A stretch of DNA of 63,936 nucleotides from an uncultured Clostridia bacterium. GTDB taxonomy: Bacteria > Bacillota > Clostridia > Oscillospirales > Ruminococcaceae. The notes beneath the pieces are model-generated. The model saw only the letters and a list, made by a program, of their open reading frames with translations, was not told the DNA's origin and searched no databases. This document shows, in pieces, positions 1 to 63,936 of the stretch. A program made the position numbers and the translations under genes. How positions within the stretch are numbered: the stretch's first letter is position 1; the number at the start of each line of letters is the position of its first letter. The DNA lies in NCBI GenBank assembly GCA_945873955.1, contig CAMCFA010000009.1, positions 1 through 63,936 on the forward strand, read 5' to 3'.

Positions 1-153
1 GCGTTACTAGCGCGACAGCGCGCCACTTGGCGCGAAGCGCCATATAACGCGTACAAGGCGCTAAAGGGGTATGGGGGAAAACAAGAGTTTTCCCCCATGT
101 CCGTTGGCTGCCAATGGCAGCCACGGACAAACTCCCTCACAAATTACAATTTA
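1..153. repeat. Hairpin-chain repeat, family A, copy 1 (cut by window edge)
   Basis: The stretch is a string of short palindromes. They include a GGCGCGAAGCGCC-type hairpin, GGGGGAAAAC..GTTTTCCCCC, and a GGCTGCCAATGGCAGCC hairpin, ending in AAATTACAATTTA at 141-153. The same order of hairpins recurs at 44303-44578 and, inverted, at 63733-63936. The left end lies outside the window. Apparent short reading frames through it are repeat translation, not genes. Confidence 0.85.
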
Positions 154-311
154 CCTATCAATCAACAAATCATGTACATTAAAGATTATTTTAATTATAC
201 ACTATCGTATTGCCATATTCAAGCGCGAATTTCGCCGGGAATTTGTACACCTTGCACAAAACACGCGCAAATATTTGTATGTTGGATATCAAAAATACTT
301 CACAAAATCGG

Positions 312-340
312 TTGATTTTTATACAAATTTACTATATAAT
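312..340 (+). promoter_or_regulatory. Promoter of the EF-G-like gene
   Basis: TTGATT at 312-317 and a perfect TATAAT at 335-340 are separated by 17 bp, in AT-rich DNA 64 bp upstream of the chosen start. A TGGAGGTCAC ribosome binding site follows at about 391-400. Confidence 0.8.
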
Positions 341-403
341 AAAGATATGGACTCGATAAGCACATCTTATTCAAAGCCAAATAAATATTCTGGAGGTCAC
401 CCG

Positions 404-2428
404 ATGAAAGCATTCACTGCTGACAAAATCAGAAACATATTACTTGCCGGACACGGCGGCAGCGGAAAAACAGCGTTAGCTGAGGCTATGCTGTTCAAGT
501 CAGGTCTGACAGAGCGCATGGGCAGCACCAACGAGGGCAGCACCGTTTGCGACTTCGACCCGGAGGAGATACGCAGGAAGATATCTATCAACTCTGCGCT
601 GGCTTCTACCGTATGGCAGGACACCAGAATCAACATCATAGACGCCCCCGGTCAGTTCGATTTCATAGGCGGTATGTACGAGGGTATCCGCGCGGCGGAA
701 TCCGTCATCATCACCGTAAACGGCAAGGACGGGGTCTGCCCCGGCACGATAAAGGCGTACAACCTCGCCGCAGGACAGAACAAGGCGCGTATGCTCGCCG
801 TTACCTGCATGGAGGTGGAGAACTCCGACTTCTACAAGGTTCACACCCAGCTAAAGACCGTTTTCGGTCCGTCAGTCTGCCCGATAGTAGTTCCCTACGA
901 CAAGAACGGCCCTGTTGAAGCTTACATAAATCTGCTCACCATGAAAGCATACAAGTACGATACAAAGGGCGTTCCCACCGAAGTCCCCATACCCGCTTCC
1001 GAAAACCGTATCGCAGGTCTGCGGGCTTCTATGGCAGAAGCAGTCGCTGAAACCAACGAGGAATTCATGGAGAAGTTCTTCTCCGGCGAGGAATTCACCC
1101 ATGAGGAACTTGTAAAGGGTATCCACGACGGCGTGGCAAGCGGCGCTATCACGCCACTTGTATGCTGCGCGAACGACACTCTTTCCGGCGTGGATATGCT
1201 GCTTGACGCGGTAGTTTCCATGCTCCCCTCCCCCAACGAGAGAAAGCTGGAAACGCTCAACGGCGAGGTGCTGGATTACGACGAGAACAAGCCACTCAAG
1301 GCGTTCGTGTTCAAGACCGTCGCAGACCCGTTCGTTGGCAAGATAAGCGTTCTTAAAGTAGTTCAGGGCAAGCTCGCCGCAGGTACCTCCGCAGTGAACG
1401 CCACCAGCGGCGAAACGCTGAAATTCGGCAAGCTGCTTAAACTTGTCGGCAAGAAGCAGGAGGAAGTCCCCGAAGCGCTGGCGGGCGATATCGTCGCAGT
1501 CACCAAGCTGGAGGCTGCCACCAACGACACGATCTGTGCGCCGGAGTCTGTTGCGGCGTTAGCTCCCACAACATTCCCGGAGGCTTGCTATTTCAGAGCG
1601 GTAACTCTTGCCGGAAACGGCGACGAGGGCAAGCTGTCAACCGCGATCAGACGGCTTCTTGAGGAAGACCCCACGCTGAAATACGTCCACAACCACGAAA
1701 CTCACCAGCGCATTATCGGCGGTCTGGGAGAACAGCACCTTGATGTTGCGGCGGCAAAGCTGAAAGCAAAGTTCGGCATGGAAGTCAAAATGTCCGAGCC
1801 GAAGATAGCTTACCGCGAAGCTATCCGCAAAAAGGTCACTATCGAGAGCAAGTACAAGAAGCAGTCCGGCGGTCACGGGCAGTACGGTCACGTCAAGATC
1901 GAATTCGAGCCGTATGACGACGAGCCGCTGCTGTTCGAGGAGAAGATATTCGGCGGAAGCGTTCCCAAGAACTTCTTCCAGGCGGTAGAAAAGGGATTGC
2001 AGGAGGCTGCGGAGCATGGCTCAGTCGGCGGCTTCCCGGTCGTAAGATTAAAGGCTACGCTTATCGACGGCAGCTACCACCCGGTGGACAGCTCCGAAAT
2101 GGCGTTCAAGACCGCCGCTTCAATGGCGTTAAAGGACTGCATGAAGGAGGCTCAGCCCTACCTGCTTGAGCCTGTTCAGAGCCTGAAAATACTTGTTCCG
2201 GACGACAAGCAGGGCGACGTAATGAGCGTACTGTCAAAGAAAAGAGGTTCAGTCCTCGGCATGAATTCCACTGGAAACGGCATGACAGAGCTTACTGCGG
2301 AAGCCCCCGAAGCAGAACTGGCGGACTTCGCGCTGGTACTGCGCCAGATAACACAGGGACTCGGCGAGTTCACAGCGGAATTCGCACGGTATGATATGCT
2401 CCCTCCTGGAACTGAGATCAAGTCTTGA
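404..2428 (+). CDS. EF-G-like translation factor GTPase (FusA2-type paralogue)
   Basis: A 674-residue protein with the EF-G layout: N-terminal GTPase domain with P-loop GHGGSGKT near residue 16, then domains II-V, including a GGHGQYGHV domain IV segment. The GTPase motifs are atypical. G3 reads DAPGQFDF instead of DTPGHVDF, so the catalytic His is Gln. The G4 NKxD position is degenerate (CMEVENSDF). This places it with EF-G-like paralogues rather than housekeeping FusA; its exact ribosomal role is unknown. The ATG at 404 was chosen over an upstream in-frame ATG at 71 because it follows a strong Shine-Dalgarno and a 17-bp-spaced promoter, while the longer frame runs through the repeat. It is monocistronic, with a terminator 10 bp after the stop. 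Confidence 0.88.
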   Translation: MKAFTADKIRNILLAGHGGSGKTALAEAMLFKSGLTERMGSTNEGSTVCDFDPEEIRRKISINSALASTVWQDTRINIIDAPGQFDFIGGMYEGIRAAESVIITVNGKDGVCPGTIKAYNLAAGQNKARMLAVTCMEVENSDFYKVHTQLKTVFGPSVCPIVVPYDKNGPVEAYINLLTMKAYKYDTKGVPTEVPIPASENRIAGLRASMAEAVAETNEEFMEKFFSGEEFTHEELVKGIHDGVASGAITPLVCCANDTLSGVDMLLDAVVSMLPSPNERKLETLNGEVLDYDENKPLKAFVFKTVADPFVGKISVLKVVQGKLAAGTSAVNATSGETLKFGKLLKLVGKKQEEVPEALAGDIVAVTKLEAATNDTICAPESVAALAPTTFPEACYFRAVTLAGNGDEGKLSTAIRRLLEEDPTLKYVHNHETHQRIIGGLGEQHLDVAAAKLKAKFGMEVKMSEPKIAYREAIRKKVTIESKYKKQSGGHGQYGHVKIEFEPYDDEPLLFEEKIFGGSVPKNFFQAVEKGLQEAAEHGSVGGFPVVRLKATLIDGSYHPVDSSEMAFKTAASMALKDCMKEAQPYLLEPVQSLKILVPDDKQGDVMSVLSKKRGSVLGMNSTGNGMTELTAEAPEAELADFALVLRQITQGLGEFTAEFARYDMLPPGTEIKS

Positions 2429-2437
2429 TAACAGCAG

Positions 2438-2470
2438 AACCGCCCTTGAAATGTCAAGGGCGGTTTAATT
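2438..2470 (+). terminator. Terminator of the EF-G-like gene
   Basis: AACCGCCCTTGA / TCAAGGGCGGTT is a 12-bp perfect stem with a short AATG loop, followed by TTAATTTTG on the plus strand. Confidence 0.85.
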
Positions 2471-2480
2471 TTGATATAAT

Positions 2481-2510
2481 AACGGCGGCTGAAGAGATCA
2501 GCCGCCGTTT
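2481..2510 (-). terminator. Terminator of the GH74 gene
   Basis: The ACGGCGGCTGA / TCAGCCGCCGT hairpin lies 6 bp after the GH74 stop on the minus strand. It can also fold on the plus strand, so it may act bidirectionally between the two convergent genes. Confidence 0.7.
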
Positions 2511-2515
2511 TAACG

Positions 2516-4768
2516 TTACTTATCCAGCTTATCGCCGTAGACAACGCCAAGTCCAAGGGTGCTTATATAAACTCTGCCGTAAACGTTGAAATCACCGTAT
2601 ACGAACACGCCGTTTCCAAGTCCGCCGAACTCGCAGTTGCTGTCGTTGATCCTGCTCCAGGTCTGTCCCTCGTCTTCTGACCAGTACAGACCCACCGGAT
2701 CGTCGTTAGTGGGCTGTCCCCAGATGAATATCGTGCAGGGATCGCCGTCGTTCTTTCCTCTGCCAAGACCTACCGCCTGACAGCTTACAACGGTGTCGAT
2801 ACGCTTGAAGGTCTTGCCGTGATCCTCGGTCACCTGAAGCCCCATTGCGATAAAGTACAGCTTGCCCTCCTCGCCGGGAACTGCCGCCGGTCTTGTGGAG
2901 GAGAACATCGTCAGTTCGTTGTTCGCGGTGAATTTCTCACCCTTGTTGTCGCTGTAATAGAACGCGCTGCCGCTCGCCGCATATACATAGTCGGGGTTCA
3001 CCGGGTCAGCCACCAGCCGCTTTGAGCTGAGTCCGCCCTCGCACTGAGTCCATGTCTTGCCCTTGTCCTCGGTGCGGAAGATGAACGCGCTGTTCTCCGG
3101 CGCCCAGTAGAAGGTGCTGCCGTCCGCAGATACCGCCACAGAGCCGCCGTGGGCTTTCTGTCCCTCTATCGGGGAATTCTCAACCTTTGTCCATGTAGCT
3201 CCCCTGTCCTCGGTGTACCAGAAGCCGTTGTTGCCGCTGTCGCCGCCGCACTTCACCCATACGTCGTGGTTCTGACCGGCGACTGCCAGCCCGGACATTG
3301 AGCCGCCGATGCTGCTGTGTACGTTTCCGTATTCCGCAGCGTCCACCTGCGCGAAGCCGTCGTAGTCACCGCAGACCGTCACAAGCTGCCCCTGCGGGTA
3401 AGCCTCGTCTGCCGGAACGCTCACCAGCTCGTAGGGAACGGTCTCCTCCACGCCCTTGGCAAAGAAGTAGAACTCCGGCTCCTCGTCCCAGATGTTGTCG
3501 CAGGAGAAAATTCCGTTTCCGGATACTACCATGACCTTGTTTGTATTGTTCGGGTCGATAGCCATTGAGCTGCACCAGTGCATTGACGTGGTGGCAAGCC
3601 ACTCCACGCCGCCGTCGGTGAGCTTCATGCTGTCGTTGAGCAGTTTCCAGCTCTGACCGCCGTCGGTGGTGACATAGAACTCGTCGCCGAACGCGCCGTT
3701 GGGCTGCGGTACATAGATGTTCTCAGTGCAGGCTACCATTCTGTTGGGGTCTGCCGGGTCGATTACTACATCGCCGTAGCCTTTCTTGGCGGGGGTGATG
3801 TCATTGAAGGTATCGTCCGCGATATTCAGCAGACGTATACCGCCGGAAGCGCGGTTGTTGTTCCACGGACCCTCGCTGTCCGCGTAGGTGATGACGATCT
3901 TCCCGTCGCCGTTGTACTTCATGCGCTGAACCATGATTCCCTGCGGAGCGTCCTCCACCGGAGCCCATGTCGCGCCCGCGTCGGTGGATTTGTAAATGTT
4001 GTAGTCGCCCTTGCGGGAAATCGCAGCGTATATCGTTGTGCAGCCGTTCTCGTCGCCGGAAGTCGGGTCGATCAGGATACTGCATATACCGTTCATGTTG
4101 TTCGTGGTGGTGTCCGTGCCGAGGTCAAGCGCAGTAAAGGTCATGCCGCCGTCTGTGGACTTGATAAGCCCGCCGCTGCTCATTCCTCCGGCATAGATGA
4201 TATTGCTGTTCTTCGGATCGACTGCAAGCCGTTCACCGTTGCCTCTGCCCATGCCGTTGCCGTCAACCTTTATCATTCCGGTAAGCTCGGTGCGGGTGAA
4301 GGTCTTCCCGTAGTCGTTGGAGATAAACAGTGCCGTTCTGCCCTCGCTGAGGTAGCTCGTACCCGCCAGCAGGAACACCTTGTTCGGCTCGTTCTCCGCG
4401 AAAGCAAGTCCCGCAATGCCAAGGAATCCGCAGTCTGTTTCGCTTATGCCGTAAGACATGGACTCCCACTTCTGGGTGTCCTTATTGTAGCGATAAGCGC
4501 CGCCGACGTCGGTGCGGGCATAGTAAAGCCCCTCCTCGCTGGTGGCGAACACGCCGGATACGAAACCGCCGCCGCCCATTGCAACCTGACTGAACTTCCA
4601 GCCGTTTTCAGATACTCCCGCGGGCAGAGTCTCCACCACCGGGGTATTTACGTCCTCCTCCGGGACGCTGCTTTCGCCGGAGGACGTCCCCCCGCCGTTA
4701 TTGCAGCCCGTTAGACTTATCGCAGCCGCCGCTGCAAGCAGTATGCTGAGGATCTTCTTATGCTTCAT
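2516..4768 (-). CDS. GH74-family xyloglucanase-like lipoprotein
   Basis: A 750-residue predicted lipoprotein with a Lys-rich start, hydrophobic core and LTGC lipobox (Cys22), then a Gly/Ser/Glu linker. The mature part begins with GGGGFVSG and TDVGGAYRYN, typical of the GH74 N-terminal blade; the Asp in TDVGGAY sits where GH74 catalytic acids lie. At least nine Asp-box repeats follow (for example STDGGMTF, STDAGATW, TEDRGATW, SEDEGQTW), as expected for two seven-bladed propellers. The family cleaves xyloglucan and related beta-1,4-glucans. A sialidase or plain BNR-repeat protein is the alternative, but the opening motif favours GH74. RBS AAGGAGATCAAC precedes the ATG. It is monocistronic and exported, probably acting at the outer face of the membrane. 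Confidence 0.85.
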   Translation of the reverse strand: MKHKKILSILLAAAAAISLTGCNNGGGTSSGESSVPEEDVNTPVVETLPAGVSENGWKFSQVAMGGGGFVSGVFATSEEGLYYARTDVGGAYRYNKDTQKWESMSYGISETDCGFLGIAGLAFAENEPNKVFLLAGTSYLSEGRTALFISNDYGKTFTRTELTGMIKVDGNGMGRGNGERLAVDPKNSNIIYAGGMSSGGLIKSTDGGMTFTALDLGTDTTTNNMNGICSILIDPTSGDENGCTTIYAAISRKGDYNIYKSTDAGATWAPVEDAPQGIMVQRMKYNGDGKIVITYADSEGPWNNNRASGGIRLLNIADDTFNDITPAKKGYGDVVIDPADPNRMVACTENIYVPQPNGAFGDEFYVTTDGGQSWKLLNDSMKLTDGGVEWLATTSMHWCSSMAIDPNNTNKVMVVSGNGIFSCDNIWDEEPEFYFFAKGVEETVPYELVSVPADEAYPQGQLVTVCGDYDGFAQVDAAEYGNVHSSIGGSMSGLAVAGQNHDVWVKCGGDSGNNGFWYTEDRGATWTKVENSPIEGQKAHGGSVAVSADGSTFYWAPENSAFIFRTEDKGKTWTQCEGGLSSKRLVADPVNPDYVYAASGSAFYYSDNKGEKFTANNELTMFSSTRPAAVPGEEGKLYFIAMGLQVTEDHGKTFKRIDTVVSCQAVGLGRGKNDGDPCTIFIWGQPTNDDPVGLYWSEDEGQTWSRINDSNCEFGGLGNGVFVYGDFNVYGRVYISTLGLGVVYGDKLDK

Positions 4769-4797
4769 GTTGATCTCCTTAAACTGATGTGATCGTC

Positions 4798-4849
4798 TAT
4801 GTAATGGATTACATAAGCATATTATACATCATCTTTTCAAAAAAAGCAA
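4798..4849 (-). promoter_or_regulatory. GH74 promoter with an operator-like palindrome
   Basis: On the minus strand TTGCTT (4844-4849) and TATAAT (4821-4826) are separated by 17 bp. Just downstream of the -10, TATGTAAT-GG-ATTACATA (4798-4815) is a perfect 8-bp inverted repeat at the expected transcription start, a plausible repressor site for carbohydrate-dependent control. Confidence 0.65.
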
Positions 4850-4924
4850 TAGCATTTCACGATTTTCACAGTGCCGCCCGTCACAATGATATTTTTGTTA
4901 TACTTTTAGGGAATATCCTGCAAG

Positions 4925-5173
4925 CTATTGTTCAGCCGCGGCATTCTGCAAATGGCATATTTCCGCTATTCTCTGGGGAGTAGCGAAGCTCTCCCGCGGG
5001 AACTGGGTAGGCTGCACCGGGCAGCCCATGTCCTCCAGTGCGTTCAGCAGCTCAATGAACCCCAGAGAGTCCAGAATACCGCTGTCCAGCAGCTCGGTTT
5101 CCGGGGTTATCGCGCCGTCGTGCTCGCAGAATTCCGACAGCAGACTGATTATAGTTTCCACCGTGATGTTCAT
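4925..5173 (-). CDS. DltC-like acyl/aminoacyl carrier protein
   Basis: An 82-residue acidic carrier protein. The segment LLDSGILDSLGFIELL contains the serine (DSLG) that would carry 4'-phosphopantetheine. The following PTQF..F.TPQRI pattern resembles D-alanyl carrier protein DltC more than fatty-acid ACP. It starts 1 bp after the stop of the adenylating enzyme, so the two are translationally coupled and this protein is the likely acceptor of its adenylated substrate. No dltB or dltD follows: the next gene downstream is the separately promoted GH74 gene. The substrate, D-alanine or another amino acid, cannot be read from the sequence. Confidence 0.8.
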   Translation of the reverse strand: MNITVETIISLLSEFCEHDGAITPETELLDSGILDSLGFIELLNALEDMGCPVQPTQFPRESFATPQRIAEICHLQNAAAEQ

Positions 5174-5174
5174 T

Positions 5175-6536
5175 TCAGTTCCCCCTTTTCAGCTTGCCGT
5201 TAGCGCTCACCGGCAGGGCTTCAGATGTGGTTATCCTGCCGGGGAGCATGTACTGCGGCACAAGCTCCGACAGCCTGCGGCGTATCTCCTCCGTGGTCAC
5301 GCTGCCGTCGGTGCGAACCTCCGCCGACAGAGCGCTGCGTGAGCCTCCCCGCCCGGAAACTCTCACCGCCGCCTGCAAGACGCCGGGTATTTTCAGCAGA
5401 TTGTTCTCAATGTCCTCCGGCTCAATGCGGTAACCCATTATCTTCACCTGCCGGTCAAGCCGCCCGTTGAAATACAACATTCCGTTTTCGATACAGCCGG
5501 AATCCCCGGTGTGAAAGCAGCGCCTGCCGTCCGTGGCAGCGCTGAATCCTCCCGTCAGTCCGCCCGTATATCCCGCCACGCTTTCGCCGTATATCACGAT
5601 CTCGCCGTTTTCCACCCGGACTTCCCCCGCCGTATGGGACATCTCCCCCACCGGCAGCGCCCGGTCTGTCATGTCCGGGGTGATCTCCGCGGCGGTGACT
5701 GCGCAGCAGCACTCGGTAGGTCCGTAGGCGTTGATTATCCTCAGTCCGGGGAAGCGCCGGAACAGCTTTACAGCCACCTCCGGTTTCAGCACCTCGCCAC
5801 AGAAGAATATCACCCGCAGCTCCGGCAGAAGCTCCCGGCTGAAAGACGCGTCGCACAGGCACAGCTCCGCAAACGCCGGGGTGAATACAGCAAGTTCTGC
5901 GCGGCTGTCCCGAATGCGCCGGAAAAGCCCGCCGAAGTCCTGCCAAAGACCGCGCTCTATCACCGTGAGCCGCGCCCCGGTGAACAGCGAATAGTACAGA
6001 TCCGCCACCGACAGATCAAAGGAGAACATGGCTTGATTCAGCACCGAACGGGGTCTTATCTCCGCTATCGCAGGTATCGTCATGAACCACCGAAGAAAGC
6101 TCCCCACATTGCCAAGTGAAACTTCTATCCCTTTCGGCGCTCCGGTCGTGCCGGAGGTGTATATCCTGTACGCCGGGCGCGCGGAGCAAAGCGGCGGAAG
6201 CTCCGCCTGCTCCGGCAGATCCTGATTTACTATTTCCCGCAGATCGACAGCGCCCGTTTCACCCGAAAGCCCCCCGCCGTCGTACAGTACAAGCTCCGCT
6301 TCGGCAAGGATCATGCGCCGCCGCTGCTCCGGCAGAGCCTCGTCCGCCGGGATATAGCACACCCCCGCGATAATGCAGCCCCGTATCGCCGCGTAAACCA
6401 GCGGTGATCTGCCGGTGATAACCGCGGCAATGCGCACCCCGCGCGCCGATAAATATGCCGCTATCCTGCAGGAATATAGCTCAAGCTGCGGCTGCGTGAG
6501 AGTCCCCGCGCCGCTCAGGTAGATAATTTCGTTCAT
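5175..6536 (-). CDS. DltA-like AMP-forming amino-acid:carrier-protein ligase
   Basis: A 453-residue adenylation enzyme with core motifs in order: IYTSGTTGAPKG (phosphate loop), FSFDLSVADLY, FFCGEVL, NAYGPTE, HTGDSG, GRLDRQVKIMGYRIEPEDIE and the C-terminal lysine motif SANGKLKRG. The FSFDLSV, FCGEV and YGPTE stretches match the D-alanine-activating enzyme DltA closely. It is expected to form an aminoacyl-AMP and load it onto the carrier protein encoded 1 bp downstream. It overlaps vanW by 4 bp (ATGA). At 453 residues it is somewhat shorter than usual DltA (about 500). D-alanylation of teichoic acid is the default guess, but the usual membrane partners are absent here. Confidence 0.85.
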   Translation of the reverse strand: MNEIIYLSGAGTLTQPQLELYSCRIAAYLSARGVRIAAVITGRSPLVYAAIRGCIIAGVCYIPADEALPEQRRRMILAEAELVLYDGGGLSGETGAVDLREIVNQDLPEQAELPPLCSARPAYRIYTSGTTGAPKGIEVSLGNVGSFLRWFMTIPAIAEIRPRSVLNQAMFSFDLSVADLYYSLFTGARLTVIERGLWQDFGGLFRRIRDSRAELAVFTPAFAELCLCDASFSRELLPELRVIFFCGEVLKPEVAVKLFRRFPGLRIINAYGPTECCCAVTAAEITPDMTDRALPVGEMSHTAGEVRVENGEIVIYGESVAGYTGGLTGGFSAATDGRRCFHTGDSGCIENGMLYFNGRLDRQVKIMGYRIEPEDIENNLLKIPGVLQAAVRVSGRGGSRSALSAEVRTDGSVTTEEIRRRLSELVPQYMLPGRITTSEALPVSANGKLKRGN

Positions 6537-7378
6537 GTCAGCTTCCTCAGACCCGGAGTGATTATCTGGTCGCGGGGTATCAGCGAATAGTCGTACATCA
6601 CCTTTGAATGATTGTCCAGCACCAGCTCCCGCCGAATGACCCGGCGCTCCCGGTCAAGGGTCAGCCGGAACACCCTGCTCACCCGGTAGAAAACGCCGTC
6701 CTCCTCAACGTAGCCTTGATTTTCCTCGGTTATCCTGTATGTATAGGGGTATGGCTCGGTGGTGCGAAGTTCCCCCATGAGCTGGTTTTCGTCCAGCCAG
6801 ACAAGAAGCTGAACCAGTCTGTCGGTAGTATTTTTGAAGCGGTAGTCAACATTCTTGTAGAACACGCTCGTCCCCGTGCCGAACGGCACGCGCCTGCCGG
6901 AATCCGGAAACAGCGCGTCGGAATGGTGCGTAAGCTCCGTCACGGTAAGGGGACTGTTCAGCACCAGCCAGTGTATGAGATTCGCAAGCTGACACAGCCC
7001 GCCGCCGATACCGCGCCCCAGTTTGCCGTTATTTATCACAAGCCCCTCGACGTAGCCGTTTTTCTCGCTGGGATCGCCCACCAGCCGCCAGAAAGAAAAG
7101 GTCTCGCCGGGTCTTATAACTATGCCGTTTATCTTCGCCGCCGCCAGCCGGAGATTCACCGCCTTGTTCCGCTGGAGCTGCATGTCAACCCCCTCCAACT
7201 TTCGCAGCACGCTGGAGGTGTGGCTCTTTACCACCGCCGGGAGCGGCAGGGTGTTTATCTCCTGCGCGAAACGCTCATGGCTGAACATATCCCGCATGTC
7301 CCGCAGAATATATTCCTTTTTCAGCGAGATCTTATAGCACGCCGGGGACAGCTCGCAGAACAGCTTCCTTTTCTTCAT
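6533..7378 (-). CDS. VanW-family protein
   Basis: A 281-residue protein carrying the VanW core: PGETFSFW, GRGIGGGLCQLANLIHW, THHSDALFPDSGRRVPFGTG and a FYKNVDYRFKN segment, with the conserved Cys in GGGLCQL and paired His. It has no obvious signal peptide, like VanW of vanB clusters, whose biochemical role is unknown. It is first in a three-gene operon with the DltA-like ligase (4-bp overlap) and DltC-like carrier, implying work on the activated amino acid or its cell-wall target. There are no vanH/A/X genes nearby, so glycopeptide resistance should not be inferred. RBS AGAGGTACAC precedes the ATG. Confidence 0.85.
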   Translation of the reverse strand: MKKRKLFCELSPACYKISLKKEYILRDMRDMFSHERFAQEINTLPLPAVVKSHTSSVLRKLEGVDMQLQRNKAVNLRLAAAKINGIVIRPGETFSFWRLVGDPSEKNGYVEGLVINNGKLGRGIGGGLCQLANLIHWLVLNSPLTVTELTHHSDALFPDSGRRVPFGTGTSVFYKNVDYRFKNTTDRLVQLLVWLDENQLMGELRTTEPYPYTYRITEENQGYVEEDGVFYRVSRVFRLTLDRERRVIRRELVLDNHSKVMYDYSLIPRDQIITPGLRKLT

Positions 7379-7415
7379 AATGTGTACCTCTGTTTCTATA
7401 TGGTATCTTGATTTA

Positions 7416-7443
7416 ATTATAACATTATTTTGAAATTATGCAA
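7416..7443 (-). promoter_or_regulatory. Promoter of the vanW-dltA-dltC-like operon
   Basis: On the minus strand TTGCAT (7438-7443) and TATAAT (7416-7421) are 16 bp apart. The -35 box abuts the four-box TTACA array that starts at 7443, so a protein on the array would touch RNA polymerase at this promoter. Confidence 0.6.
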
Positions 7444-7486
7444 TTACAGACCGATTACAATGTAGTTACAATTCGGTTACAATTTG
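7443..7486 (+). repeat. Four 11-bp direct repeats (TTACA boxes), array 1
   Basis: TTACA occurs at 7444, 7455, 7466 and 7477, exactly 11 bp apart; the units read RTTACARNNNN. The array lies between the divergent vanW and araC promoters, adjacent to the vanW -35 and about 22 bp from the araC -35. Spacing of one helical turn resembles sites of OmpR/PhoB-type regulators, including the Gram-positive PhoP box. A near copy stands at 15170-15213. Confidence 0.85.
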
Positions 7487-7502
7487 AAGCAGATGATACA
7501 GG

Positions 7503-7531
7503 TTGACAGCCGCGGGAGTTCGTGCTAAAAT
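7503..7531 (+). promoter_or_regulatory. Promoter of the AraC-family gene
   Basis: A perfect TTGACA (7503-7508) and TAAAAT (7526-7531) are 17 bp apart, with TGC before the -10. The ATG follows 20 bp later after a GAGGGG ribosome binding site. Confidence 0.8.
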
Positions 7532-7551
7532 ATTGATAGAGGGGTAATATT

Positions 7552-8373
7552 ATGATGATAAGCTGCTATCCTGTTCTTGCGGCGCAGACAAAGCTGCCGT
7601 TCTATCTTTCCGGCGTGGGTATCTCCGACCCGGAATATCACGTCGTCCGGGAAAACGGGCTGGTTTCCTGCCAGATACTTTTCACCCGCCGGGGAAAGGG
7701 TATCCTCCGGGTGGACGGAAAGGAGCTTGTTCAGACTCCCGGAAGCATTTTCTTTTTGAGCGCGGGAGTTCCACACGAGTACTTTCCTGCTGCCCAGAAT
7801 GCGCCGGAATGTGACTGGGAAACGGCTTGGACAGTGTTCCGCGGGGCGCATTTGAACGAGATTCTGGCGGAGCTGGGCTTCGGGCGGTGGTGCGAGATAT
7901 CCGGGGCAGACCTTTCCGGCTGCGAGAGCATTTTCAACCGTATACTGTCCGCGGTGAAAGACCCTGTTTCCGGCGGCGAGCGCTGTTCCCTGCTTATCTA
8001 CGAATATATCCTTGAAGCGAGGGCGCTGATGATGACCGGCAAGTCCGGCAGCGGCGGGCTTATCTCCCCAGCGCTGAAACGAATGGAGGAGCAGTACATG
8101 CGGGACATCACGCTGGAGGAGCTTGCCGGGCTGTGTGGCGTATCTCTCCAGCACTTCTGCCGGGTATTCCGGGCGCAGACGGGTATGCGCCCTATGGAGT
8201 ACCTCGCCCGGCGCAGAATATCCGAGGCAAAGCGGCTGCTAAACTCAACAGACCGAAGCGTGACGGAGATATCCGCCCTCACCGGGTACAGCAGCCCCAC
8301 CTACTTCGGGACGGTTTTCCGCAGGTACGAGGGTACTACCCCGTCGGAGTACCGGCGCTCCCGGGTGCTGTGA
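7552..8373 (+). CDS. AraC-family transcriptional regulator
   Basis: A 273-residue regulator. The N-terminal 150 residues form a cupin-like sensing domain (LFTRRGKGIL..G.., PGSIFFLSAGVPHEYFPA). The C-terminal 100 residues hold two helix-turn-helices: ITLEELAGLCGVSLQHFCRVFRA and then RSVTEISALTGYSSPTYFGTVFR, ending in GTTPSEYRR. This domain order is typical of sugar-responsive AraC activators. It is divergent from vanW and immediately upstream of the GH59 gene. The two TTACA arrays, upstream of this gene and of the GH13 gene, are candidate targets if it is autoregulatory. The ligand cannot be deduced. Confidence 0.92.
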   Translation: MMISCYPVLAAQTKLPFYLSGVGISDPEYHVVRENGLVSCQILFTRRGKGILRVDGKELVQTPGSIFFLSAGVPHEYFPAAQNAPECDWETAWTVFRGAHLNEILAELGFGRWCEISGADLSGCESIFNRILSAVKDPVSGGERCSLLIYEYILEARALMMTGKSGSGGLISPALKRMEEQYMRDITLEELAGLCGVSLQHFCRVFRAQTGMRPMEYLARRRISEAKRLLNSTDRSVTEISALTGYSSPTYFGTVFRRYEGTTPSEYRRSRVL

Positions 8374-8408
8374 TGTTCATATTTTGAGAGTACGGCAAAT
8401 ATTTGTGA

Positions 8409-8437
8409 TTGAAAAACCCCTGCTTTCGGGCTATAAT
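8409..8437 (+). promoter_or_regulatory. Promoter of the GH59-like gene
   Basis: TTGAAA (8409-8414) and TATAAT (8432-8437) are 17 bp apart, 45 bp upstream of the original ATG at 8482. The GAAAGGGGCGC ribosome binding site precedes that ATG, not the downstream ATG at 8705. Confidence 0.8.
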
Positions 8438-8481
8438 GATGTTAACAAAGTTATAAAATAAATTCGAAAGGGGCGCACGTC

Positions 8482-8616
8482 ATGAAGCTAAAAGCAATTG
8501 CCGCCGCGACAGCGCTTATACTATTTCCTAATCAACCTATAGACTTTGTCTATAGGTTGAACCAACCGCCATGGCGGTTGGAGCGGCAAAGCCGCAGGAA
8601 AGCCGTTCAATACTGA
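8482..8616 (+). pseudogene. Severed 5' end of the GH59-like gene (signal-peptide start) running into the element
   Basis: From the ATG at 8482, behind a good ribosome binding site, the frame encodes MKLKAIAAATAL, the n-region and first half of a signal peptide. It then enters the inserted element at 8519 and reads through 31 element-encoded codons to a TGA at 8614-8616. The resulting 44-residue peptide is not expected to be functional. Removing the element plus one TTA copy joins this start in frame to the codons from 8706, giving a complete signal peptide. Confidence 0.8.
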
Positions 8617-8702
8617 TTCTGTCAAAACCAAAGGTTTTGACTAGCCGCCTTGCAGGCGGCTCACCTTATAGACTTTGTCTATAAGGTGATTAAGAATTAG
8701 TA
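8519..8702 (+). mobile_element. 184-bp palindromic MITE-like element, copy 1, inside a signal-peptide coding region
   Basis: The ends are TACTATTTCCTAATCA and, inverted, TACTAATTCTTAATCA (imperfect terminal inverted repeats). It is flanked by TTA at 8516-8518 and 8703-8705, a 3-bp target duplication. The interior is a chain of about six hairpins, for example CCTATAGAC/GTCTATAGG, CAACCGCC/GGCGGTTG, TCAAAACC/GGTTTTGA, AGCCGCC/GGCGGCT and CACCTTATAGAC/GTCTATAAGGTG. It encodes no transposase, so it must be mobilised in trans. A longer relative lies inverted at 32444-32721. Confidence 0.88.
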
Positions 8703-8704
8703 TT

Positions 8705-11458
8705 ATGACTGCGGTCAGCGCGGTATCACTCCCCGCCTACGCCGCGGGAACAGCGGGAAATGACGACAACACGGGGGCAAACACAATGAACATCATCATT
8801 AACGGCGACAACGCCAACACGCTGGAAAACATGCTCTACCGCGGCACCGGTATGGTGAGCGGCAACAACTCCTCCCGGCTGCTGCTGGACTACAAGAACG
8901 AAAATCCCGCCGCCTACTGGGAGATAATGAACTACATTTTCGGCAAAAAGGGGCTGGAGATAGCTCATCTAAAGCTGGAAATGGGCTCTGATGTGAACTC
9001 CTCCTCCGGCACGGAGCCTTCCGTAATGCGTTCCGAGGACGAGCCTGCCGACGTCACCCGCGGCGCAGGCTACCAGCTTGCCGCCGACGCAAAGACGATA
9101 AATCCCGACCTCACGCTGGATATGCTCTGGTGGAGCGAGCCTCTGTGGGTCACTAATGCCGAGGACGTTTACGCGGCGCGCTACAAGTGGTATAAGGAAA
9201 CTCTTGACGCCGCCTACGAGACCTACGGGCTGAAATTCGACTATGTTTCCGCGACCCAGAACGAGCGCGCCCGGGACAAAGACTGGATAAAATACCTGTC
9301 CCAGCACCTGAAGTCCGAGACCGACTGCCCCTACGACTATTCCTCCATTAAGATAGTTGCCGGCGAGGAGGTCTGCACATGGACGGCGGCTGGCGAGCTT
9401 CTCAAACAGATAAACGACGGCGATACCGAGCTGTCCGGCTCGATAGACGTAATGGGCAGCCATTACACCAGCAGCTCCTCCAAAGAGGCGAAGGAACTTG
9501 CCTACAACTACGGTAAGGAACTGTGGTTCAGCGAGGGCAGCAGTTCTATGTCCTACTCCGAGGGCGCGTGGCGCTTCGACGAGGGGAACTCCGGGCTTAC
9601 CGGCATTAACGGCGCGCTGGATATCGCCAACCGATATATCGCAATGTACCCTCAGGGCGGCATGACTCTCTGCCAGTTCCAGCCGGTAATCGCGGGATAT
9701 TACGACGGCGTGTGCTACTGCCAGAAGCAGTTCATCAACGCCGCAGACCCGTGGAGCGGCTACTACACCCTTGACAGCGGATTCTATGTAATGCTTCAGT
9801 TCACCCAGTTCATGGACAAGGGCTGGAGCTTCGTGGACGAGGCGTGCTACTGCGACGGCAAGCCCGGCGGCGACGGTCACGCTATGGTGGACGCGGTTTA
9901 CAGCTACCTCACCACATGCAGCCCGGACAAGAGCGATTACAGCACCGTCATCACCAACACCACCGCTGAGCCTATCACCTACGAATTCACCGTTTCCAAC
10001 CTAGCAAAGGCGGGAGATACCGTTTATCTCTGGGAAACAAGAGGCCCGGAGGGCGGCGAGTTCAACGAGAATTACTTCCAGCCGATAGGGACTGTCACCC
10101 CGGAGGAAAAGAACGGCGCTTACAGCTACTCCGTCACCGTGAAGCCCTATTCGATAATAACTGTTTCCACAATTGACCTGCCGCAGGAGGACTACTCCAA
10201 CAAGGACGCTTCTCAGCGCACCATTCTGGAGCTTCCCTACTCCGACGACTTCGATTACGCGGACTACCCGGATACCTACCTTTCTTCAAGAGGAAACGCG
10301 CCCCGCTACACCACCGACGAGGGCGGCGCATTCGAGGTAGAAAACGGCGTGCTGACCCAGCAAATAACCACCGACATGAAAGCGAAGGAGTGGGGCTGGA
10401 CTCCCGACCCGGTGACTAATTTCGGCGACGACCGCTGGTACAATTACAGCGTTTCTGCGGACGTTATATTCGCCCCCGCAGGTGACAAGAGCGCGAATTA
10501 CGCCGGCGTGGGACTTCGGTACAATCAGGGACATCTGGGCGCGTCCGGCTACTGGCTGAAGCTCACCGAAAGCGGCGAGTGGAGCTTATGGAAGAACAGC
10601 AGTGTGCTGGAAAACGGCACCTGCACCGCGGATACCTCCGCAACAGTAAACCTCAAAATTGAAGCGGTGAACGACAATGTTCGCTGCTGGGTGAACGGCG
10701 AGCAGGTGTGCGATTACACCGCCGGGGAGGTAAGCTCCCTAAGCGCGGGCAGGGCGGCGCTGTTCTCCTCCTATGACCGCAACGGCTTTGATAATCTTGT
10801 TATTGAAGCAGTGGACGGCGTTGAGCCGTACATCACCCGGTACGACAATACGAACGAGATGTTCAGCTACTCCGGCGAGTGGCAGCAGGACACCATGTCC
10901 AGCTTCAAGAACTACAAGCGCACGCTTTCCTCCGGAGAAGCCGGCTGCTCCCTCACCTTGGAGTTTGACGGCACAGGGATTGCCCTCACCGGCGGCGGCA
11001 AGGGCGCGACCGCGACCTACTCCATTGACGGCGGCGAGCCGCAGGAATACACTGTTCCCGTCACCGCGACAAGAGGTGTGACCTTCCTGCTTACCGATTT
11101 GGGAAACGGTCATCACACGCTGGAATTCACGATAACCGACGGCACGTTCAACGTTGACTCTGCGGAGATTTCCGGCGGCGAGGTGTTCACCGCGAAGCAG
11201 CTTAGGCACTCAATGGACGAGGTTTACACCTCTATGCAGAATAACGCGGTTCAGCCCGGTTCAACTGCGGAGGTTGCTTCCGGCGAAGCTGCGGACAGTT
11301 CCGGCAGTTCCGGGAACGCAGACAGTGCGGTGAGCGGCGACAGCTCCGGCGATAACGGCAGCTTCCCGGCGGGGGCTGTGGCAGGTATCGGTGCGGGCGT
11401 TGCTGCTGTTGCTGCCGCGGGTATCGGTATTGCGATAGCTAAGAAGAAAAAGAAGTAA
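8705..11458 (+). CDS. GH59 galactocerebrosidase-like glycosidase, signal peptide disrupted
   Basis: A 917-codon frame with GH59 landmarks: RGTGMVSGNNSSRLLLDY, SSSGTEPS, SATQNER with the acid/base Glu near residue 187, DVMGSHYTSS, and ELWFSEGSSS with the nucleophile Glu near 277. GH59 enzymes remove beta-galactose. Two beta-sandwich modules follow (about 520-690 and 700-850), then a Ser/Gly linker and a membrane helix ending in AKKKKK, so the enzyme would be surface-anchored. The present ATG at 8705 has no ribosome binding site, and the protein starts mid-way through its signal peptide (MTAVSAVSLPAYAAG). The true start at 8482 is cut off by the 184-bp element. The gene is therefore probably off unless the element excises. 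Confidence 0.82.
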   Translation: MTAVSAVSLPAYAAGTAGNDDNTGANTMNIIINGDNANTLENMLYRGTGMVSGNNSSRLLLDYKNENPAAYWEIMNYIFGKKGLEIAHLKLEMGSDVNSSSGTEPSVMRSEDEPADVTRGAGYQLAADAKTINPDLTLDMLWWSEPLWVTNAEDVYAARYKWYKETLDAAYETYGLKFDYVSATQNERARDKDWIKYLSQHLKSETDCPYDYSSIKIVAGEEVCTWTAAGELLKQINDGDTELSGSIDVMGSHYTSSSSKEAKELAYNYGKELWFSEGSSSMSYSEGAWRFDEGNSGLTGINGALDIANRYIAMYPQGGMTLCQFQPVIAGYYDGVCYCQKQFINAADPWSGYYTLDSGFYVMLQFTQFMDKGWSFVDEACYCDGKPGGDGHAMVDAVYSYLTTCSPDKSDYSTVITNTTAEPITYEFTVSNLAKAGDTVYLWETRGPEGGEFNENYFQPIGTVTPEEKNGAYSYSVTVKPYSIITVSTIDLPQEDYSNKDASQRTILELPYSDDFDYADYPDTYLSSRGNAPRYTTDEGGAFEVENGVLTQQITTDMKAKEWGWTPDPVTNFGDDRWYNYSVSADVIFAPAGDKSANYAGVGLRYNQGHLGASGYWLKLTESGEWSLWKNSSVLENGTCTADTSATVNLKIEAVNDNVRCWVNGEQVCDYTAGEVSSLSAGRAALFSSYDRNGFDNLVIEAVDGVEPYITRYDNTNEMFSYSGEWQQDTMSSFKNYKRTLSSGEAGCSLTLEFDGTGIALTGGGKGATATYSIDGGEPQEYTVPVTATRGVTFLLTDLGNGHHTLEFTITDGTFNVDSAEISGGEVFTAKQLRHSMDEVYTSMQNNAVQPGSTAEVASGEAADSSGSSGNADSAVSGDSSGDNGSFPAGAVAGIGAGVAAVAAAGIGIAIAKKKKK

Positions 11459-11471
11459 TTTGGCATAACGA

Positions 11472-11503
11472 AGCCCGGGAGGTCACGCTCCCGGGCTTTT
11501 TCT
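11472..11503 (+). terminator. Terminator of the GH59-like gene
   Basis: AGCCCGGGAG / CTCCCGGGCT is a 10-bp GC-rich stem followed by TTTTTCT, 14 bp after the stop. Confidence 0.9.
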
Positions 11504-11520
11504 ATGCACACCGACATTGT

Positions 11521-12978
11521 TTAATACCCCCAATCCTGCTGGGTCAGGAAGTTATCATAATAAGTCACGGTAGAAGCCGTCGCCGCGTGGAACGCGTTGT
11601 TCGCGAAAAGCACGTCTGTCACGCCGTTTTCCGTGAGGAAATCCACCGCGTTGTGGGTGAAATACCGCATATCAATGACGTAAATCTCATCAAACGAACC
11701 CATGAGATATCCCGGCAGGGCATTGCCGTAGCTGTCCTTGAAAATAGCCAGCTTCCGCCCCGTACCCGCGTTGGAGGACACCTTGACTACCTTTGCGTCA
11801 CCGCCCATAAAGGTGCAGTATGCCATGCCGTTGCCGTCGCCGTATTTGATGAAGAAGTTCGCCTCATACGGCTCCGCCGCGCCGACTATCTTTCCGTCCT
11901 TTAAGATATAATCGTAATATGTTGTGGTGTAATCCACGTTCTTCGGGACGTAGTACACGAAGTCCTCCGGGTTGTTTTTAAGCACGATATCCCCGGTGTA
12001 GCCGTACATTGTGCCGACATAATCATGAACCACCCGCTGCTCATACTGCGAAATGTCCTCAAACGGAACTCCCGCAGCCTGCGCAAACGCCTGCGCCGCG
12101 TAATAAGCCCCCAGCGGCGCCCAGTGGTGGTCGGTGCGCAGGTAAATATCCTCGTTTTTGTGGGTAGAAAGCGGGGTGTAGGCGTCCACCGAAACAACGT
12201 CATTTTGCAGGCAGCCGTAAACATGGTTGATGTTGTCAAGCTCGCTGCCGCAGTACGCCGCCACGGAATCCGGACTGTAAAACTCGCAGGAGGTGGGTAT
12301 CACCATGCTGTACACGTTGACGTCCGGTAGCGCCTGCTTATATTTGTTGACGACCTCCGCGTAGCGCTCGCCCACGGAATAGCTGCCGCCGTAAAGCATG
12401 AGCGCCCTCGTGCCTACCACGGCAATGCCGTTGTTGGTGATAGTCACGGCGTCGTCCGGGTTTATCTTCTCCGGCTGGTTTTCGTCCGGGGCGGCGGTGG
12501 TTATCACCGGGCGCTCGGTAACTGCGGGCTGCTCGGCGGTGGGTTCGATCTGCTCTGATGTGGACTGCTCCGGGGCGGACTGCTGCGGTTCTCCCGGCTG
12601 CTCCGGGGTGGACTGCTCCGGCGTGCTGGTCTGAACTGTCCCTACATTGTGCAGACGTATACCGTCCTGCCGAAAGCCGCGAAGCTCCCGCAGCTCGGTG
12701 GAGATACCGGTAAGCTCGTCCCTGAACGGCACGGTATCGCTGAACCACTCGGACACTCCCTCGGCGAAATCCCCGCTGAAATAGCTGTCCGGGGTAAGCT
12801 CCGGGAACTCCGCCAGTTCGCGCTTTTCTGTGATACTTTCGGTGCTGCGCGGGAGTATCAGCAGTCCCATGCATATTGCCTCAAAGGTGACAAGCAGCGA
12901 CGCAAGATACGCCGCGTTTGACCTGCGGCGGCGCTTCGGAGTTCGTTCTGTATATTTTTTGTTTTTTTCTGGTTTCAT
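11521..12978 (-). CDS. DHHW/AlgJ-like membrane-anchored SGNH acyltransferase partner
   Basis: A 485-residue protein with a basic N-terminus and one membrane helix (about residues 24-43). A segment typical of AlgJ/DHHW proteins follows (KRELAEFPELT, FSDTVPFRDEL). A low-complexity linker of about 60 residues rich in PEQ/STPEQ comes next. The extracellular catalytic domain contains RTDHHWAPLGAYYAAQ and KDSYGNALPGYL. These motifs define the SGNH-like O-acetyl transfer partner of MBOAT proteins, as in alginate and secondary cell-wall polysaccharide acetylation. It is the second gene after the MBOAT protein, 9 bp away. Role inferred: moving acyl groups across the membrane onto an envelope glycan. 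Confidence 0.82.
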   Translation of the reverse strand: MKPEKNKKYTERTPKRRRRSNAAYLASLLVTFEAICMGLLILPRSTESITEKRELAEFPELTPDSYFSGDFAEGVSEWFSDTVPFRDELTGISTELRELRGFRQDGIRLHNVGTVQTSTPEQSTPEQPGEPQQSAPEQSTSEQIEPTAEQPAVTERPVITTAAPDENQPEKINPDDAVTITNNGIAVVGTRALMLYGGSYSVGERYAEVVNKYKQALPDVNVYSMVIPTSCEFYSPDSVAAYCGSELDNINHVYGCLQNDVVSVDAYTPLSTHKNEDIYLRTDHHWAPLGAYYAAQAFAQAAGVPFEDISQYEQRVVHDYVGTMYGYTGDIVLKNNPEDFVYYVPKNVDYTTTYYDYILKDGKIVGAAEPYEANFFIKYGDGNGMAYCTFMGGDAKVVKVSSNAGTGRKLAIFKDSYGNALPGYLMGSFDEIYVIDMRYFTHNAVDFLTENGVTDVLFANNAFHAATASTVTYYDNFLTQQDWGY

Positions 12979-12987
12979 TGCGTTTCC

Positions 12988-14463
12988 TCAGAACCTCAGA
13001 TAAAGAAATGGGTTTGTGGTGCTGCCGATAAGAAGCAGAGTGCATACGATAAGCAGAGCGGCGGCGATTACGGTTTTAAGCCCGGTGAGTACGACCTCCT
13101 GCCCGGCGCTGCCCTTGTATGCTGAATTGTCGTACATCAGCCGGAATATCCGTGATATCGGCAGGCAGCATATCACCGCCGCGATAAGCAGCCAGAGATT
13201 CCCGGTGAGTTCGTTCTGCGCGACTAAATTCCAGCCTCCGGCAGCTCCCCCGCCGAACAGTATCTTCACAAATCCGCCCAGCCGCGAGAAGTCGTCGAAG
13301 TAGAATATCACCCAGCCGAATATTATTACAAACAGGCTGTAAATATGCAGGAATACCGCCGGAATTTTGTCCTTTACCTTTATTATCGTGTATTTCTCAA
13401 TCAGAATAATTACTCCGAAATACAGCCCCCACAGCACGAAATTCCAGCTTGCGCCGTGCCACAGTCCGGTAAGGAACCACACTATCAGCAGGTTCAGCGG
13501 CTGGTGCTTTCGGTTGCCGCCGAGGGGGATATACACATAGTCACGGAAGAAGCTGCCCAGCGAAATGTGCCACCGCCGCCAGAATTCAGTGATAGTCTTG
13601 GAGATGTAGGGGTACTTGAAGTTCTCATCAAAGTGGAAGCCCAGACAGCGCCCCATGCCTATCGCCATATCGGAATAGCCGGAAAAGTCGAAGTATATCT
13701 GCATGGTGTAGGCGAGTATCCCCAGCCACGCGCCGCCGGTGGTGAGCGACCCGAAGTCCCCGTCGAGGAAGGTCGAGGTTATCTCCGAAAGCTGGTTTGC
13801 GAGAATGACCTTCTTCCCAAGCCCGATAAGGAATCGGAACGAACCCTCCGCGATATCGTCAAAGGTGATACGCCGCTTGTTTATTTCCGCGGAAATGGTG
13901 GAATACCGCACGATAGGTCCGGCAATTAGCTGCGGGAACATGGAGATATAGAGAAGCAGTGAGAAAAAGCTCCGCTGCGCCCGGACTTCCCCCCGGTAGA
14001 CGTCAATGATGTAAGAGATAGACTGGAACGTGAAAAAGCTGATACCAATAGGCAGTGCTATTCCCGGTTTGGGGATAGAAAGCCCGGTGAGGTTCAGCGT
14101 TTCCACTAGGAAATCCGCGTACTTGAATACCGCGATAATGCCGATATTCAGCACCAGCCCCACCACCAGCGCGGGCTTTGACTTACGCCTGCCGCAGTCG
14201 ATAAGCTGCCCCACTATCCAGTTCATGAACACGCTTGCTATCATCAGGAAAACGTATATCGGCTCTCCCCACGCGTAGAATATCAGCGAAAAGATGATAA
14301 GCACCGCGTTTGAGTAGGGGCAGAGGTTCACGTCGGAATAGCGCGGCGCTCTGCCGCTTTGCAGGGCTTTGGCTCTGGCGCTGTCCCCGCAGCGCCCCAG
14401 CGCGTAGCATATTGCCGCGGCGGGGATAAAAATATATAGAAAGAATAAATCTGAAAAGACCAT
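12988..14463 (-). CDS. MBOAT-family membrane O-acyltransferase (AlgI/DltB/PatA-like)
   Basis: A 491-residue polytopic protein with the MBOAT signature. It contains PIGISFFTFQSISYIIDVYRG, FPQLIAGPIVRY and FWRRWHISLGSFFRDYVYIPLGG, then LTGLWHGASWNFVLWGLYFG with the conserved membrane His. The length and FWRRWH motif fit AlgI/PatA-type O-acetyltransferases best; DltB is shorter but related. It is paired with the DHHW protein downstream, so the two should form an acyl-transfer machine for an envelope polysaccharide. Because a DltA/DltC-like pair sits 6 kb away without its own DltB, function in that pathway is possible but unproven. Confidence 0.88.
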   Translation of the reverse strand: MVFSDLFFLYIFIPAAAICYALGRCGDSARAKALQSGRAPRYSDVNLCPYSNAVLIIFSLIFYAWGEPIYVFLMIASVFMNWIVGQLIDCGRRKSKPALVVGLVLNIGIIAVFKYADFLVETLNLTGLSIPKPGIALPIGISFFTFQSISYIIDVYRGEVRAQRSFFSLLLYISMFPQLIAGPIVRYSTISAEINKRRITFDDIAEGSFRFLIGLGKKVILANQLSEITSTFLDGDFGSLTTGGAWLGILAYTMQIYFDFSGYSDMAIGMGRCLGFHFDENFKYPYISKTITEFWRRWHISLGSFFRDYVYIPLGGNRKHQPLNLLIVWFLTGLWHGASWNFVLWGLYFGVIILIEKYTIIKVKDKIPAVFLHIYSLFVIIFGWVIFYFDDFSRLGGFVKILFGGGAAGGWNLVAQNELTGNLWLLIAAVICCLPISRIFRLMYDNSAYKGSAGQEVVLTGLKTVIAAALLIVCTLLLIGSTTNPFLYLRF

Positions 14464-14499
14464 GTTTTACTCCGTTTTAATGCTGTATAACAAAAATCT

Positions 14500-15030
14500 C
14501 TATTTAGCTTTTGACTTTTTGCATAAACATACAGCATTGATTATGAATAGCACTAAATTATATAACGCCAAAGCAACAATGTCTATTGCTCCTGCCACAA
14601 AAATTAAAGGCAAAAAATCCGGTCGAATTTTTACAACATCGTCACCATTGATAAAATAAGTGCCTTTATCGCAATATAAATATACCGGTTTATATATTCT
14701 AGTGAACGCTGAAATGCTGGTGTTCTCTTTAGGTACAGCAATTGATGAACCATATAAAAATGCGCGTTCTGCTATTATATAATTATCACACTCTTCTCTG
14801 TCGTATGTAAACGAATGAAACATATCGCCGCCATAAATATCATAATTCCCAGAATCTTCACTCAAAAAAGCATTATCCACGCAATGAAAACCAAACAACA
14901 GGACTATCATACCATAAAAAGCACTATTAAAAATCGCAGATTTTTTCTTCTTCTTTTTAGCACCCAAATATATGTTAAATATTGAAATGGCTATTACTAA
15001 TACCGCAAGAAGAATAATGATTATTTCCAT
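14500..15030 (-). CDS. Small membrane protein of unknown function, AT-rich
   Basis: A 176-residue protein, not recognised. A membrane helix at residues 3-23 is followed by a Lys-rich patch (GAKKKKKKS), a second helix near 33-50, an extracellular-looking middle with several Cys, and a third helix near 142-168 ending in a short basic tail. The DNA is clearly AT-richer and uses different codons from its GC-rich neighbours, which suggests recent acquisition. It lies 36 bp upstream of the MBOAT gene on the same strand and could be cotranscribed. There is no clear ribosome binding site; the start is the first ATG of the frame. Confidence 0.6.
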   Translation of the reverse strand: MEIIIILLAVLVIAISIFNIYLGAKKKKKKSAIFNSAFYGMIVLLFGFHCVDNAFLSEDSGNYDIYGGDMFHSFTYDREECDNYIIAERAFLYGSSIAVPKENTSISAFTRIYKPVYLYCDKGTYFINGDDVVKIRPDFLPLIFVAGAIDIVALALYNLVLFIINAVCLCKKSKAK

Positions 15031-15169
15031 ATAATGCCCCCAATACCTATTAGCTTGGAATACAAAATTACAATTTCCCCACTATATTATACCACCGCCA
15101 GAATTTTCTGTCAATAGCTGGCATAATCTGCCGATATATACATTATACCACTTCCCCGCGGATTATTCA

Positions 15170-15213
15170 ATTACAGCGGAATTACAGTTCGGTTACAATG
15201 TGGTAACATTTTT
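15170..15213 (+). repeat. Four 11-bp direct repeats (TTACA boxes), array 2
   Basis: TTACA at 15171, 15182 and 15193 and TAACA at 15204 are again exactly 11 bp apart. Unit order matches array 1, with ATTACAG first and GTTACAATG-type units later. The array ends about 23 bp upstream of the GH13 -35 box, a good position for an activator. Confidence 0.8.
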
Positions 15214-15235
15214 TCAGAAAAATTTTCAAAACCCC

Positions 15236-15264
15236 TTGAAATCGTTTACAATCTGTGCTATACT
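15236..15264 (+). promoter_or_regulatory. Promoter of the GH13 gene
   Basis: TTGAAA (15236-15241) and TATACT (15259-15264) are 17 bp apart, with TGC before the -10. The TTACA array lies just upstream. Confidence 0.8.
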
Positions 15265-15314
15265 TTAGGAAAATGAGAAACCGGACAAGTCCGGGCTATA
15301 ACAGGAGTGACACC

Positions 15315-16853
15315 ATGAACAACACTATACACCAGCCGGAATGGCTTGACAACGCTGTATTCTACGAAATCTACCCCCAGTCCTTCAACGACACCAACGC
15401 CGACGGTATCGGGGATATCAACGGTATCACCGAGAAACTGGACTACATTCAGGAGCTGGGCTGCACTGCGATTTGGCTCAATCCCTGCTTCAAGTCGCCC
15501 TTCGGGGACGCGGGCTACGATGTGGAGGACTACTACACCGTAGCGCCCCGGTACGGCACGAACGAGGACTTGGTGCGGCTCTTTAACAAGGCACACAAGC
15601 GCGGAATGCACGTTATTCTTGACCTTGTACCCGGTCACACCGCCGTCACCCACGAGTGGTTCAAGCAGTCCATGAAAGCACAGCGAAACGAGTTCACCGA
15701 CCGCTATGTCTGGACGGACAGTATCTGGGAAGAACCTCAGGGAATGGGCTGTATCCGCGGCATTTCCGACCGGGACGGCTCCTGCGCCGTGAACTTCTTC
15801 TCGCACCAGCCGGCGCTGAATTACGGCTTCTACAAGCCCGAAAGACCATGGCAGCAGCCTATGGACGCCCCGGGTCCCGTAGCCACCCGTGAAGCGCTCA
15901 AGGACATCATGCGTTTCTGGCTGTCGGCGGGCTGCGACGGCTTCCGGGTGGACATGGCGGGCTCACTGGTGAAGCACGACGAGGACAGCAAGGGGACAAT
16001 CGCCCTGTGGCAGAATATCCGCGCGTTCCTTGACGAGGAGTTCCCGGACGCGGCTATGATAAGCGAGTGGGGCGAGCCGGACAAGTCCATTATCGGCGGC
16101 TTCCACATGGACTTTCTGCTGCATTTCGGTCCGTCCCACTACAACGACCTGTTCCGCTGCGCCGAGCCGTATTTCTCAAAGCGCGGCAAGGGTTCAGCAA
16201 AGGAATTTGTTGAGGCGTACAAGAAAAACTACGACAAAACCAACGGCAAGGGGCTTATCTGTATCCCCTCCGGCAACCACGATATGGACAGGCTGGCACG
16301 CACCCTTGACCTGGACGAGCTGCGGGTGGCGTTCGCGTTCCTGCTTTCAATGCCCGGAGCGCCGTTCATCTACTACGGCGACGAGATAGGTATGCGGTAC
16401 GTCGAGGGGCTTACCTCAGTGGAGGGCGGCTACGGCAGGACCGGCTCACGCTCCCCCATGCAGTGGAACAAGGGGCTTAACGCGGGATTTTCCTCCGCGC
16501 CGAAATCAAAGCTGTACATTCAGCAGGACGAAAGCCCCGACCGCCCGGACGCCGAGAGCCAGACCGCGGACGAAACCTCCCTGCGCAGCGAGGTGAAGCG
16601 GCTTATCGCCCTCAGAATGTCAAACCCCGCGCTCCAGAGCAAGGGGAAGATAGAGTTCATTTCGGACGGCTATCCGCTGGTTTACAAGCGCTCCTGCGAG
16701 TCACAGAGCATTGCGGTGGTGATCAACCCCTCAGCGCAGAGCGCGATAGTTCCCGGCATTTCCGGCAGGGTGATCTACACTGTCGGCGGAGCCTCCGCAG
16801 AGGGAGGCGCTGTCACAGTTCAGGGCTGTTCTGCGGCGTTCATAGAGCTGTGA
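15315..16853 (+). CDS. GH13 alpha-glucosidase/amylase-type enzyme
   Basis: A 512-residue cytoplasmic enzyme (no signal peptide) with the GH13 regions: YEIYPQSFNDTNADGIGD at the start, DLVPGHT, GFRVDMAG (nucleophile Asp), ISEWGEP (acid/base Glu) and GNHDMDR (third carboxylate), then SPMQWN and a C-terminal beta-domain. This set fits oligosaccharide-cleaving or isomerising GH13 enzymes; substrate (maltose, isomaltose, trehalose) is not determinable. The ATG at 15315 was chosen over an upstream in-frame ATG at 15255 because AGGAGTGACACC precedes it and 15255 lies at the -10. It is monocistronic between a promoter and a terminator, and likely controlled through the upstream TTACA array. Confidence 0.9.
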   Translation: MNNTIHQPEWLDNAVFYEIYPQSFNDTNADGIGDINGITEKLDYIQELGCTAIWLNPCFKSPFGDAGYDVEDYYTVAPRYGTNEDLVRLFNKAHKRGMHVILDLVPGHTAVTHEWFKQSMKAQRNEFTDRYVWTDSIWEEPQGMGCIRGISDRDGSCAVNFFSHQPALNYGFYKPERPWQQPMDAPGPVATREALKDIMRFWLSAGCDGFRVDMAGSLVKHDEDSKGTIALWQNIRAFLDEEFPDAAMISEWGEPDKSIIGGFHMDFLLHFGPSHYNDLFRCAEPYFSKRGKGSAKEFVEAYKKNYDKTNGKGLICIPSGNHDMDRLARTLDLDELRVAFAFLLSMPGAPFIYYGDEIGMRYVEGLTSVEGGYGRTGSRSPMQWNKGLNAGFSSAPKSKLYIQQDESPDRPDAESQTADETSLRSEVKRLIALRMSNPALQSKGKIEFISDGYPLVYKRSCESQSIAVVINPSAQSAIVPGISGRVIYTVGGASAEGGAVTVQGCSAAFIEL

Positions 16854-16860
16854 TTTATAC

Positions 16861-16890
16861 AAACTGCGCCTTACAAGGCGCAGTTTTGTC
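16861..16890 (+). terminator. Terminator of the GH13 gene
   Basis: AAACTGCGCCTT / AAGGCGCAGTTT forms a perfect stem with a tiny loop, followed by TGTCTT, starting 8 bp after the stop. Confidence 0.85.
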
Positions 16891-16919
16891 TTGATTTTCT
16901 TGCCCGCGCATGATATACT
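16891..16919 (+). promoter_or_regulatory. Promoter of the 22-residue peptide gene
   Basis: TTGATT (16891-16896) and TATACT (16914-16919) with a 17-bp spacer lie directly after the previous terminator, 38 bp before a short reading frame. Confidence 0.65.
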
Positions 16920-16957
16920 AAGCTCAATAGGAAACGTCATTGAAAGGTGGTATTGTC

Positions 16958-17026
16958 ATGCTGTACGTTCTGTATATTCTAGCTATGCCGGTTCTCATTC
17001 TTCTTGGGGCGGCAAAGGGTAAATGA
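16958..17026 (+). CDS. Candidate 22-residue membrane peptide
   Basis: ATG at 16958 after a GAAAGGTGG ribosome binding site opens a 22-codon frame (MLYVLYILAMP followed by VLILLGAAKGK) ending at TGA. The peptide is a single hydrophobic helix with a short Lys-containing tail. It has its own 17-bp-spaced promoter upstream and a GC-rich hairpin 5 bp downstream, so the whole unit is a stand-alone transcript. Small single-helix peptides can modulate membrane enzymes or act as toxin-like peptides; no function can be assigned. The neighbours, a GH13 gene with its own terminator and a convergent transporter, do not suggest a partner. Confidence 0.5.
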   Translation: MLYVLYILAMPVLILLGAAKGK

Positions 17027-17030
17027 ATAA

Positions 17031-17062
17031 CTATCCCGGCAGGTGATTCCCGCCGGGATAAT
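17031..17062. terminator. Bidirectional hairpin between the small peptide gene and the YeiH-type gene
   Basis: TATCCCGGC (17032-17040) pairs with GCCGGGATA (17052-17060). It lies just after the 22-codon frame on the plus strand and just after the convergent yeiH-like stop on the minus strand. The flanking T tracts are weak. Confidence 0.6.
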
Positions 17063-17068
17063 ACTTTA

Positions 17069-18163
17069 TCAGATATTTGTGTAGAAAATTCCGGTCAGAA
17101 GCTGAACAGCTATCGAAACTCCGGTAATTGAAACCCAGCAGCAGAAGCCCTGTAAAATCGGCTTGCCGCCGTTCTTTATCAGTTTCACAATGTTGGTGTT
17201 GAGTCCGATAGCGCCCATTGCCATTGCAATGAAGAACTTCGCCAGCCACGTCATAGCCTTTACAAAGGTATCGTTATAGAACACTGTAAATCCGCTTTCC
17301 GGGAGAAGTCCCACAACGGTGGTGATTACCGACGCGCCGATAAAGTACAGAATGAACCACGGGAACACCTTTTTGAACGAAAATCCGGACTTGCCGCCCT
17401 CCGCGGTGTTCTCTTTCTTTGCGGTTCTGGCGCGGTAGAACGCCAGCGCAAGCGTTATCGGGATTATCGCAAGGGTACGGGTGAGCTTCACAGTTACCGC
17501 CGCCGAAAGGATCCCAGTCGCGCCGTAAATGCTTTCAGCGGTTGAAGCCGCCGCAGTCACCGAGGAGGTGTCGTTCACCGCAGTCCCCGCGAACACCGCG
17601 AAGCCCTCAGTGCCTAAGCCGATAGCATGTCCAAAGGTCGGGAATATCAGCGCCGCAAGAATGTTGAACAGAAATATCACCGAGATTGACTGCGCCACAT
17701 CGTCGTCCTCCGCGTCAATGACCGGGGCGGTGGCGGCTATCGCAGAGCCTCCGCAGATGGACGAGCCTACCCCCACAAGGATAGCGGTTTTCTTGTTGAT
17801 CTTCAGCAGCTTCGCAAGGAAAAAGCTGACTATCAGCGAGGTCGCAATGGTGCAGATTATTACCGGCAGGCTCTTGCCGCCTACCTGCGCGATAGTCCCC
17901 AGATTCAGCGAGAAGCCAAGGATTATCACCGCCCATTGCAGTATTTTCTTCGAGGTGAATCTCACGCCGCCGGATATCAGCTCACGCCGCGCGAATTTCG
18001 GCGCTGCAAGGGAAATTATCATTCCCGCCAGAATAGCGATCACCGGCGCTCCGATAAGGTTCAGCGAAAAGCCTGCGATACTCAGCCCGCTGAGAGCGGT
18101 CGCCGCCGCAGCGATAACGGCGCAGAGAATTATCCCGCAGCCGTTCTGTTTGATAAATTTCAT
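17069..18163 (-). CDS. YeiH/UPF0324-family membrane protein (putative anion exporter)
   Basis: A 364-residue polytopic protein with about 10 hydrophobic segments. Family hallmarks include GAPVIAILAGMIIS, LQWAVIILGFSLNLG, VGVGSSICGGSAIAATAPVI, and AGTAVNDTSSVTAA. Members are annotated as putative sulfate or sulfonate exporters on limited evidence. In the related YeiH/YeiE systems, a LysR gene is often adjacent; none is present here. Only AT-rich DNA separates it from the DXS-like gene upstream, so it may have its own promoter around 18180-18240. The start ATG follows an AAGGAGCAT ribosome binding site. Confidence 0.85.
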   Translation of the reverse strand: MKFIKQNGCGIILCAVIAAAATALSGLSIAGFSLNLIGAPVIAILAGMIISLAAPKFARRELISGGVRFTSKKILQWAVIILGFSLNLGTIAQVGGKSLPVIICTIATSLIVSFFLAKLLKINKKTAILVGVGSSICGGSAIAATAPVIDAEDDDVAQSISVIFLFNILAALIFPTFGHAIGLGTEGFAVFAGTAVNDTSSVTAAASTAESIYGATGILSAAVTVKLTRTLAIIPITLALAFYRARTAKKENTAEGGKSGFSFKKVFPWFILYFIGASVITTVVGLLPESGFTVFYNDTFVKAMTWLAKFFIAMAMGAIGLNTNIVKLIKNGGKPILQGFCCWVSITGVSIAVQLLTGIFYTNI

Positions 18164-18254
18164 AGTATGCTCCTTGTCTTTTGATTTGTTCTACAAACGC
18201 AAACAATAGTATACCACAATCCCAAACAGAATTCAACTATTTTTTCAAGATACA

Positions 18255-20006
18255 TTATGAAATTAACTGAACCGCTCTCTGTGCGATCTGCTCCGTGGTC
18301 AGCCCGCAGTCCCTGAGGACTTCCGCCGGGTCGTAGCAGTCGAGGAACTGCTTTTTAAGCCCCAGATTCACTGTTTTCACGTCCGAATCGCCGTAGAATC
18401 TGGCGATCTTCTCACCGAAGCCGCCGTCAAGGATACCGTCCTCCAGCGTTATCACCGCGCGGTGGTCGGATTTCAGCGAGTCAAGGAGCTGTTCGTCGAT
18501 ACCCGTGATATAAACCGGGTCGATAAGCGTAGGCTTGACTCCCGTCTGCTGTTCAATGAGCTTTGCGGCTTCCGCGCCAAGCCCACGGAACGCTCCCAGC
18601 GCGATAACCGCGATATCGCTGCCCTGCTGAAGCACCTCATATTTGTTCAGCACGCCGTAGTCCTTTGTCGGCTTTTCGCCGTGGACGACTGCCCCCGGCA
18701 CGCGGATAGCAACCGGGTGCTCCCGCTGTTCCATGCTCCAATCCAGCATAGCGATGTATTCCTCATAGGTCGCCGGGGCAAGGTAGACGAGGTTCGGGAT
18801 ATTGGACATCATCGGGATATCGAAAATGCCGAGGTGGGTGATGTCGGTCATGCCGTAGACAGACGCCGCAAACGTCAGTATCGTCACCGGATTGTTGTTG
18901 ATACAGAGATCCTGCGAAAGCTGGTCGTATGTCCGCTGAATAAAGGAGCTGTACACGCCGTAGACCGGCTTGCCGCCGTTCGCAGAAATACCGGAGCAGA
19001 GCGCCACGGCGTGCTCCTCCGCTATCCCCACGTCAATGAACTGACTCCCCGCTTCCTCCCGGCGGCTTTTCCAGAAACCGAACACCGTCGGCGTACCGGA
19101 GGTCACCGCCGCAACTGTCGGGTCTTTCTTCATCTTAGCCAAGAGGTACTGCGCGGTGAGGTCGCCGTAATCCTCTCCGTCCCATTCATGGCGGGGCTTT
19201 CCGGTTTCAGCGTCAAACGGGACGTGCCAGTGCCAGCTTTCCTTGTCGGCGACCGCGGGCGCGTACCCCCTGCCCTTTTCGGTGACGATATGCACCACGA
19301 CGGGCTTCGCGCTGTCTTTCACCGCGGAGAACGCCGCGATAAGGCTTTCGATATCGTTACCGTCCTTTACAAAGGTGTAGTCCAGCCCCATAGCCTTGAA
19401 CAGATTGCACTCCGCCCTGCCGTCGGTGTCCCGCAGGAGCTTCAGATTGGTATAAAGTCCGCCGTGATTCTCCGCGATAGACATGCCGTTATCATTCACT
19501 ATTATGATGAGGTTCGTGCCAAGCTCGTATGCGTAATCCAGCCCCTCCAGAGCCTCGCCGCCGGACAGCGAACCGTCACCTATCACCGCCACGATATTCT
19601 CATGACCGCCCCGCAGGTCGCGCCCCTTTGCAAGTCCCGCCGCAAGGCTGACCGAGGTAGAGGTGTGACCTATCGTGAAGTGGTCGTGCGCGCTCTCGTG
19701 CTGGGTGGAATAGCCCGTCACATCGTTGTATTTCGACTCGTCAAGGAACGCGGCGCTTCTGCCAGTGAGCATTTTGTGGCAGTAGGTCTGGTGGGACACG
19801 TCGAACACGAACTTGTCCTCCGGGGAGTTGAACACATAGTGAAGTGCGATCACTGCCTCCACCATGCCGAGATTCGGGCCGCAGTGACCGCCGTGTACGC
19901 TGAGCTTCTTTATCAGCGCGGCGCGCATTTCCTGCGCAAGGGCTTTCATTTCCTCGCCGGACAGCTTCTTCACGTCCGCCGGGGAGTTGATTTTTTCAAG
20001 ATACAT
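18255..20006 (-). CDS. DXS-like thiamine-diphosphate enzyme (1-deoxy-D-xylulose-5-phosphate synthase family)
   Basis: A 583-residue transketolase-fold protein. The N-terminal part has HGGHCGPNLGMVEAVIALHYVF, FDVSHQTYCHKMLTGR, and the thiamine-diphosphate motif GDGSLSGGEALEGL..NLIIIVND. A pyrimidine-binding and C-terminal transketolase domain follow. It is a shorter, divergent branch compared with housekeeping DXS (about 620 residues; usual motif SSHLGVVELTVALHYV). No isoprenoid genes surround it, so a different acyloin or ketol product is possible. The start at 20006 follows a GGAGG ribosome binding site; an upstream in-frame ATG at 20036 lies in the promoter. Expression appears governed by a MerR-type promoter. 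Confidence 0.8.
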   Translation of the reverse strand: MYLEKINSPADVKKLSGEEMKALAQEMRAALIKKLSVHGGHCGPNLGMVEAVIALHYVFNSPEDKFVFDVSHQTYCHKMLTGRSAAFLDESKYNDVTGYSTQHESAHDHFTIGHTSTSVSLAAGLAKGRDLRGGHENIVAVIGDGSLSGGEALEGLDYAYELGTNLIIIVNDNGMSIAENHGGLYTNLKLLRDTDGRAECNLFKAMGLDYTFVKDGNDIESLIAAFSAVKDSAKPVVVHIVTEKGRGYAPAVADKESWHWHVPFDAETGKPRHEWDGEDYGDLTAQYLLAKMKKDPTVAAVTSGTPTVFGFWKSRREEAGSQFIDVGIAEEHAVALCSGISANGGKPVYGVYSSFIQRTYDQLSQDLCINNNPVTILTFAASVYGMTDITHLGIFDIPMMSNIPNLVYLAPATYEEYIAMLDWSMEQREHPVAIRVPGAVVHGEKPTKDYGVLNKYEVLQQGSDIAVIALGAFRGLGAEAAKLIEQQTGVKPTLIDPVYITGIDEQLLDSLKSDHRAVITLEDGILDGGFGEKIARFYGDSDVKTVNLGLKKQFLDCYDPAEVLRDCGLTTEQIAQRAVQLIS

Positions 20007-20037
20007 ATCGTTTACCTCCGTTTTTTTCTGTATCATA

Positions 20038-20068
20038 ATTGTAGCATTTGGAGTTCACTCCAAGTCAA
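20038..20068 (-). promoter_or_regulatory. MerR-type promoter (19-bp spacer with central dyad) of the DXS-like gene
   Basis: On the minus strand TTGACT (20063-20068) and TACAAT (20038-20043) are 19 bp apart. The over-long spacer holds the dyad TTGGAGT-GA-ACTCCAA (20048-20063). A long spacer with a dyad between the boxes is the hallmark of promoters twisted open by MerR-family activators. No MerR gene is recognisable in the window. Confidence 0.85.
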
Positions 20069-20096
20069 GGGGGTTACGGAAATTTTCATCGGATTT

Positions 20097-20133
20097 TCAC
20101 AAAAAGCTGCCCCTGAAACCGATCAGGAGCAGC
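20097..20133 (-). terminator. Terminator of the fapA-like gene
   Basis: On the minus strand GCTGCTCCTGA / TCAGGGGCAGC forms a stem with a six-base loop followed by TTTTTGTG, about 22 bp after the stop. Confidence 0.85.
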
Positions 20134-20154
20134 ACATTTTTCAGTTAGTCAGCA

Positions 20155-21546
20155 TTACAGCGGCACCATAACTATCTCGCCGTCGCCGATAGTCGCCTTA
20201 GAGTGCGGCGTCATCACGTTCACCTGGTAAACGTAGGAGTTGATTCGCAGCGTTACGCCGGGATAGAACGCCTTCTTGCAGGAAATCGAAAGTATCTGCT
20301 TGCGTTCAAGCGTAGACTCGATCTCTGCGATACGCGCGTTGAGCCGCTTGATCTCGCCCTGTATCTGGAAACGGGAGCGCATAGCCTCCACCTTCATCTG
20401 CTCGCGCTCCGGGGTGAGCTTGCTGACCTTTGCCATTTCCGTCAGCGCGGTGACGATCTTGCCAAGCTGATCCAGCTTATCCTCCATTTCGGCGATCTTG
20501 TGGCGGTGTCCCTCCATCTCCTCGGACAGAACGGCGTTGTTGCCCAAAGTCACCATAGTCTTTGCGTAGCTCTCAGAGCCTATCGCGGAGGCGGTGATGT
20601 TCTCCAGCGCGGTGTATTTACCGCCCATCATGATGCCCTTGCCGCTTGCCACGATATCTTTTCCCGCGAAAACCTCTCCGCCGATAAACGCCGAACCCTC
20701 AACGTTTCCTGCGGCGTAAAGCTTGCTGTTCTCGCAGAAATCCAGCTTGATGTTGCCCTTTTCGCTGTGCAGCTCTGAATTAATGCTGCCCAGCTTTACG
20801 GTGATGTTGCCGTCCGCGGTGACTTTGCCGTTGGTGACAGTTCCCTGAATGGTGACGTTCTTCTTAGAGGTGACTGCAAAGCCCTCCATGACGTTGCCCT
20901 TTATCATTATATCGCCGATGAAGTCAATGTTTCCGCTTGACACGTCCACATCGCCGCGGATAAGCAGCGACTCCTCAACATTGAACGCACCACCGCTGTA
21001 TGTAAGGTTTCCGTCAACAGAGGCAATTATCTCGGTGCCGTCCGGAGTAAGCTCCGTACCCTTGCCCACGGTAAAGGTCGCAGCTACGCCCTGCTTCTGA
21101 GGAACCGGCTTTCCCATGATGTCGGTACCCGCCTCGCCCTCGGTGGGCATGCTTATCTTAGCTATGGTCGTGCCGCAGTAGATGTTCCGCACCAGCCCCA
21201 GATTCTTGTAGTCAACGTTGCCGTTTTCGTCCTCGACAGGCTTGAACGTGGTCTCACGCTTGAAGCAGTAATCTATCGCGCCGTCCTTGCCGTCCACCGG
21301 AGGCTTCCAGCGGGCAATACAGATGTTCTCGCCGTAGCGCTTGTTCTGCACGGCGTCCTCAACTACGCTCTCCTCAAGACCGAAACATATCCCCTTTGCC
21401 CGGACAGCCCCAAATGCCTTATCCGCAGTGACCTCCAGCCCGCCGTTTTCCGGCGCGGTTATCGTCATGAACGCTGTGGTGCAGTTCGGGTCTACCGATA
21501 TCTCTACCTCGGAATGAACGATTTTGCCCTCTGTGTTCTCTGACAT
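20155..21546 (-). CDS. FapA-family (DUF342) protein
   Basis: A 463-residue protein of the FapA/DUF342 family. An N-terminal alpha/beta part is followed by a right-handed beta-helix built from short Gly-rich rungs (GDVDVSSGNIDFIGDIMIKGNV.., GTVTNGKVTADGNITV). A coiled-coil (about 330-400) precedes a small C-terminal beta segment. Homologues occur across Firmicutes, with poorly defined roles linked to cell-surface or flagellar regulation. It is monocistronic with its own promoter and terminator. Nothing nearby points to a specific partner. Confidence 0.85.
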   Translation of the reverse strand: MSENTEGKIVHSEVEISVDPNCTTAFMTITAPENGGLEVTADKAFGAVRAKGICFGLEESVVEDAVQNKRYGENICIARWKPPVDGKDGAIDYCFKRETTFKPVEDENGNVDYKNLGLVRNIYCGTTIAKISMPTEGEAGTDIMGKPVPQKQGVAATFTVGKGTELTPDGTEIIASVDGNLTYSGGAFNVEESLLIRGDVDVSSGNIDFIGDIMIKGNVMEGFAVTSKKNVTIQGTVTNGKVTADGNITVKLGSINSELHSEKGNIKLDFCENSKLYAAGNVEGSAFIGGEVFAGKDIVASGKGIMMGGKYTALENITASAIGSESYAKTMVTLGNNAVLSEEMEGHRHKIAEMEDKLDQLGKIVTALTEMAKVSKLTPEREQMKVEAMRSRFQIQGEIKRLNARIAEIESTLERKQILSISCKKAFYPGVTLRINSYVYQVNVMTPHSKATIGDGEIVMVPL

Positions 21547-21594
21547 AGCGCAAGCCCCCTTTGCATTAGTTTCACAAAACTATTTCTTGTATAT

Positions 21595-21623
21595 ATTGTA
21601 GCATATATTTATAACTTTTTCAA
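21595..21623 (-). promoter_or_regulatory. Promoter of the fapA-like gene
   Basis: On the minus strand TTGAAA (21618-21623) and TACAAT (21595-21600) are 17 bp apart, with TGC before the -10. Confidence 0.75.
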
Positions 21624-21650
21624 TAGTTTTTATGAAAATCTACAAAATGC

Positions 21651-23501
21651 TCAATTGTCCGGGTGATTTTTCAGATATTCCTCCACAAGAGCTATGAACT
21701 GCCTGCCGTAACGCTCCGCTTTTCTGCTGCCGACGCCCGAAATATTCAAGAACTCCTGCATAGTGCGGGGCTTCTTTACACTCATTTCCCGCAGGGAAGC
21801 GTCGGTGAACACAACGTAAGCCGGAACTCCCAGCGTTGCCGCCAGCTTTTTGCGAAGCTCCCGGAAGCTCTGCATAAGCTCGCTGTCCTCCTCGGCGGAC
21901 TGCCTCTGAGCCTTTGCGGGAGCGGCGGCGCTGATATCCGCGGCGCGCTTGGGGCGCTTCATCAGCAGCGTGCGGCGGGACTTCACCAGCTCGTCCGCCG
22001 CGGGGGTGAGCTGGTAGGTATGATACTCCGGCTCGGCGACAATGTACCCCTGCTCCTCCAGATAGTCAATTATCTCCCGGACATAGCTGGTGGTGTACTC
22101 CTTCATAATGCCGTAGGTGGACAAAGAATCGTAGCCGCCGTTTATTATCTGCTCGCTGGTCTTGCCGCACAATATCCCGGAAATAAGCACCTTGCCGCCG
22201 CTCCTGCCCCGCTGTTTCAGCCGGAATATGCAGGAGAGCACCTTCTGCGCCTCCACCGTGATGTCAAGGATATCCATTTCCGCGTCGCAGCTTCCGCAGT
22301 GACCGCAGGAAAGCTCGGACTTCTCGCCGAAATAGCTGAGAATGAAATGCCTCAGGCACTTTGTCGTGGTGGCGTAGAATGTCATCTGTTTGAGCCGCTC
22401 GCGGTCGCGGCGGCGCATTTCCTCCTGCTCCGCCGGGGACAGCTCCGACTCCTCGCGCCCGTGGTCTATAAGGAACTCCGCCGTGCGGACGTCCCCCTTG
22501 CTGTACAGCAGGATACACCGCGCCGGGCTGCCGTCACGGCCGGCTCTGCCCGCCTCCTGGTAGTAGCTTTCAAGGTCCTTCGGCATGTTGTAGTGTACCA
22601 CCAGCGACACGTCGGATTTATCGATACCCATTCCAAACGCGTTGGTTGCCACGATAACGCTGCACCGGTCGTAAATGAAGTCCTCCTGCGCGGTGCGGCG
22701 CTCCTCGTCGGAAAGCCCGGCGTGATAACAGCGGGCGTTTATTCCGTTGAGCTGTAAAAAGTCCCCCACCAGCTCAACGTTTTTGCGGGTGGAGCAGTAC
22801 ACTATCGCGCTCCTGCCGGAAAGCTCCCGCAGCATGCCCAGCAGCACCGCGTCCTTGTCGCGCTGCTGGGTGGGTCTTACCTCGAAATAGAGGTTCGCCC
22901 GGTCGAAGCCTGTTGTGACCGAAAACGGCTGCCGCAGCCCCAGAATCCGCACGATATCCTGCTTTACGATATCCGTAGCCGTAGCCGTGAACGCAGCCAC
23001 CACCGGGCGCTGCGGAAGCTGCTGCACGAACTCGGCGATTTTGAGATAGCTGGGACGGAAATCCTGCCCCCAGTGGGAAACGCAGTGCGCCTCGTCCACC
23101 GCCACCAGCGGGATCTCGATACGGGCGCAGAGGTTCAGAAACCCCTCCGCAGTAAGCCGCTCCGGGGCGACGTACAGTATCTTGTACGTTCCCGCAAGCG
23201 CGCCGTCCAGCACTTGAAAATACTCCCGCTGACCGAGGGAGCTGTTTATGTACGCGGCGCTGACTCCCGCCTGCTGAAGCCCCTCCACCTGATCCTTCAT
23301 CAGCGATATCAGCGGGGAGATCACGATAGTCGTTCCCCCGAGCGCCAGCGCCGGGATCTGGTAGCACATGGATTTTCCCGCACCGGTGGGCATTACCCCG
23401 AGGCAGTCCTGCCCGGAAAGGATATGGTCTATCAGCTCCTCCTGCCCCGGGCGGAATGTGCTGTGTCCGAAATATTGTTTAAGCAGCTCCGTTTTGTCCA
23501 T
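21651..23501 (-). CDS. recQ: ATP-dependent DNA helicase RecQ
   Basis: A 616-residue helicase. FRPGQEELI and Walker A MPTGAGKSMCYQ lead to the DEAH box VDEAHCVSHWGQDFRPSY. The second helicase domain contains CSTRKNVE and FGMGIDKSDV..H. A zinc-binding RQC region (KCLRHFILSYFGE..CGHCGSCD) is followed by a winged helix, and an HRDC domain closes the protein (LREMSVKKPRTMQEFLNISGVG). The 3'-5' helicase acts in recombinational repair and fork restart. It lies directly after the trp-importer terminator; I do not see a convincing promoter in the 48-bp gap, so partial readthrough is possible. Confidence 0.95.
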   Translation of the reverse strand: MDKTELLKQYFGHSTFRPGQEELIDHILSGQDCLGVMPTGAGKSMCYQIPALALGGTTIVISPLISLMKDQVEGLQQAGVSAAYINSSLGQREYFQVLDGALAGTYKILYVAPERLTAEGFLNLCARIEIPLVAVDEAHCVSHWGQDFRPSYLKIAEFVQQLPQRPVVAAFTATATDIVKQDIVRILGLRQPFSVTTGFDRANLYFEVRPTQQRDKDAVLLGMLRELSGRSAIVYCSTRKNVELVGDFLQLNGINARCYHAGLSDEERRTAQEDFIYDRCSVIVATNAFGMGIDKSDVSLVVHYNMPKDLESYYQEAGRAGRDGSPARCILLYSKGDVRTAEFLIDHGREESELSPAEQEEMRRRDRERLKQMTFYATTTKCLRHFILSYFGEKSELSCGHCGSCDAEMDILDITVEAQKVLSCIFRLKQRGRSGGKVLISGILCGKTSEQIINGGYDSLSTYGIMKEYTTSYVREIIDYLEEQGYIVAEPEYHTYQLTPAADELVKSRRTLLMKRPKRAADISAAAPAKAQRQSAEEDSELMQSFRELRKKLAATLGVPAYVVFTDASLREMSVKKPRTMQEFLNISGVGSRKAERYGRQFIALVEEYLKNHPDN

Positions 23502-23511
23502 GTTTACCTCA

Positions 23512-23544
23512 CATAAAAACAGGGGCGGCTGTCCGCGCCCCTGT
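23512..23544 (-). terminator. Terminator of the tryptophan-importer operon
   Basis: On the minus strand ACAGGGGCG..CGCCCCTGT folds into a stem followed by TTTTTATG, ahead of recQ. Confidence 0.85.
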
Positions 23545-23549
23545 AAATA

Positions 23550-25277
23550 TTAGTTTCCGCACTCTATGCTTATCTCGTTGAACTTGCCGAGGATATCGTC
23601 CACGACCAGCTTCTGCTTTTCTTCGCCGTCTATGTCCATTACGGCGGTGCCGTTGTGCATCATCACAAGCCGCGAGCCGTACTCCACCGCGAACCGAAGA
23701 TTATGCGTCACCATGAGCGTGGTGAGGTGTTTCTCCTTTACCACCTTTTCGGTGATACGCATGAGGGTCTCCGAGGATTTCGGGTCGAGAGCCGCGGTAT
23801 GCTCGTCAAGTATCAGCAGGTCGATATCCGACATTGTGGCTATAATAAGCGCCAGCGCCTGCCTCTGCCCGCCGGAAAGCGAACCCGCAAGCACGCCCAT
23901 GCGGTTTTCTAGCCCCATGCCGCAGCTTTCAAGCAGCTTCTTGTAGTACTCCTCGCGGCGCTTGTTCACCGCCGGGGAAAGTCCGTAGCTGTGCAGCTTG
24001 TTGTCCGCGAGAGCCATGTTCTCAAGTATCGTAAGGCTGCCGCAGGTGCCCATTTTCGGGTCTTGCAGCACTCTGCCGATACGCTTCGCCCGCTGGAATT
24101 CCTTAGTGAGCGCAACATTCTCTCCGTTGAAGATGACCGCGCCGGAATCCGGCTGAATGCCGCCGCAGATAACGTTCAGCATTGTGGTCTTGCCGCTGCC
24201 GTTGGAGCCTACCACCGAAATGAAATCCCCGTCGTTTATCTCCAGCGTGAACTTGTCAAACAGCTTGTTTTCGTCCACCGTGCCGGGGTTGAACACCTTT
24301 GTGATGTTGCTGAGCGCCAACTTTGCCTTTGAGGTCACGGGGTCGGGCTTTCTGCGCAGCGACTCGATCAGTTTCTTGACCTCACTTCCGCCAAGCACCA
24401 GCGCGATAAGGAATATCAGCGCCTTCATCAGGTTGTTGAAGTCGGTGGGGATACCCAGCGAAAGAACGATCTGGTACGCAGCCTTGTAAACAAGACTGCC
24501 GAGGATCACCATTGTAGTGCCCTTCATGAACTTCACCCGCTTGAACAGGCTGAGTCCGATAATTACCGAAGCAAGACCCAGAACTACCATTCCGACGCCC
24601 ATCTGCTGGTCGGCAGAGCCTTTGTTCTGCGCGATAACGGAGCCTGCGAGCGCCGCGAAGCCGTTGCCGAGGGCAAGTCCGATAATCTTCATGCTGCCGG
24701 GGTTCTTGCCCAGCATTACGGTGTAGCGGTCGTTTGCGCCGGTCGCCCGGAGCAGAAGTCCGTGCTTTGTTCTGAGGTACAGATCAAGCAGTATCTTGCA
24801 AACCACCACGATTATCAGCGCGATGATCACCGTTCGGATATAGAATCCGCCCTTGCCGCCGACGCTCTCCGGGATAAACGACGCCAGCCCGGAATTGAAG
24901 ATAGTGTTCTTAGTGAAGAACGAGGCGACCGCCATTCCCCCGGTGCCGGCTTTCAGTATCACAAGGTTCACCGACAGCATTGCGGTATACATGATGATAC
25001 CGCAGAGCAGCGGAGTTATGCGGAGTTTTACATGCATAAGCCCGGTGAGTACTCCCGCCGCCATGCCTGCCGCGAATGAAATGAGCAGGCACAGCCACGG
25101 ATCCACGCCTTGAATTATCAGCACGCCGCTCAGCACTGCGCCGAGAGGGAATGTTCCGTCGACCGACAGATCCGGGAAATCCAGTATGCTGTATGTGATG
25201 TACATTCCCATTGCAAGGAGCGCATACATCAGCCCCTCGTTGAGAATATCTAAAAGTATCTTAATAACAATGGTCAT
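23550..25277 (-). CDS. Fused ABC permease-ATPase of a tryptophan importer (TrpY-TrpZ fusion)
   Basis: One 575-residue chain joins two usual subunits. Residues 1-300 form a LivH-like permease with 8-9 membrane segments (LMYALLAMGMYITYSI, DLSVDGTFPLGAVLSG). Residues from about 320 form an ATPase with Walker A GSNGSGKTT, signature LSGGQRQALAL, Walker B LLILDEHTAALDP and switch His in VTHNLRF. The pair matches the TrpXYZ/YtrX-type importer, where permease and ATPase are normally separate. It is 44 bp downstream of the substrate-binding protein gene. The tryptophan assignment rests on the upstream T-box, whose specifier reads UGG. I see no frameshift; the linker is continuous. Confidence 0.88.
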   Translation of the reverse strand: MTIVIKILLDILNEGLMYALLAMGMYITYSILDFPDLSVDGTFPLGAVLSGVLIIQGVDPWLCLLISFAAGMAAGVLTGLMHVKLRITPLLCGIIMYTAMLSVNLVILKAGTGGMAVASFFTKNTIFNSGLASFIPESVGGKGGFYIRTVIIALIIVVVCKILLDLYLRTKHGLLLRATGANDRYTVMLGKNPGSMKIIGLALGNGFAALAGSVIAQNKGSADQQMGVGMVVLGLASVIIGLSLFKRVKFMKGTTMVILGSLVYKAAYQIVLSLGIPTDFNNLMKALIFLIALVLGGSEVKKLIESLRRKPDPVTSKAKLALSNITKVFNPGTVDENKLFDKFTLEINDGDFISVVGSNGSGKTTMLNVICGGIQPDSGAVIFNGENVALTKEFQRAKRIGRVLQDPKMGTCGSLTILENMALADNKLHSYGLSPAVNKRREEYYKKLLESCGMGLENRMGVLAGSLSGGQRQALALIIATMSDIDLLILDEHTAALDPKSSETLMRITEKVVKEKHLTTLMVTHNLRFAVEYGSRLVMMHNGTAVMDIDGEEKQKLVVDDILGKFNEISIECGN

Positions 25278-25321
25278 ATCTGTGCCTTTCCTAAACCGTC
25301 AGCCGCCGGGGGTTGAATGAT

Positions 25322-26356
25322 TTATGCTGCTTCTGCTGTGCCGGAGTTGGTAGTTACCTTTTCAGCGTTCTCAAAGCTGTCGGGGATAGCGAAGCCGAAC
25401 TGCTCCATGACCTCGGTGTTAATTACCGGTGTGCCGTCAGAGATAGTGCCTACTGCCATAGTCTTGGGGTCTGTGCCGCTCAGCACCTTAACACCCATTT
25501 CAGCAGTTACCTTGCCAAGAGCAACGTAGTCAATGCTGATAGAAGCAATACAGCCGTTCTTTACCTGCTCGATCTCAGAGCCGTAAACCGGAATGCCGGC
25601 AGCGTTCGCCTTTTCAAGCACGATAGAGAGGTTGTTTACAACGTTGTTGTCGGTGAAGTTGTTTATGCAGTCTACCTGCGAAGCCAGCGTAGAAGCAGCC
25701 TGCGGGATATCAGCAGCGCCGGAAACGCCCTGCTCAACTACCTCTAAGCCTCTTGCGGAGCATACTTCCTTGAGGGTCTTGAGCTGGGACAGAGAGTTAG
25801 CCTCGGTGGTGGTGTAGAGAACGCCGATCTTCTTTACCTCCGGCTGGATAGCCTGAATGAGATCTACCTGCGCGTCAAGGTCAAGAACATCGGACGTGCC
25901 GTTGCAGTTCTCGCTGCCTGCTTCAAGGCTCTCGGTAAGACCTGCGGCTACCGGGTCGGATACTGCGCAGAATATTACCGGGATATCGGACTTGCTTGCC
26001 GCGGAATAAGCGGAAAGAGCCGCCGGTGTTGCGATAGCGTAGATCACGTCGTAGCCCTTAGATACGAAGTTCGCCGCGATAGTATCGCAGGTAGCGCTGT
26101 CGCCTGCGCCGTTCTGAAGGTCGATAGAAACGCCGTCCTCGCCGTAAGCCTCTACCAGACCCTCTCTGATGCCCTCGTAGCAGTTGTCCAGCGACGGGTG
26201 AGCCGCAAACTGGACCACGCCTACCTGTACCTTATCGCCTGTGCTGCCGGAATTGTCAGCGGTGCTGCCGGACTCTGTGCTGTTTGAGCAGCCGGTGAGC
26301 GCCATTGTGAGCGCCATTCCCGCCGCTAGGATCTTTGCCAGTCTTGATGTCTTCAT
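25322..26356 (-). CDS. ABC substrate-binding lipoprotein (TrpX-like, DUF534/PF04392)
   Basis: A 344-residue lipoprotein: MKTSRLAKILAAG, hydrophobic core, LTGC lipobox, then a Ser/Thr/Gly linker. The mature protein is a type-1 periplasmic-binding fold of the ABC_sub_bind family (VGVVQFAAHPSLDNCYEGI, IDLQNGAGDSATCDTIA, DVIYAIATPAALSA, GVLYTTTEANSLSQ). TrpX proteins of this family are often T-box controlled in Firmicutes. The start at 26356 was chosen over an upstream frame beginning at 26425, because AATGGAGGAG precedes it and the longer frame would start inside the T-box terminator. It delivers ligand to the fused permease-ATPase. Confidence 0.9.
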   Translation of the reverse strand: MKTSRLAKILAAGMALTMALTGCSNSTESGSTADNSGSTGDKVQVGVVQFAAHPSLDNCYEGIREGLVEAYGEDGVSIDLQNGAGDSATCDTIAANFVSKGYDVIYAIATPAALSAYSAASKSDIPVIFCAVSDPVAAGLTESLEAGSENCNGTSDVLDLDAQVDLIQAIQPEVKKIGVLYTTTEANSLSQLKTLKEVCSARGLEVVEQGVSGAADIPQAASTLASQVDCINNFTDNNVVNNLSIVLEKANAAGIPVYGSEIEQVKNGCIASISIDYVALGKVTAEMGVKVLSGTDPKTMAVGTISDGTPVINTEVMEQFGFAIPDSFENAEKVTTNSGTAEAA

Positions 26357-26392
26357 AATGTTTCTCCTCCATTTTGTCCGGGGTATCGGGGC

Positions 26393-26668
26393 AATAAAAA
26401 AATCCTGTCCCTTTTCATGGGACAAGACTTACTCCTGCGATACCACCCAAATTCGCCCTTTCGGACGCTCTCAGAAAGCGCACTGCCTTTCGGCAAAACG
26501 CACCCGCTGTAACGTGCGGAAACGTCGCCCCTACTGCGGTAAAACCGGTTCAGTTTGCCCTCGCAGACCCATTCATGAATGTATACGCACCGTGCTCGCA
26601 CCATTGCACGGCTCTCTGGAGCGCATTGGCAGACATTACTATTCCTGCTCACAGGTTTATTTATGTAC
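26393..26668 (-). promoter_or_regulatory. T-box riboswitch, predicted tryptophan (UGG specifier)
   Basis: The minus-strand leader carries a Stem I with AGTAATG and AGAGAG elements and a specifier region GAATGGGTC, giving UGG (Trp). The conserved T-box GGGTGGTATCGCAGG (26434-26448) pairs with uncharged tRNA. A terminator hairpin TGTCCC..GGGACA with a run of seven T (26395-26425) sits 40 bp before trpX. Low charged tRNA-Trp should therefore switch on the importer. Confidence 0.92.
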
Positions 26669-26674
26669 GTTACT

Positions 26675-26703
26675 ATTCTATCACACATTTTCCGCTTTGT
26701 CAA
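26675..26703 (-). promoter_or_regulatory. Promoter of the T-box/trp-importer operon
   Basis: On the minus strand a perfect TTGACA (26698-26703) and TAGAAT (26675-26680) are 17 bp apart, just upstream of T-box Stem I. Confidence 0.85.
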
Positions 26704-26739
26704 GGGGTAATTTTCACTATGACGCGATTTTTTGAGCAG

Positions 26740-26768
26740 AAAAGGGCGGACTTGTGATAAGTCCGCCC
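26740..26768 (-). terminator. Terminator of the sigma/anti-sigma operon
   Basis: GGGCGGACTT / AAGTCCGCCC is a 10-bp stem with an ATCAC loop followed by TTTTCTG on the minus strand, 8 bp after the anti-sigma stop. Confidence 0.85.
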
Positions 26769-26775
26769 CGGTAAA

Positions 26776-29700
26776 TTATTCGGTTCTGTCCAAAAGATAA
26801 ACCTGCCCCAGTACGTCAGAGAATTCCTCAAGAGAAACGTTCTCCGTCGTCACGGTGTAGAACGTCCCCGTCGCGCTGTCGCTGAATATGCCGAAGCATA
26901 TCTCCTTGCCATACGCGAGCGTTCCCGCAGATACCACCGGGTGACACAGCGTTATATCCCGCTGGTAGCTGCTCATAATGCAGACGTCCGGTTCAAGCCT
27001 GCCCACGCCGTACTGCTCGCCGTAGGCGTACATTGAAGCGCCGTTTTCGATAACGTTCAGCCTTACCGACTTATCGCCGCTTCGGTAGGTCACCGCTTCG
27101 CTGGTGTAGCCCTCGTTTGTGGCACAGCTTCGGCGGGTGACTGTTTCTGGCTGAAACGGCAGCTCAACGGTTATGCTGTTTTCTTCAAGGAAACGCTGCG
27201 CTTCGGCGGCGGTGGTTTCCTGCTCGCCGCTGTCGCTGTCGAATTGCGGCTTACCGTAGAACGAAAGCTCGTTCACGTTGACAACGCCGCAGTCGAATTT
27301 GTGCCATAATGCATAGCCGAACCTTCCATGAAACGGCTGGTTTGAGCCGTCGTATTTACCGATGAATTCCGGGTTTTCCTGCTGATACGCTATTACCGCC
27401 AGAGCGTCTATTGCTTCCTCCGCCGAAAGCCCCTTGCTGTCTATCATGTAGGCTATCCCGGCGGTGCCGTCGGTTTCCGCGTGGAAATACTCGGTTTCGT
27501 TCACCATTCTGCCGCATATCCCGGCCTTGTACGCCATTTCCGGATCCATGTACAGCATGTTGTCCAGCGCTTCCTTTCGGAACATGGTGCATTCGTAGAC
27601 GTAGTAGCCCGGAACCTTATCCATTTTTCTGCCGTCCGGCAGCGGCATTCGCAGCTCGGTGTCGGTGTCCATGTAGCACATTGTGGACATTCCGACCAGA
27701 AGCTCCTTATTGCCGTTGGTGAAATAAATCGCAAGCTCCGCAGGCTCGCCGTTCTCATACCGCGTCACGCCGGACTTCTCCGGGATAAGCGTCCATTCCT
27801 CCGCGAGAACGGACGCGCCCTTTCCGCCCAGCTTTTCCGCCGCTGCAAGAGCCTCATGAGCGGTGGTGAAGTATACTGTGTCCGGGCTGGGTGTGTAGTC
27901 ATGAAGCTCTACGTCCCCCGCCTCATATTGTCCTGTTGCGGTTTCGTAGATAAGATCCGGCAGACCCAGCGCGAATGCTCTTGGGGGATATTCCGCCTCG
28001 CACAGCTTCGCCGGCGAGGGGTCGTTGGTGAACAGCTTCGCCAGCGTTTCAGCGAAGGTCTGAAGCCCGGTGTTGCAGGTCTGGAGTACCACATACCGAC
28101 CGTCGTCTGTCGTAAAGCCCGCAATGTAGTTTTCGTTGCCGCAGAGGACATCACCGGCAAAGTACAGATACCTGTCATTCACCCCCGCAAAACCGTAGGT
28201 CTTTGTCGCGGGAAGCCGTGCGAACAGCCCCGCTATATACCAGTGCGCAATATCCCAGTCGTCAAAGCAGAGAATCTCTAGTTTCTCGTTTTCGTCATCG
28301 GAGGTGCAGGTCAGGTAGTACATCGCGCCTATACGGGTCTTGTCGTTGAAATAGGGTATTTTGTCAGTTATGTAGCGGGCGCTGTCATAAACCGTTTCTC
28401 CCTCACCATCGTCATATACACCCTCGATATAAGCCCGTGAGTCCTCAAACTCCTGCGGGTCGTCGCCGGGGAGCATTTCCCCATTCACGCCATAGCCCTT
28501 GCCGCCATACCCCACGCTGGGTATCTCATCATATTTGGCATAATAGCTTATCTGCTGGGCGCTGAACCGTTCCGGTAGCGCCGCCTGTACGTCTATGCCG
28601 GTGTATTCCTCAATATCCGCAATATTGTATCGGTAATCGGCGGGAATGTCGTCCACGGACTCATACTGAACATTAAAAGCATAACCGCCGTTCCATGCCG
28701 GATATTTATTCGCCAGCGCGTTCATTTTCAGCGTTCCCCACTCGGTGTTTACATCTTCCGGGTCCGGGGCTATGGTATTTTCCGTTTCGTCTTCTTCTAT
28801 GTTGTAATTGTTCAAGCCGTCGTCCTTGTAATACCCCACATGGTCTTTAACCATAGCATAGGAAACCGTGCCGATACAGTTTACAAACTGCTCCTGCGTA
28901 ATATTTTTACCGTCAATACGGAAGTATTTCATGCCGAAATCAGTAACGTTATATGCAAACACCGCCGTGAAATACTCGTCATTGCCCACCGTTACAGAAC
29001 CCGCCGCCAGTTGGAACATCTCCGGGTCAATGAACTGCGTCACTGTTCCCATTGTAAAACTACTGCGATACTCTCCCACCGGAGTGAGATATCCGCCCTC
29101 CGGCAGGGTTATCGGATAGAACTCGTCAGGTCTGTCGGACACGCTGAAATTCACCTGTTTCGTGTCGTTCTCGCTGCGGTAGACCATAGCTATGCCGGTG
29201 TCGCTGGTTCGCCCCTCGGACAGCCACAGCTCATCTCCCAGCGGAAGATAAGCCACCATTTCATCAACACGCGCCTGCGCTGCCTCTGCGCCCTCCAGCA
29301 GCTCTATCGCTGCTCTGTCGTCCTCTATTCGCTCTGAGTATTCGTTGTCCATTCCCAGCCTGCGAGACCTTATAAAGGGATATTTCTCGGTCAGATACTG
29401 CCGGAACGTTTCCTCAACGGGATTCATCGGTCGGGAATACTCCTCCGTTGTTTCGGTGAACTTCTGAAAATGCAGGATACCGTTGGCGCAGCGCAGTGAA
29501 TAGTACTCGTCCTCAATGTAGGCTTCATCGGTTTCCGGCTTGGTGACTTCCTCAGTTGCTTCCTCGGAGGATTGCACCTCCGCGGTCGGAGTTTCGTTCT
29601 GCTGGGTCATAGGCTTGCTGTTCAGCCAGAACCCCGCGCCCACAGCGCATACCGCCACCGCTGCCGCCGCTGAGCCTGCGATCAGCGCTGTTTTCAGCGG

Positions 29701-29880
29701 ACTGCGCTTCTTCGGGGTGAGCTTTATCTCCTGCGCCCGGTGGGAGCCGTCGTCCTCGTCGGAGCGCTCCGCGCCGCTCTCCAGCGACATCTGCTCCATG
29801 AGCCGCGCCCTAATGCTGTTCCTGCTTTCCTCGGAGAGCGCCAGCTTTGAATATGCCGATTTGAATGTATTCTTGTTCAT
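26776..29880 (-). CDS. Large membrane-anchored anti-sigma-like protein with huge extracellular part
   Basis: A 1034-residue protein. About 60 cytoplasmic residues begin MNKNTFKSAYSKLALSE and contain helical ESRNSIRARLMEQ, resembling anti-sigma N-termini. One membrane helix follows (about 64-86), then an acidic Thr/Glu linker and roughly 900 extracellular residues rich in Tyr, Asp and Glu. No known domain is recognised in the exterior; DUF4367-like modules (YRSENDTKQVNFSVSD, TYRSGDKSVRLNVIENG) seem to recur. It overlaps the ECF sigma gene by 4 bp, so it probably holds that sigma factor and senses an external signal. It is far larger than ordinary anti-sigma factors (150-400 residues). Confidence 0.7.
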   Translation of the reverse strand: MNKNTFKSAYSKLALSEESRNSIRARLMEQMSLESGAERSDEDDGSHRAQEIKLTPKKRSPLKTALIAGSAAAAVAVCAVGAGFWLNSKPMTQQNETPTAEVQSSEEATEEVTKPETDEAYIEDEYYSLRCANGILHFQKFTETTEEYSRPMNPVEETFRQYLTEKYPFIRSRRLGMDNEYSERIEDDRAAIELLEGAEAAQARVDEMVAYLPLGDELWLSEGRTSDTGIAMVYRSENDTKQVNFSVSDRPDEFYPITLPEGGYLTPVGEYRSSFTMGTVTQFIDPEMFQLAAGSVTVGNDEYFTAVFAYNVTDFGMKYFRIDGKNITQEQFVNCIGTVSYAMVKDHVGYYKDDGLNNYNIEEDETENTIAPDPEDVNTEWGTLKMNALANKYPAWNGGYAFNVQYESVDDIPADYRYNIADIEEYTGIDVQAALPERFSAQQISYYAKYDEIPSVGYGGKGYGVNGEMLPGDDPQEFEDSRAYIEGVYDDGEGETVYDSARYITDKIPYFNDKTRIGAMYYLTCTSDDENEKLEILCFDDWDIAHWYIAGLFARLPATKTYGFAGVNDRYLYFAGDVLCGNENYIAGFTTDDGRYVVLQTCNTGLQTFAETLAKLFTNDPSPAKLCEAEYPPRAFALGLPDLIYETATGQYEAGDVELHDYTPSPDTVYFTTAHEALAAAEKLGGKGASVLAEEWTLIPEKSGVTRYENGEPAELAIYFTNGNKELLVGMSTMCYMDTDTELRMPLPDGRKMDKVPGYYVYECTMFRKEALDNMLYMDPEMAYKAGICGRMVNETEYFHAETDGTAGIAYMIDSKGLSAEEAIDALAVIAYQQENPEFIGKYDGSNQPFHGRFGYALWHKFDCGVVNVNELSFYGKPQFDSDSGEQETTAAEAQRFLEENSITVELPFQPETVTRRSCATNEGYTSEAVTYRSGDKSVRLNVIENGASMYAYGEQYGVGRLEPDVCIMSSYQRDITLCHPVVSAGTLAYGKEICFGIFSDSATGTFYTVTTENVSLEEFSDVLGQVYLLDRTE

Positions 29881-30365
29881 ACCGCGTCCTCCTCTAAACT
29901 GATCTTCAATGCGCTTCTGCCGCGCTCCAGCCGCTTATAGACCGTGTTCTCGCTGATCCCAAGCGTCTGGGCGATCTGCGCTGCGGTCATGTCCTCATAA
30001 TAGAACATATAGACCGTGGTTTTCAGCTTATCCGGCAGCCTCATCACCAAGTCCAGCAGCTCGTATTCGCTGTCGCTCGCCGGGCTGCTGAGGACGCTCT
30101 CCAGCAGCTCGTCCAGCGGAACGCTGCGCTTCACCCTGCCGGACTTCACCACATTCAGCGACTTGTTCTGCGCAGTCCGGATAAGCCACGCCTTCGCGTG
30201 CTCAGTGCTCTCGAAGCTATCCTGCCGTATCAACGCCGTGAACGTGTCCATTACGACGTCCTCGGCTTCCTCGCGGCTTTTCACGATATTGAACGCTATT
30301 CTGTAAACCATGTCCGCGTAGCTGTCAAACAAACCGCCTACGCTTTCCTGAGTTACAAAGATCAT
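29877..30365 (-). CDS. ECF-type RNA polymerase sigma factor
   Basis: A 162-residue sigma-70 family protein with only regions 2 and 4. Region 2 includes LFDSYADMVYRIAFNIVKSREEAEDVVMDTF (in parts) and AKAWLIRTAQNKSLN. Region 4 contains LPDKLKTTVYMFYYEDMTAAQIAQTL and the helix-turn-helix GISENTVYKRLERGR. It is translationally coupled to the membrane anti-sigma-like gene. RBS GGAAAGGTGG precedes the ATG. Its regulon may include the divergent BspA-like gene, but that gene has a housekeeping-type promoter. Confidence 0.92.
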   Translation of the reverse strand: MIFVTQESVGGLFDSYADMVYRIAFNIVKSREEAEDVVMDTFTALIRQDSFESTEHAKAWLIRTAQNKSLNVVKSGRVKRSVPLDELLESVLSSPASDSEYELLDLVMRLPDKLKTTVYMFYYEDMTAAQIAQTLGISENTVYKRLERGRSALKISLEEDAV

Positions 30366-30429
30366 ACAATGACCACCTTTCCGGCAGAGTTCTGCCTGCG
30401 GAATATCCGCTTCTATTAATCAATACAAT

Positions 30430-30461
30430 CCCGCCGGGTAAATTCTGACATATCCGGCGGG
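30430..30461. repeat. Inverted repeat in the sigma/BspA intergenic region
   Basis: CCCGCCGG (30430-30437) and CCGGCGGG (30454-30461) are perfect 8-bp arms around a 16-bp AT-rich loop, 65-96 bp upstream of the sigma start. There is no T tract on either strand, so an operator or leader hairpin is likelier than a terminator. The rest of 30366-30546 shows one more short palindrome (GGCAGA-GT-TCTGCC). Confidence 0.6.
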
Positions 30462-30546
30462 GAATTAAACTGCTCAAAAATACTCCTGCGAAATTATGAA
30501 ATATGTACAATTAATGTTTATCAGAAGAATATTGGCTGAAATACTC

Positions 30547-30575
30547 TTGAAAAAAACGGCAATTTATGCTATAAT
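30547..30575 (+). promoter_or_regulatory. Promoter of the BspA-like gene
   Basis: TTGAAA (30547-30552) and TATAAT (30570-30575) are 17 bp apart, with TGC before the -10. RBS CAGGAGG stands before the ATG at 30623. Confidence 0.8.
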
Positions 30576-30622
30576 TATCGTGTCTGAAAATCTTTCAGTA
30601 AATAATATCAGGAGGTTTTATC

Positions 30623-32443
30623 ATGGTTTTAAAAAAATCCCAGAGGATCGGCAGCTTCCTGCTGTCGCTCGTAATGCTTCTGACGCTGACTTCGGTTTTC
30701 TGCTTTGACAGAGCCTACGCTGTTTCGGACGGCGAATGGACCTACGAAGTAGACTCCCTCGGCGCAAACATCACCAGCTACATAGGCACAAGCAAGTCCA
30801 TCACAGTTCCGGCAAAGGTAGGAGACAAAAGAGTCTACAAGGTTTCCGGACTTTGCAGCAACAACTTCAAGTCCAGCATTACTTCTATCACTTTCTCCAA
30901 TGGCATCACTCACTTAGGAGATTCTCTGTGCAAGGGCTATTCCAGCCTTGAAAGAGTTTCTCTCCCCGACACACTGCTCTCCATTGGCAAGGACGCTTTC
31001 ACAAGCTGCACCTCGTTACTCGCGATCACAGTTCCTACTTCTGTTTCAGAGATAGGCTCCAACGCGTTCAGCGGCTGCACAGCTCTGATGAGCGCCTCCG
31101 TGAATTGCAAGGCAACTGCTATCCCGGCGAAGTTGTTTGCAGGAGATAATAGGCTGAACACTCTGACACTGCCTGCATACATCACTGAGATCGGTGAGAA
31201 TGCCTTTGAAAACTGCTCCTCTCTTACTTCCATTACACTTCCCGATACGGTAAAGACGATCGGAGCAAGCGCATTCAGCAACTGCACAGGCTTATCCAAG
31301 ATCTCGCTTTCCAATGAGCTGAAGTCTATCGGTCAGCTTGCATTCTATAATTGCAGCTCTCTCCAGACAATTTTTATCCCCAACAAGACTAAAACAATAA
31401 ATGATGAAGCATTTTCACAGTGCACATCTCTGAAAACCGTTTATATCAGCCCGTCTGTAAACGTGATCAAATCAAACGTTTTCAACGTCTGCAACTCTCT
31501 TGATAAGGTGGTGTTCGGCGGCGAATATTATAATTTCGGTTCGTTATCCAGCACTTCAATTAGCTCAACCGTATACTATCCGTCAAAATACGCAGATAGC
31601 TGGGCTGATTACTATGGCACAAAGATGAAGTCCTATCAGGCTCCCACCGCCGTATATATCAGCGGCGTAAAGGATATCGCTCCAGGTGCCACGCTCAATC
31701 TTGAGATCTCTGTTGCTCCTACAAACAGCGAATTTGCTGATATTTACAACATTACCAGCTCCAACCCCGCAATAGCTACCGTTTCCAACGACGGCAAGGT
31801 TTTCGCAAGAGCGACCGGAGCGGCAACTATCACTGTTACCACTATAAACGGCGTGTCCAAGTCCGTTACGATCAATGTAACTCCCGCAGCGCCTACCGGT
31901 CTTACAGTTACATCTAAGACCACCACTTCCGCTGAGATCACATGGAAGGCTGTTCTCAACGCGACCGGCTATAACATTTACCGTTCTACCTCAAAAACAG
32001 GCACATATAAGAAGGTAGGCACAACCACAGGCACTACCTTCACCGATAAGGGTCTTACCAAGGGCAAGACCTACTACTACAAGGTAGCAAGCTATGTAAA
32101 CTCCAACGGCACACAGATCCTCTCTCAATACAGTGCGATCAAGTCTGTCAAGGCTGCCGCACCTGCGCCCGCAACGATCTCCGCTAAGAAGTCCAAGGCA
32201 GGCGTAGCAAAGATCACATGGAGCAAATCCACCGGCGCTACCGGATATGAGGTTTACATGGCGAAGTCCTCCACCGGTACCTACTCCAAGATCGCTACTA
32301 TCAGCAAGGCTTCGACCCTCTCCTACACCAAGAGCGGTCTTACCTCCGGCAAGACCTACTACTTCAAGGTTCGCAGCTACACAACTGTGAACGGCAAGAA
32401 GATATACAGCGATTACACAAAGGTCGTTAAGGTCAAGGTATAA
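30623..32443 (+). CDS. BspA-like leucine-rich-repeat surface protein with Big and FN3 domains
   Basis: A 606-residue secreted protein. The signal peptide (about 1-34) ends near DRAYA. Residues 50-325 hold about ten LRR_5/BspA repeats of roughly 23 residues (for example LPDTLLSIGKDAFTSCTSL). A bacterial Ig-like domain (about 345-425) and two fibronectin type III domains (about 430-515 and 520-606) follow. Such proteins mediate adhesion to host or particle surfaces. No anchor motif or C-terminal helix is seen, so it is either secreted or held non-covalently. The natural TAA stop coincides with the target site of the second palindromic element, which duplicates it. Confidence 0.9.
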   Translation: MVLKKSQRIGSFLLSLVMLLTLTSVFCFDRAYAVSDGEWTYEVDSLGANITSYIGTSKSITVPAKVGDKRVYKVSGLCSNNFKSSITSITFSNGITHLGDSLCKGYSSLERVSLPDTLLSIGKDAFTSCTSLLAITVPTSVSEIGSNAFSGCTALMSASVNCKATAIPAKLFAGDNRLNTLTLPAYITEIGENAFENCSSLTSITLPDTVKTIGASAFSNCTGLSKISLSNELKSIGQLAFYNCSSLQTIFIPNKTKTINDEAFSQCTSLKTVYISPSVNVIKSNVFNVCNSLDKVVFGGEYYNFGSLSSTSISSTVYYPSKYADSWADYYGTKMKSYQAPTAVYISGVKDIAPGATLNLEISVAPTNSEFADIYNITSSNPAIATVSNDGKVFARATGAATITVTTINGVSKSVTINVTPAAPTGLTVTSKTTTSAEITWKAVLNATGYNIYRSTSKTGTYKKVGTTTGTTFTDKGLTKGKTYYYKVASYVNSNGTQILSQYSAIKSVKAAAPAPATISAKKSKAGVAKITWSKSTGATGYEVYMAKSSTGTYSKIATISKASTLSYTKSGLTSGKTYYFKVRSYTTVNGKKIYSDYTKVVKVKV

Positions 32444-32721
32444 TACTAATTCTTAATCACCTTATAGACAAAGTCTATAAGGTGTGCCGCCTGCAAGACG
32501 GCTAGGGACACGCTGATTAAAGCGAAGCGTATCAAATTCAGCCGCGTGAGTATGCGCGTTTGAACGTGGCGAATTTGATTTAATCAGCGTTTCCCTTGTC
32601 AAAAACCTTTGGTTTTGACAGAATCAGTATTGAACGACTTTCCTGCGGCTTTGCCGCTCCAACCGCCATGGCGGTTGGTTCAACCTATAGACTTTGTCTA
32701 TAGGTTGATTAGGAAATAGTA
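32444..32721 (-). mobile_element. 278-bp palindromic MITE-like element, copy 2, at the BspA-like stop codon
   Basis: In reverse orientation it has the same termini as copy 1 (TACTAATTC..at 32444 and ..AATAGTA ending 32721) and the same chain of hairpins. It is flanked by TAA at 32441-32443 (the stop codon) and 32722-32724. Relative to the element, the duplicated triplet is TTA in both copies. It differs from copy 1 by an internal 93-bp palindromic insert and a few substitutions. Confidence 0.88.
32504..32596. mobile_element. Nested 93-bp palindromic mini-element inside copy 2
   Basis: It is bounded by AGGGACACGCTGATTAAA (32504-32521) and TTTAATCAGCGTTTCCCT (32579-32596), which match as an inverted repeat at 17 of 18 positions; TCAAATTC/GAATTTGA extends the pairing. 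Copy 1 lacks this stretch at the equivalent GGCTAG/TCAAAA junction. Confidence 0.75.
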
Positions 32722-32743
32722 TAAGATTCAGTTCATTCAAGTT

Positions 32744-32778
32744 AGCCCTGCGGGAAACCGCGGGGCTTTCTTTTTTTG
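32744..32778 (+). terminator. Terminator of the BspA-like gene, displaced by the element
   Basis: AGCCCTGCGG-GAAA-CCGCGGGGCT followed by TTCTTTTTTT is a strong terminator. It now lies 300 bp after the stop because the element sits between; without the insertion it would be about 20 bp away. Confidence 0.9.
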
Positions 32779-32796
32779 ATACCCGCTGCACGCCGC

Positions 32797-33003
32797 AAAA
32801 ACAAAGCGGAGAAATTCGCCAGAATCTCTCCGCCATGGGGATAACCCCTAGTATTCAGCCAAACCGCCTTGCCGTAGATATACTTAATAAAACCCGCTAC
32901 CTAGCAGGGTGGGTAAAATCGCCTGTCGGGTTCACGCTCCCTATCATCCGCAGTACGGGAGGTCTGCAATCCGCCGCCAGAGCCGAGATCCCTTTTTCAT
33001 CAT
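32797..33003 (-). ncRNA. Candidate 6S-like structured RNA
   Basis: A stand-alone minus-strand unit. A TATAAT (33010-33015) is followed by about 200 nt without a reading frame, ending in GGCGGAGAGAT..ATTTCTCCGC and TTTGTTTTTG (32797-32834). The RNA can fold as a rod: GGGAT pairs with ATCCC at the ends, CCGTA with TACGG around a large open bubble, and AACCCG with CGGGTT plus CAGG/CCTG in the apical arm, with a TTTTACCCACC loop strand. A rod with a central bubble is the 6S RNA shape. I could not match it to RNase P, SRP RNA or tmRNA. The strand assignment is firmer than the family. Confidence 0.5.
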
Positions 33004-33137
33004 GTTCGGATTATAGCAGTATACCCGAACGAACATTGCATAAGCAATTTACAAGGCAGTAAGTTAACTGAGTTTCGCCAGAACCTGCGCCGTGCGCTCA
33101 TCTGACATTAATATTATTTACAGAACAGCCTCGGCTA

Positions 33138-33518
33138 TTACTGTAAAATCTCGTCATCATCTTCGGACATATCTTCCAGCGAGAACAGAGCCTTCAAGAA
33201 CATCTCACCGATCTTCAGATTCTCCTCCTCGCTGTCAAGAGAGGAGAGCAGAAGCTCGTCGTCGTTTTCCTCGCCGCGGAGTACCACGAACTCCTCAGGT
33301 TCTTCTTCCTCGTCAACAGCTTCCGGCAGGAGCGCATAATAAACAGCCCCGTCGTACTCCATGCTGGAGATACACTCGAAATTTGTGGTAACGCCGTCCT
33401 CGTCGTCAAGAGGAATATATGTTTCATCATAGAAATGGAAAACAGCGGCCTTTCCAGCCTCGTCCATTAAGGTAACTGTTCCCTCGTTTTCATTGTAAAT
33501 TACATCGTATTTAGCCAT
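33138..33518 (-). CDS. DUF1292-family acidic protein
   Basis: A 126-residue, very acidic cytoplasmic protein (runs of Glu/Asp such as DEEEEPEEF). It resembles the DUF1292 family: an N-terminal TVTLMDEAGKAAVFHFYDE followed by YIPLDDE and EYDGAVYYALLP. Family members in Firmicutes often sit by ruvX/alaS-type genes; here it stands alone. The start at 33518 follows AAAGGAAGCG and was preferred to an upstream frame start at 33566 that lies within the leader. It has its own strong promoter. Function is unknown. Confidence 0.8.
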   Translation of the reverse strand: MAKYDVIYNENEGTVTLMDEAGKAAVFHFYDETYIPLDDEDGVTTNFECISSMEYDGAVYYALLPEAVDEEEEPEEFVVLRGEENDDELLLSSLDSEEENLKIGEMFLKALFSLEDMSEDDDEILQ

Positions 33519-33581
33519 ATTCGCTTCCTTTCCGTGCAGCACCCAGAAACATTGAGTGTTCCGCACCGATTTTCTATCTAT

Positions 33582-33610
33582 ATTTTACACCAAAAGACCG
33601 CCTTTGTCAA
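33582..33610 (-). promoter_or_regulatory. Promoter of the DUF1292 gene
   Basis: On the minus strand TTGACA (33605-33610) and TAAAAT (33582-33587) are 17 bp apart, near consensus. Confidence 0.8.
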
Positions 33611-33669
33611 TACGTTTCTTTATTGAAAAATACAATAAAAAGCAGAAATACGGCTGAACTTTTGACAAC

Positions 33670-33706
33670 AGAAACACAAAACGGCACTGCCGTAAAGCAA
33701 TGCCGC
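33670..33706 (-). terminator. Terminator of the SPDTG surface-protein gene
   Basis: On the minus strand GGCATTGC-TTTAC-GGCAGTGCC is followed by GTTTTGTGTTT, about 38 bp after the stop. Confidence 0.75.
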
Positions 33707-33741
33707 AATTGATGTTAAGAATTCCCTATTATCTATTCAGA

Positions 33742-34536
33742 TTAGGATCTCTTCTTGGATACCAGAACAGCGCCAGCAGCCAGAACAGCTACGCCAGCAA
33801 CAACTGCGATACCCTCAACACCGGTGTCAGGAGAACCCTTCTCGGTTGTAGCAGCATCAGTAGCGTCTGCTGCATCAGCGTCGGTAGCGTCTGTTGCGTC
33901 ATCAGCAGGAGCAGCGTCGCCGCCGATACCAGTAATGGTGAAGGTTACCTGGAGCTCATCGTCGAAGGAGAAGCCAGCAGCGTCGATAGGAGCGTCCTTA
34001 GAGGTGTCGCCGTATGCGTTGTAGATCTCAAGACGGATCTTGCCGTTGCCCTCGATATCGCCGTAGAGGATCTTGCTCTGGTCAACGGGAACGTCGGTCT
34101 CAGTGCCATCAGAGCTGATAGCGGTAACTACAACGTCAGAGATCTCAATTCCAGCGTCCTGAGCAACTGCCATCTTCTCAGCAGCAGTAGCGGAAGAACC
34201 AAGAGCCTCGTAAGCATCAGAACCCTTGCCGCAGTCCATAGCGGTAGCGAGGTCAGCGATATCTACGCAGAATACGGTAGCACCGGTAGCAGTAGCGGGA
34301 ACCATCTCAGCGGTCTCCTCATCCTCGAACTCGAAATTACCAACGGAAACAGTGTATGTACCGTCGCCGGTTACATCAACATTGCCCTCGGGATAAGCAC
34401 CGAGTTCCATGGAAGAGCAGGACCAGTCGGAAGAAGCGTACATAAGGAATGCGTCATAAGCGCTTGCGGAAGCAGCTACAACTGCTGCGCTTACAACTGC
34501 TGCACTTGCAGCGCCAAGAATCTTTGTAATCTTCAT
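33742..34536 (-). CDS. Secreted surface protein with SPDTG C-terminal anchor motif
   Basis: A 264-residue exported protein. The signal peptide (MKITKILGAASAAVVSAAVV, cleaved near ASASA-YD) precedes about 170 residues of beta-rich sequence resembling a carbohydrate-binding or adhesion module. A low-complexity Ala/Thr/Asp linker (DATDATDADAADATDA) leads to SPDTG, a hydrophobic helix and KKRS. This tail has the order of a sortase sorting signal, with SPDTG in place of LPxTG, so covalent wall attachment is likely if a matching sortase exists. The ligand is unknown. A strong promoter and terminator bracket it, suggesting high expression. Confidence 0.8.
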   Translation of the reverse strand: MKITKILGAASAAVVSAAVVAASASAYDAFLMYASSDWSCSSMELGAYPEGNVDVTGDGTYTVSVGNFEFEDEETAEMVPATATGATVFCVDIADLATAMDCGKGSDAYEALGSSATAAEKMAVAQDAGIEISDVVVTAISSDGTETDVPVDQSKILYGDIEGNGKIRLEIYNAYGDTSKDAPIDAAGFSFDDELQVTFTITGIGGDAAPADDATDATDADAADATDAATTEKGSPDTGVEGIAVVAGVAVLAAGAVLVSKKRS

Positions 34537-34597
34537 GATAAAAAATCCTCCAAATATTTTTGAACAGCATAGTCGTTCTATGCTAATCCATGTATAT

Positions 34598-34626
34598 ATT
34601 TTATAACATTACAGCGCTTTTTTCAA
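34598..34626 (-). promoter_or_regulatory. Promoter of the SPDTG surface-protein gene
   Basis: On the minus strand TTGAAA (34621-34626) and TAAAAT (34598-34603) are 17 bp apart. A CATAG-AACGA-CTATG hairpin lies in the leader, and TTGGAGG precedes the ATG. Confidence 0.7.
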
Positions 34627-34751
34627 TTGTGAGATTATACAAATTTTAAACGTTTACATCAGTTGCTTTTACTAAAATAGCACAAAAAGTAACCGATAAG
34701 CTACGTCAAAATACCGTATAACTTAAATCAAGCGTCCTGTTATAACCTAAA

Positions 34752-37289
34752 TTACTTTTTACGGAAATTCGGATTATCGTCCGGCTCCCGCATTATCGCG
34801 TCAAACAGCCGCTGGGTCTTGCTGGAACGTCCCCGCTTCTTTTCCTTGAGCATGTTCAGTTCCTCGTGGGTGCTGCTGACCGCGTCCTCCTGCGGGAACA
34901 AGTGCCGTTCCTCCGTCCAGATACCACTGGGGACTTCCGGCTTTTCCTCTGGGCTGGTTTCCGCTGAGGAACGCCGTTTGCCGCTGTGTGCGGGCTTGTC
35001 CGAATGATCCTGCGGTTCTGGCGCGGCAGCCTGCGCTCCCTGCTTCCTGGTGCGGGTTTCCGGCTTCTTAGCGGAAGTTACCTGTTTCTGCGGCGCTTCC
35101 TCCCAGACCGACTCCTCCCCGAAGCCTGAACCTATCGGCTGGCTCATGTCGCTCTCCGACTGGTCGAGCAGGTCGAAAATGGACTCCAGACCGTCGAACG
35201 GATCTATCTCCTCCGGCTGAGGCGGCTGCGGCTGTTCCTCCGGGCGCGAGACCGCGCTGAACCCGCTGTCCGCCACGCTGAGTGGAGTTCCGGCGATCTT
35301 CCCGTAAGCGGAGATCGCCGCCGCGTTCTTCCTTATTACTTTAGGCTTGGGAGTTGCAGGCTGCTCCGGCTCTTTGGCAGGCTCAGGCTGCTTGTCCTCC
35401 GATTTTGTCCACTCCGGCGCCGGTTCTTCCGGGCTGAAATCCTCCCCGCTGAATGCCGTGAATCCGCGCTCCTGCCCCGTCTGGCGTACCTCCTGCGATT
35501 TCTCCGGGGTTATCCTTTCCGGCTCTCCCGGTCGGAAATTCTCACTGCTGAACGCTGTGAACCCGCGCTCCTGTGGTGTCTGGCGAATCTCCTGCGGCTT
35601 CTCTGGGGCGACCCTTTCCGTCTCTGCCGGACGGAAATTCTCACTGCTGAACGCTGTGAACCCACGCTCCTGCGCCGCCTTGCGTACCTCCTGCGGTTTC
35701 TCCGGGGCGACCCTTTCCGGCTGCTCTGCCGGGCGGAAGTCCTCCCCGCTGAACGCCGTGAATCCGCGCTCCTGCGGTGCAGAATAGCTCTCCGGCTGAT
35801 CCTGCGGTCTGCTGAACGGCTGCGGTTCGCCGCCGCGGATTATATGAGATACCTGCCCCCTGCCCTGCGACTTCTGCCGCTCCACGCTGGGTGAGGTGAA
35901 GAAGCCCTCCCGGCGCTGCTGGGGCTGCGGAACGATCTCCGGTTCTTCCGGCTTTTCCTCCGGCTTGTGTTCGATCTCGCTTCGGCTGATACGCTCCGGC
36001 ACGAACGGTCTTACAACGCGCTCCTGCTGGCGCTCCGGCTCTTTCTTCCTAACCTCTACCACTGGGTTGCTGCGGGAGATGTCCATTGTCTTTGAATAGC
36101 TGATGAACGAAGTGAGGTCGTCCGGCTGTATCTCGCCGTTGTTGACCTTTTCTTTCATTGCTTCAAGGTACAGCTTCCAGCTTTCGTACTCCTTGAGGCT
36201 CATGCCGCCGGAGTTCACACGGCTGTACATCTCGTCGGTGATCTCGTCGCACTGGCGCTCCATTTCGGGAGTTACCCGGCTGCGGGGGTGCTCCATTTCG
36301 TACAGCTCAAGGCAGGTGCGCCCGCCGGGATTCGGCAGGGAGCAGTATTCCTCGGTGTACTCGCTGTCCCGGACGTAATACCGCCCGCAGCGCTTGCACC
36401 GCGCTAACCAGCCTCCGCTTTCCAGCAGGGCGTCAATTTCAAGGTCTACCGCCGCTTTCAAGCCGCAGGGCATGTATATCTTCTTCGGGGTATGCTCCAT
36501 TGCGGAGCGGGACATATTGTAGCTGCTCAGCTCCTGTGCCAGACCGGGCTTCATGTGGGCGAAAGCGTCCATTGCTATCTGGTCTGACATGGAGTCATAC
36601 GAACCTATATCGGAGTAATCGTCCGAATAGTCAAAGTCCGCCAGCAGGTTCTTTATGATATCTTTGGAAATATTAGGATACATAAAAGGCGCAGAGGGCA
36701 GCCGTCCGGCAGAGAACACCTGAGTTACGCCCAGATCCTCCAGCCGGCAGCCAAGCTCCCTGGCAGTGACGCTGAACATAAGATCAAAGTAGTTCCGCCG
36801 GGCGTTTGCCTCCTCCACGCCGGAAAGCTCTTTAGAAAACAGAAAATAAACCTTGTTCTTGGCGTAGTCCTGCACCCGGACAAGGTTCAGCCATTCGTTT
36901 ATTGCCTTGTTGTAGCGGTATTCGCACAGTCTGACAAAGACCGCCTTTTCAAACGCGGTCTTGCAGTCAATGAATCTGTTCCACAGCGCCGACGTTCCCA
37001 CATTGTCCCGGCGGCATACATAGTCTATCCAGCAGTCCAACACGATCTTCTCGTAGACCGTGCGCAGATTATGCTCGATATAGACGTGCATGTTTTTCAG
37101 AGAGTTCCGCAGATCCGTCACCCGGTCGAAATCAAGCTCGCCGGAGCGCAGCGCCTCGTCGCAGACGGCGATAGCGTTCTCGGCAAAATACGACAGGTCG
37201 TAATCGCAGAAGGAAAGCAGCGAAAACGGATAGCGGAGCTGAAATATCTCGCTGGAATTTTTCCCTGCTAGGTTGAGAATTCTTTCCAA
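34752..37289 (-). CDS. Hypothetical 845-residue protein with zinc ribbon and GFTAFS tandem repeats
   Basis: Not recognised. Residues 1-330 look globular and helical. Near 300-335 a CKRCGRYYV..YCSLPN..RTC pattern suggests a zinc ribbon, as in DUF6076-type proteins. The C-terminal half is disordered, rich in Pro, Glu, Gln and Arg. It contains three and a half tandem copies of a 33-34-residue unit starting QERGFTAFS and ending near PEKPQEVRQ; a distant GFSAVS echo follows. There is no signal peptide or membrane helix. The gene is 18 bp downstream of a membrane-protein gene and could be cotranscribed. The short linear repeats look like docking motifs for a partner. Confidence 0.65.
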   Translation of the reverse strand: MERILNLAGKNSSEIFQLRYPFSLLSFCDYDLSYFAENAIAVCDEALRSGELDFDRVTDLRNSLKNMHVYIEHNLRTVYEKIVLDCWIDYVCRRDNVGTSALWNRFIDCKTAFEKAVFVRLCEYRYNKAINEWLNLVRVQDYAKNKVYFLFSKELSGVEEANARRNYFDLMFSVTARELGCRLEDLGVTQVFSAGRLPSAPFMYPNISKDIIKNLLADFDYSDDYSDIGSYDSMSDQIAMDAFAHMKPGLAQELSSYNMSRSAMEHTPKKIYMPCGLKAAVDLEIDALLESGGWLARCKRCGRYYVRDSEYTEEYCSLPNPGGRTCLELYEMEHPRSRVTPEMERQCDEITDEMYSRVNSGGMSLKEYESWKLYLEAMKEKVNNGEIQPDDLTSFISYSKTMDISRSNPVVEVRKKEPERQQERVVRPFVPERISRSEIEHKPEEKPEEPEIVPQPQQRREGFFTSPSVERQKSQGRGQVSHIIRGGEPQPFSRPQDQPESYSAPQERGFTAFSGEDFRPAEQPERVAPEKPQEVRKAAQERGFTAFSSENFRPAETERVAPEKPQEIRQTPQERGFTAFSSENFRPGEPERITPEKSQEVRQTGQERGFTAFSGEDFSPEEPAPEWTKSEDKQPEPAKEPEQPATPKPKVIRKNAAAISAYGKIAGTPLSVADSGFSAVSRPEEQPQPPQPEEIDPFDGLESIFDLLDQSESDMSQPIGSGFGEESVWEEAPQKQVTSAKKPETRTRKQGAQAAAPEPQDHSDKPAHSGKRRSSAETSPEEKPEVPSGIWTEERHLFPQEDAVSSTHEELNMLKEKKRGRSSKTQRLFDAIMREPDDNPNFRKK

Positions 37290-37307
37290 TTCAACGCTCC
37301 TTTTCCG

Positions 37308-38213
37308 TCATTCTGCGCTGCCCGCAGACTCAGCAGTGGCAGCGGCGGTAACTGCGATAGTCTCAAAGGTATCCTCTGCGGCTGCGGACTCCTCCGAAGT
37401 CACAACGGCGGTGACGCCCTCGGCGATATAGGGATTCTCCTTGATCGTACCCTCGACGTTCAGCATTTGTATCTTCTCGCCGTCGATCGTCTGAACAGTC
37501 CACGAAACCGGGCTGTCGGTTCTGCTGGTGTATTTTGTGGTGACTACCCAGCCGCAGCCAAGCACTCTCTTTGCGCTGCCAAACGGGATCTCAGCGTCAC
37601 CGGTTACGTCCTCAACGTAGTAGCTTGCGGTGCGGCGCTCACCGGTGGGCTTGTCAACATAGCGCACTATGCGGTAGTTTCCGTCCGGGGACATCACCTC
37701 GTAACTTGTATCGCGGAGGGTCAGATCAACCCCGGTGAGGGACATTCTCCCCATAAGCAGCGTGATCGTGATATACGCTGCGCCGCCCACGACGTACATG
37801 AGCAGATACATTGTACCCAGTACGGTTTTAAGCGTTTCGTTGGCTCTGCTGATGAAGAATATCGCAATCACCACGCACAGCGGCGGAAGTATCATATACC
37901 AGTTGCCGAAAGCAAGCAGGAAGGTCGCAAAGACAATGATCGGCAGCAGCATGACGTTTATCTGCGTGATGACTTGGCGGCGGGTGTAGATCATCAGCCC
38001 CAGCGCCGCGATATTCACGAAAACGTACAGCACGAACAGCGGAGTAGGATTCTCAAACTCAAGGAAGTACGCGTAATTGAGCCACGCGACCCATATCAAG
38101 AATCCGGTGTAGCCCCAGCACAGCACAGCAACACCCCGCTTGAGCCAGACGTTCTTGAACAGTGCCACAAGTTGATCCATAAAGCCGCCTTTTTTTGCGC
38201 CCGTCTTGTCCAT
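37308..38213 (-). CDS. Hypothetical multi-pass membrane protein
   Basis: A 301-residue protein, family not recognised. Five hydrophobic segments lie between residues 27 and 160 (for example GVAVLCWGYTGFLIWVAW, LFVLYVFVNIAALGLMIY). They are followed by an extracytoplasmic-looking domain of about 120 residues (TSYEVMSPDGNYRIVRYVDKPTG) and an Ala/Glu/Thr-rich tail. MSPDGNYRIVRY resembles segments found in small secreted sensing proteins. It sits 35 bp after the secreted protein gene 38249-39169 and 18 bp before the 845-residue protein, so the three may form one operon. Confidence 0.6.
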   Translation of the reverse strand: MDKTGAKKGGFMDQLVALFKNVWLKRGVAVLCWGYTGFLIWVAWLNYAYFLEFENPTPLFVLYVFVNIAALGLMIYTRRQVITQINVMLLPIIVFATFLLAFGNWYMILPPLCVVIAIFFISRANETLKTVLGTMYLLMYVVGGAAYITITLLMGRMSLTGVDLTLRDTSYEVMSPDGNYRIVRYVDKPTGERRTASYYVEDVTGDAEIPFGSAKRVLGCGWVVTTKYTSRTDSPVSWTVQTIDGEKIQMLNVEGTIKENPYIAEGVTAVVTSEESAAAEDTFETIAVTAAATAESAGSAE

Positions 38214-38248
38214 ACTTCCCTCCTGCTTAGTGTTTGAAGTCCTTTATA

Positions 38249-39169
38249 TCAATAGAACTTCTTCTTTCTGTAAATCAGATAGCCGACTACCGCCAAGATA
38301 GATACCAGCACCGCAATGCCGACAATGATAACGATCATCATGACCGGGGATTCCGGCTCGGAATAAAGCTCGCTGTAATTTATCGACTGAGATGTAGCCG
38401 CGGTAGCCGCAGTGCGGATAGTGGTCTGTGCCGTTGTTGCCGCCGAGGTAGCTGCGGTAGTCTGCTCCGGCTCGGTAACAGCCGCTTCCTGTGTATCCGG
38501 GGTCTGCTCTGCGGTAGAGGGAGCTGCCTGTACTGTTCCCTCGGTATCGATAGTAGCCGCAGGCTCAACAACGGGATCTTCCGGTTCAGCGGTAGGCTCC
38601 GGCTCTACTTCAACGCCGCTGCCTGTGCCGTCAACGATCCTCATGTTTCTGACGGACAGCTTGACCTTCCCCTGCGCGGGAGCGCCCCAGTTAGTTCTTA
38701 CCTGAAGAAGTATATACGCAGGCTCTGACTTGGCGAATTCCTCATAATAATGAGAGCCCTCCTCACTGATAGTGACCCACTCGCCATACTTTAACGGGGT
38801 GTATTCATCAGGGTTGACCCAGCCCCATTTGGAGTTGAAACCTGGCAAACACGCAATAACATCTTTCCCCTCAGTTTCCAGTTTAACTTCTACTTCTACA
38901 CGAACATCATCTCGTTTCCAGAACTCGGGGTCAAGATACTCGTTAAAAAGCATGAATCTAAGAGAAACATATTTGGATTCTGTACTATCTCCGTATTCAG
39001 TTTCATATACGCCCTGTGTACCATTTACTTCGTACCAGTCGGAAATTATCTGGTCACACAGTGGATCGTCAAGGTTATAAGTATAATCGGCGAATGCAGT
39101 AACAGATACCGCCGCCATAAGCGCAGCGGCAAACAGCCCGCAGACTGCCTTCCTCATTTTTGATAACAT
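38249..39169 (-). CDS. Secreted membrane-anchored protein with Thr/Ala-rich stalk
   Basis: A 306-residue protein with signal peptide (MLSKMRKAVCGLFAAALMAA, cleaved after AFA). A beta-rich domain of about 160 residues resembles a carbohydrate-binding module (YVSLRFMLFNEYLDPEFW, WGAPAQGKVKLSVRNMRI). A long Thr/Ala/Glu/Pro stalk, a C-terminal helix (MMIVIIVGIAVLVSILAVV) and RKKKFY tail follow. It is therefore displayed on the outer membrane face. The start at 39169 follows TGGAGGAATTGAAT; the longer frame from 39184 begins upstream of that site. First gene of a probable three-gene unit. Confidence 0.7.
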   Translation of the reverse strand: MLSKMRKAVCGLFAAALMAAVSVTAFADYTYNLDDPLCDQIISDWYEVNGTQGVYETEYGDSTESKYVSLRFMLFNEYLDPEFWKRDDVRVEVEVKLETEGKDVIACLPGFNSKWGWVNPDEYTPLKYGEWVTISEEGSHYYEEFAKSEPAYILLQVRTNWGAPAQGKVKLSVRNMRIVDGTGSGVEVEPEPTAEPEDPVVEPAATIDTEGTVQAAPSTAEQTPDTQEAAVTEPEQTTAATSAATTAQTTIRTAATAATSQSINYSELYSEPESPVMMIVIIVGIAVLVSILAVVGYLIYRKKKFY

Positions 39170-39228
39170 ATTCAATTCCTCCAATACATATATAATAAAT
39201 GCAGCATGGAAAACCGCCGCATATAGTT

Positions 39229-39257
39229 ATTGTATAACAAATCTATGAAAAATTCAA
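39229..39257 (-). promoter_or_regulatory. Promoter of the 38249-39169 gene
   Basis: On the minus strand TTGAAT (39252-39257) and TACAAT (39229-39234) are 17 bp apart, followed by a 60-bp leader to the ribosome binding site. Confidence 0.6.
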
Positions 39258-39376
39258 GTGTTTTTGATAAGTTTATAATCTTTCACAAATTTTGTTATGA
39301 GCCGCGGCACTTTGTTGGAAATTCTGCAATGCCGCGAAAAATGTGCGGTAATCAAGCCCAAACAGCCGTTTCCCGC

Positions 39377-39406
39377 AAAAACAGAAACCCACACCGATAC
39401 GGTGCG
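39377..39406 (-). terminator. Terminator of ftsZ and the dcw cluster
   Basis: On the minus strand CCGCACCG-TAT-CGGTGTGG is followed by GTTTCTGTTTTTG, about 27 bp after the ftsZ stop. Confidence 0.75.
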
Positions 39407-39433
39407 GATTTCCGGTAAATTCTGTTGTTCAGA

Positions 39434-40567
39434 TCATCTGGAATTGTTGAGGATATTGAGCAGCGTGTTGATGTCCTCCTCGCCGCCGTTGAACCCTGCC
39501 GAGGGGATCGCGAAGCCGTTCGCGTCGGTCTGTCCCGCCTCTGCGGAAGCCGGCTGACCGTCCTGCATACCCTCTTCGTCGATGAAATCAGTGGCGATAA
39601 CGATAACGGAAACCTCGTCGTCCGCCAGAGATTCATCAAACTGCATACCCATTTTTATCTCTGCGTCGGGCGCAGCGTTCTTGGTGATCTCGCTTGCGAT
39701 ACCGTCAACCTCGTCCGCGGAGGTGGACATAGGAATGCTGATATTGATAAGCAGTCTGCGTGCGCCAAGAATAGAGGTTTCCAGCAGCGGGCTGTGGAGC
39801 ACCTGATCCAGAGCCTCCTCGTTCTTGTTGTCGCCCTTGCCCTGACCGATAGCCATGTGCGCGATACCGGAATCCTTGAGCGCCATGGTAACGTCCGCGA
39901 AGTCCACGCTGATGAAGCCAACGCCCTTAACAAGATCGGATATACCCTTTACCGCCTTGAAAAGCACGCTGTCAACTGCCTTGAATGCGTCGATCATACT
40001 GAGCTTAGAGGTGGAGATCTCCTTTACCTTCTCGTTAGGGATAACGATAAGGGAGTCAACGTACTTCCTCATCTCGGCAATGCCCTTGAGCGCTTGGTTC
40101 ATCTTAGCCTGACCCTCAAAAGCGAAGGGCTTGGTAACTACGCCGACGGTGAGCTTGCCCAGTTCCTTTGCGATAGAAGCAACAACCGGAGCAGCGCCGG
40201 TACCGGTTCCGCCGCCCATTCCGGCAGCGATAAACACCATGGACTCGCTCTCCATTACAGCCTTCAGCTCGTCGCGGTTCTCCTCGGCAGACTCCTGACC
40301 AACTGCGGGCTTGTTGCCTGCGCCCTGACCCTTGGTGCGCTTCTTGCCGATCTGGATACGCTTCATGCGGCTGCCGTCCTTAGAACGCAGCGCCTTTACA
40401 TCAGTGTTGGCAACAACATAATCAATACCGGTCATGTTGCCCTCGACCATGTGGCTGACTGCGTTTCCGCCGCCGCCGCCCACGCCGATGACCATTATTT
40501 TGGTTTCGTCCTCGAAATCCTCGTCCATAACGAACTCGTCGTCGTGGTTATCTATTTCAAATGCCAT
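39434..40567 (-). CDS. ftsZ: Cell division GTPase FtsZ
   Basis: A 377-residue tubulin homologue. It has VIGVGGGGGNAVSHM at the nucleotide pocket, NTDVKAL, the tubulin signature GGGTGTGAAP, the T7 loop region and a conserved C-terminal tail ending near NGGEEDINTLLNILN. It polymerises into the division ring. The conserved C-terminal peptide that binds FtsA is not of the usual DIPxFLR form, and no ftsA is present in the window. It lies at the end of the dcw cluster with an extra promoter of its own in the 161-bp gap after ftsQ. RBS TGGAGGG precedes the ATG. Confidence 0.98.
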   Translation of the reverse strand: MAFEIDNHDDEFVMDEDFEDETKIMVIGVGGGGGNAVSHMVEGNMTGIDYVVANTDVKALRSKDGSRMKRIQIGKKRTKGQGAGNKPAVGQESAEENRDELKAVMESESMVFIAAGMGGGTGTGAAPVVASIAKELGKLTVGVVTKPFAFEGQAKMNQALKGIAEMRKYVDSLIVIPNEKVKEISTSKLSMIDAFKAVDSVLFKAVKGISDLVKGVGFISVDFADVTMALKDSGIAHMAIGQGKGDNKNEEALDQVLHSPLLETSILGARRLLINISIPMSTSADEVDGIASEITKNAAPDAEIKMGMQFDESLADDEVSVIVIATDFIDEEGMQDGQPASAEAGQTDANGFAIPSAGFNGGEEDINTLLNILNNSR

Positions 40568-40629
40568 AATGTTTTTCCCTCCATGATTTTTTATGACTTC
40601 GCAATCGGATCAAAATACAACTACTTATT

Positions 40630-40658
40630 ATTATAGCAGATACCCGCCACAATTGCAA
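40630..40658 (-). promoter_or_regulatory. Dedicated ftsZ promoter
   Basis: On the minus strand TTGCAA (40653-40658) and TATAAT (40630-40635) are 17 bp apart, with TGC before the -10. It lies in the ftsQ-ftsZ gap. Confidence 0.8.
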
Positions 40659-40728
40659 CTGTTTTTTAAAAAATATTTTGACAAATTATTCATAAAATTC
40701 AGAAAGCCGTCTGTGACATTCAACTAAA

Positions 40729-41763
40729 TCACGCTTCCCCGGACGCGCTTTCCCCGGTGGCTTCTGAGGTGGCTTCAGCCGACGCTGAGAGGTCTGGAAG
40801 CACCTGCTGCGCCTGCTCGTTCACCTTATCACGCACGAATATCCGGGACGGTGAGTGCAGATTTATCACGACATTCGCCCGCTCGCGCTCGATAGTTTCC
40901 TCCGCCACCGCCAGCTTGCTGTCGATATCAGAAATGCCGCCCAGCTCCAGCGTGATGTTGTCGCCGCAGTCAATGCTGATGTCGAACCGGTCGGTGAGGT
41001 CTATCCGTGTGATGTCATTAATGCCGTACTGCTCCGCCTTTTCAAGTATCAGCGCCGGGATATCCGTCTTGCCGCTGTCGTTTGAGGATAGCGTAAGCCC
41101 CGCGGCAAGCTCCGCCGGGTCGTAGCCCTCCACCACCGGCAGGGAGCTGTCCGCGCCAAGCTCCACTATCCTCCCCATGCGGGAAACAGAAGCGGTAACG
41201 CCGTTTGCGCTAACCTGATACCACTTTTCCGCCTCCTGCACGGTGATTTTTATTTTCGTGGGGAATACCCTCTTGACTTCCGTCATATCTATATAATTGA
41301 GGGCGGCGGTTATCCGCTTCTCGGCTGCCGCCGCGTCAATGTGCAGCAGATTCTGCCCGGTCTCCAGCCCGGAGGTCGCCACTATCTGCTCCGCGGTGTA
41401 GCGGGAATTGCCCTCCACCTCAATAGAGGTGCAGTTAAACAGCACCGTATTCGCCAGAATCACCAGCACGATAACCACGATTATCCCGGCAAGGATATAG
41501 TACATTATGTAATTTCCGCCGCGGCTGCCGCGCTTGCGTCCCTTTTTGCTGCGGTGTACCGTCGCTTGATTGTATGCCTTGTTTGTCCGGCGGCGCTGGT
41601 CTGCGCTCTGGGGAGGTCTGTTCCCCGGCTGCTCCGGCTTCGGGCGCGTCCCGGCGGGCGGTGCTTTTCTGACCTCTGCCGGGCGGGCTGCCTGCGGGCG
41701 CTGCTGATTTGCCGCACGCCGTTTCTGGCTGTTATTCTTCTTTTTTCTTACCCTTTTGCCCAT
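40729..41763 (-). CDS. ftsQ: Cell division protein FtsQ/DivIB
   Basis: A 344-residue bitopic protein. A cytoplasmic basic, Arg/Lys/Pro-rich N-terminus of about 85 residues precedes a membrane helix (YILAGIIVVIVLVILANTV). A POTRA domain follows (FNCTSIEVEGNSRYTAEQIV), then a beta domain (VFPTKIKITVQEAEKWYQV) and an Ala/Ser/Glu tail. It belongs to the FtsQ-FtsL-FtsB divisome complex. It sits 25 bp after murA and before ftsZ, the usual order. Similarity to either FtsQ or DivIB is modest, as is normal for the family. Confidence 0.9.
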   Translation of the reverse strand: MGKRVRKKKNNSQKRRAANQQRPQAARPAEVRKAPPAGTRPKPEQPGNRPPQSADQRRRTNKAYNQATVHRSKKGRKRGSRGGNYIMYYILAGIIVVIVLVILANTVLFNCTSIEVEGNSRYTAEQIVATSGLETGQNLLHIDAAAAEKRITAALNYIDMTEVKRVFPTKIKITVQEAEKWYQVSANGVTASVSRMGRIVELGADSSLPVVEGYDPAELAAGLTLSSNDSGKTDIPALILEKAEQYGINDITRIDLTDRFDISIDCGDNITLELGGISDIDSKLAVAEETIERERANVVINLHSPSRIFVRDKVNEQAQQVLPDLSASAEATSEATGESASGEA

Positions 41764-41788
41764 TTTCTGCGCTCCTTTTCGTTATGAA

Positions 41789-43063
41789 TTACGGCTGTCC
41801 AGTCCTTGAAATATCCGCGCCGACTGAACGCAGCGCTATTTCTATGCTTTCATATCCCCGGTCAATGTAGCCGACGCCGGATATCTCGCTGGTTCCCTCT
41901 GCGGCAAGAGCCGCTGTAACCAGCGCCGCGCCCCCGCGCAGCTCGCCGGCGCACAGCTTCGCGCCGGAAAGGCGCTCCACGCCTTGAACCACGGCAACTC
42001 TGCCCTCCACCTTAATGGAAGCCCCCAGACGGATAAGCTCCGGCACATGGCGGTAGCGGTTGTCGAATATAGTTTCCACGAACACTGATGTACCCTCCGC
42101 GGTGGAGCAAAGCGCCGTGAACAGCGCCTGTATGTCCGTCGGGAACCCCGGATAGGGCATGGTGCGTATCGTCGGCGGGGCGGTAAGCCTGCGGGTGCAG
42201 TTGATATACAGCTTCCCGCCGCCGTAGGGGTAGATACGGCAGCCCATAGCCTCCAGCACCGGAAGATAGCCCATGATATGCGACGGCTCGCACCGGGTGA
42301 GGATAAGCTCGCCCTTTGTTATCGCCGCGCAGCAGAGGTACGTCCCGGTGACGATTCTGTCCGGGATAACGCTGTGCTCCGCGGGTTCAAGCCGCTTTAC
42401 TCCCTCGACGACTATCGTGCTGCCGCCTGCGCCGCTTATCTTCGCGCCGCATTTGTTCAGGAAGTCCGCAAGGTCGATTATCTCCGGCTCTCTGGCGGCG
42501 TTCTGTATCTCGGTGGTTCCCTCCGCCGAGGCCGCCGCAAGCATTATGTTCTCGGTAGCCCCCACCGACGGGAACGATAAGGATATCCTCGCCCCGCGAA
42601 GTCCTCCGGGGGCGGTGCATTCCAGCCAGCCGTGTTCCTCGCGGATCACTGCGCCCATTTCACGCAGCGCCGCTATGTGCAGGTCGATAGGTCGTGCGCC
42701 AAGCTCGCAGCCGCCGGGAAAAGTCAGCCGGCAGCGGCTGGTTCTTCCCAAGACTGCCCCAAGAAACACGATTGACGACCGCATTTCCCGCATGAGCGCG
42801 TCCGGGATCTCGTTGCCGCAAACGTTGGCTGAGTCCACGCAGACGGTATCTCCGCTCCTGCTGCACCTGCACCCCAGACAGGACAATATCCGGCAGGCGG
42901 CGTCCACGTCGGTCAGCATAGGGCAGTTATGGAACACACATTCGCCGTGAGCCAGCACCGCCGCCGCCAGCAGAGGGAGCGCACTGTTCTTCGCACCGTG
43001 GACCTGAAGCTCGCCCTCCAGCCGCCGTCCGCCGTTTATCACCAGCTTCTGGCTGTTACCCAT
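41789..43063 (-). CDS. murA: UDP-N-acetylglucosamine 1-carboxyvinyltransferase MurA
   Basis: A 424-residue enolpyruvyl transferase committing UDP-GlcNAc to peptidoglycan synthesis. HGAKNSALP carries the catalytic Lys-Asn pair (Lys25). FPGGCELGARPIDLH carries the Cys (about 119) alkylated by fosfomycin, so the enzyme should be sensitive. Further blocks are TEIQNAAREPEI, FPTDIQALFTAL and ETIFDNRYRHVPEL. The start at 43063 is 9 bp from GGGAGGAG; an in-frame ATG at 43084 overlaps that site. It sits between murG and ftsQ in the cluster, where murB or murA is often found in clostridia. Confidence 0.96.
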   Translation of the reverse strand: MGNSQKLVINGGRRLEGELQVHGAKNSALPLLAAAVLAHGECVFHNCPMLTDVDAACRILSCLGCRCSRSGDTVCVDSANVCGNEIPDALMREMRSSIVFLGAVLGRTSRCRLTFPGGCELGARPIDLHIAALREMGAVIREEHGWLECTAPGGLRGARISLSFPSVGATENIMLAAASAEGTTEIQNAAREPEIIDLADFLNKCGAKISGAGGSTIVVEGVKRLEPAEHSVIPDRIVTGTYLCCAAITKGELILTRCEPSHIMGYLPVLEAMGCRIYPYGGGKLYINCTRRLTAPPTIRTMPYPGFPTDIQALFTALCSTAEGTSVFVETIFDNRYRHVPELIRLGASIKVEGRVAVVQGVERLSGAKLCAGELRGGAALVTAALAAEGTSEISGVGYIDRGYESIEIALRSVGADISRTGQP

Positions 43064-43125
43064 ATAAATCATCTCCTCCCGCATAACTATGTCTTATAGT
43101 ATGCCGGAGGAATTTTTTGTGTGAA

Positions 43126-44265
43126 TTACTGCCCGGTGAATTTATCCTCGCCCAGCAGGTCGATCAATTCGCTAAGGATACGGTCTGCCGCGTCGTTCTT
43201 TGCGGAACGGCGGGAGTTCTCCTCCATAAGCGCCAGTCTGCCGCGGTCGTTGTACAGCGCGGATACTTCCTCCACCAGACGCGCTTTGGTGAGATCCTTG
43301 TCCTCTATCAGAATAGCCGCATGCGCATTGCTGAGTGTCAGCGCGTTGTAGTACTGGTGGTTCTCCGCCGCGTTGGGATACGGCACAAGCACCGCCGGTC
43401 TGCCTATCGCCATAAGCTCGGTGATAGTCATTGCCCCCGCCCGCGAAATAATCAGGTCTGCGGCGCACATGCAGGTGTACATATTGTCAATGTAATCCCG
43501 GAAAATATGGCAGGACTTGTCCTCCTTTGCGCCGCTCTGTTCCAGCGCGGAGTAGAACAGCTCCTTACCCTTGCCGCCGTAGGAATGTATGTGGTTTATC
43601 CCGCCGGTCTTGCTCTCCCACGCGATAAGCTCCGCGACTGCCTCTGTTATGCGGTTCGCTCCTAGGCTGCCGCCGAAGGACAGTATCGTGAACTGGTCGG
43701 GAAGCCCCAGCCGCTTTCTTGCTGCGGAGCGCTCCTCTATTTCAATGTTGGAGCGCAGAGGATTTCCGGTGACTACGCAGCGCTCGGTGCTGCTGAGGTA
43801 CTTCTCTGCGTCAGCGGTGGCAAGAAGCACCTTGTCCGCCTTTTTCGCGAGCATTTTCGTTGCCATGCCGGGGTAGGAGTTGCTCTCGTGGGTGACGATC
43901 TTTATGCCAAGCGCCGCCGCCTGCCCTAATACAGTTCCGGTGACGTAGCCGCCGGTGCCTATGACGATATCCGGCTGGAATTCCTTGAGTATCTTGCGGA
44001 CTGCGTGCTTCGCCGCGAAGAAATAGAGGTACATTGCCTTAGCGTTGCGCCCGATATTCTGTATCGACAGCTTGCGCTGAAATCCCGCCATTTCCACCGG
44101 AGTGAAGTTGTAGCCCGCCTTTGTCACCAGGCGAGCCTCCATGCCCTGCGGTGTGCCGATGAACAGTATTTCCGCCTCCGGGAATACTGATTTGAGCTTG
44201 TCAGCAATAGCAAGCGCGGGGTTTATGTGTCCGGCTGTGCCGCCGGCGGCGAATATCGCTTTCAT
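43126..44265 (-). CDS. murG: MurG, undecaprenyl-PP-MurNAc-pentapeptide GlcNAc transferase
   Basis: A 379-residue GT28 enzyme that turns lipid I into lipid II at the inner face of the membrane. N-terminal FAAGGTAGHINPALAIADKL binds acceptor and phosphates. GTGGYVTGTVLGQAAALGI, HESNSYPGMATK and the donor-site SFGGSLGANRI, SRAGAMTITELMAIGRPAVLVPYPNAAENHQ (in parts) follow. The gene is separated from ftsW by a 322-bp gap that contains a hairpin-chain repeat, so transcription from the mraZ promoter may be reduced here. murA follows after 62 bp. Confidence 0.97.
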   Translation of the reverse strand: MKAIFAAGGTAGHINPALAIADKLKSVFPEAEILFIGTPQGMEARLVTKAGYNFTPVEMAGFQRKLSIQNIGRNAKAMYLYFFAAKHAVRKILKEFQPDIVIGTGGYVTGTVLGQAAALGIKIVTHESNSYPGMATKMLAKKADKVLLATADAEKYLSSTERCVVTGNPLRSNIEIEERSAARKRLGLPDQFTILSFGGSLGANRITEAVAELIAWESKTGGINHIHSYGGKGKELFYSALEQSGAKEDKSCHIFRDYIDNMYTCMCAADLIISRAGAMTITELMAIGRPAVLVPYPNAAENHQYYNALTLSNAHAAILIEDKDLTKARLVEEVSALYNDRGRLALMEENSRRSAKNDAADRILSELIDLLGEDKFTGQ

Positions 44266-44302
44266 AGTGAGTTTGACCTCCTGTTTTTGTGTTTTCTATG
44301 TA

Positions 44303-44578
44303 TTAAATTGTAATTTGTCGGACAGGTGCATTTTACTTTCCGCGTAGCAAATTGCTTTTCGCTTCCTTTTGGCTTCCAAAAGGAAGCGGGGTGTGGGGCA
44401 GAGCCCCACACTCGCGCGACAGCGCGTTACTCGGCGCGGAAGCGCCGCCACTTGGCGCGAAGCGCCATAAACGCGTTCAAGGCGCTAAAGGGGTTTTAGG
44501 GGGAAAACAAGAGTTTTCCCCCTGTCCGTGGCTGCCTACGGCAGCCACGGACAAACTCCCCTATAAATTACAATTTAA
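44303..44578. mobile_element. Hairpin-chain repeat, family A, copy 2 (complete), between ftsW and murG
   Basis: Perfect 14-bp terminal inverted repeats, TTAAATTGTAATTT (44303-44316) and AAATTACAATTTAA (44565-44578), bound a 276-bp chain of hairpins. These include GCTTCC..GGAAGC, GTGTGGGGC-AGA-GCCCCACAC, several GGCG/CGCC palindromes, GGGGGAAAAC..GTTTTCCCCC and GTCCGTGGCTGCC..GGCAGCCACGGAC. There is no coding capacity. Copies are also at both window ends. No clear target duplication is visible. Confidence 0.88.
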
Positions 44579-44587
44579 CACTCTTAT

Positions 44588-45862
44588 TCAATTCAAGTTC
44601 GCCCGCCGCGAAACCGACAGCAGCAGCCCCACCTCGCACAGCAGCATGAACAGCGCCGTGCCGCCGTAGCTGAAGAACGGCATTGAGATACCGGTATTCG
44701 GCAGAGCGCAGACGTTTACGCCGATGTTGAACAGCGCCTGTATACCAACCTGCACCGTAATGCCCGTGCACAGCATAAGCCCGAAGCGGTCGTCGGACTT
44801 CCTGCCAATGTAGAACCCGCGGAATACGAAAATAAGGAACAGCAGGATCACCAGCACACCGCCGATAAAGCCGAATTCCTCGCACCATACGGCGTAAACG
44901 AAGTCGTTCTGCGCCTCCGGGAGATAATAGTACTTCTGGGTGGAGTTGTCGAAGCCCTTGCCCCACAGTCCGCCCGAACCGATAGCAAGTATCGCCTGAT
45001 AGGTCTGGTATGTAGTATCGCCGGGGTCTGCAAGCGGGTCGGTGATAAAACGCTCCTGGAAGTAGGTGAAGTCAGACATCAGCACGACAACTACCAGCAG
45101 TCCCGCGCCCAGAAGTCCCACCAGCAGCAGGTGACGCATGTTTACGCCGCCGACGATAAGCATACAGCCCAGTATCGCCGCCATTATCATAACGCAGGAG
45201 AGGTGCGGCTGCTTCATCAGCAGACCGACTATCACGAGGAACAGTATTCCCGGCTTCACAAGTCCCACGGTGAAATGCCGCATTTGCCGGTAGTTTTTGG
45301 TGACGTAATAGGCGAGATAAATGATAAGTCCCAGTTTTAAAATATCCGACGGCTGGAACGTTCCTATTCCCGGCACAGGCAGCCAGCGCTTAGGGCCGCC
45401 CTCAATATTGCTCACGCCGAAGGGGATTACCGCCGCTGTCAGTACAAGCGAAAGCACCAGCAGCACATGCGCGAAGGATATGGAGCGCACCTTGCCGAAA
45501 AGCCGCGGGTGCCATTCGTGCAGCAGTATGCGGTAATCCATAAAGCTGATGAAGAACATAGCTATCAGCCCGCCTATCGCAAAGGCGACCTGCCTTGTCG
45601 CGTACTGGTAGGAGTCACCGTCGTTGTCGCGGTAGGAGAGCGCGTGGCTCGCCGAGAACATCGCTGTAATGCCCAGAACCAGCAGCACTACCGTTATCAC
45701 CAGCATGGGCATGTCGATAGCTCCGCCGAAGTAAAACGGTCCCCACTTGTGCGGGTCTTTCTGCTTTTTCTTAACCGGGGCTGCCTGCCTTTTTTCCGCA
45801 GCATGCACATTCCCGCCCTGTGCGGAAGCCCTGCTCCCCGCTGTTCTTGAATCCGCTGCCAT
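44588..45862 (-). CDS. ftsW: SEDS-family peptidoglycan glycosyltransferase FtsW
   Basis: A 424-residue polytopic protein with about ten membrane segments after a basic N-terminal extension of 45 residues. SEDS landmarks are ITAMFSASHALSY, VPGIGTFQPSDILKLGLI, DPLADPGDTTYQTYQAILAIGSGGLWGKG and LPEAQNDFVYAVWCEEFGFIGG. It polymerises glycan strands at the septum together with the PBP encoded upstream. It is 15 bp after mraY; murD, which usually lies between them, is missing. A hairpin-chain repeat begins 10 bp after the stop. Confidence 0.95.
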   Translation of the reverse strand: MAADSRTAGSRASAQGGNVHAAEKRQAAPVKKKQKDPHKWGPFYFGGAIDMPMLVITVVLLVLGITAMFSASHALSYRDNDGDSYQYATRQVAFAIGGLIAMFFISFMDYRILLHEWHPRLFGKVRSISFAHVLLVLSLVLTAAVIPFGVSNIEGGPKRWLPVPGIGTFQPSDILKLGLIIYLAYYVTKNYRQMRHFTVGLVKPGILFLVIVGLLMKQPHLSCVMIMAAILGCMLIVGGVNMRHLLLVGLLGAGLLVVVVLMSDFTYFQERFITDPLADPGDTTYQTYQAILAIGSGGLWGKGFDNSTQKYYYLPEAQNDFVYAVWCEEFGFIGGVLVILLFLIFVFRGFYIGRKSDDRFGLMLCTGITVQVGIQALFNIGVNVCALPNTGISMPFFSYGGTALFMLLCEVGLLLSVSRRANLN

Positions 45863-45877
45863 ACAGCACCTCCGCCC

Positions 45878-46924
45878 TTACTTTCCGAACATGTTTACCG
45901 CCATAAGCACCGCGGCAGCTCCCAAAGCAGCCGCAGTCAGTGAGAACACCACGTCTATCTTTACCTCGCTCCAGCCGCTAAGCTCAAAGTGGTGGTGGAT
46001 AGGCGTCATCTTGAACAGACGCTTGCCCTCTTTGGTGTGGTATATCTTCTTGGTTATCTTGAATACAGTGACTTGTATCACCACTGAAAGCGCCTCGCAT
46101 ATATACACCAGCGCTGCAACTATCATCAGAAACTCAACGCCGCAGCCGACTCCCAGTGCACACACGCAGCCGCCGAGGAACATCGACCCGGTGTCCCCCA
46201 TGAATACCTTTGCCGGCGGGAAGTTCCACATAAGGAAGCCGATACAGCCCCCCGCAACGCACAGCGCCATAAGTCCCTCGCAGAACATGCCGAGGATACC
46301 GGCAATGCAGGCGAACGCCGCCATATACACCACGGTAACGCAGGAGCAAAGCCCGTCAATGCCGTCGGTGAGGTTCACCGCGTTGACAAGGTACAGAATT
46401 ATCACACCCATTATCGGGTAGTAAAGCCAGCCCAGATCAAGCTGCCAGCCCCACGGGAACAGAATAGACGTGCGTGTGATACCGCTGAGATACAGCGTTG
46501 CGAAATACGCGGCTATGACAAGCACCTGAATGACGATCTTCTGCATTACCGTCAGACCCTCGTTGTGCTTTTTCTTCACCTTGATGAAGTCGTCAAGGAA
46601 GCCCATGAATCCGAACATCACCGCCATTACCAGCCCGGAAACTGTGCGGACAAACTCGGTCTTGTCCTCGTTCGCGAAGTTCTTCCCCGCCAGCGGCTGG
46701 AACAGGATAACAGCGCATGCAAAGCACAGGCACACCGCAATGATGAACATGATACCGCCCATTGTGGGAGTACCCTCTTTCTTCGCCTTGTGCCACTTCG
46801 GTCCTATATCAAGTATCGTCTGACCGTATTTCAGCCGGTGCAGGAACGGTATGAACCACACCCCCGCCAGCCATGTCAGTCCGAACGCCAAAATCGCTGC
46901 AATAACACTGATCCAAGTTTCCAT
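45878..46924 (-). CDS. mraY: Phospho-MurNAc-pentapeptide transferase MraY
   Basis: A 348-residue membrane enzyme making lipid I from UDP-MurNAc-pentapeptide and undecaprenyl phosphate. It has about ten helices and the MraY motifs GTPTMGGIMF, LDDFIKVKKKHNEGL (Asp pair), NAVNLTDGIDGL, FMGDTGSMFLGG and the C-terminal HHHFELSGWSE. It lies 21 bp after murF and 15 bp before ftsW, in a tightly packed operon. Confidence 0.97.
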   Translation of the reverse strand: METWISVIAAILAFGLTWLAGVWFIPFLHRLKYGQTILDIGPKWHKAKKEGTPTMGGIMFIIAVCLCFACAVILFQPLAGKNFANEDKTEFVRTVSGLVMAVMFGFMGFLDDFIKVKKKHNEGLTVMQKIVIQVLVIAAYFATLYLSGITRTSILFPWGWQLDLGWLYYPIMGVIILYLVNAVNLTDGIDGLCSCVTVVYMAAFACIAGILGMFCEGLMALCVAGGCIGFLMWNFPPAKVFMGDTGSMFLGGCVCALGVGCGVEFLMIVAALVYICEALSVVIQVTVFKITKKIYHTKEGKRLFKMTPIHHHFELSGWSEVKIDVVFSLTAAALGAAAVLMAVNMFGK

Positions 46925-46945
46925 TCTTTCTTCCCCTAAACCTGT

Positions 46946-48289
46946 TTATTTCACCTTTTCGGCGATCTCCTCCATGCGCATTCCCCGGCTGCCCTTGAAC
47001 AGCACCGCGTCACCGGGGCGGAGGTATTTCAGCAGTTCCTCGGTGAGCGCCGCCTTGTCCTGCGAATAATGCACCTCGAAACCCTGCGCCGCCAGTCTGT
47101 CCCGGCAGTGCTGCATTTCAGCGCCGTACAGGAACGCGCAGTCCGCGTTCTTCGTGACGTACTCCGCGACCCCAGCGTGAAGCTGCGTGGACATCTCCCC
47201 CAGCTCCAGCATGTCGCCCAGAACCGCGATCTTCCTGCCGGAACACTCCATGCCGCCCAGCACCGACAGCGACGACTCCATTGAAGTAGGGCTTGCGTTG
47301 TAGCAGTCCAGAATCACCGTGATACCGCTGCGCTGCTCTATTCTCTGCCGCATTCCGGAGGCTTCGTACCGCATGAACGCCGGGACTATCTCCTCTGGGG
47401 TCATGCCGGCTTCTATGCCCGCCGCGAACGCCGCCAGAGAGTTCATGACGTGATGTTCTCCCACCACCGGAAGCTCCGCCGCGTATTTCCTGCCGCCGTA
47501 AACCAGCGCGAAACGCTGTCCCTCCGCGGTGAGAACTACGTTCTCCGCCCGGACGTCGCAGCCCTCAGACATACCGTACTTCACAATACGTCTGCCGGGG
47601 ACAGATACCGTTTTCAGGAACTCATCGTCGCCGTTAAGTATCAGAGGAGCGTTCTCCGCCGCGCCGTCAAGTATTTCCAGCTTCGCCCGCAGGATATTCT
47701 CCCGGGTTTTGAGGTTTTCAATGTGGCACCAGCCGATATTCGTTATAATGCAGATATCCGGTGCCGCCGCCTTTGAAAGCACGCTGATCTCACCAAAATC
47801 GGACATTCCCATTTCGATCACCGCCGCGCCGTAGTCCCTGTTCAGCCGGAAAAGCGTCCGGGGAAGCCCGATATCGTTGTTGAAGTTCCCCTCGGTGCGC
47901 AGGGTGTTGTATTTCGCGGAAAGCACCGCGTAAACCATGTCCTTTGTTGAGGTCTTGCCCACGCTTCCGGTGACTCCCACTAATTTCAGCGGGAATTTCT
48001 TCCGGTGATAGTGCGCCAGAGCAAGCTGCGCCGCGCGGGTGTCCTTCACCAGTATCACCGGTATAGAATGGCTCTCCGCGCCGCTCTCCCGGTCAGAAAG
48101 CGCCGCAGCAGCACCCTTTTCCGCCGCCGCTTCAATAAAGTCGTTGCCGTCAAAACTCTCGCCCCGCACCGCAACGAACAGCATTCCCTTTTCAATCGTG
48201 CGGGTGTCGGTGGAGACCCCGCTTACCTGCACGTCCGTGCCGATAAGCCGCCCGCCTGTGACCTCCGCTATTTCCTTTGCAGAAAACAT
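46946..48289 (-). CDS. murF: UDP-MurNAc-tripeptide-D-alanyl-D-alanine ligase MurF
   Basis: A 447-residue Mur ligase. The N-terminal substrate domain contains SGVSTDTRTIEKGMLFVAVRGESFDG. The ATP-binding motif is GVTGSVGKTSTKDM, with central blocks EGNFNNDIGLPRTLF, EMGMSDFGEI and ITNIGWCHIE. The C-terminal domain has YNASPTSMESSL. It adds D-Ala-D-Ala to the cytoplasmic precursor. Spacing is 12 bp from murE and 21 bp to mraY. Confidence 0.96.
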   Translation of the reverse strand: MFSAKEIAEVTGGRLIGTDVQVSGVSTDTRTIEKGMLFVAVRGESFDGNDFIEAAAEKGAAAALSDRESGAESHSIPVILVKDTRAAQLALAHYHRKKFPLKLVGVTGSVGKTSTKDMVYAVLSAKYNTLRTEGNFNNDIGLPRTLFRLNRDYGAAVIEMGMSDFGEISVLSKAAAPDICIITNIGWCHIENLKTRENILRAKLEILDGAAENAPLILNGDDEFLKTVSVPGRRIVKYGMSEGCDVRAENVVLTAEGQRFALVYGGRKYAAELPVVGEHHVMNSLAAFAAGIEAGMTPEEIVPAFMRYEASGMRQRIEQRSGITVILDCYNASPTSMESSLSVLGGMECSGRKIAVLGDMLELGEMSTQLHAGVAEYVTKNADCAFLYGAEMQHCRDRLAAQGFEVHYSQDKAALTEELLKYLRPGDAVLFKGSRGMRMEEIAEKVK

Positions 48290-48301
48290 TCTTGCACCGC
48301 C

Positions 48302-49756
48302 TTACCTATGTGAATTCAGCCATTCTGTGACTATCTCCCGCTCGTCGAAATGCAGGTACTCGTCGCCTATCGCCTGATAGTCCTCATGACCCTTGCCGCA
48401 GAGCGCCACCATGTCGCCGGGCTGTGCCATTTCCAGCGCCCGGAATATCGCATCCTTGCGGTCAATGAACTCCTCGTACTCTATTCCCTCGGGAACTCCC
48501 GCCTTTACGCCGTCGATAGTCTGCTGGGGGTCTTCGTGTCGGGGGCTGTCGGTGGTGATGATGAGGTAGTCCCCCCACTTCGCCGCCGCCTTGCCCATTG
48601 CCGGGCGCTTGCCCGCGTCCCGCTCCCCCGCCGCGCCGAACAGCACGATAAGTCTGCCCTTTGTAAGCGGCTTCAGCGTGGAAAGCAGCTTGTCAAGCCC
48701 GTCCTCGGTGTGAGCGTAGTCCCGTATCACCGTGAACTCGCCCTGATACACCGTTTCAAGCCTGCCGCTGACGCCGGGGCTTTTTTCCAGCGCCGCCAGC
48801 ACGTCCTCCATAGGGAAGCCCATGAGGTTCACCATTACCGCCGCCTGTACCGCGTTGCTGACGTTATACAGCCCGGTCAGAGGGATATGCGCCACCCAGC
48901 TTTTCTGCCGCGCCGGGCTGGTCAGCAGGAACTCCGCGCCGTGGGGTTTCAGCTTTATGAACTCCGCGAAGAAGTCCGCTTCGCCCTTTACGCTGGTGGA
49001 AACTGCGGGTATTCCGCGGCTGCGGCAGTATTCCAGCGTCCTCGCACCGTATTCGTCGTCGATATTTATTACAGCAGCGTCGGACATATCCATAAGCATT
49101 CGCTTCGCTTTATAGTATTCCTCCATAGTGCCGTGATAGTCAAGGTGATCCTGCGTTAGATTCGTGAACGCGCCGGCTCTGAACCGCTCCGCCGCAAACC
49201 TGTGCTGCGCCAGCGCCTGCGAGCTTGCTTCAAGAAAGCAGTACTCCGTGCCGATATCCGCCATTTCCCGAAAAAGCTGATACAGCCTGCGGGGCTCCGG
49301 GGTGGTGGGAGGTCCGCTGTGGGAATACTCCAGCCCCCTTCCCGTGTCGCAGCCCACCGTGCCGATTACCCCGGTCTGCTTGCCAAGAGCGCGTGTTATC
49401 TGCGCGCAAAGGTTCGCAATGGTGGTCTTGCCGTTAGTTCCCGTGACCGCGCCGAGGGATATCCTGCGGGTGGGTCTGCCGTAGAACGCCGAAAGCAGCT
49501 CCGGATAGAGCCGCCGGGAATCCTGCACCGTTATTTCCTCCGCAAGACCCAGCCGCCGCTGCGTTACCACCGCGCAGGCGCCCTTTTTCAGCATATCCGC
49601 CGCCGCGCTGTGTCCGTCGAAGGACCTGCCCTCCACGCAGACGAACAGAAAGCCGGGCTGCACCTCGCGGCTGTCCGAGGTCACGCCGCAAACCTCTCTC
49701 TGCCGTAAATTCTCCGCCACTTCATCAATGCCGTCAAAAAGCTGTTCTAACGTCAT
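48302..49756 (-). CDS. murE: UDP-MurNAc-tripeptide synthetase MurE, diaminopimelate type
   Basis: A 484-residue Mur ligase adding the third stem-peptide residue. It has GVTSDSREVQPGFLFVCVEG, ATP motif GTNGKTTIANL, TNLTQDHLDYHGTMEEYY and a C-terminal DSPRHEDP motif. The Arg in this position (DNPR-like) is typical of meso-diaminopimelate-specific enzymes, whereas lysine-type MurE lacks it. The start at 49756 was preferred because GAGGGTGAGGTC precedes it; an ATG six codons upstream overlaps the PBP stop. 12 bp before murF. Confidence 0.95.
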   Translation of the reverse strand: MTLEQLFDGIDEVAENLRQREVCGVTSDSREVQPGFLFVCVEGRSFDGHSAAADMLKKGACAVVTQRRLGLAEEITVQDSRRLYPELLSAFYGRPTRRISLGAVTGTNGKTTIANLCAQITRALGKQTGVIGTVGCDTGRGLEYSHSGPPTTPEPRRLYQLFREMADIGTEYCFLEASSQALAQHRFAAERFRAGAFTNLTQDHLDYHGTMEEYYKAKRMLMDMSDAAVINIDDEYGARTLEYCRSRGIPAVSTSVKGEADFFAEFIKLKPHGAEFLLTSPARQKSWVAHIPLTGLYNVSNAVQAAVMVNLMGFPMEDVLAALEKSPGVSGRLETVYQGEFTVIRDYAHTEDGLDKLLSTLKPLTKGRLIVLFGAAGERDAGKRPAMGKAAAKWGDYLIITTDSPRHEDPQQTIDGVKAGVPEGIEYEEFIDRKDAIFRALEMAQPGDMVALCGKGHEDYQAIGDEYLHFDEREIVTEWLNSHR

Positions 49757-49773
49757 GACCTCACCCTCTTTCA

Positions 49774-52176
49774 TTAATCCGAATAACTGTTGACTTGGAA
49801 CGTTACCTCCACCACGTTGCCGAGGTACGCGTCCGTGCCGCCCAGCGGGTACTGCGCCGACGCCGTGGCGTTCGCATTGTCCGCCGCACCGCCGGATATC
49901 TTGATATTGAAGCCTGCGTTGACTATCGCTTCGTTCGCCTGCGAAACCGTCATTCCGGTCACGTCCGGTATCACGCCGGACTCCAGCTTCACGTCGCTGC
50001 CGATATACAATACCACCGTCGAGCCTTTGGGTATGCTGCTGCCGGAAGCGGGTATCTGTGTGGAGATAGTCGCGCCGCTTGTCGTATCGCCGACATACCG
50101 CACCTCAAAGTTCTCGGATATCAGTCTTGCTTCTGCACGCTGAGGTTCCATTCCGAGAACATACGGCACTGCCGCGTCCATTTTGGCAAGCTCCTCCGCG
50201 GTGTAGGTCGGGTAAATGCCGAGGTGGGGAAGACCCTCTTTCAGCACCGCCGATACTACCGGCGCAGCAACGGCGCTTCCGTAGTACTGCGTGCCTGTCG
50301 GGGTATCCGCCATTACCAGCATGACTATCTGTGGGTCGTCCGCCGGAGCAAATGCCGCAAAGGACGGAGCGTATGTCATCTTATCCACTCCGGTTTCGGC
50401 AAGCAGCTTGTTTCTCTCATCGATCTTCTCGGTCGTACCGGACTTGCCGCCGATACGGTAGCCGTTGATGTAAGCGTTGCTGCCGCCGTTGGTGTTTACG
50501 ACGTTCTCCAGTATTTCGCGCATCTGCGCAGAGGTTTCCTCGGAGATGACCTGCCGCTTTATCTGTGTTTCGGTGGTCTTGACTACGTTTCCGTCCGCGT
50601 CAAGCACCTTGTCAACAACATACGGAGTAACAAGATAGCCGCCGTTCACAATAGCGGACAGCGCTGTCGCCATCTGAAGCGGAGTTACCTTGTTGGTCTG
50701 ACCGAAGCTTGAAGAAGCAAGCTCCACCGGTCCCATTCGTGAGCGCGGGACGTACAAGCTGCCGGACTCGCCGGGGAGGTCTATGCCCGTCGGCTCGGTG
50801 AAGCCGAACGCTTCAAAGTAGTCGCAGAACTTATCCGCGCCCAGCCGCTGCCCTATCTGGATAAAGCTGGGGTTGCAGGACTTTGTGACAGCCTCCTGCA
50901 ATGTAAGCGTGCCGTGTGCGTAGCTTGCCCAGCACTTTATCCTTGTTCCCGCAACTACCTCCACTTGGTTGCAGACGAAGGTGGACTCCTTAGAAACCAC
51001 CTCTTCTTCAAGCGCGCTGGCGCAGGTGACGGTCTTGAATACCGAACCGGGGTAGTACAGCTCTGTGATAGCCTTGTTCTTCCACTGCTGCTCACGCAGG
51101 GCGGCTTCCTTTTCGTCAAGCTCTTCCTCGGTAGCGCCGGCGGCTTTCATTTCCTCCAGCAGCTGCAGGTCGTAGCTGCTTTTCAGCTCCGACGGGCTGT
51201 TAAGGTCGAAGCTGGGCGCCGTAGCCATAGCAAGCACCGCTCCGGTGTTGCAGTTCATGATTATGCCGCAGGCGCGGTTTACTACTTGGTGCTGTGACAC
51301 GCACAGCTCAAGGTTTTTCTCAAGATAATGCTGCAATACCTCGTCCAGAGTGAGCATTAAGCTGTACCCGTCCACGGCGGAGTAATACGCGTCGCTGGAA
51401 TTCTGAAGCTCCCGTCCGTCCGCCGAAACGGCATATACCGCCTTTCCGTCCGTGCCGCTGAGGTAGTCGTCATAGTACGCTTCAAGCCCGTAAACGCCGT
51501 CGCCGTCAAAGTTGGTAAAGCCGATTATGTTCGACGCGAGCGAGCCGTTCGGGTAGTACCGCTTGGACGTGGGCCAGAGGTAGATATCGTCGGAGTTCAG
51601 ACCGTTTTCGTTCATGAACGCAGTTACCTCGTTCGCTTCCGGCTTCTCCACCTTGCGCTGGACTATGTAGTACTGGTTATTGTAATCTGTGCAGGCGGTC
51701 TTTATCTTCTCATAGTCCGCCCCAAGGATCTCTGAAAGTCCCCGGGCGATAAGCTCCGCGCGCTCAACATACGGCTCGGGAGTTTCACCCTTCTCTATCA
51801 TCTTCTTTGCCTCTTTGTCGTAGGCTTCCTTAGCCTTGACATTGGCGTTTTCAATGTTGTGCGGGGAGATAGTGATGTCCCACACGGTGGAGCTTTGCGC
51901 CAGCACTGTGCCGTTGGCGTCGTAGATAGAGCCGCGGTTGGCTTTTATAACAACGTAGGAAAGCTGCTGGTCGGTCGCCAGCATACGCCACTTGTCGCCG
52001 TCAAGTATCGAATATTTCAGCAGATACGAGCCGACATACACGGAAAACAGCACGATAAATCCGAGGATAATGAGCTGCTTAGTGTTGGAGCTGAATACGC
52101 GGGGCTTTTCAGCGCTGCGCTCCTCCATCTCCTTTATTTCCTCTCCCATTGCTTTGAGAACTTTTTTTACCTTCAT
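49774..52176 (-). CDS. Class B penicillin-binding protein with PASTA domains (SpoVD/PBP2-type, FtsI role)
   Basis: An 800-residue bitopic transpeptidase. A short cytoplasmic start and a membrane helix near 40-60 (LIILGFIVLFSVYVGSYLL) precede a dimerisation domain. The transpeptidase domain follows: PGSVFKTV with the active Ser-Lys, KSCNPSFI (SxN) and GKSGTTEKI (KTG-like KSG). Two C-terminal PASTA-like domains (IPKGSTVVLYIG; VIPDVTGMTVSQANEAI) close it. The neighbours identify it as the septal PBP partner of FtsW; SpoVD-type PBPs occupy the same slot in spore formers. The start at 52176 follows a GGGGGGATC site; a TTG start six codons earlier is less likely. Confidence 0.93.
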   Translation of the reverse strand: MKVKKVLKAMGEEIKEMEERSAEKPRVFSSNTKQLIILGFIVLFSVYVGSYLLKYSILDGDKWRMLATDQQLSYVVIKANRGSIYDANGTVLAQSSTVWDITISPHNIENANVKAKEAYDKEAKKMIEKGETPEPYVERAELIARGLSEILGADYEKIKTACTDYNNQYYIVQRKVEKPEANEVTAFMNENGLNSDDIYLWPTSKRYYPNGSLASNIIGFTNFDGDGVYGLEAYYDDYLSGTDGKAVYAVSADGRELQNSSDAYYSAVDGYSLMLTLDEVLQHYLEKNLELCVSQHQVVNRACGIIMNCNTGAVLAMATAPSFDLNSPSELKSSYDLQLLEEMKAAGATEEELDEKEAALREQQWKNKAITELYYPGSVFKTVTCASALEEEVVSKESTFVCNQVEVVAGTRIKCWASYAHGTLTLQEAVTKSCNPSFIQIGQRLGADKFCDYFEAFGFTEPTGIDLPGESGSLYVPRSRMGPVELASSSFGQTNKVTPLQMATALSAIVNGGYLVTPYVVDKVLDADGNVVKTTETQIKRQVISEETSAQMREILENVVNTNGGSNAYINGYRIGGKSGTTEKIDERNKLLAETGVDKMTYAPSFAAFAPADDPQIVMLVMADTPTGTQYYGSAVAAPVVSAVLKEGLPHLGIYPTYTAEELAKMDAAVPYVLGMEPQRAEARLISENFEVRYVGDTTSGATISTQIPASGSSIPKGSTVVLYIGSDVKLESGVIPDVTGMTVSQANEAIVNAGFNIKISGGAADNANATASAQYPLGGTDAYLGNVVEVTFQVNSYSD

Positions 52177-52386
52177 TCCGTTGGATCCCCCCAAACAGCG
52201 TTATCCGGACCCGCACAGCAAACTGTTGATCCTGCTATACTGCATATAAAAGAAAAAACAAAGCCGACTATGACGGCTGCGCAGCCACGACGCACAGCGC
52301 ATTATAAGCCGACCTTGCTCAATAAATCCGTTGCCGGCAGAGTATAGGGCGCAGACAGCAAGTCCGCTCACCTCTATATTATGCCA

Positions 52387-52896
52387 TCAGAAACCAATGT
52401 ATTCCAGCAAATCACCGAACCAGTCTGCGATGGCGCTGAAAATACTTCCGCCGCCGTCGGGGCTTACCTCAATAAGGCTTTCGGTGTTCACATCAAGATA
52501 GTTTATCTGGGAATTAGTGACCTTCGCCATGCCAAGCTGGTCAGAGGCGTACTCCTCGATATAGCCGATGTTCGCCTTGCTGTCAAGCCTGCTCTGGAGC
52601 AGCGCGTTCTGATCCTGCGCCTCGGCGAGGAGCTGTTTCTGGTCGTCGACCTTTCTCGCGATATCATCTACCCGCGTGTTCTGGACGTTCACCGCCCAGA
52701 GCGCACCGAATACCACCGCCGCGCACATTATGAGCCGGAGCTTCGAGCCGCTGCGAGATACCGAGTGCTTATTCATTTTTATCTCTCTCGCCCTGCGCTC
52801 CCTGTCCTTTTCCCTTTCCTCCTGCTGTCTGCGGGCGGTGTTTTCGTAAAGGGAAAGATCATACGCAAGGTTTGACCTGTCAACTTCGGGAAGCAT
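52387..52896 (-). CDS. FtsL-like septum protein
   Basis: A 169-residue bitopic protein. A charged cytoplasmic N-terminus (RRQQEEREKDRERRAREIK) precedes a membrane helix (LIMCAAVVFGALWAVNV) and a coiled coil (KVDDQKQLLAEAQDQNALLQSRL). The closing YIEEYASDQLGMAKV motif is typical of FtsL/DivIC proteins. Position between rsmH and the PBP gene is the usual ftsL place. It would tie FtsQ to FtsW/PBP. A 210-bp gap to the PBP gene holds only scattered short palindromes and no promoter I can defend. Confidence 0.85.
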   Translation of the reverse strand: MLPEVDRSNLAYDLSLYENTARRQQEEREKDRERRAREIKMNKHSVSRSGSKLRLIMCAAVVFGALWAVNVQNTRVDDIARKVDDQKQLLAEAQDQNALLQSRLDSKANIGYIEEYASDQLGMAKVTNSQINYLDVNTESLIEVSPDGGGSIFSAIADWFGDLLEYIGF

Positions 52897-52947
52897 CAGC
52901 TCACCCTCCTTTGTGCTCCGTTCTTTTGTGCAAGTGCTTACGTCCCG

Positions 52948-53889
52948 TCAGTCCTCAAAGGGGCTGCTGCGGATCTTCTCTATTATCCTTAGCTTCGCGC
53001 TGCGGCTGCGGGGGTTGTTTTCCAGCTCCTGCGGACTTGCCGTGATCGGCTTTTTCACGCAAAGCTCACCCATAGGCTTTCTGCCGCATACGCACACCGG
53101 GAACTCCGGCGGGCAGGTACACCCGGTGCAGAATTCCTTGAAGCGGTTTTTTACTATCCTGTCCTCCAGCGAATGGAACGTGATCACCGACATTCTGCCG
53201 CCGACCTTGAGCGCCTCGAACCCGTCGGTGAGCGCCCTGTCCAGCACGTCCAGCTCATGATTGACCTCTATCCGTATCGCCTGGAAGCTCTTTCGGCAGG
53301 GATTTTTCTCCCTGCGGTACGCCGCCGGTACGCTCGCCTTTATTATCTCCGCAAGCTGTCCGGTGGTTTCTATCGGGGCGGATAGCCGGGCGTTTACTAT
53401 GCCTCTTGCGATCTTGTTCCCGAATTTTTCTTCGCCGTAGTCGAACAATATCCGGGCGAGTTCCCCCTCGCCGTATTCGTTCACCACGTCACGGGCGGAA
53501 AGTCCCTCTCCGCTCATTCTCATGTCCAGCGGCGCGTCGTTATGAAACGAAAACCCGCGCTCCGCCGTGTCAAGCTGGTGCGAGGATACCCCTAAATCGG
53601 CAATAATGCCGTCGAGAGCCGTTACCCCCAGCTCCGCCAGCACCGATTTTATCTCGCAGAAGTTTCTCCGAACAAATGTGACCGGATAACCCTTTAACCG
53701 CTCCCCAGCGGCTTCCAGAGCCTCACGGTCCTGATCGAAGCAAATAAGCCTGCCGCCGTCCAGCCGTTTTGCAAGTTCAAGGCTGTGACCGCCGCCGCCT
53801 GTGGTGAGATCCGCGTAAACGCCCTTTGGGTCTGAGAACGCGCCGTCCACCGTTTCTTTAAGCAGCACCGAAACATGTGAAAATTCCAT
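52948..53889 (-). CDS. rsmH: 16S rRNA m4C1402 methyltransferase RsmH (MraW)
   Basis: A 313-residue SAM-dependent methyltransferase: HVSVLLKETVDG, the SAM motif ADLTTGGGGHSLELAKRL, DGIIADLGVSSHQLDTAERGFSF in parts, then ARILFDYGEEKFGNKIARGIV, FQAIRIEVNHEL and SFHSLEDRIVK. It methylates N4 of C1402 in 16S rRNA. The correct ATG at 53889 overlaps the mraZ stop by one base (TGATG). A longer open frame from 54087 is antisense-free readthrough over mraZ and is not real. Confidence 0.96.
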   Translation of the reverse strand: MEFSHVSVLLKETVDGAFSDPKGVYADLTTGGGGHSLELAKRLDGGRLICFDQDREALEAAGERLKGYPVTFVRRNFCEIKSVLAELGVTALDGIIADLGVSSHQLDTAERGFSFHNDAPLDMRMSGEGLSARDVVNEYGEGELARILFDYGEEKFGNKIARGIVNARLSAPIETTGQLAEIIKASVPAAYRREKNPCRKSFQAIRIEVNHELDVLDRALTDGFEALKVGGRMSVITFHSLEDRIVKNRFKEFCTGCTCPPEFPVCVCGRKPMGELCVKKPITASPQELENNPRSRSAKLRIIEKIRSSPFED

Positions 53890-54308
53890 CAGATACCGAT
53901 CTCCTCGGCAAGGGCGGCAATATCCTCTGCGGATACGCTGTCTGTGTACGCCTTGTACGCCGCCTTGTCCCAGATTTCCGCGTGGTCGTCCATTCCAACG
54001 ACGACAACTTCGGAGGTAAGCCCTGCGTAGGCTCTCAGCGCCGGAGCAATGGCTATTCTGCCCTGCTTGTCCGGCTCTGCCTCGCACGCGCCGCCGAACA
54101 GGAAGCGCTCGATAGGCAGCCTTACCTTCTGCGGCTTGCCCTTCAGGCTCTCCCGGAGGTCGTTCCAGCTTTGCTCGGTGTGTACTGTCAGGCAGGGTTC
54201 ACCGATCGTCTTGGAAATAAAGAAATGCTCTCCCAGCTCCTCGCGGAGCTTCGCCGGGAAGTTCATGCGCCCTTTTGCGTCTATGGTGTGCTCGAACTCG
54301 CCGTACAT
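53889..54308 (-). CDS. mraZ: Transcriptional regulator/division protein MraZ
   Basis: A 139-residue protein with two AbrB-like swapped-hairpin halves: YGEFEHTIDAKGRMNFPAKLRE and KQGRIAIAPALRAYAGL. MraZ binds 10-bp-spaced boxes in its own promoter and represses the dcw cluster, and such boxes are present upstream (54461-54500). The start at 54308 follows GGAAGGGGGG; the in-frame TTG six codons earlier lies in that site. It overlaps rsmH by one base and heads the division cluster. Confidence 0.95.
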   Translation of the reverse strand: MYGEFEHTIDAKGRMNFPAKLREELGEHFFISKTIGEPCLTVHTEQSWNDLRESLKGKPQKVRLPIERFLFGGACEAEPDKQGRIAIAPALRAYAGLTSEVVVVGMDDHAEIWDKAAYKAYTDSVSAEDIAALAEEIGI

Positions 54309-54460
54309 TTCTTTCCCCCCTTCCAAAACGAAAGTCCCCTGTGAACCTGCCTTTCCGCCCTCCTCGGGCGGCTGATCCCGTAGATTTTGTAATATATTTC
54401 CCCAGTAAAAAAATGTTATTCGGGCAGGCAGAAGTTTCGTTCAGTGGGTATTCAATTAAT

Positions 54461-54533
54461 TTTTAACCACTTTAGTGAAAACTTCACCACTTTCACCCAC
54501 AATTAGTATACACCGAATTTATATTTTTTGCAA
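54461..54533 (-). promoter_or_regulatory. mraZ promoter with MraZ-box-like direct repeats
   Basis: On the minus strand TTGCAA (54528-54533) and TATACT (54505-54510) are 17 bp apart. Immediately downstream, GTGGGTGAAA, GTGGTGAAGT and GTGGTTAAAA lie at 54491-54500, 54481-54490 and 54461-54470, in a strict 10-bp register with one empty slot. This matches autorepressor MraZ boxes. Confidence 0.8.
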
Positions 54534-54597
54534 GAGTTAGAGGCGAGTTTTTAACAAAAATAAAAAATAAAGTTTTGTTCATATTTTTGTGCAATTT

Positions 54598-54630
54598 ACA
54601 CAAAAAAGAAGCCTGTACAAAACAGGCTTC
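54598..54630 (-). terminator. Terminator of the polyamine operon
   Basis: On the minus strand GAAGCCTGT-TTTGT-ACAGGCTTC is followed by TTTTTTG. It lies 220 bp after the DUF554 stop, so that transcript has a long 3' tail. Confidence 0.9.
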
Positions 54631-54851
54631 GCGGCAATATTTCGTTAAAAATCACAATATCTTGACTCGATTTAAGATATTTCAACAACATTTTGTGGGT
54701 TTGGTTGAAATCTTCCGCTGATATCCGTGGAGTTTTCAACCGTCGGTAAATTATTCCTTATCTCCCGCTGATTCGTGGGTCTGCGCGGTTTTCATTCAAT
54801 TTGTAACCGAAAAAATGTGTGACAGCGCCCGTACATGATCCCGGAGTCCCA
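54631..54851 (-). other. Structured, non-coding 3' region before the polyamine-operon terminator
   Basis: There is no plausible gene. The minus strand can fold GGTTGAAAA..TTTCAACC, and contains two imperfect copies of ATCAGCGGRAGAT about 50 bp apart, each with CCACGRAT-like sequence upstream. It could be a 3'-UTR element or an independent small RNA sharing the terminator; no promoter was identified. Confidence 0.35.
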
Positions 54852-55577
54852 TCAAAACCACGGCAGATACGCGCACGCCACCGCGAACACTATCGCCGGC
54901 AGGAAATTTGCCACCTTGACCTTCTTCCCCCAGACGAGATTCACTCCCACGCAGAAAATGAGTATCGACCCCACCAGCGACAGGTTAGCAAGCGCAGGTT
55001 CGGTCATTATCGGCTCGATCAGGCGGGAGAGCGCGGTTATCACGCCTTGAAAGATGATCACTGGAATTGCTGAGAATATACAGCCCTTTCCCTTTGCGGC
55101 GGTCATTATCATCACGATGATAAGGTCAAGCACCGCCTTTGCCGTGAGGGTGGAATAGTCCCCGTAGATACCGTCCTGTATCGCTCCGACCACCGCCATT
55201 GCGCCGATACAAACCGTCAGCGACGCATTCACGAAGCCGTCCACGAAGCCGCCGTCGCCCTCGCTGTGGGTGATCTTTCTGAGCCAGCCGCTGAAACGCT
55301 CCAGCCCGGCTTCAATGTTGATAAGCTCGCCCACCAGCGCGCCCAGCACGATACTCGCGATCACCATCATAGTGCCGCCGCTTGAAAGAGCGCCGCTCTC
55401 CTGCGCGGTCAGCATGTGCTCCATAGCCCCGGCTATCCCCAGAAAGATAACGCAGATACCGCAGGCGCAGGTCATGGTTTCCTGCATACGCGGCTTGATG
55501 AGCTTCCCGAACAGCAGTCCGGCAATTCCGCCGATAATTATTCCCGCGGCATTTATTAATGTGCCAAGTCCCGGCAT
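54852..55577 (-). CDS. DUF554-family membrane protein
   Basis: A 241-residue polytopic protein with seven or eight hydrophobic segments. DUF554 features include GTLINAAGIIIGGIAGLLFG at the start, CACGICVIFLGIAGAM, GGTMMVIASIVLGALVGELINIE, DGFVNASLTVCIGAMAVVGAIQDG and a C-terminal VNLVWGKKVKVANFLPA. Members are putative transporters; several occur beside polyamine genes. Here it is last in the operon, 15 bp after nspC, so export or uptake linked to polyamines is a reasonable inference but unproven. Confidence 0.85.
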   Translation of the reverse strand: MPGLGTLINAAGIIIGGIAGLLFGKLIKPRMQETMTCACGICVIFLGIAGAMEHMLTAQESGALSSGGTMMVIASIVLGALVGELINIEAGLERFSGWLRKITHSEGDGGFVDGFVNASLTVCIGAMAVVGAIQDGIYGDYSTLTAKAVLDLIIVMIMTAAKGKGCIFSAIPVIIFQGVITALSRLIEPIMTEPALANLSLVGSILIFCVGVNLVWGKKVKVANFLPAIVFAVACAYLPWF

Positions 55578-55592
55578 TATCTCGCTCCCTTT

Positions 55593-56744
55593 TTATGATA
55601 ATCTGCCCTTGAAGTCCTCATACCCGAACTTCTTCACAAGCTGAATTTCGCCGTTTTCTTTCAGAATATAAATGGACGGCAGCGGCATTCCGTTGAATGT
55701 GTTGTTTTTGCACATGGAATATATCGCCATATCGCAGAACACCAGCCTTTCCCCGCTTTCCAGCGGCTTATCGAAGGAATAGTCCCCGATAATGTCCCCG
55801 GCAAGGCAGGTGTTTCCGCCCAGACGGTAGGTATACGACTTCTCGCCGGGCTTCCCGGCGCCGATAATTTCCGGGCGGTAGGGCATTTCAAGCACGTCCG
55901 GCATGTGGCAGGCGGCGGAGGCGTCGGTTATCGCGATATCGCAGCCGTTCGCGAACGTGTCAAGCACTGTCGTCACCAGCCAGCCGGCGTTCAGCGCGAC
56001 AGCCTCGCCGGGTTCGAGGTACACCTCCAGCCCGTATTTCTCCTTTATCCGCTTCACGCAGGAGATGAGCTTCGCGACATTGTAGCCGGGGCGGGTAATG
56101 TGATGTCCGCCGCCGAAATTCAGCCACTTTATCCTGTCGAACATGAACCCGAACTTCTCCTCGACATGCGGCAGAGTGCGCTCCAGAACCTCCGCACCCT
56201 GCTCGCACATGGTATGGAAATGAAGCCCGTCTATCCCCTCGTACAGCGCCGGGTCGGCGTTGAAGCGCTCCAGCGTTGTCCCCAGACGCGACCCGGTGAA
56301 GCAGGGGTTGTAGATGTCGGTGTCTATCTCGCTGTACTCCGGGTTTATGCGTATTCCCGCCTGAATATAGCGGTCGCTAGCCCGCACCTTGTCGCGGTAT
56401 TTCGCCCACTGCTGCGGGGAATTGAACACAATGTGGTCGCATATTTTCAGCAGCTCGTCCATGTCGCTTTCCGGGTACGCCGGGGAGAAAACGTGGTTCT
56501 CCCTGCCGAACGGCTCAGCCATTTTCTCGTACGCCAGCCGTGCCTCGTAAATTCCGCTGGCGGTGCAGCCGTCCAGATACTCCGCGATAAGCGGGTAGCA
56601 GGAGAACGCTGAAAAAGCTTTCTGCGCAAGCAGTATCTTGCAGCCTGCCTTTTCCCGGACGTATTTCAGCAGTTCAAGGTTCTTGCGGAGCTGCTTTTCG
56701 TCTATGACGTAGCAGGGGGTGTCAACTTTGGTTATCCAGTTCAT
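55593..56744 (-). CDS. nspC: Carboxynorspermidine/carboxyspermidine decarboxylase
   Basis: A 383-residue fold-III PLP decarboxylase. VDTPCYVIDEKQL opens the barrel and LAQKAFSAF carries the PLP lysine (about 42). Further motifs are NPEYSEIDTDIYNPC, LHFHTMCEQGAE, LNFGGGHHI and the C-terminal CLAGD motif (GGNTCLAGDIIGDYSF) with the catalytic Cys. It decarboxylates carboxyspermidine (or carboxynorspermidine) to spermidine (norspermidine), acting after the CASDH gene of the same operon. It is separated from CASDH by four small genes. The neighbouring DUF554 gene follows after 15 bp. Confidence 0.93.
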   Translation of the reverse strand: MNWITKVDTPCYVIDEKQLRKNLELLKYVREKAGCKILLAQKAFSAFSCYPLIAEYLDGCTASGIYEARLAYEKMAEPFGRENHVFSPAYPESDMDELLKICDHIVFNSPQQWAKYRDKVRASDRYIQAGIRINPEYSEIDTDIYNPCFTGSRLGTTLERFNADPALYEGIDGLHFHTMCEQGAEVLERTLPHVEEKFGFMFDRIKWLNFGGGHHITRPGYNVAKLISCVKRIKEKYGLEVYLEPGEAVALNAGWLVTTVLDTFANGCDIAITDASAACHMPDVLEMPYRPEIIGAGKPGEKSYTYRLGGNTCLAGDIIGDYSFDKPLESGERLVFCDMAIYSMCKNNTFNGMPLPSIYILKENGEIQLVKKFGYEDFKGRLS

Positions 56745-56753
56745 GTCCGCTCC

Positions 56754-57188
56754 TTATTCAACAGTAAAGGAAGTCCACGGCATTCTGTTGTACTCCATTA
56801 TATCCGTGGATTTCTTCATGCCGAGCTTTTCATAGAAAGGAATTGCATCTTCGTTGGCGCAGGTGTACATGACTATCTCGTCCTCGCCGCCGGCAATCTC
56901 AAGCGCCTTTTGGATAAGCTGACTGCCGATTCCCTGTCCGGTCATGCTGCGAATAACTCCCAAATCGGTGATAAACAGCCAGTACGCGAAATCTGTTATC
57001 CCGAAACACACGCCGACTACTTCGCCCTGCTCGCTCCGGGCGACAAGGCTTATTGAAACATTTTGCACCAGCCGCTCTATTCGGTTATTGAAATTTTCCT
57101 TTGGGTACTGCGAACCTAAGTCGGTGTTTTTCAGAAATTCCATGTACTCCGCCGCATTCAATCTTTCTGGTCGTATGGTGACATTCAT
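56754..57188 (-). CDS. GNAT-family N-acetyltransferase
   Basis: A 144-residue acetyltransferase. The GNAT core is visible: VGVCFGITDFAYWLFITDLGV, the acetyl-CoA loop RSMTGQGIGSQLIQKAL and FYEKLGMKKS near the end. The substrate is unknown; location 9 bp upstream of nspC within the polyamine operon makes a polyamine or amine substrate plausible, but GNATs of this size are too diverse to say. RBS GGAGGGAAACC precedes the ATG. Confidence 0.82.
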   Translation of the reverse strand: MNVTIRPERLNAAEYMEFLKNTDLGSQYPKENFNNRIERLVQNVSISLVARSEQGEVVGVCFGITDFAYWLFITDLGVIRSMTGQGIGSQLIQKALEIAGGEDEIVMYTCANEDAIPFYEKLGMKKSTDIMEYNRMPWTSFTVE

Positions 57189-57219
57189 ACTGGTTTCCCT
57201 CCTGTCATTTTGCCCAGTT

Positions 57220-57630
57220 CTATATCGCTTTTATCATGAATAGCTCCATTGGCTGAGCATATCTCGGAATATCTATAACAAGCCCGCCGCAGTCCTTATA
57301 TCCCAGCTTTCTGTAAAAGTGCTGTGCATTTTCGTCCACTTGTGTGGAGGTCAGCAGCATTCCGAAGCCCTGTTTTTTCATGTCGGCTTCCCAGAATTCC
57401 ACCAGATTCCGCCCAAAGCCCTTGCCGCGATAGTTTTCATCAAATAAAAGCATTGTGCAAAACGGAGTGTTATCCCAGAACAGATTGTATCTCAGCAAGC
57501 CGACAGCTTTATTGTTTTCCAGCAGAACATAGCCCTGTTTATTTAGTATCTTGTTCTCAAACTCCCGCTCAGGCAGATGTCTGTCAAGGCTGAACCAGAA
57601 TTCCCTATCAGCGGACTGGACGTATATTAT
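57220..57630 (-). pseudogene. GNAT-family acetyltransferase without a normal start codon
   Basis: The 3' part (from an internal ATG at 57498) encodes a clear GNAT core: FDENYRGKGFGRNLVEFW and HFYRKLGYKDCGGL. The same frame stays open upstream and continues the protein (IIYVQSADREFWFSLDRHL, then YVLLENNKAVG) to about 57630. Upstream of these codons there is no ATG, GTG or TTG before an in-frame TAG; the position where a start is expected reads ATA. Either the start codon has mutated and the gene is dying, or initiation occurs at a rare codon. The internal ATG would give a truncated protein lacking the N-terminal strand and helices. Confidence 0.6.
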
Positions 57631-57690
57631 TTCGTGTATAGTCCCTCGCCTTCTCCCTAAAATATCCCGGTTCTACATTCTCACTTCCGA

Positions 57691-57996
57691 CTAAAAAAAA
57701 CGCTCTTGAAAAATAACCAGCTCCATTATTTCCTCTCGGGTAAACGTCATATTATCCGGTGCGACAACCCACTTTTCCTCAACATCATCAAAACGATGAA
57801 TAACAGCGATGACCCGCCCGGTGAACTCCTTCAGCGGCTCGTCCACACCGAGGACATACACGTCCTGTTCCTCGCCGTCCGGGGCGATGATTCCCTCAAC
57901 ATATCCGTAATTCACGGGGTAGTAAATATCCGGGTGATTCGGGTGGAAGCTCCCGAGAGGGCGGTCTATCGTGACTTTTATGATTTGACCTATCAT
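57691..57996 (-). CDS. Short inorganic-pyrophosphatase-like protein
   Basis: A 101-residue protein aligning with the core of soluble family I pyrophosphatases: KVTIDRPLGSFHPNHPDIYYPVNYGYVEG, then the metal-binding region DGEEQDVYVLGVDEP, and VIAVIHRFDDVEEKWVV. It is much shorter than bacterial PPases (about 170 residues), but short forms like this are widespread in Firmicutes. SpeE and SpeD chemistry does not release pyrophosphate, so the operon context does not explain it. It overlaps the upstream gene by 4 bp. Confidence 0.75.
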   Translation of the reverse strand: MIGQIIKVTIDRPLGSFHPNHPDIYYPVNYGYVEGIIAPDGEEQDVYVLGVDEPLKEFTGRVIAVIHRFDDVEEKWVVAPDNMTFTREEIMELVIFQERFF

Positions 57997-58829
57997 TTTT
58001 CCTCATCAATTTCCGGGTAAGAGAATCCCTCCACCCGTGACAAACCGGCTGATTTCCCCTCAAAGGTAAGGTCGAGGGACTCTGCGCCGCTCCGCTCCAG
58101 CAGGCTCACAAAGCGCTTTTGCTCACCGTCAGTGCCGCAGACTGAGAACGCCAGTACCTTGTCAGTTTTATTCGCAAGGTAGAGGTGGAATGTCTGCTGT
58201 GAAAGCTGCACTGTGAAAATGTTGCTTTCGTGCAGGAATTTCTTCTTCAAGCCCTGCGGCGAAAGGGTAAGCTCTGTTGTGGGAATGATCAGCGCGTCAT
58301 ATTCGTCCACCGGGACGAAGTTGCTCAGATAGAGCTTCGCCCAGACCATGCACCCAACCCAGCCAAAAAACACCGCTCCGAACAGCGCCAGCGGAACTAT
58401 GACCCACCAGAACGCAAAAAACGAGGGACCGAAAACACCCACTGCGAACAGAGGAACAACGATAATCATCATTACCAGCAAAATGTCCATCAGACCACCC
58501 GGATTGAAATTCAGCGAAAGCCGTGAGCTGCACTCCTCACAGAAGAACACAAGACGTGTATTATAAAGCCGGAATCCGTCCAAATTCAGGTTTTGTTGAA
58601 TGAAATTAGAAGAAACATAAGACGGAACGCCGCCCCTTCCGGTCACCATGTTATGCTCTCTGTGAGGATATACGGTGTATGGCATTATGCTCCATTTCGT
58701 CCTGACAGCATTATCGGCAGGAGGGTAGCCCTCAATTATATCAATTCCGTCAGCGTCGCGGTTTGACGGTGCGCGCAGCAGCAGCTTCTTCCCACAAACC
58801 GGGCATATCCGCTCGCCCTTTTTCTGCAT
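57993..58829 (-). CDS. Hypothetical zinc-ribbon membrane protein
   Basis: A 278-residue protein, family not recognised. The N-terminus has CPVCGKKL and, about 85 residues later, CEEC: together a split four-Cys zinc site. Two hydrophobic segments follow (LLVMMIIVVPLFAVGVFGPSFFAFWW and VIVPLALFGAVFFGWVGCMVW in parts), then a cytoplasmic C-terminal domain of about 110 residues (LIIPTTELTLSPQGLKKKFLHE). ATG at 58829 is 8 bp from GGAGG; a GTG overlaps that site. It is translationally coupled (4-bp overlap) to the short pyrophosphatase-like gene. Confidence 0.6.
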   Translation of the reverse strand: MQKKGERICPVCGKKLLLRAPSNRDADGIDIIEGYPPADNAVRTKWSIMPYTVYPHREHNMVTGRGGVPSYVSSNFIQQNLNLDGFRLYNTRLVFFCEECSSRLSLNFNPGGLMDILLVMMIIVVPLFAVGVFGPSFFAFWWVIVPLALFGAVFFGWVGCMVWAKLYLSNFVPVDEYDALIIPTTELTLSPQGLKKKFLHESNIFTVQLSQQTFHLYLANKTDKVLAFSVCGTDGEQKRFVSLLERSGAESLDLTFEGKSAGLSRVEGFSYPEIDEEK

Positions 58830-58858
58830 ACACCGCACCTCCAGAGTTCAGTTCAGTA

Positions 58859-60061
58859 TCAGTCCACCAGCACCGGATCGAAGTCCTCCTCCCACGGAAG
58901 CCCCCATTTGTTGAGCGCCTCCATGAACGGGTCGGGGTTCATTTCCTCGACGTTGTACACGCCGGGCTTCTTCCACTGACCGGTCAGCACCATAGCCGCG
59001 CCTATCATCGCCGGAACGCCGGTGGTATAGCTGATAGCCTGCGAACCTACCTCCTTGTAGCACTCCTGATGATCGCAGATGTTGTAGAGGTAGTAATTCT
59101 TGTCCTTGCCGTCCTTCTTGCCGCGGAAGATACAGCCGATGTTGGTCTTGCCGACGGTGCGCGGGCCTAACGAAGCCGGGTCGGGAAGCACTGCTTTAAG
59201 GAACTGTAACGGAACGATCTCCTTACCCTCGTACATAATGGGCTTGATAGAGGTCATTCCCACGTCCTCAAGGCACTTGAGGTGGGTGAGGTAGCTCTGC
59301 CCGAAGGTCATGAAGAACCGAATCCGCTTGATTCCCTTGATGTTCAGCGCAAGGCTCTCCAGCTCCTCGTGGTGAAGAAGGTACATGTCCTTTTCGCCCA
59401 CGCCCTTGAAGTTATAGACCCGCTTTATCTCCATAGGCTCGGTCTCAACCCACTTGCCGTCCTCAATGTAGCTGCCCTTTGCGGACACCTCTCTGATGTT
59501 TATCTCCGGGTTGAAGTTAGTTGCGAACGGATAGCCGTGGTCGCCGCCGTTGCAGTCCAGAATGTCGATATAGTTTATCTCGTCAAACTCATGCTTCATA
59601 GCATACGCGGAGAACACTCCGGTAACTCCCGGGTCGAAGCCGCAGCCGAGGATCGCGGTAAGTCCCGCCTTTTCAAACCGCTCGCGGTAAGCCCACTGCC
59701 AGCTATATTCGAACTTCGCGGTGTCCTCCGGCTCGTAGTTCGCGGTGTCAAGGTAGTTCACTCCCGCCGCAAGACATGCGTCCATGATGTGCAGGTCCTG
59801 ATAGGGCAGCGCCACGTTGATGACTATTTCCGGCTGGTAGCTCTTTATCAGCGCGGTAAGCTCCTCAACATTGTCTGCGTCCACCTGCGCGGTGGAGATC
59901 ACCGTCTTTGTGGTGGGCTGTAATTTCTCCTTGAACGCGTCGCACTTTGACTTTGTGCGGCTGGCTATCATTATTTCCGAGAAAACCTCGCTGTTCTGGC
60001 AGCACTTGTGGATAACTACCCCGGCAACGCCGCCTGCGCCGATTATCAATGCTCTGCTCAT
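58859..60061 (-). CDS. Carboxynorspermidine/carboxyspermidine dehydrogenase (CASDH, saccharopine-dehydrogenase family)
   Basis: A 400-residue NADP-dependent enzyme. The Rossmann motif IIGAGGVAGVVIHKCC lies at the start. Family blocks include NVALPYQDLHIMDACLAAGVNYLDTANYE (in parts), GCGFDPGVTGVFSAYA, DILDCNGGDHGYPFATNFNPEINIREV and GQSYLTHLKCLEDVGM. It condenses aspartate semialdehyde with putrescine (or diaminopropane) and reduces the imine to carboxyspermidine, which NspC then decarboxylates. The ATG at 60061 follows GTGAGGACAAAGAA; an upstream frame start at 60121 runs into the cupin gene. It follows the cupin gene by 10 bp. Confidence 0.93.
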   Translation of the reverse strand: MSRALIIGAGGVAGVVIHKCCQNSEVFSEIMIASRTKSKCDAFKEKLQPTTKTVISTAQVDADNVEELTALIKSYQPEIVINVALPYQDLHIMDACLAAGVNYLDTANYEPEDTAKFEYSWQWAYRERFEKAGLTAILGCGFDPGVTGVFSAYAMKHEFDEINYIDILDCNGGDHGYPFATNFNPEINIREVSAKGSYIEDGKWVETEPMEIKRVYNFKGVGEKDMYLLHHEELESLALNIKGIKRIRFFMTFGQSYLTHLKCLEDVGMTSIKPIMYEGKEIVPLQFLKAVLPDPASLGPRTVGKTNIGCIFRGKKDGKDKNYYLYNICDHQECYKEVGSQAISYTTGVPAMIGAAMVLTGQWKKPGVYNVEEMNPDPFMEALNKWGLPWEEDFDPVLVD

Positions 60062-60071
60062 TTCTTTGTCC

Positions 60072-60410
60072 TCACTTTCTGTTGTGTTCCGGTACGACTG
60101 CGTAGAATTCCAAGTCCACACCGCTGTCGTTGATAAGGCTGTGCTCCTGTCCCATAGGGCAGTAGTGTACGCTCCCGGCGGTGACTGTTTCGTATTCGCC
60201 GTTGTACAGCACCCTGCCCTCTCCCTTTGTGATGAATATTATCTCGCTGTTTCCCTCATGGCGGTGAAGTCCTATCGACGCGCCTGGGATCAGCTTTCCT
60301 TTCATTATCTTGTTGTTTTCGTCCGCGAACATCTGCACATGGAACGACTTTTCGCCGCCCTTGAAATTAGCGATATCCTGCGGTTGTATCTCATCATAAT
60401 TAATCAGCAT
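60072..60410 (-). CDS. Small cupin-domain protein
   Basis: A 112-residue single-domain cupin. Motif 1 is IPGASIGLHRHEGNSEIIFITKGEG and motif 2 is GSVHYCPMGQEHSLINDSG, together giving the usual His/Glu metal ligands. It sits between speE and CASDH (9 and 10 bp gaps), so it is an integral operon member; a role in amine metabolism or sensing is likely but unspecified. Confidence 0.85.
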   Translation of the reverse strand: MLINYDEIQPQDIANFKGGEKSFHVQMFADENNKIMKGKLIPGASIGLHRHEGNSEIIFITKGEGRVLYNGEYETVTAGSVHYCPMGQEHSLINDSGVDLEFYAVVPEHNRK

Positions 60411-60419
60411 AATCTCACC

Positions 60420-61280
60420 TCATGTTGCCGGCTTGGTTTCCCGCAGAACGTCCCGAACATTGTTCGGCAGTGCGAAGCACCCACTGTGGACGTACTGGTT
60501 GTAGTACTTGGTCTTAAGCCCCTGCGCCAGCCACCACTCGGCGTTCTGGTCTTTCACCGGGTGGAACTTCTTTGACGCGAAGCCGAACAGCCAGTGACCC
60601 GACGGATATGTCGGGATATGCGCCTGATACACCAGCGCCGTCGGGAAGAAGCTCTTTATGCGGCTGTGGGCGCGCTTCATTATCTCGGCGTATTCGTCGT
60701 AGAACGTGCTTTCATGCTGGTTCACAAGGATCCCGCTGTCATTCAGTGCGTTGTAGCAGTTGCCGTAGAACTCCTTAGTGAACAGCCCCTCCCCGGGTCC
60801 AAACGGGTCGGTGGAATCCACGATAATGAGGTCGTACTCGTTCTGCTTTCCCCGCACGAATTTCAGCCCGTCCTCAAAGTAGATATGCACCCGGGGGTCG
60901 TCCAGCTTACATGCGGTCTGAGGGAGATATTCCCGGCACAGCTCGACTACCCGGCGGTCTATCTCCACCATGTCGATGTGCTCCACGGACTTGAACCGGG
61001 TCAGCTCCCGTATCGTGCCGCCGTCCCCCGCGCCTATGACAAGCACCTTTCTGATGTCCGGATTTGTCGCCATAGGGACGTGGACTATCATTTCGTGATA
61101 GATGTACTCGTCCTTTTCGGTGAGCATGAGAAATCCGTCCAGAACCAGTATCCTGCCCAGCTCCACGCTGTCAAGAATGTCTATCTTCTGAAACTCGCTC
61201 TGCTCTGTGACAAGGTGTTCCTGTATCTTAATTGAAAACTTTATGCTTTCCGTGTGGTTTTCGGTAAACCAAAGCTCCAT
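60420..61280 (-). CDS. speE: Spermidine synthase SpeE (aminopropyltransferase)
   Basis: A 286-residue SAM-fold aminopropyltransferase. LWFTENHTESIKFSIKI opens the N-terminal beta domain. The SAM-binding loop is VIGAGDGGTIRELTRF, followed by EIDRRVVELC, DDPRVHIYFEDGLKFV and the catalytic DSTDPFGPGEGLFTKEFY. It transfers the aminopropyl group from decarboxylated SAM (made by the SpeD gene of this operon) to putrescine. Related chains can also form thermospermine or norspermidine. Confidence 0.95.
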   Translation of the reverse strand: MELWFTENHTESIKFSIKIQEHLVTEQSEFQKIDILDSVELGRILVLDGFLMLTEKDEYIYHEMIVHVPMATNPDIRKVLVIGAGDGGTIRELTRFKSVEHIDMVEIDRRVVELCREYLPQTACKLDDPRVHIYFEDGLKFVRGKQNEYDLIIVDSTDPFGPGEGLFTKEFYGNCYNALNDSGILVNQHESTFYDEYAEIMKRAHSRIKSFFPTALVYQAHIPTYPSGHWLFGFASKKFHPVKDQNAEWWLAQGLKTKYYNQYVHSGCFALPNNVRDVLRETKPAT

Positions 61281-61303
61281 TTTTGCTCCTATTCTGTGGG
61301 AAT

Positions 61304-62758
61304 TCAGCCCACAACTTCAAGCTGCTCCACGTTCATGTCCTTTGTTCCGGTGAGGGAGCAGCCCTTTTCCTTTGCGTAGGCAATGTAGCTGAGGATATCG
61401 TCGGTTATCCTCTCGCCGGGGGCAAGTATCGGTATTCCCGGCGGGTAGCACATGACGAACTCGCTGCATATCCTGCCGGCTGTCTTTTCTATCGGCAAAG
61501 TTTCACGCTCCGCATAGAACGCCTGCTGCGGCGGCATTTCCACGATAGGGTTGATGTACTCGTGGTCGAACAGCCCCGCCGGTGAGCGGGAATACAGCCG
61601 CTTAATCTCCGACAGAGCGCCCAGCAGACGCTCTATTTCCAGCGCCCGGTCGCCGCCGGTGATTATCGCCAGTATATTGCCGATATCGCCGAACTCGATT
61701 TGGATTCCGTACTCGTCCCGCAGCAGGTCGTACACCTCAATTCCGGCAAGACCCATAGCGCGGGTATGCACCGACAGCTTGGTGGTGTCGAACGCATAGA
61801 ACGCCTTTCCGTCGCAAAGCTCGCTGCCGAATGCGTAATAGCCGCCGATAGCATTTATCTCCCTGCGGGCGTACTCGGCGAACTCTATCGTTTTGGCATA
61901 GAATTCTCTGCCGTTCAGCGCAAGATTCTGCCGGGCAAGGTCAAGGCTCGCCATAAGCAGGTAGGACGCGCTGGTGGTCTGGGTGAGGTTGATTATCTGC
62001 CGCACATAGTCCCGATTCACGCCCTTGCCCAGCAGCAGGAACGCGCTCTGGGTCAGCGAACCGCCGGTCTTGTGCATTGAAACCGCCGCCATGTCCGCGC
62101 CGCAGCTCATGGCGCTGGGGGGCAGTCCCTCCCCGAAGTAGAAGTGAGTGCCGTGGGCTTCGTCCACCAGCACCTTCATGCCGTGGCGGTGGACTATCTC
62201 GGTTATCCGCCGCAGGTCGGAGCATATACCGTAATAGGTGGGATTGTTCACCAGCACCGCTTTGGCGTCCGGATTGGCGATTATCGCCGCCTCGACCTCT
62301 TCCGGGGTCATGCCGAGGGGGATACCAAGCTCGTTGTTCACGCCGGGATTCACATACACCGGTATCGCGCCGCAGACTACCAGCGCATTTATGGCGCTGC
62401 GGTGGACGTTCCTCGGCAGGATTATCTTCTCCCCCGCCTTGCACACCGACATCACCATTGCTTGTACAGCCCCGGTCGCGCCGTTCACGATAAATATGGA
62501 GTTCTCCGCGCCGAATGCGTCCGCGGCGACCTCTTGCGCCTCTTTTATTACCGAAACCGGGTGACAGAGATTGTCCAGCGGCTTCATGGAATTCACGTCG
62601 TTTTTCATGCAGCTTTCGCCGAGGAATTCCGTCAGCAGCTTGTTTCCTCTGCCGCCTTTATGACCGGGCACGTCAAACGGGACGACCCGGTTGAGCCGGT
62701 GCGCTTTCATTGCTTCGTACAGCGGCGCACGGCTCTGGTCAAGCTGATATTCTCTCAT
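61304..62758 (-). CDS. speA: Orn/Lys/Arg decarboxylase, SpeA-type
   Basis: A 484-residue fold-I PLP decarboxylase of the Bacillus SpeA type. The start LDQSRAPLYEAM and FDVPGHKGGRGN, NGATGAVQAM, DEAHGTHFYFG and SMHKTGGSLTQ (PLP Lys about 230) are visible; the C-terminal domain follows. The family decarboxylates arginine, ornithine or lysine. Agmatine-processing genes (aguA/aguB or speB) are not in the window, so if agmatine is made, conversion to putrescine is encoded elsewhere. The ATG at 62758 follows GAGGTGCGGCAG; the GTG three codons upstream overlaps that site. It lies 10 bp after speD. Confidence 0.88.
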   Translation of the reverse strand: MREYQLDQSRAPLYEAMKAHRLNRVVPFDVPGHKGGRGNKLLTEFLGESCMKNDVNSMKPLDNLCHPVSVIKEAQEVAADAFGAENSIFIVNGATGAVQAMVMSVCKAGEKIILPRNVHRSAINALVVCGAIPVYVNPGVNNELGIPLGMTPEEVEAAIIANPDAKAVLVNNPTYYGICSDLRRITEIVHRHGMKVLVDEAHGTHFYFGEGLPPSAMSCGADMAAVSMHKTGGSLTQSAFLLLGKGVNRDYVRQIINLTQTTSASYLLMASLDLARQNLALNGREFYAKTIEFAEYARREINAIGGYYAFGSELCDGKAFYAFDTTKLSVHTRAMGLAGIEVYDLLRDEYGIQIEFGDIGNILAIITGGDRALEIERLLGALSEIKRLYSRSPAGLFDHEYINPIVEMPPQQAFYAERETLPIEKTAGRICSEFVMCYPPGIPILAPGERITDDILSYIAYAKEKGCSLTGTKDMNVEQLEVVG

Positions 62759-62768
62759 CTGCCGCACC

Positions 62769-63623
62769 TCAGTAGATATTCATTCCGCTGAATATCTCTA
62801 TCATTTCCCGGCGCAGGCTGTTGGTTATCTCAAGCCGCTGCTGGGGGTGGATCTCGTACACGTCGGAGTTGAACAGATAGTTCTGGAGTTCTATCTCCTT
62901 TATCAGCATTTTTGTGTGGAAAATATTAGATTGGTAAACGTTCACGTCGATAGCGTCATATTTTGTCAGCGTTTCCGGATTTATGTAATCCTGAATCGAC
63001 GTGATCTTATGATCCATAAAGCATTTCTTGCCGGAAACATCTCTCGTGAAGCCGCGCACCCGGTAATCTATCGTGATTATGTCCGAGTCGAAGCTGCCGA
63101 TAAGGTAATCCAGCGTATTCAGCGGCGAAATCTCGCCGCAGGTGGCAACGTCAATGTCCACGCGGAACGTCGAGATCGCCTTGTCCGGGTGATATTCCGG
63201 GAAAGTATGCACCGTGATATGACTTTTGTCAAGATGTGCGTGGACAGTATCTCTGCCGATACCGTCCCTGTCAAGGAAACCGGCGCCCTTGTTGCAGGAG
63301 CCGTCTACATGGGAAGGGTCAATATGCCCCTCTGCAAAGAGCACATTGACAGAAGCCCCCTGCGGGTCGTAATCCTGCTTTGAGATATTCAGGATAGTCG
63401 CGCCGATACGCTCGGTCACGTCGCAGAGGATCTTGGTGAGCCTTTCGGAGTTATACTGCTCGTCGATATAAGCGATATAGTCCTTCTGCTCCCTCTCACT
63501 TTTTGCATAGCACACATCGTAAATGTTGAAGCTAAGTGTTTTTGTGAGGTTGTTAAAGCCATATAAAGCCAGCCTGGAGCTGCCGCCGCCAGGAGCTTCC
63601 GGTTTTTTCTCCAACCCTAACAT
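62769..63623 (-). CDS. speD: S-adenosylmethionine decarboxylase SpeD
   Basis: A 284-residue pyruvoyl-dependent AdoMet decarboxylase of the larger, E. coli-like class. [21 protein letters not shown] opens the protein. The autocleavage site lies in [15 protein letters not shown] (Ser about 134), yielding beta and alpha chains. [25 protein letters not shown] follows. It provides decarboxylated SAM for SpeE, encoded two genes downstream. ATG at 63623 has AAAGG five bases upstream; a GTG ten codons earlier is the alternative. First gene of the polyamine operon. Confidence 0.93.
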
Positions 63624-63676
63624 CACAGCCTTTCGTTTGAGAATTTTCTGCACGGTAATTCTATGCAGTCAAAGTA

Positions 63677-63705
63677 AGTATATCATAAACTCGTGGATTT
63701 TGCAA
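63677..63705 (-). promoter_or_regulatory. Promoter of the polyamine operon
   Basis: On the minus strand TTGCAA (63700-63705) and TATACT (63677-63682) are 17 bp apart. The family-A repeat copy 3 begins 28 bp upstream of the -35. Confidence 0.75.
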
Positions 63706-63732
63706 TATTTTTTTGAAAAATATAGGTAAATT

Positions 63733-63936
63733 ATAAATTGTAATTTGTAGGGGAGTTGTAATTACTCTGTGAGGTTGTCTGCGGCTGCTTATGGCAGCCG
63801 CAGACCGGGGGAAAACTCTTGTTTTCCCCCGAACCCCTTTAGCGCTTTTGACGCGTTTATGGCGCTTCGCGCCAAGTGGCGCGCTGTCGCGCGAGTAGCG
63901 GCGCGTTCGCGCCGAGTGTGGGGCGCTGCCCCACAC
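63733..63936. repeat. Hairpin-chain repeat, family A, copy 3 (cut by window edge)
   Basis: It starts with ATAAATTGTAATTT (63733-63746) and runs in the opposite orientation to copies 1 and 2 through the same hairpins: GTCTGCGGCTGC..GCAGCCGCAGAC, GGGGGAAAAC..GTTTTCCCCC, the GGCGC/GCGCC palindromes and GTGTGGGGC..GCCCCACAC. It lies upstream of the speD promoter. Its other end is beyond the window. Confidence 0.87.

Follow-up and report, generated by a model that had tools for sequence, protein, structure and literature searches.

A probably recent insertion of an orientation-locked, MITE-like element into the signal-peptide region of a GH59 gene

Several kinds of short, structured repeat have been described in bacteria to which the element reported here can be likened. 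In the broad sense it is a MITE, being short, non-coding (the reading frame that enters it stops), multi-copy, and equipped with terminal inverted repeats and a target duplication, and it shares the very stable fold and the mostly intergenic placement that the available parts of the MITE literature describe. It differs from MITEs in its single TTA orientation, the swapping of modules between copies, strong covariation and the lack of a partner among the enzymes searched, and in being built of two separately closed three-hairpin modules joined by an unpaired linker. Rickettsia palindromic elements (RPE) are also palindromic and can sit within genes; in the portion of PMC2229807 available, however, they are fused in frame and the gene is still translated, whereas this element carries a stop and breaks the GH59 frame. 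The Caulobacter CIR repeats, as presented in the same portion of PMC2229807, likewise have two structured arms and a linker in place of one end-to-end stem, but here there are three hairpins per arm, and the likeness drawn is one of architecture. End hairpins, strand-specific handling and a short target motif are shared with PATE, the ends-only elements of IS200/IS605, and with the REP/REPIN sequences moved by TnpA_REP (PMC7290912, PMC8266576, both available in part); the element differs in having terminal inverted repeats and in that Y1 is absent from five of the eight other carriers. Like a PATE it has end hairpins and is inserted in one orientation 3' of a motif; unlike one it has inverted repeats, and neither of the two own-genome Y1 loci at which ends were inspected bears the same ends. 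No description of the element family was found in the literature searched.

The locus lies in the window, by which is meant the whole stretch of 63,936 nucleotides that was analysed; its features are collected in Table 1.

Table 1. Coordinates of the GH59 locus, the inserted element and its parts, and the second copy in the window
Feature	Position	Strand	Basis or remark
AraC-family regulator gene, directly 5' of GH59	7552..8373	+	Pfam HTH_18 E 1.6e-24, AraC_binding E 1.7e-10
Sigma-70-type promoter TTGAAA-17-TATAAT	8409..8437	+	11/12 consensus positions; spared by the insertion
Shine-Dalgarno-like AAAGGGG	8467..8473	+	8 nt 5' of ATG 8482; by sequence reading
GH59 5' piece, MKLKAIAAATAL, severed by the insertion	8482..8518	+	aligned to orthologue start in L022
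Left target TTA	8516..8518	+	same border as sister copies
Structured mobile element, 184 bp	8519..8702	+	sister copies; R1 model match 219.6 bits
Left module	8524..8601	+	stem 8524-8529/8596-8601 around hairpins 8532-8560, 8562-8581, 8583-8595; fold and covariation
Linker GCCGTTC, unpaired, continuing into AATACT	8602..8608	+	conserved; module types change around here
Right module	8609..8704	+	stem 8609-8620/8693-8704 around hairpins 8621-8641, 8644-8660, 8661-8689; fold and covariation
Right TTA	8703..8705	+	final A doubles as A of ATG 8705
GH59 frame 3' of the element, 917 aa, minus first 12 signal-peptide codons	8705..11458	+	PF02057, ORF list
Second window copy, 278 bp	32444..32721	-	+ strand borders TAA = TTA in element orientation

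The GH59 gene (PF02057, E 4.6e-94 in Pfam for the frame from 8705) is interrupted between codons 12 and 13. The borders of the element and of both TTA triplets given in an earlier note on this DNA were borne out, as was its proposal that excision with one TTA rejoins the signal-peptide frame: the two flanks joined with a single TTA read MKLKAIAAATALMTAVSAVSLPAYAAG in frame. The promoter and ribosome site that it had described as intact were found upstream, with two promoter-like sites within 431 bp against 0.6 in shuffled sequence. The frame opened at ATG 8482 stops after 44 residues at TGA 8614-8616. The restart at ATG 8705 has no n-region, as had been claimed, but the accompanying statement that it has no Shine-Dalgarno did not hold, a Shine-Dalgarno-like AAGGTGA being present at 8683-8689, 15 nt from the ATG and within a hairpin arm, where it would make at best a weak ribosome site. 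This weak motif counts against a loss of GH59 export. From its position, the AraC-family protein encoded upstream is a probable regulator of GH59. Export of the enzyme is probably lost, judging from a frame that restarts without the n-region.

The three closest GH59 orthologues (G004, G021 and G012; 75-82% identity to the window gene) have an unbroken signal-peptide-like start and lack the element at that place. Together with the TTA-bordered sister copies, these starts uphold the view of the earlier note that an insertion splits the signal peptide, and for these three the conserved leader that it had named as a possible refutation fails. Its other possible refutation, orthologues with no continuous signal-peptide frame, likewise fails for these three and applies in part further out: the more distant relatives G016 (53%) and G008:C199 (50%) start without an obvious signal peptide, so an intracellular GH59 enzyme is not necessarily useless. 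Pairwise dN/dS was approximately 0.12, 0.15 and 0.18 against G004, G021 and G012, respectively, values that point to purifying selection between species. Lineage changes (38 synonymous and 46 non-synonymous for the window, 77 and 55 for G004) may reflect a relaxed constraint in the window lineage, though the support for this is not clear. The insertion state of GH59 is that of one assembly. The window copy differs in five columns from the consensus of 17 copies, and because these differences are few and the GH59 frame is still open over 917 codons, the insertion is probably recent.

In the window's own genome 20 complete copies were delimited, 14 of them 182-184 bp long, and further copies turned up in related species as well as in two more families of the same order, a patchy spread over three families; model scoring in other genomes took the best 8-10 candidates per genome, and absences there are weak. 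The second window copy has another palindromic element nested within it, at 32505-32595. The terminal inverted repeats of the window's subfamily, TACTATTTCCTAATCA and TACTAATTCTTAATCA, differ at 2 of 16 positions, and divergent subfamilies, inspected by eye, also have inverted terminal repeats. Such repeats suit a DDE element and speak against single-strand movement. Shorter relatives in G026 and G008 are arranged head to tail and share the TTA. Other copies lie at scattered, mostly intergenic sites, and a split gene was demonstrable at no other placement among those assessed (five of seven proteins compared). No replication-strand bias was seen (15/33 rows by GC skew and 13/33 by gene direction, the rows not all being independent). 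One insertion, on contig C126, is common to the window's genome and G004, with a flank 94% identical. When empty sites for the other copies were sought by local comparison, partial left-flank matches were obtained for C104 beyond the window site, and only C126 could be placed, its site being occupied in G004 too. Among the end-pattern matches there was no long copy with an inner gene; one of the patterns was one letter too strict and missed the window's subfamily. No element matches were found in the plasmids and phages searched. The linker pattern occurred in two viral contigs, at a model E of 0.27 each, and these were rejected as chance matches.

An end pattern free of TTA was searched in 27 sources, of which 24 yielded paired ends, and in all 24 of these copies TTA flanks both ends, always in one orientation. 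In a wider set, TTA stood at both ends in the same orientation in 43 of 45 rows; a 44th also has TTA, its end having been set one base short, and the last, L147, reads TCA and TAA. Left out of this count were contig-end pieces, the G021 copy with a broken right end, the C149 copy (nested insertion at its left end), the C96 copy (within another repeat, TTA on both sides) and the weak model matches L135:6075 (TAA/TTA), L096:1258 (ACA/TAA) and L107:11821 (TTA/ATA). The intact form of the repeat that holds the C96 copy is present in the window and has one TTA at that point. A target site duplication thus fits the TTA on both sides, the element-free orthologous site and the known repeat target on C96; a right-end TTA carried by the element itself would look the same. 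At 42 distinct sites chosen for a TTA at each end, after removal of one duplicate, a pyrimidine occupied position +4 in 38 cases and position -4 in 30, an asymmetry; a symmetric transposase would instead be expected to prefer palindromic targets.

The palindromic nature reported earlier was confirmed by folding, with z of -13.8 as RNA and -15.3 as DNA and none of 200 shuffles as good in either case. Subterminal hairpins stand at both ends (8532-8560 and 8661-8689) and have a TATAGAC core in common in the window's subfamily, and the modules are swapped between copies. Both sides had changed in 56 of 73 pairs, and covariation stood at 0.452, whereas shuffles gave 0.149 and slid controls no more than 0.095. 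G-U cells outnumbered A-C cells by 41 to 31 without one G-U-rich pair and by 55 to 31 with it; with no clear preference for G-U over A-C, there is a hint that the element may act as folded DNA more than as RNA. Loop flips between AAA and TTT are present among the copies, and template-switch repair of palindromes, rather than selection, could have produced the covariation. No Rfam family scored above cut-off, the best matches below it having E of 0.14 and 0.016.

We consider it very probable that GH59 was split by a multi-copy, non-coding, MITE-like element at a TTA in the signal peptide, with loss of export, and probably recently. A copy of the element would have entered at the TTA within the signal-peptide coding region; a ribosome starting at 8482 would yield a 44-residue dead-end peptide, and the product from ATG 8705, having no n-region, would remain inside the cell without export. 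Granted this reading, we lean slightly towards movement by a recombinase acting in trans that recognises the folded single strand and inserts it strand-specifically beside TTA. Such a candidate enzyme would read the two three-hairpin modules of the folded strand, and departure of the element would leave one TTA and restore GH59. An ordinary DDE-transposon MITE, moved by cut-and-paste with a 3-bp TTA duplication and held in one orientation by a transposase that distinguishes its slightly different ends, is a possibility to which we give well under even weight. The inverted terminal repeats of the window's and the divergent subfamilies and the TTA on both sides of copies favour it, and size, intergenic placement and stable fold match the MITE reviews in the parts available (PMC2229807, PMC10969869), but the single TTA orientation and the asymmetric flanks do not, nor is there an obvious need for it to conserve six inner hairpins. 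DDE_Tnp_4 was found in none of nine carriers. The five DDE_Tnp_1 matches of the own genome showed no left-right end pair, three of them lying at contig ends so that not both ends are visible, and these loci bore single end-like octamers with one mismatch. Overall, searches with PF01797, PF01609 and PF13359 turned up no enzyme flanked by matching ends, some loci being clipped by contig ends. Descent from IS200/IS605 as a PATE-like pair of ends, with a Y1 HUH transposase binding the end hairpins in single-stranded DNA, inserting 3' of TTA and excising without a scar, would account for the strand-fixed insertion beside a short motif, the TATAGAC core of both end hairpins, the head-to-tail arrays and a pair usage without clear RNA signature. 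Strand preference was likewise absent from the IS605 survey in the part of PMC7290912 available (10/22). We nevertheless hold this origin to be unlikely. The element has terminal inverted repeats, no conserved guide was seen by eye at the 5' base of the left hairpin, and Y1 genes (PF01797) occur in five of 24 other genomes and in only three of the eight other carriers (G008, G026, G028); each of the two own-genome Y1 matches has an internal stop, with no element-like ends and no model match around it. IS200/IS605 elements are not known to feature terminal inverted repeats. A new kind of mobile element, recognised as a folded strand, locked in orientation, with exchangeable three-hairpin modules around a conserved GCCGTTCAAT linker, a recombinase neither classical DDE nor known Y1, and a scarless exit that reopens genes such as GH59, is advanced tentatively and is on balance rather doubtful.

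For the gene itself, the likeliest view of the allele is that of an ordinary mutation that abolishes export, rather than a dedicated switch. Reversible phase variation of GH59 export through precise excision and reinsertion would draw on the exact restoration of the frame when one TTA is left, the intact promoter and ribosome site, and an open GH59 frame under purifying selection between species. It is nonetheless improbable: the element has inserted at many scattered sites besides GH59, with no other demonstrable split gene, the insertion shared with G004 shows that copies can persist in place, and the lineage counts lean, if unclearly, towards relaxation. That the stretch is no insertion at all and represents a conserved structured leader, an intron-like or a bypassed part of the GH59 gene, is scarcely credible; the strong fold with covariation would suit it, but the stretch is absent at this place in the three closest orthologues, sister copies occupy scattered sites, and neither the Rfam search nor the balance of G-U and A-C pairs speaks for a functional RNA. 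Translational bypassing and introns were dismissed because the other copies are mostly intergenic.

In sum, the insertion is real and probably recent, it splits a gene, and the family behind it is MITE-like and locked in one orientation. The GH59 split would be a clean natural experiment in which the insertion state predicts export of the enzyme, but the element family matters more than the split itself. Should the mobilising enzyme come to light, the family could provide a small strand-specific insertion system, and could be used to test whether selection maintains the folds of palindromes in mobile DNA or whether copying errors that repair palindromes do so.

The window is contig C9 of an assembly of 3.47 Mb in 172 contigs (the own genome). 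Reading positions 8516-8705 gave TTA, a 184-bp hairpin-rich stretch and TTA in that order, as the earlier note had described, and the 917-aa frame starting at 8705 encodes the GH59 enzyme (E 4.6e-94). When the element was deleted with one TTA kept, the joined form began MKLKAIAAATALMTAVSAVSLPAYAAG, which bears out the continuous start claimed for it, with promoter and AAAGGGG site present upstream. As the sequence stands, translation begun at 8482 stops after 44 residues, and a TGA closes the frame of 8705 on its upstream side. The earlier note also held that ATG 8705 has no Shine-Dalgarno sequence, and this holds only in part: AAGGTGA precedes it and could be usable as a ribosome site, weak at most given its distance and its position within a hairpin. 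By a simple hydropathy table, which is not a signal-peptide predictor, peaks were 1.38 for the product from 8705, 1.92 for the joined form, 2.12-2.30 for three close orthologues and 2.59 for the dead-end peptide from 8482. The 8705 product has no K or R among its first six residues, and this, with its lower peak, agrees with a damaged export start. The stretch that separates the AraC regulator from the GH59 gene is conserved in part in the orthologues (ATGTTCATATTTTGA...CAAATATTTGTGATTGAAAA) and is a possible regulator binding site.

Positions of features (window coordinates unless a locus is named)
Feature	Position	Remarks
AraC-type regulator	upstream of GH59 gene	
Partly conserved stretch	8374-8440	
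Promoter	upstream of GH59 gene	11/12 consensus positions
AAAGGGG	8 nt before ATG 8482	read in sequence
Perfect palindrome, 13 bp	8532-8560	3-nt loop
Perfect palindrome, 13 bp	8661-8689	3-nt loop
AAGGTGA	8683-8689	15 nt from ATG 8705
TGA	8687-8689	
Second palindromic element	32505-32595	ends GGGACACGCTGATTAAA / GGGAAACGCTGATTAAA
Head-to-tail array	L150 1498-1879	units about 121-127 bp, GCCGTTCAAT-type linker
Head-to-tail array	L145 1268-1626	units about 121-127 bp, GCCGTTCAAT-type linker
55-bp copy	L056 1501-1555	TTA borders
55-bp copy	L057 1348-1402	TTA borders

A GH59 search over 61 genomes matched 11, the own genome included. The close orthologues in genomes G004 (82%), G021 (81%) and G012 (75%) have uninterrupted, signal-peptide-like starts (one or two positively charged residues, a hydrophobic stretch and an end rich in alanine); the element was absent from the GH59 start in all three, as the earlier note's proposed alignment with element-free loci would have it, and G004 DNA aligns without a break through the window junction. 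Distant relatives in G016 (53%) and on contig C199 of G008 (50%) begin without an obvious signal peptide, and those in G014, G035 and G023 (44-45%), judged by eye, look exported or lipoprotein-like. Pairwise dN/dS of the gene was about 0.12 against G004, 0.15 against G021 and 0.18 against G012; between species it was under purifying selection. Counted by lineage, the window gene has 38 synonymous and 46 non-synonymous substitutions and that of G004 has 77 and 55, a hint of relaxed constraint on the former that is not decisive.

Twenty complete copies of the element were delimited in the own genome (55 to 278 bp, 14 of them at 182-184 bp) and four more in G004 and G017, using an end pattern in which TTA plays no part; all 24 lie between two TTA triplets, always in the one orientation. 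The same end search gave no matching pair of ends in three other sources, which turned out to be divergent subfamilies. Across a wider set, 43 of 45 rows were flanked by TTA at either end in that orientation, a less clean count as the covariance model contains both TTAs; a 44th had them one base past the set end coordinate, and the exception, locus L147, is bordered by TCA and TAA. Three weak hits outside this set lacked TTA at one end or both. With a symmetric transposase, TTA and TAA should turn up equally often. Flanks were asymmetric over 42 distinct TTA sites: position +4 holds a pyrimidine in 38 of them, position -4 in 30. The copy on contig C96 lies within another palindromic repeat (GCTGC, TTA, element, TTA, AAGCG), of which the intact form, read in the window from 32505, is GCTGATTAAAGCG; the single TTA of the intact repeat becomes two with the element, in the usual orientation. 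The second palindromic element of the window is nested in the window's second element copy; similar stretches lie in or beside copies on C105, C149, C80 and C96, with a variant on C105 of G021.

In 9 of 44 rows the right TTA supplies the stop codon, TAA, for a facing ORF of at least 100 aa (8 exactly, 1 with its coordinate off by a base). An overlap with a mechanical ORF of at least 100 aa was seen in nine rows, 8 at the ORF's edge and 1 through a spurious 110-aa frame; of five overlapped proteins searched against Pfam, one had a domain, well inside the gene. A split coding region could be demonstrated with orthologues for the window copy only.

Under strict filters, the covariance model detected the layout of the element in three genomes (own, G088 and G127) out of 245 from the order, few candidates being scored per genome, and, among 291 genomes of the class, a match in the own genome only; laxer filters gave it in 8 of 38 chosen genomes, 36 of these 38 being from the genus. 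G088 (60% complete) gave 47 model matches, a figure that counts one place or more twice, once per strand. The window copy is probably young, as it differs from the consensus of 17 copies at just 5 columns; an insertion on contig C126 is common to the own genome and G004, so some copies persist. No description of the family was found in the available text of the literature searched (PMC2229807, PMC4390865, PMC10969869, PMC7290912 and PMC8266576 included), a scope outside which subscription papers and preprints lay.

The element consists of two three-hairpin modules, each closed by a stem, with the linker GCCGTTC between them. It folds at -99.1 kcal/mol as RNA (z -13.8) and -62.7 as DNA (z -15.3); in either case none of 200 shuffles did as well. 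Double-sided changes were seen at 21 of 69 pairs in a plain MAFFT alignment of 20 copies, and at 56 of 73 pairs, with 96.4% of cells paired, in 37 copies from six genomes (own, G004, G017, G021, G088 and G127), an alignment fitted to the structure and thus biased towards it; 0 of 500 shuffles reached the latter value and slid partners gave at most 28 such pairs. Identical stems carry loops flipped between AAA and TTT, which suggests that palindrome-arm events occur, so mutation, and not selection alone, may underlie the covariation. G-U cells were not clearly commoner than A-C cells (41 against 31 with one G-U-rich pair omitted, 55 against 31 including it), which leans towards DNA more than RNA as the folded form without settling it.

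Modules appear in exchanged combinations. In G088, two left and two right types occur in all four pairings (loci L134, 1/1; L151, 2/2; L087, 1/2; L089, 2/1), and the copy on contig C82 of the own genome has its left half from one subfamily and its right half from a different one (92% and 94% identity); the breakpoint lies near the linker. Shorter relatives occur in G026, G008 and G028, with GCCGTTCAAT or a variant close to it; in the first two of these genomes, head-to-tail arrays of about three units each have a TTA common to neighbouring units, and the arrayed units of the table are such a shorter relative. The 55-bp copies consist of both ends only, around one hybrid hairpin; inner parts may be dispensable for movement, or these copies may be deletions after insertion.

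As to the moving enzyme, the single orientation, the asymmetry of the target, the conserved fold and the head-to-tail arrays favour one that is strand-specific and recognises the fold, and terminal inverted repeats favour a DDE enzyme; a partner sought in the Y1 (HUH transposase, PF01797), DDE_Tnp_1 (PF01609) and DDE_Tnp_4 (PF13359) families was not found, with three of the five DDE_Tnp_1 loci of the own genome truncated by contig ends. The best supported reading is that an element mobilised in trans inserted at TTA and thereby split the signal peptide, whereupon the GH59 enzyme would be made without export, or hardly made. Because removal leaving one TTA would restore the gene, a reversible GH59 switch is possible in principle, if unlikely.
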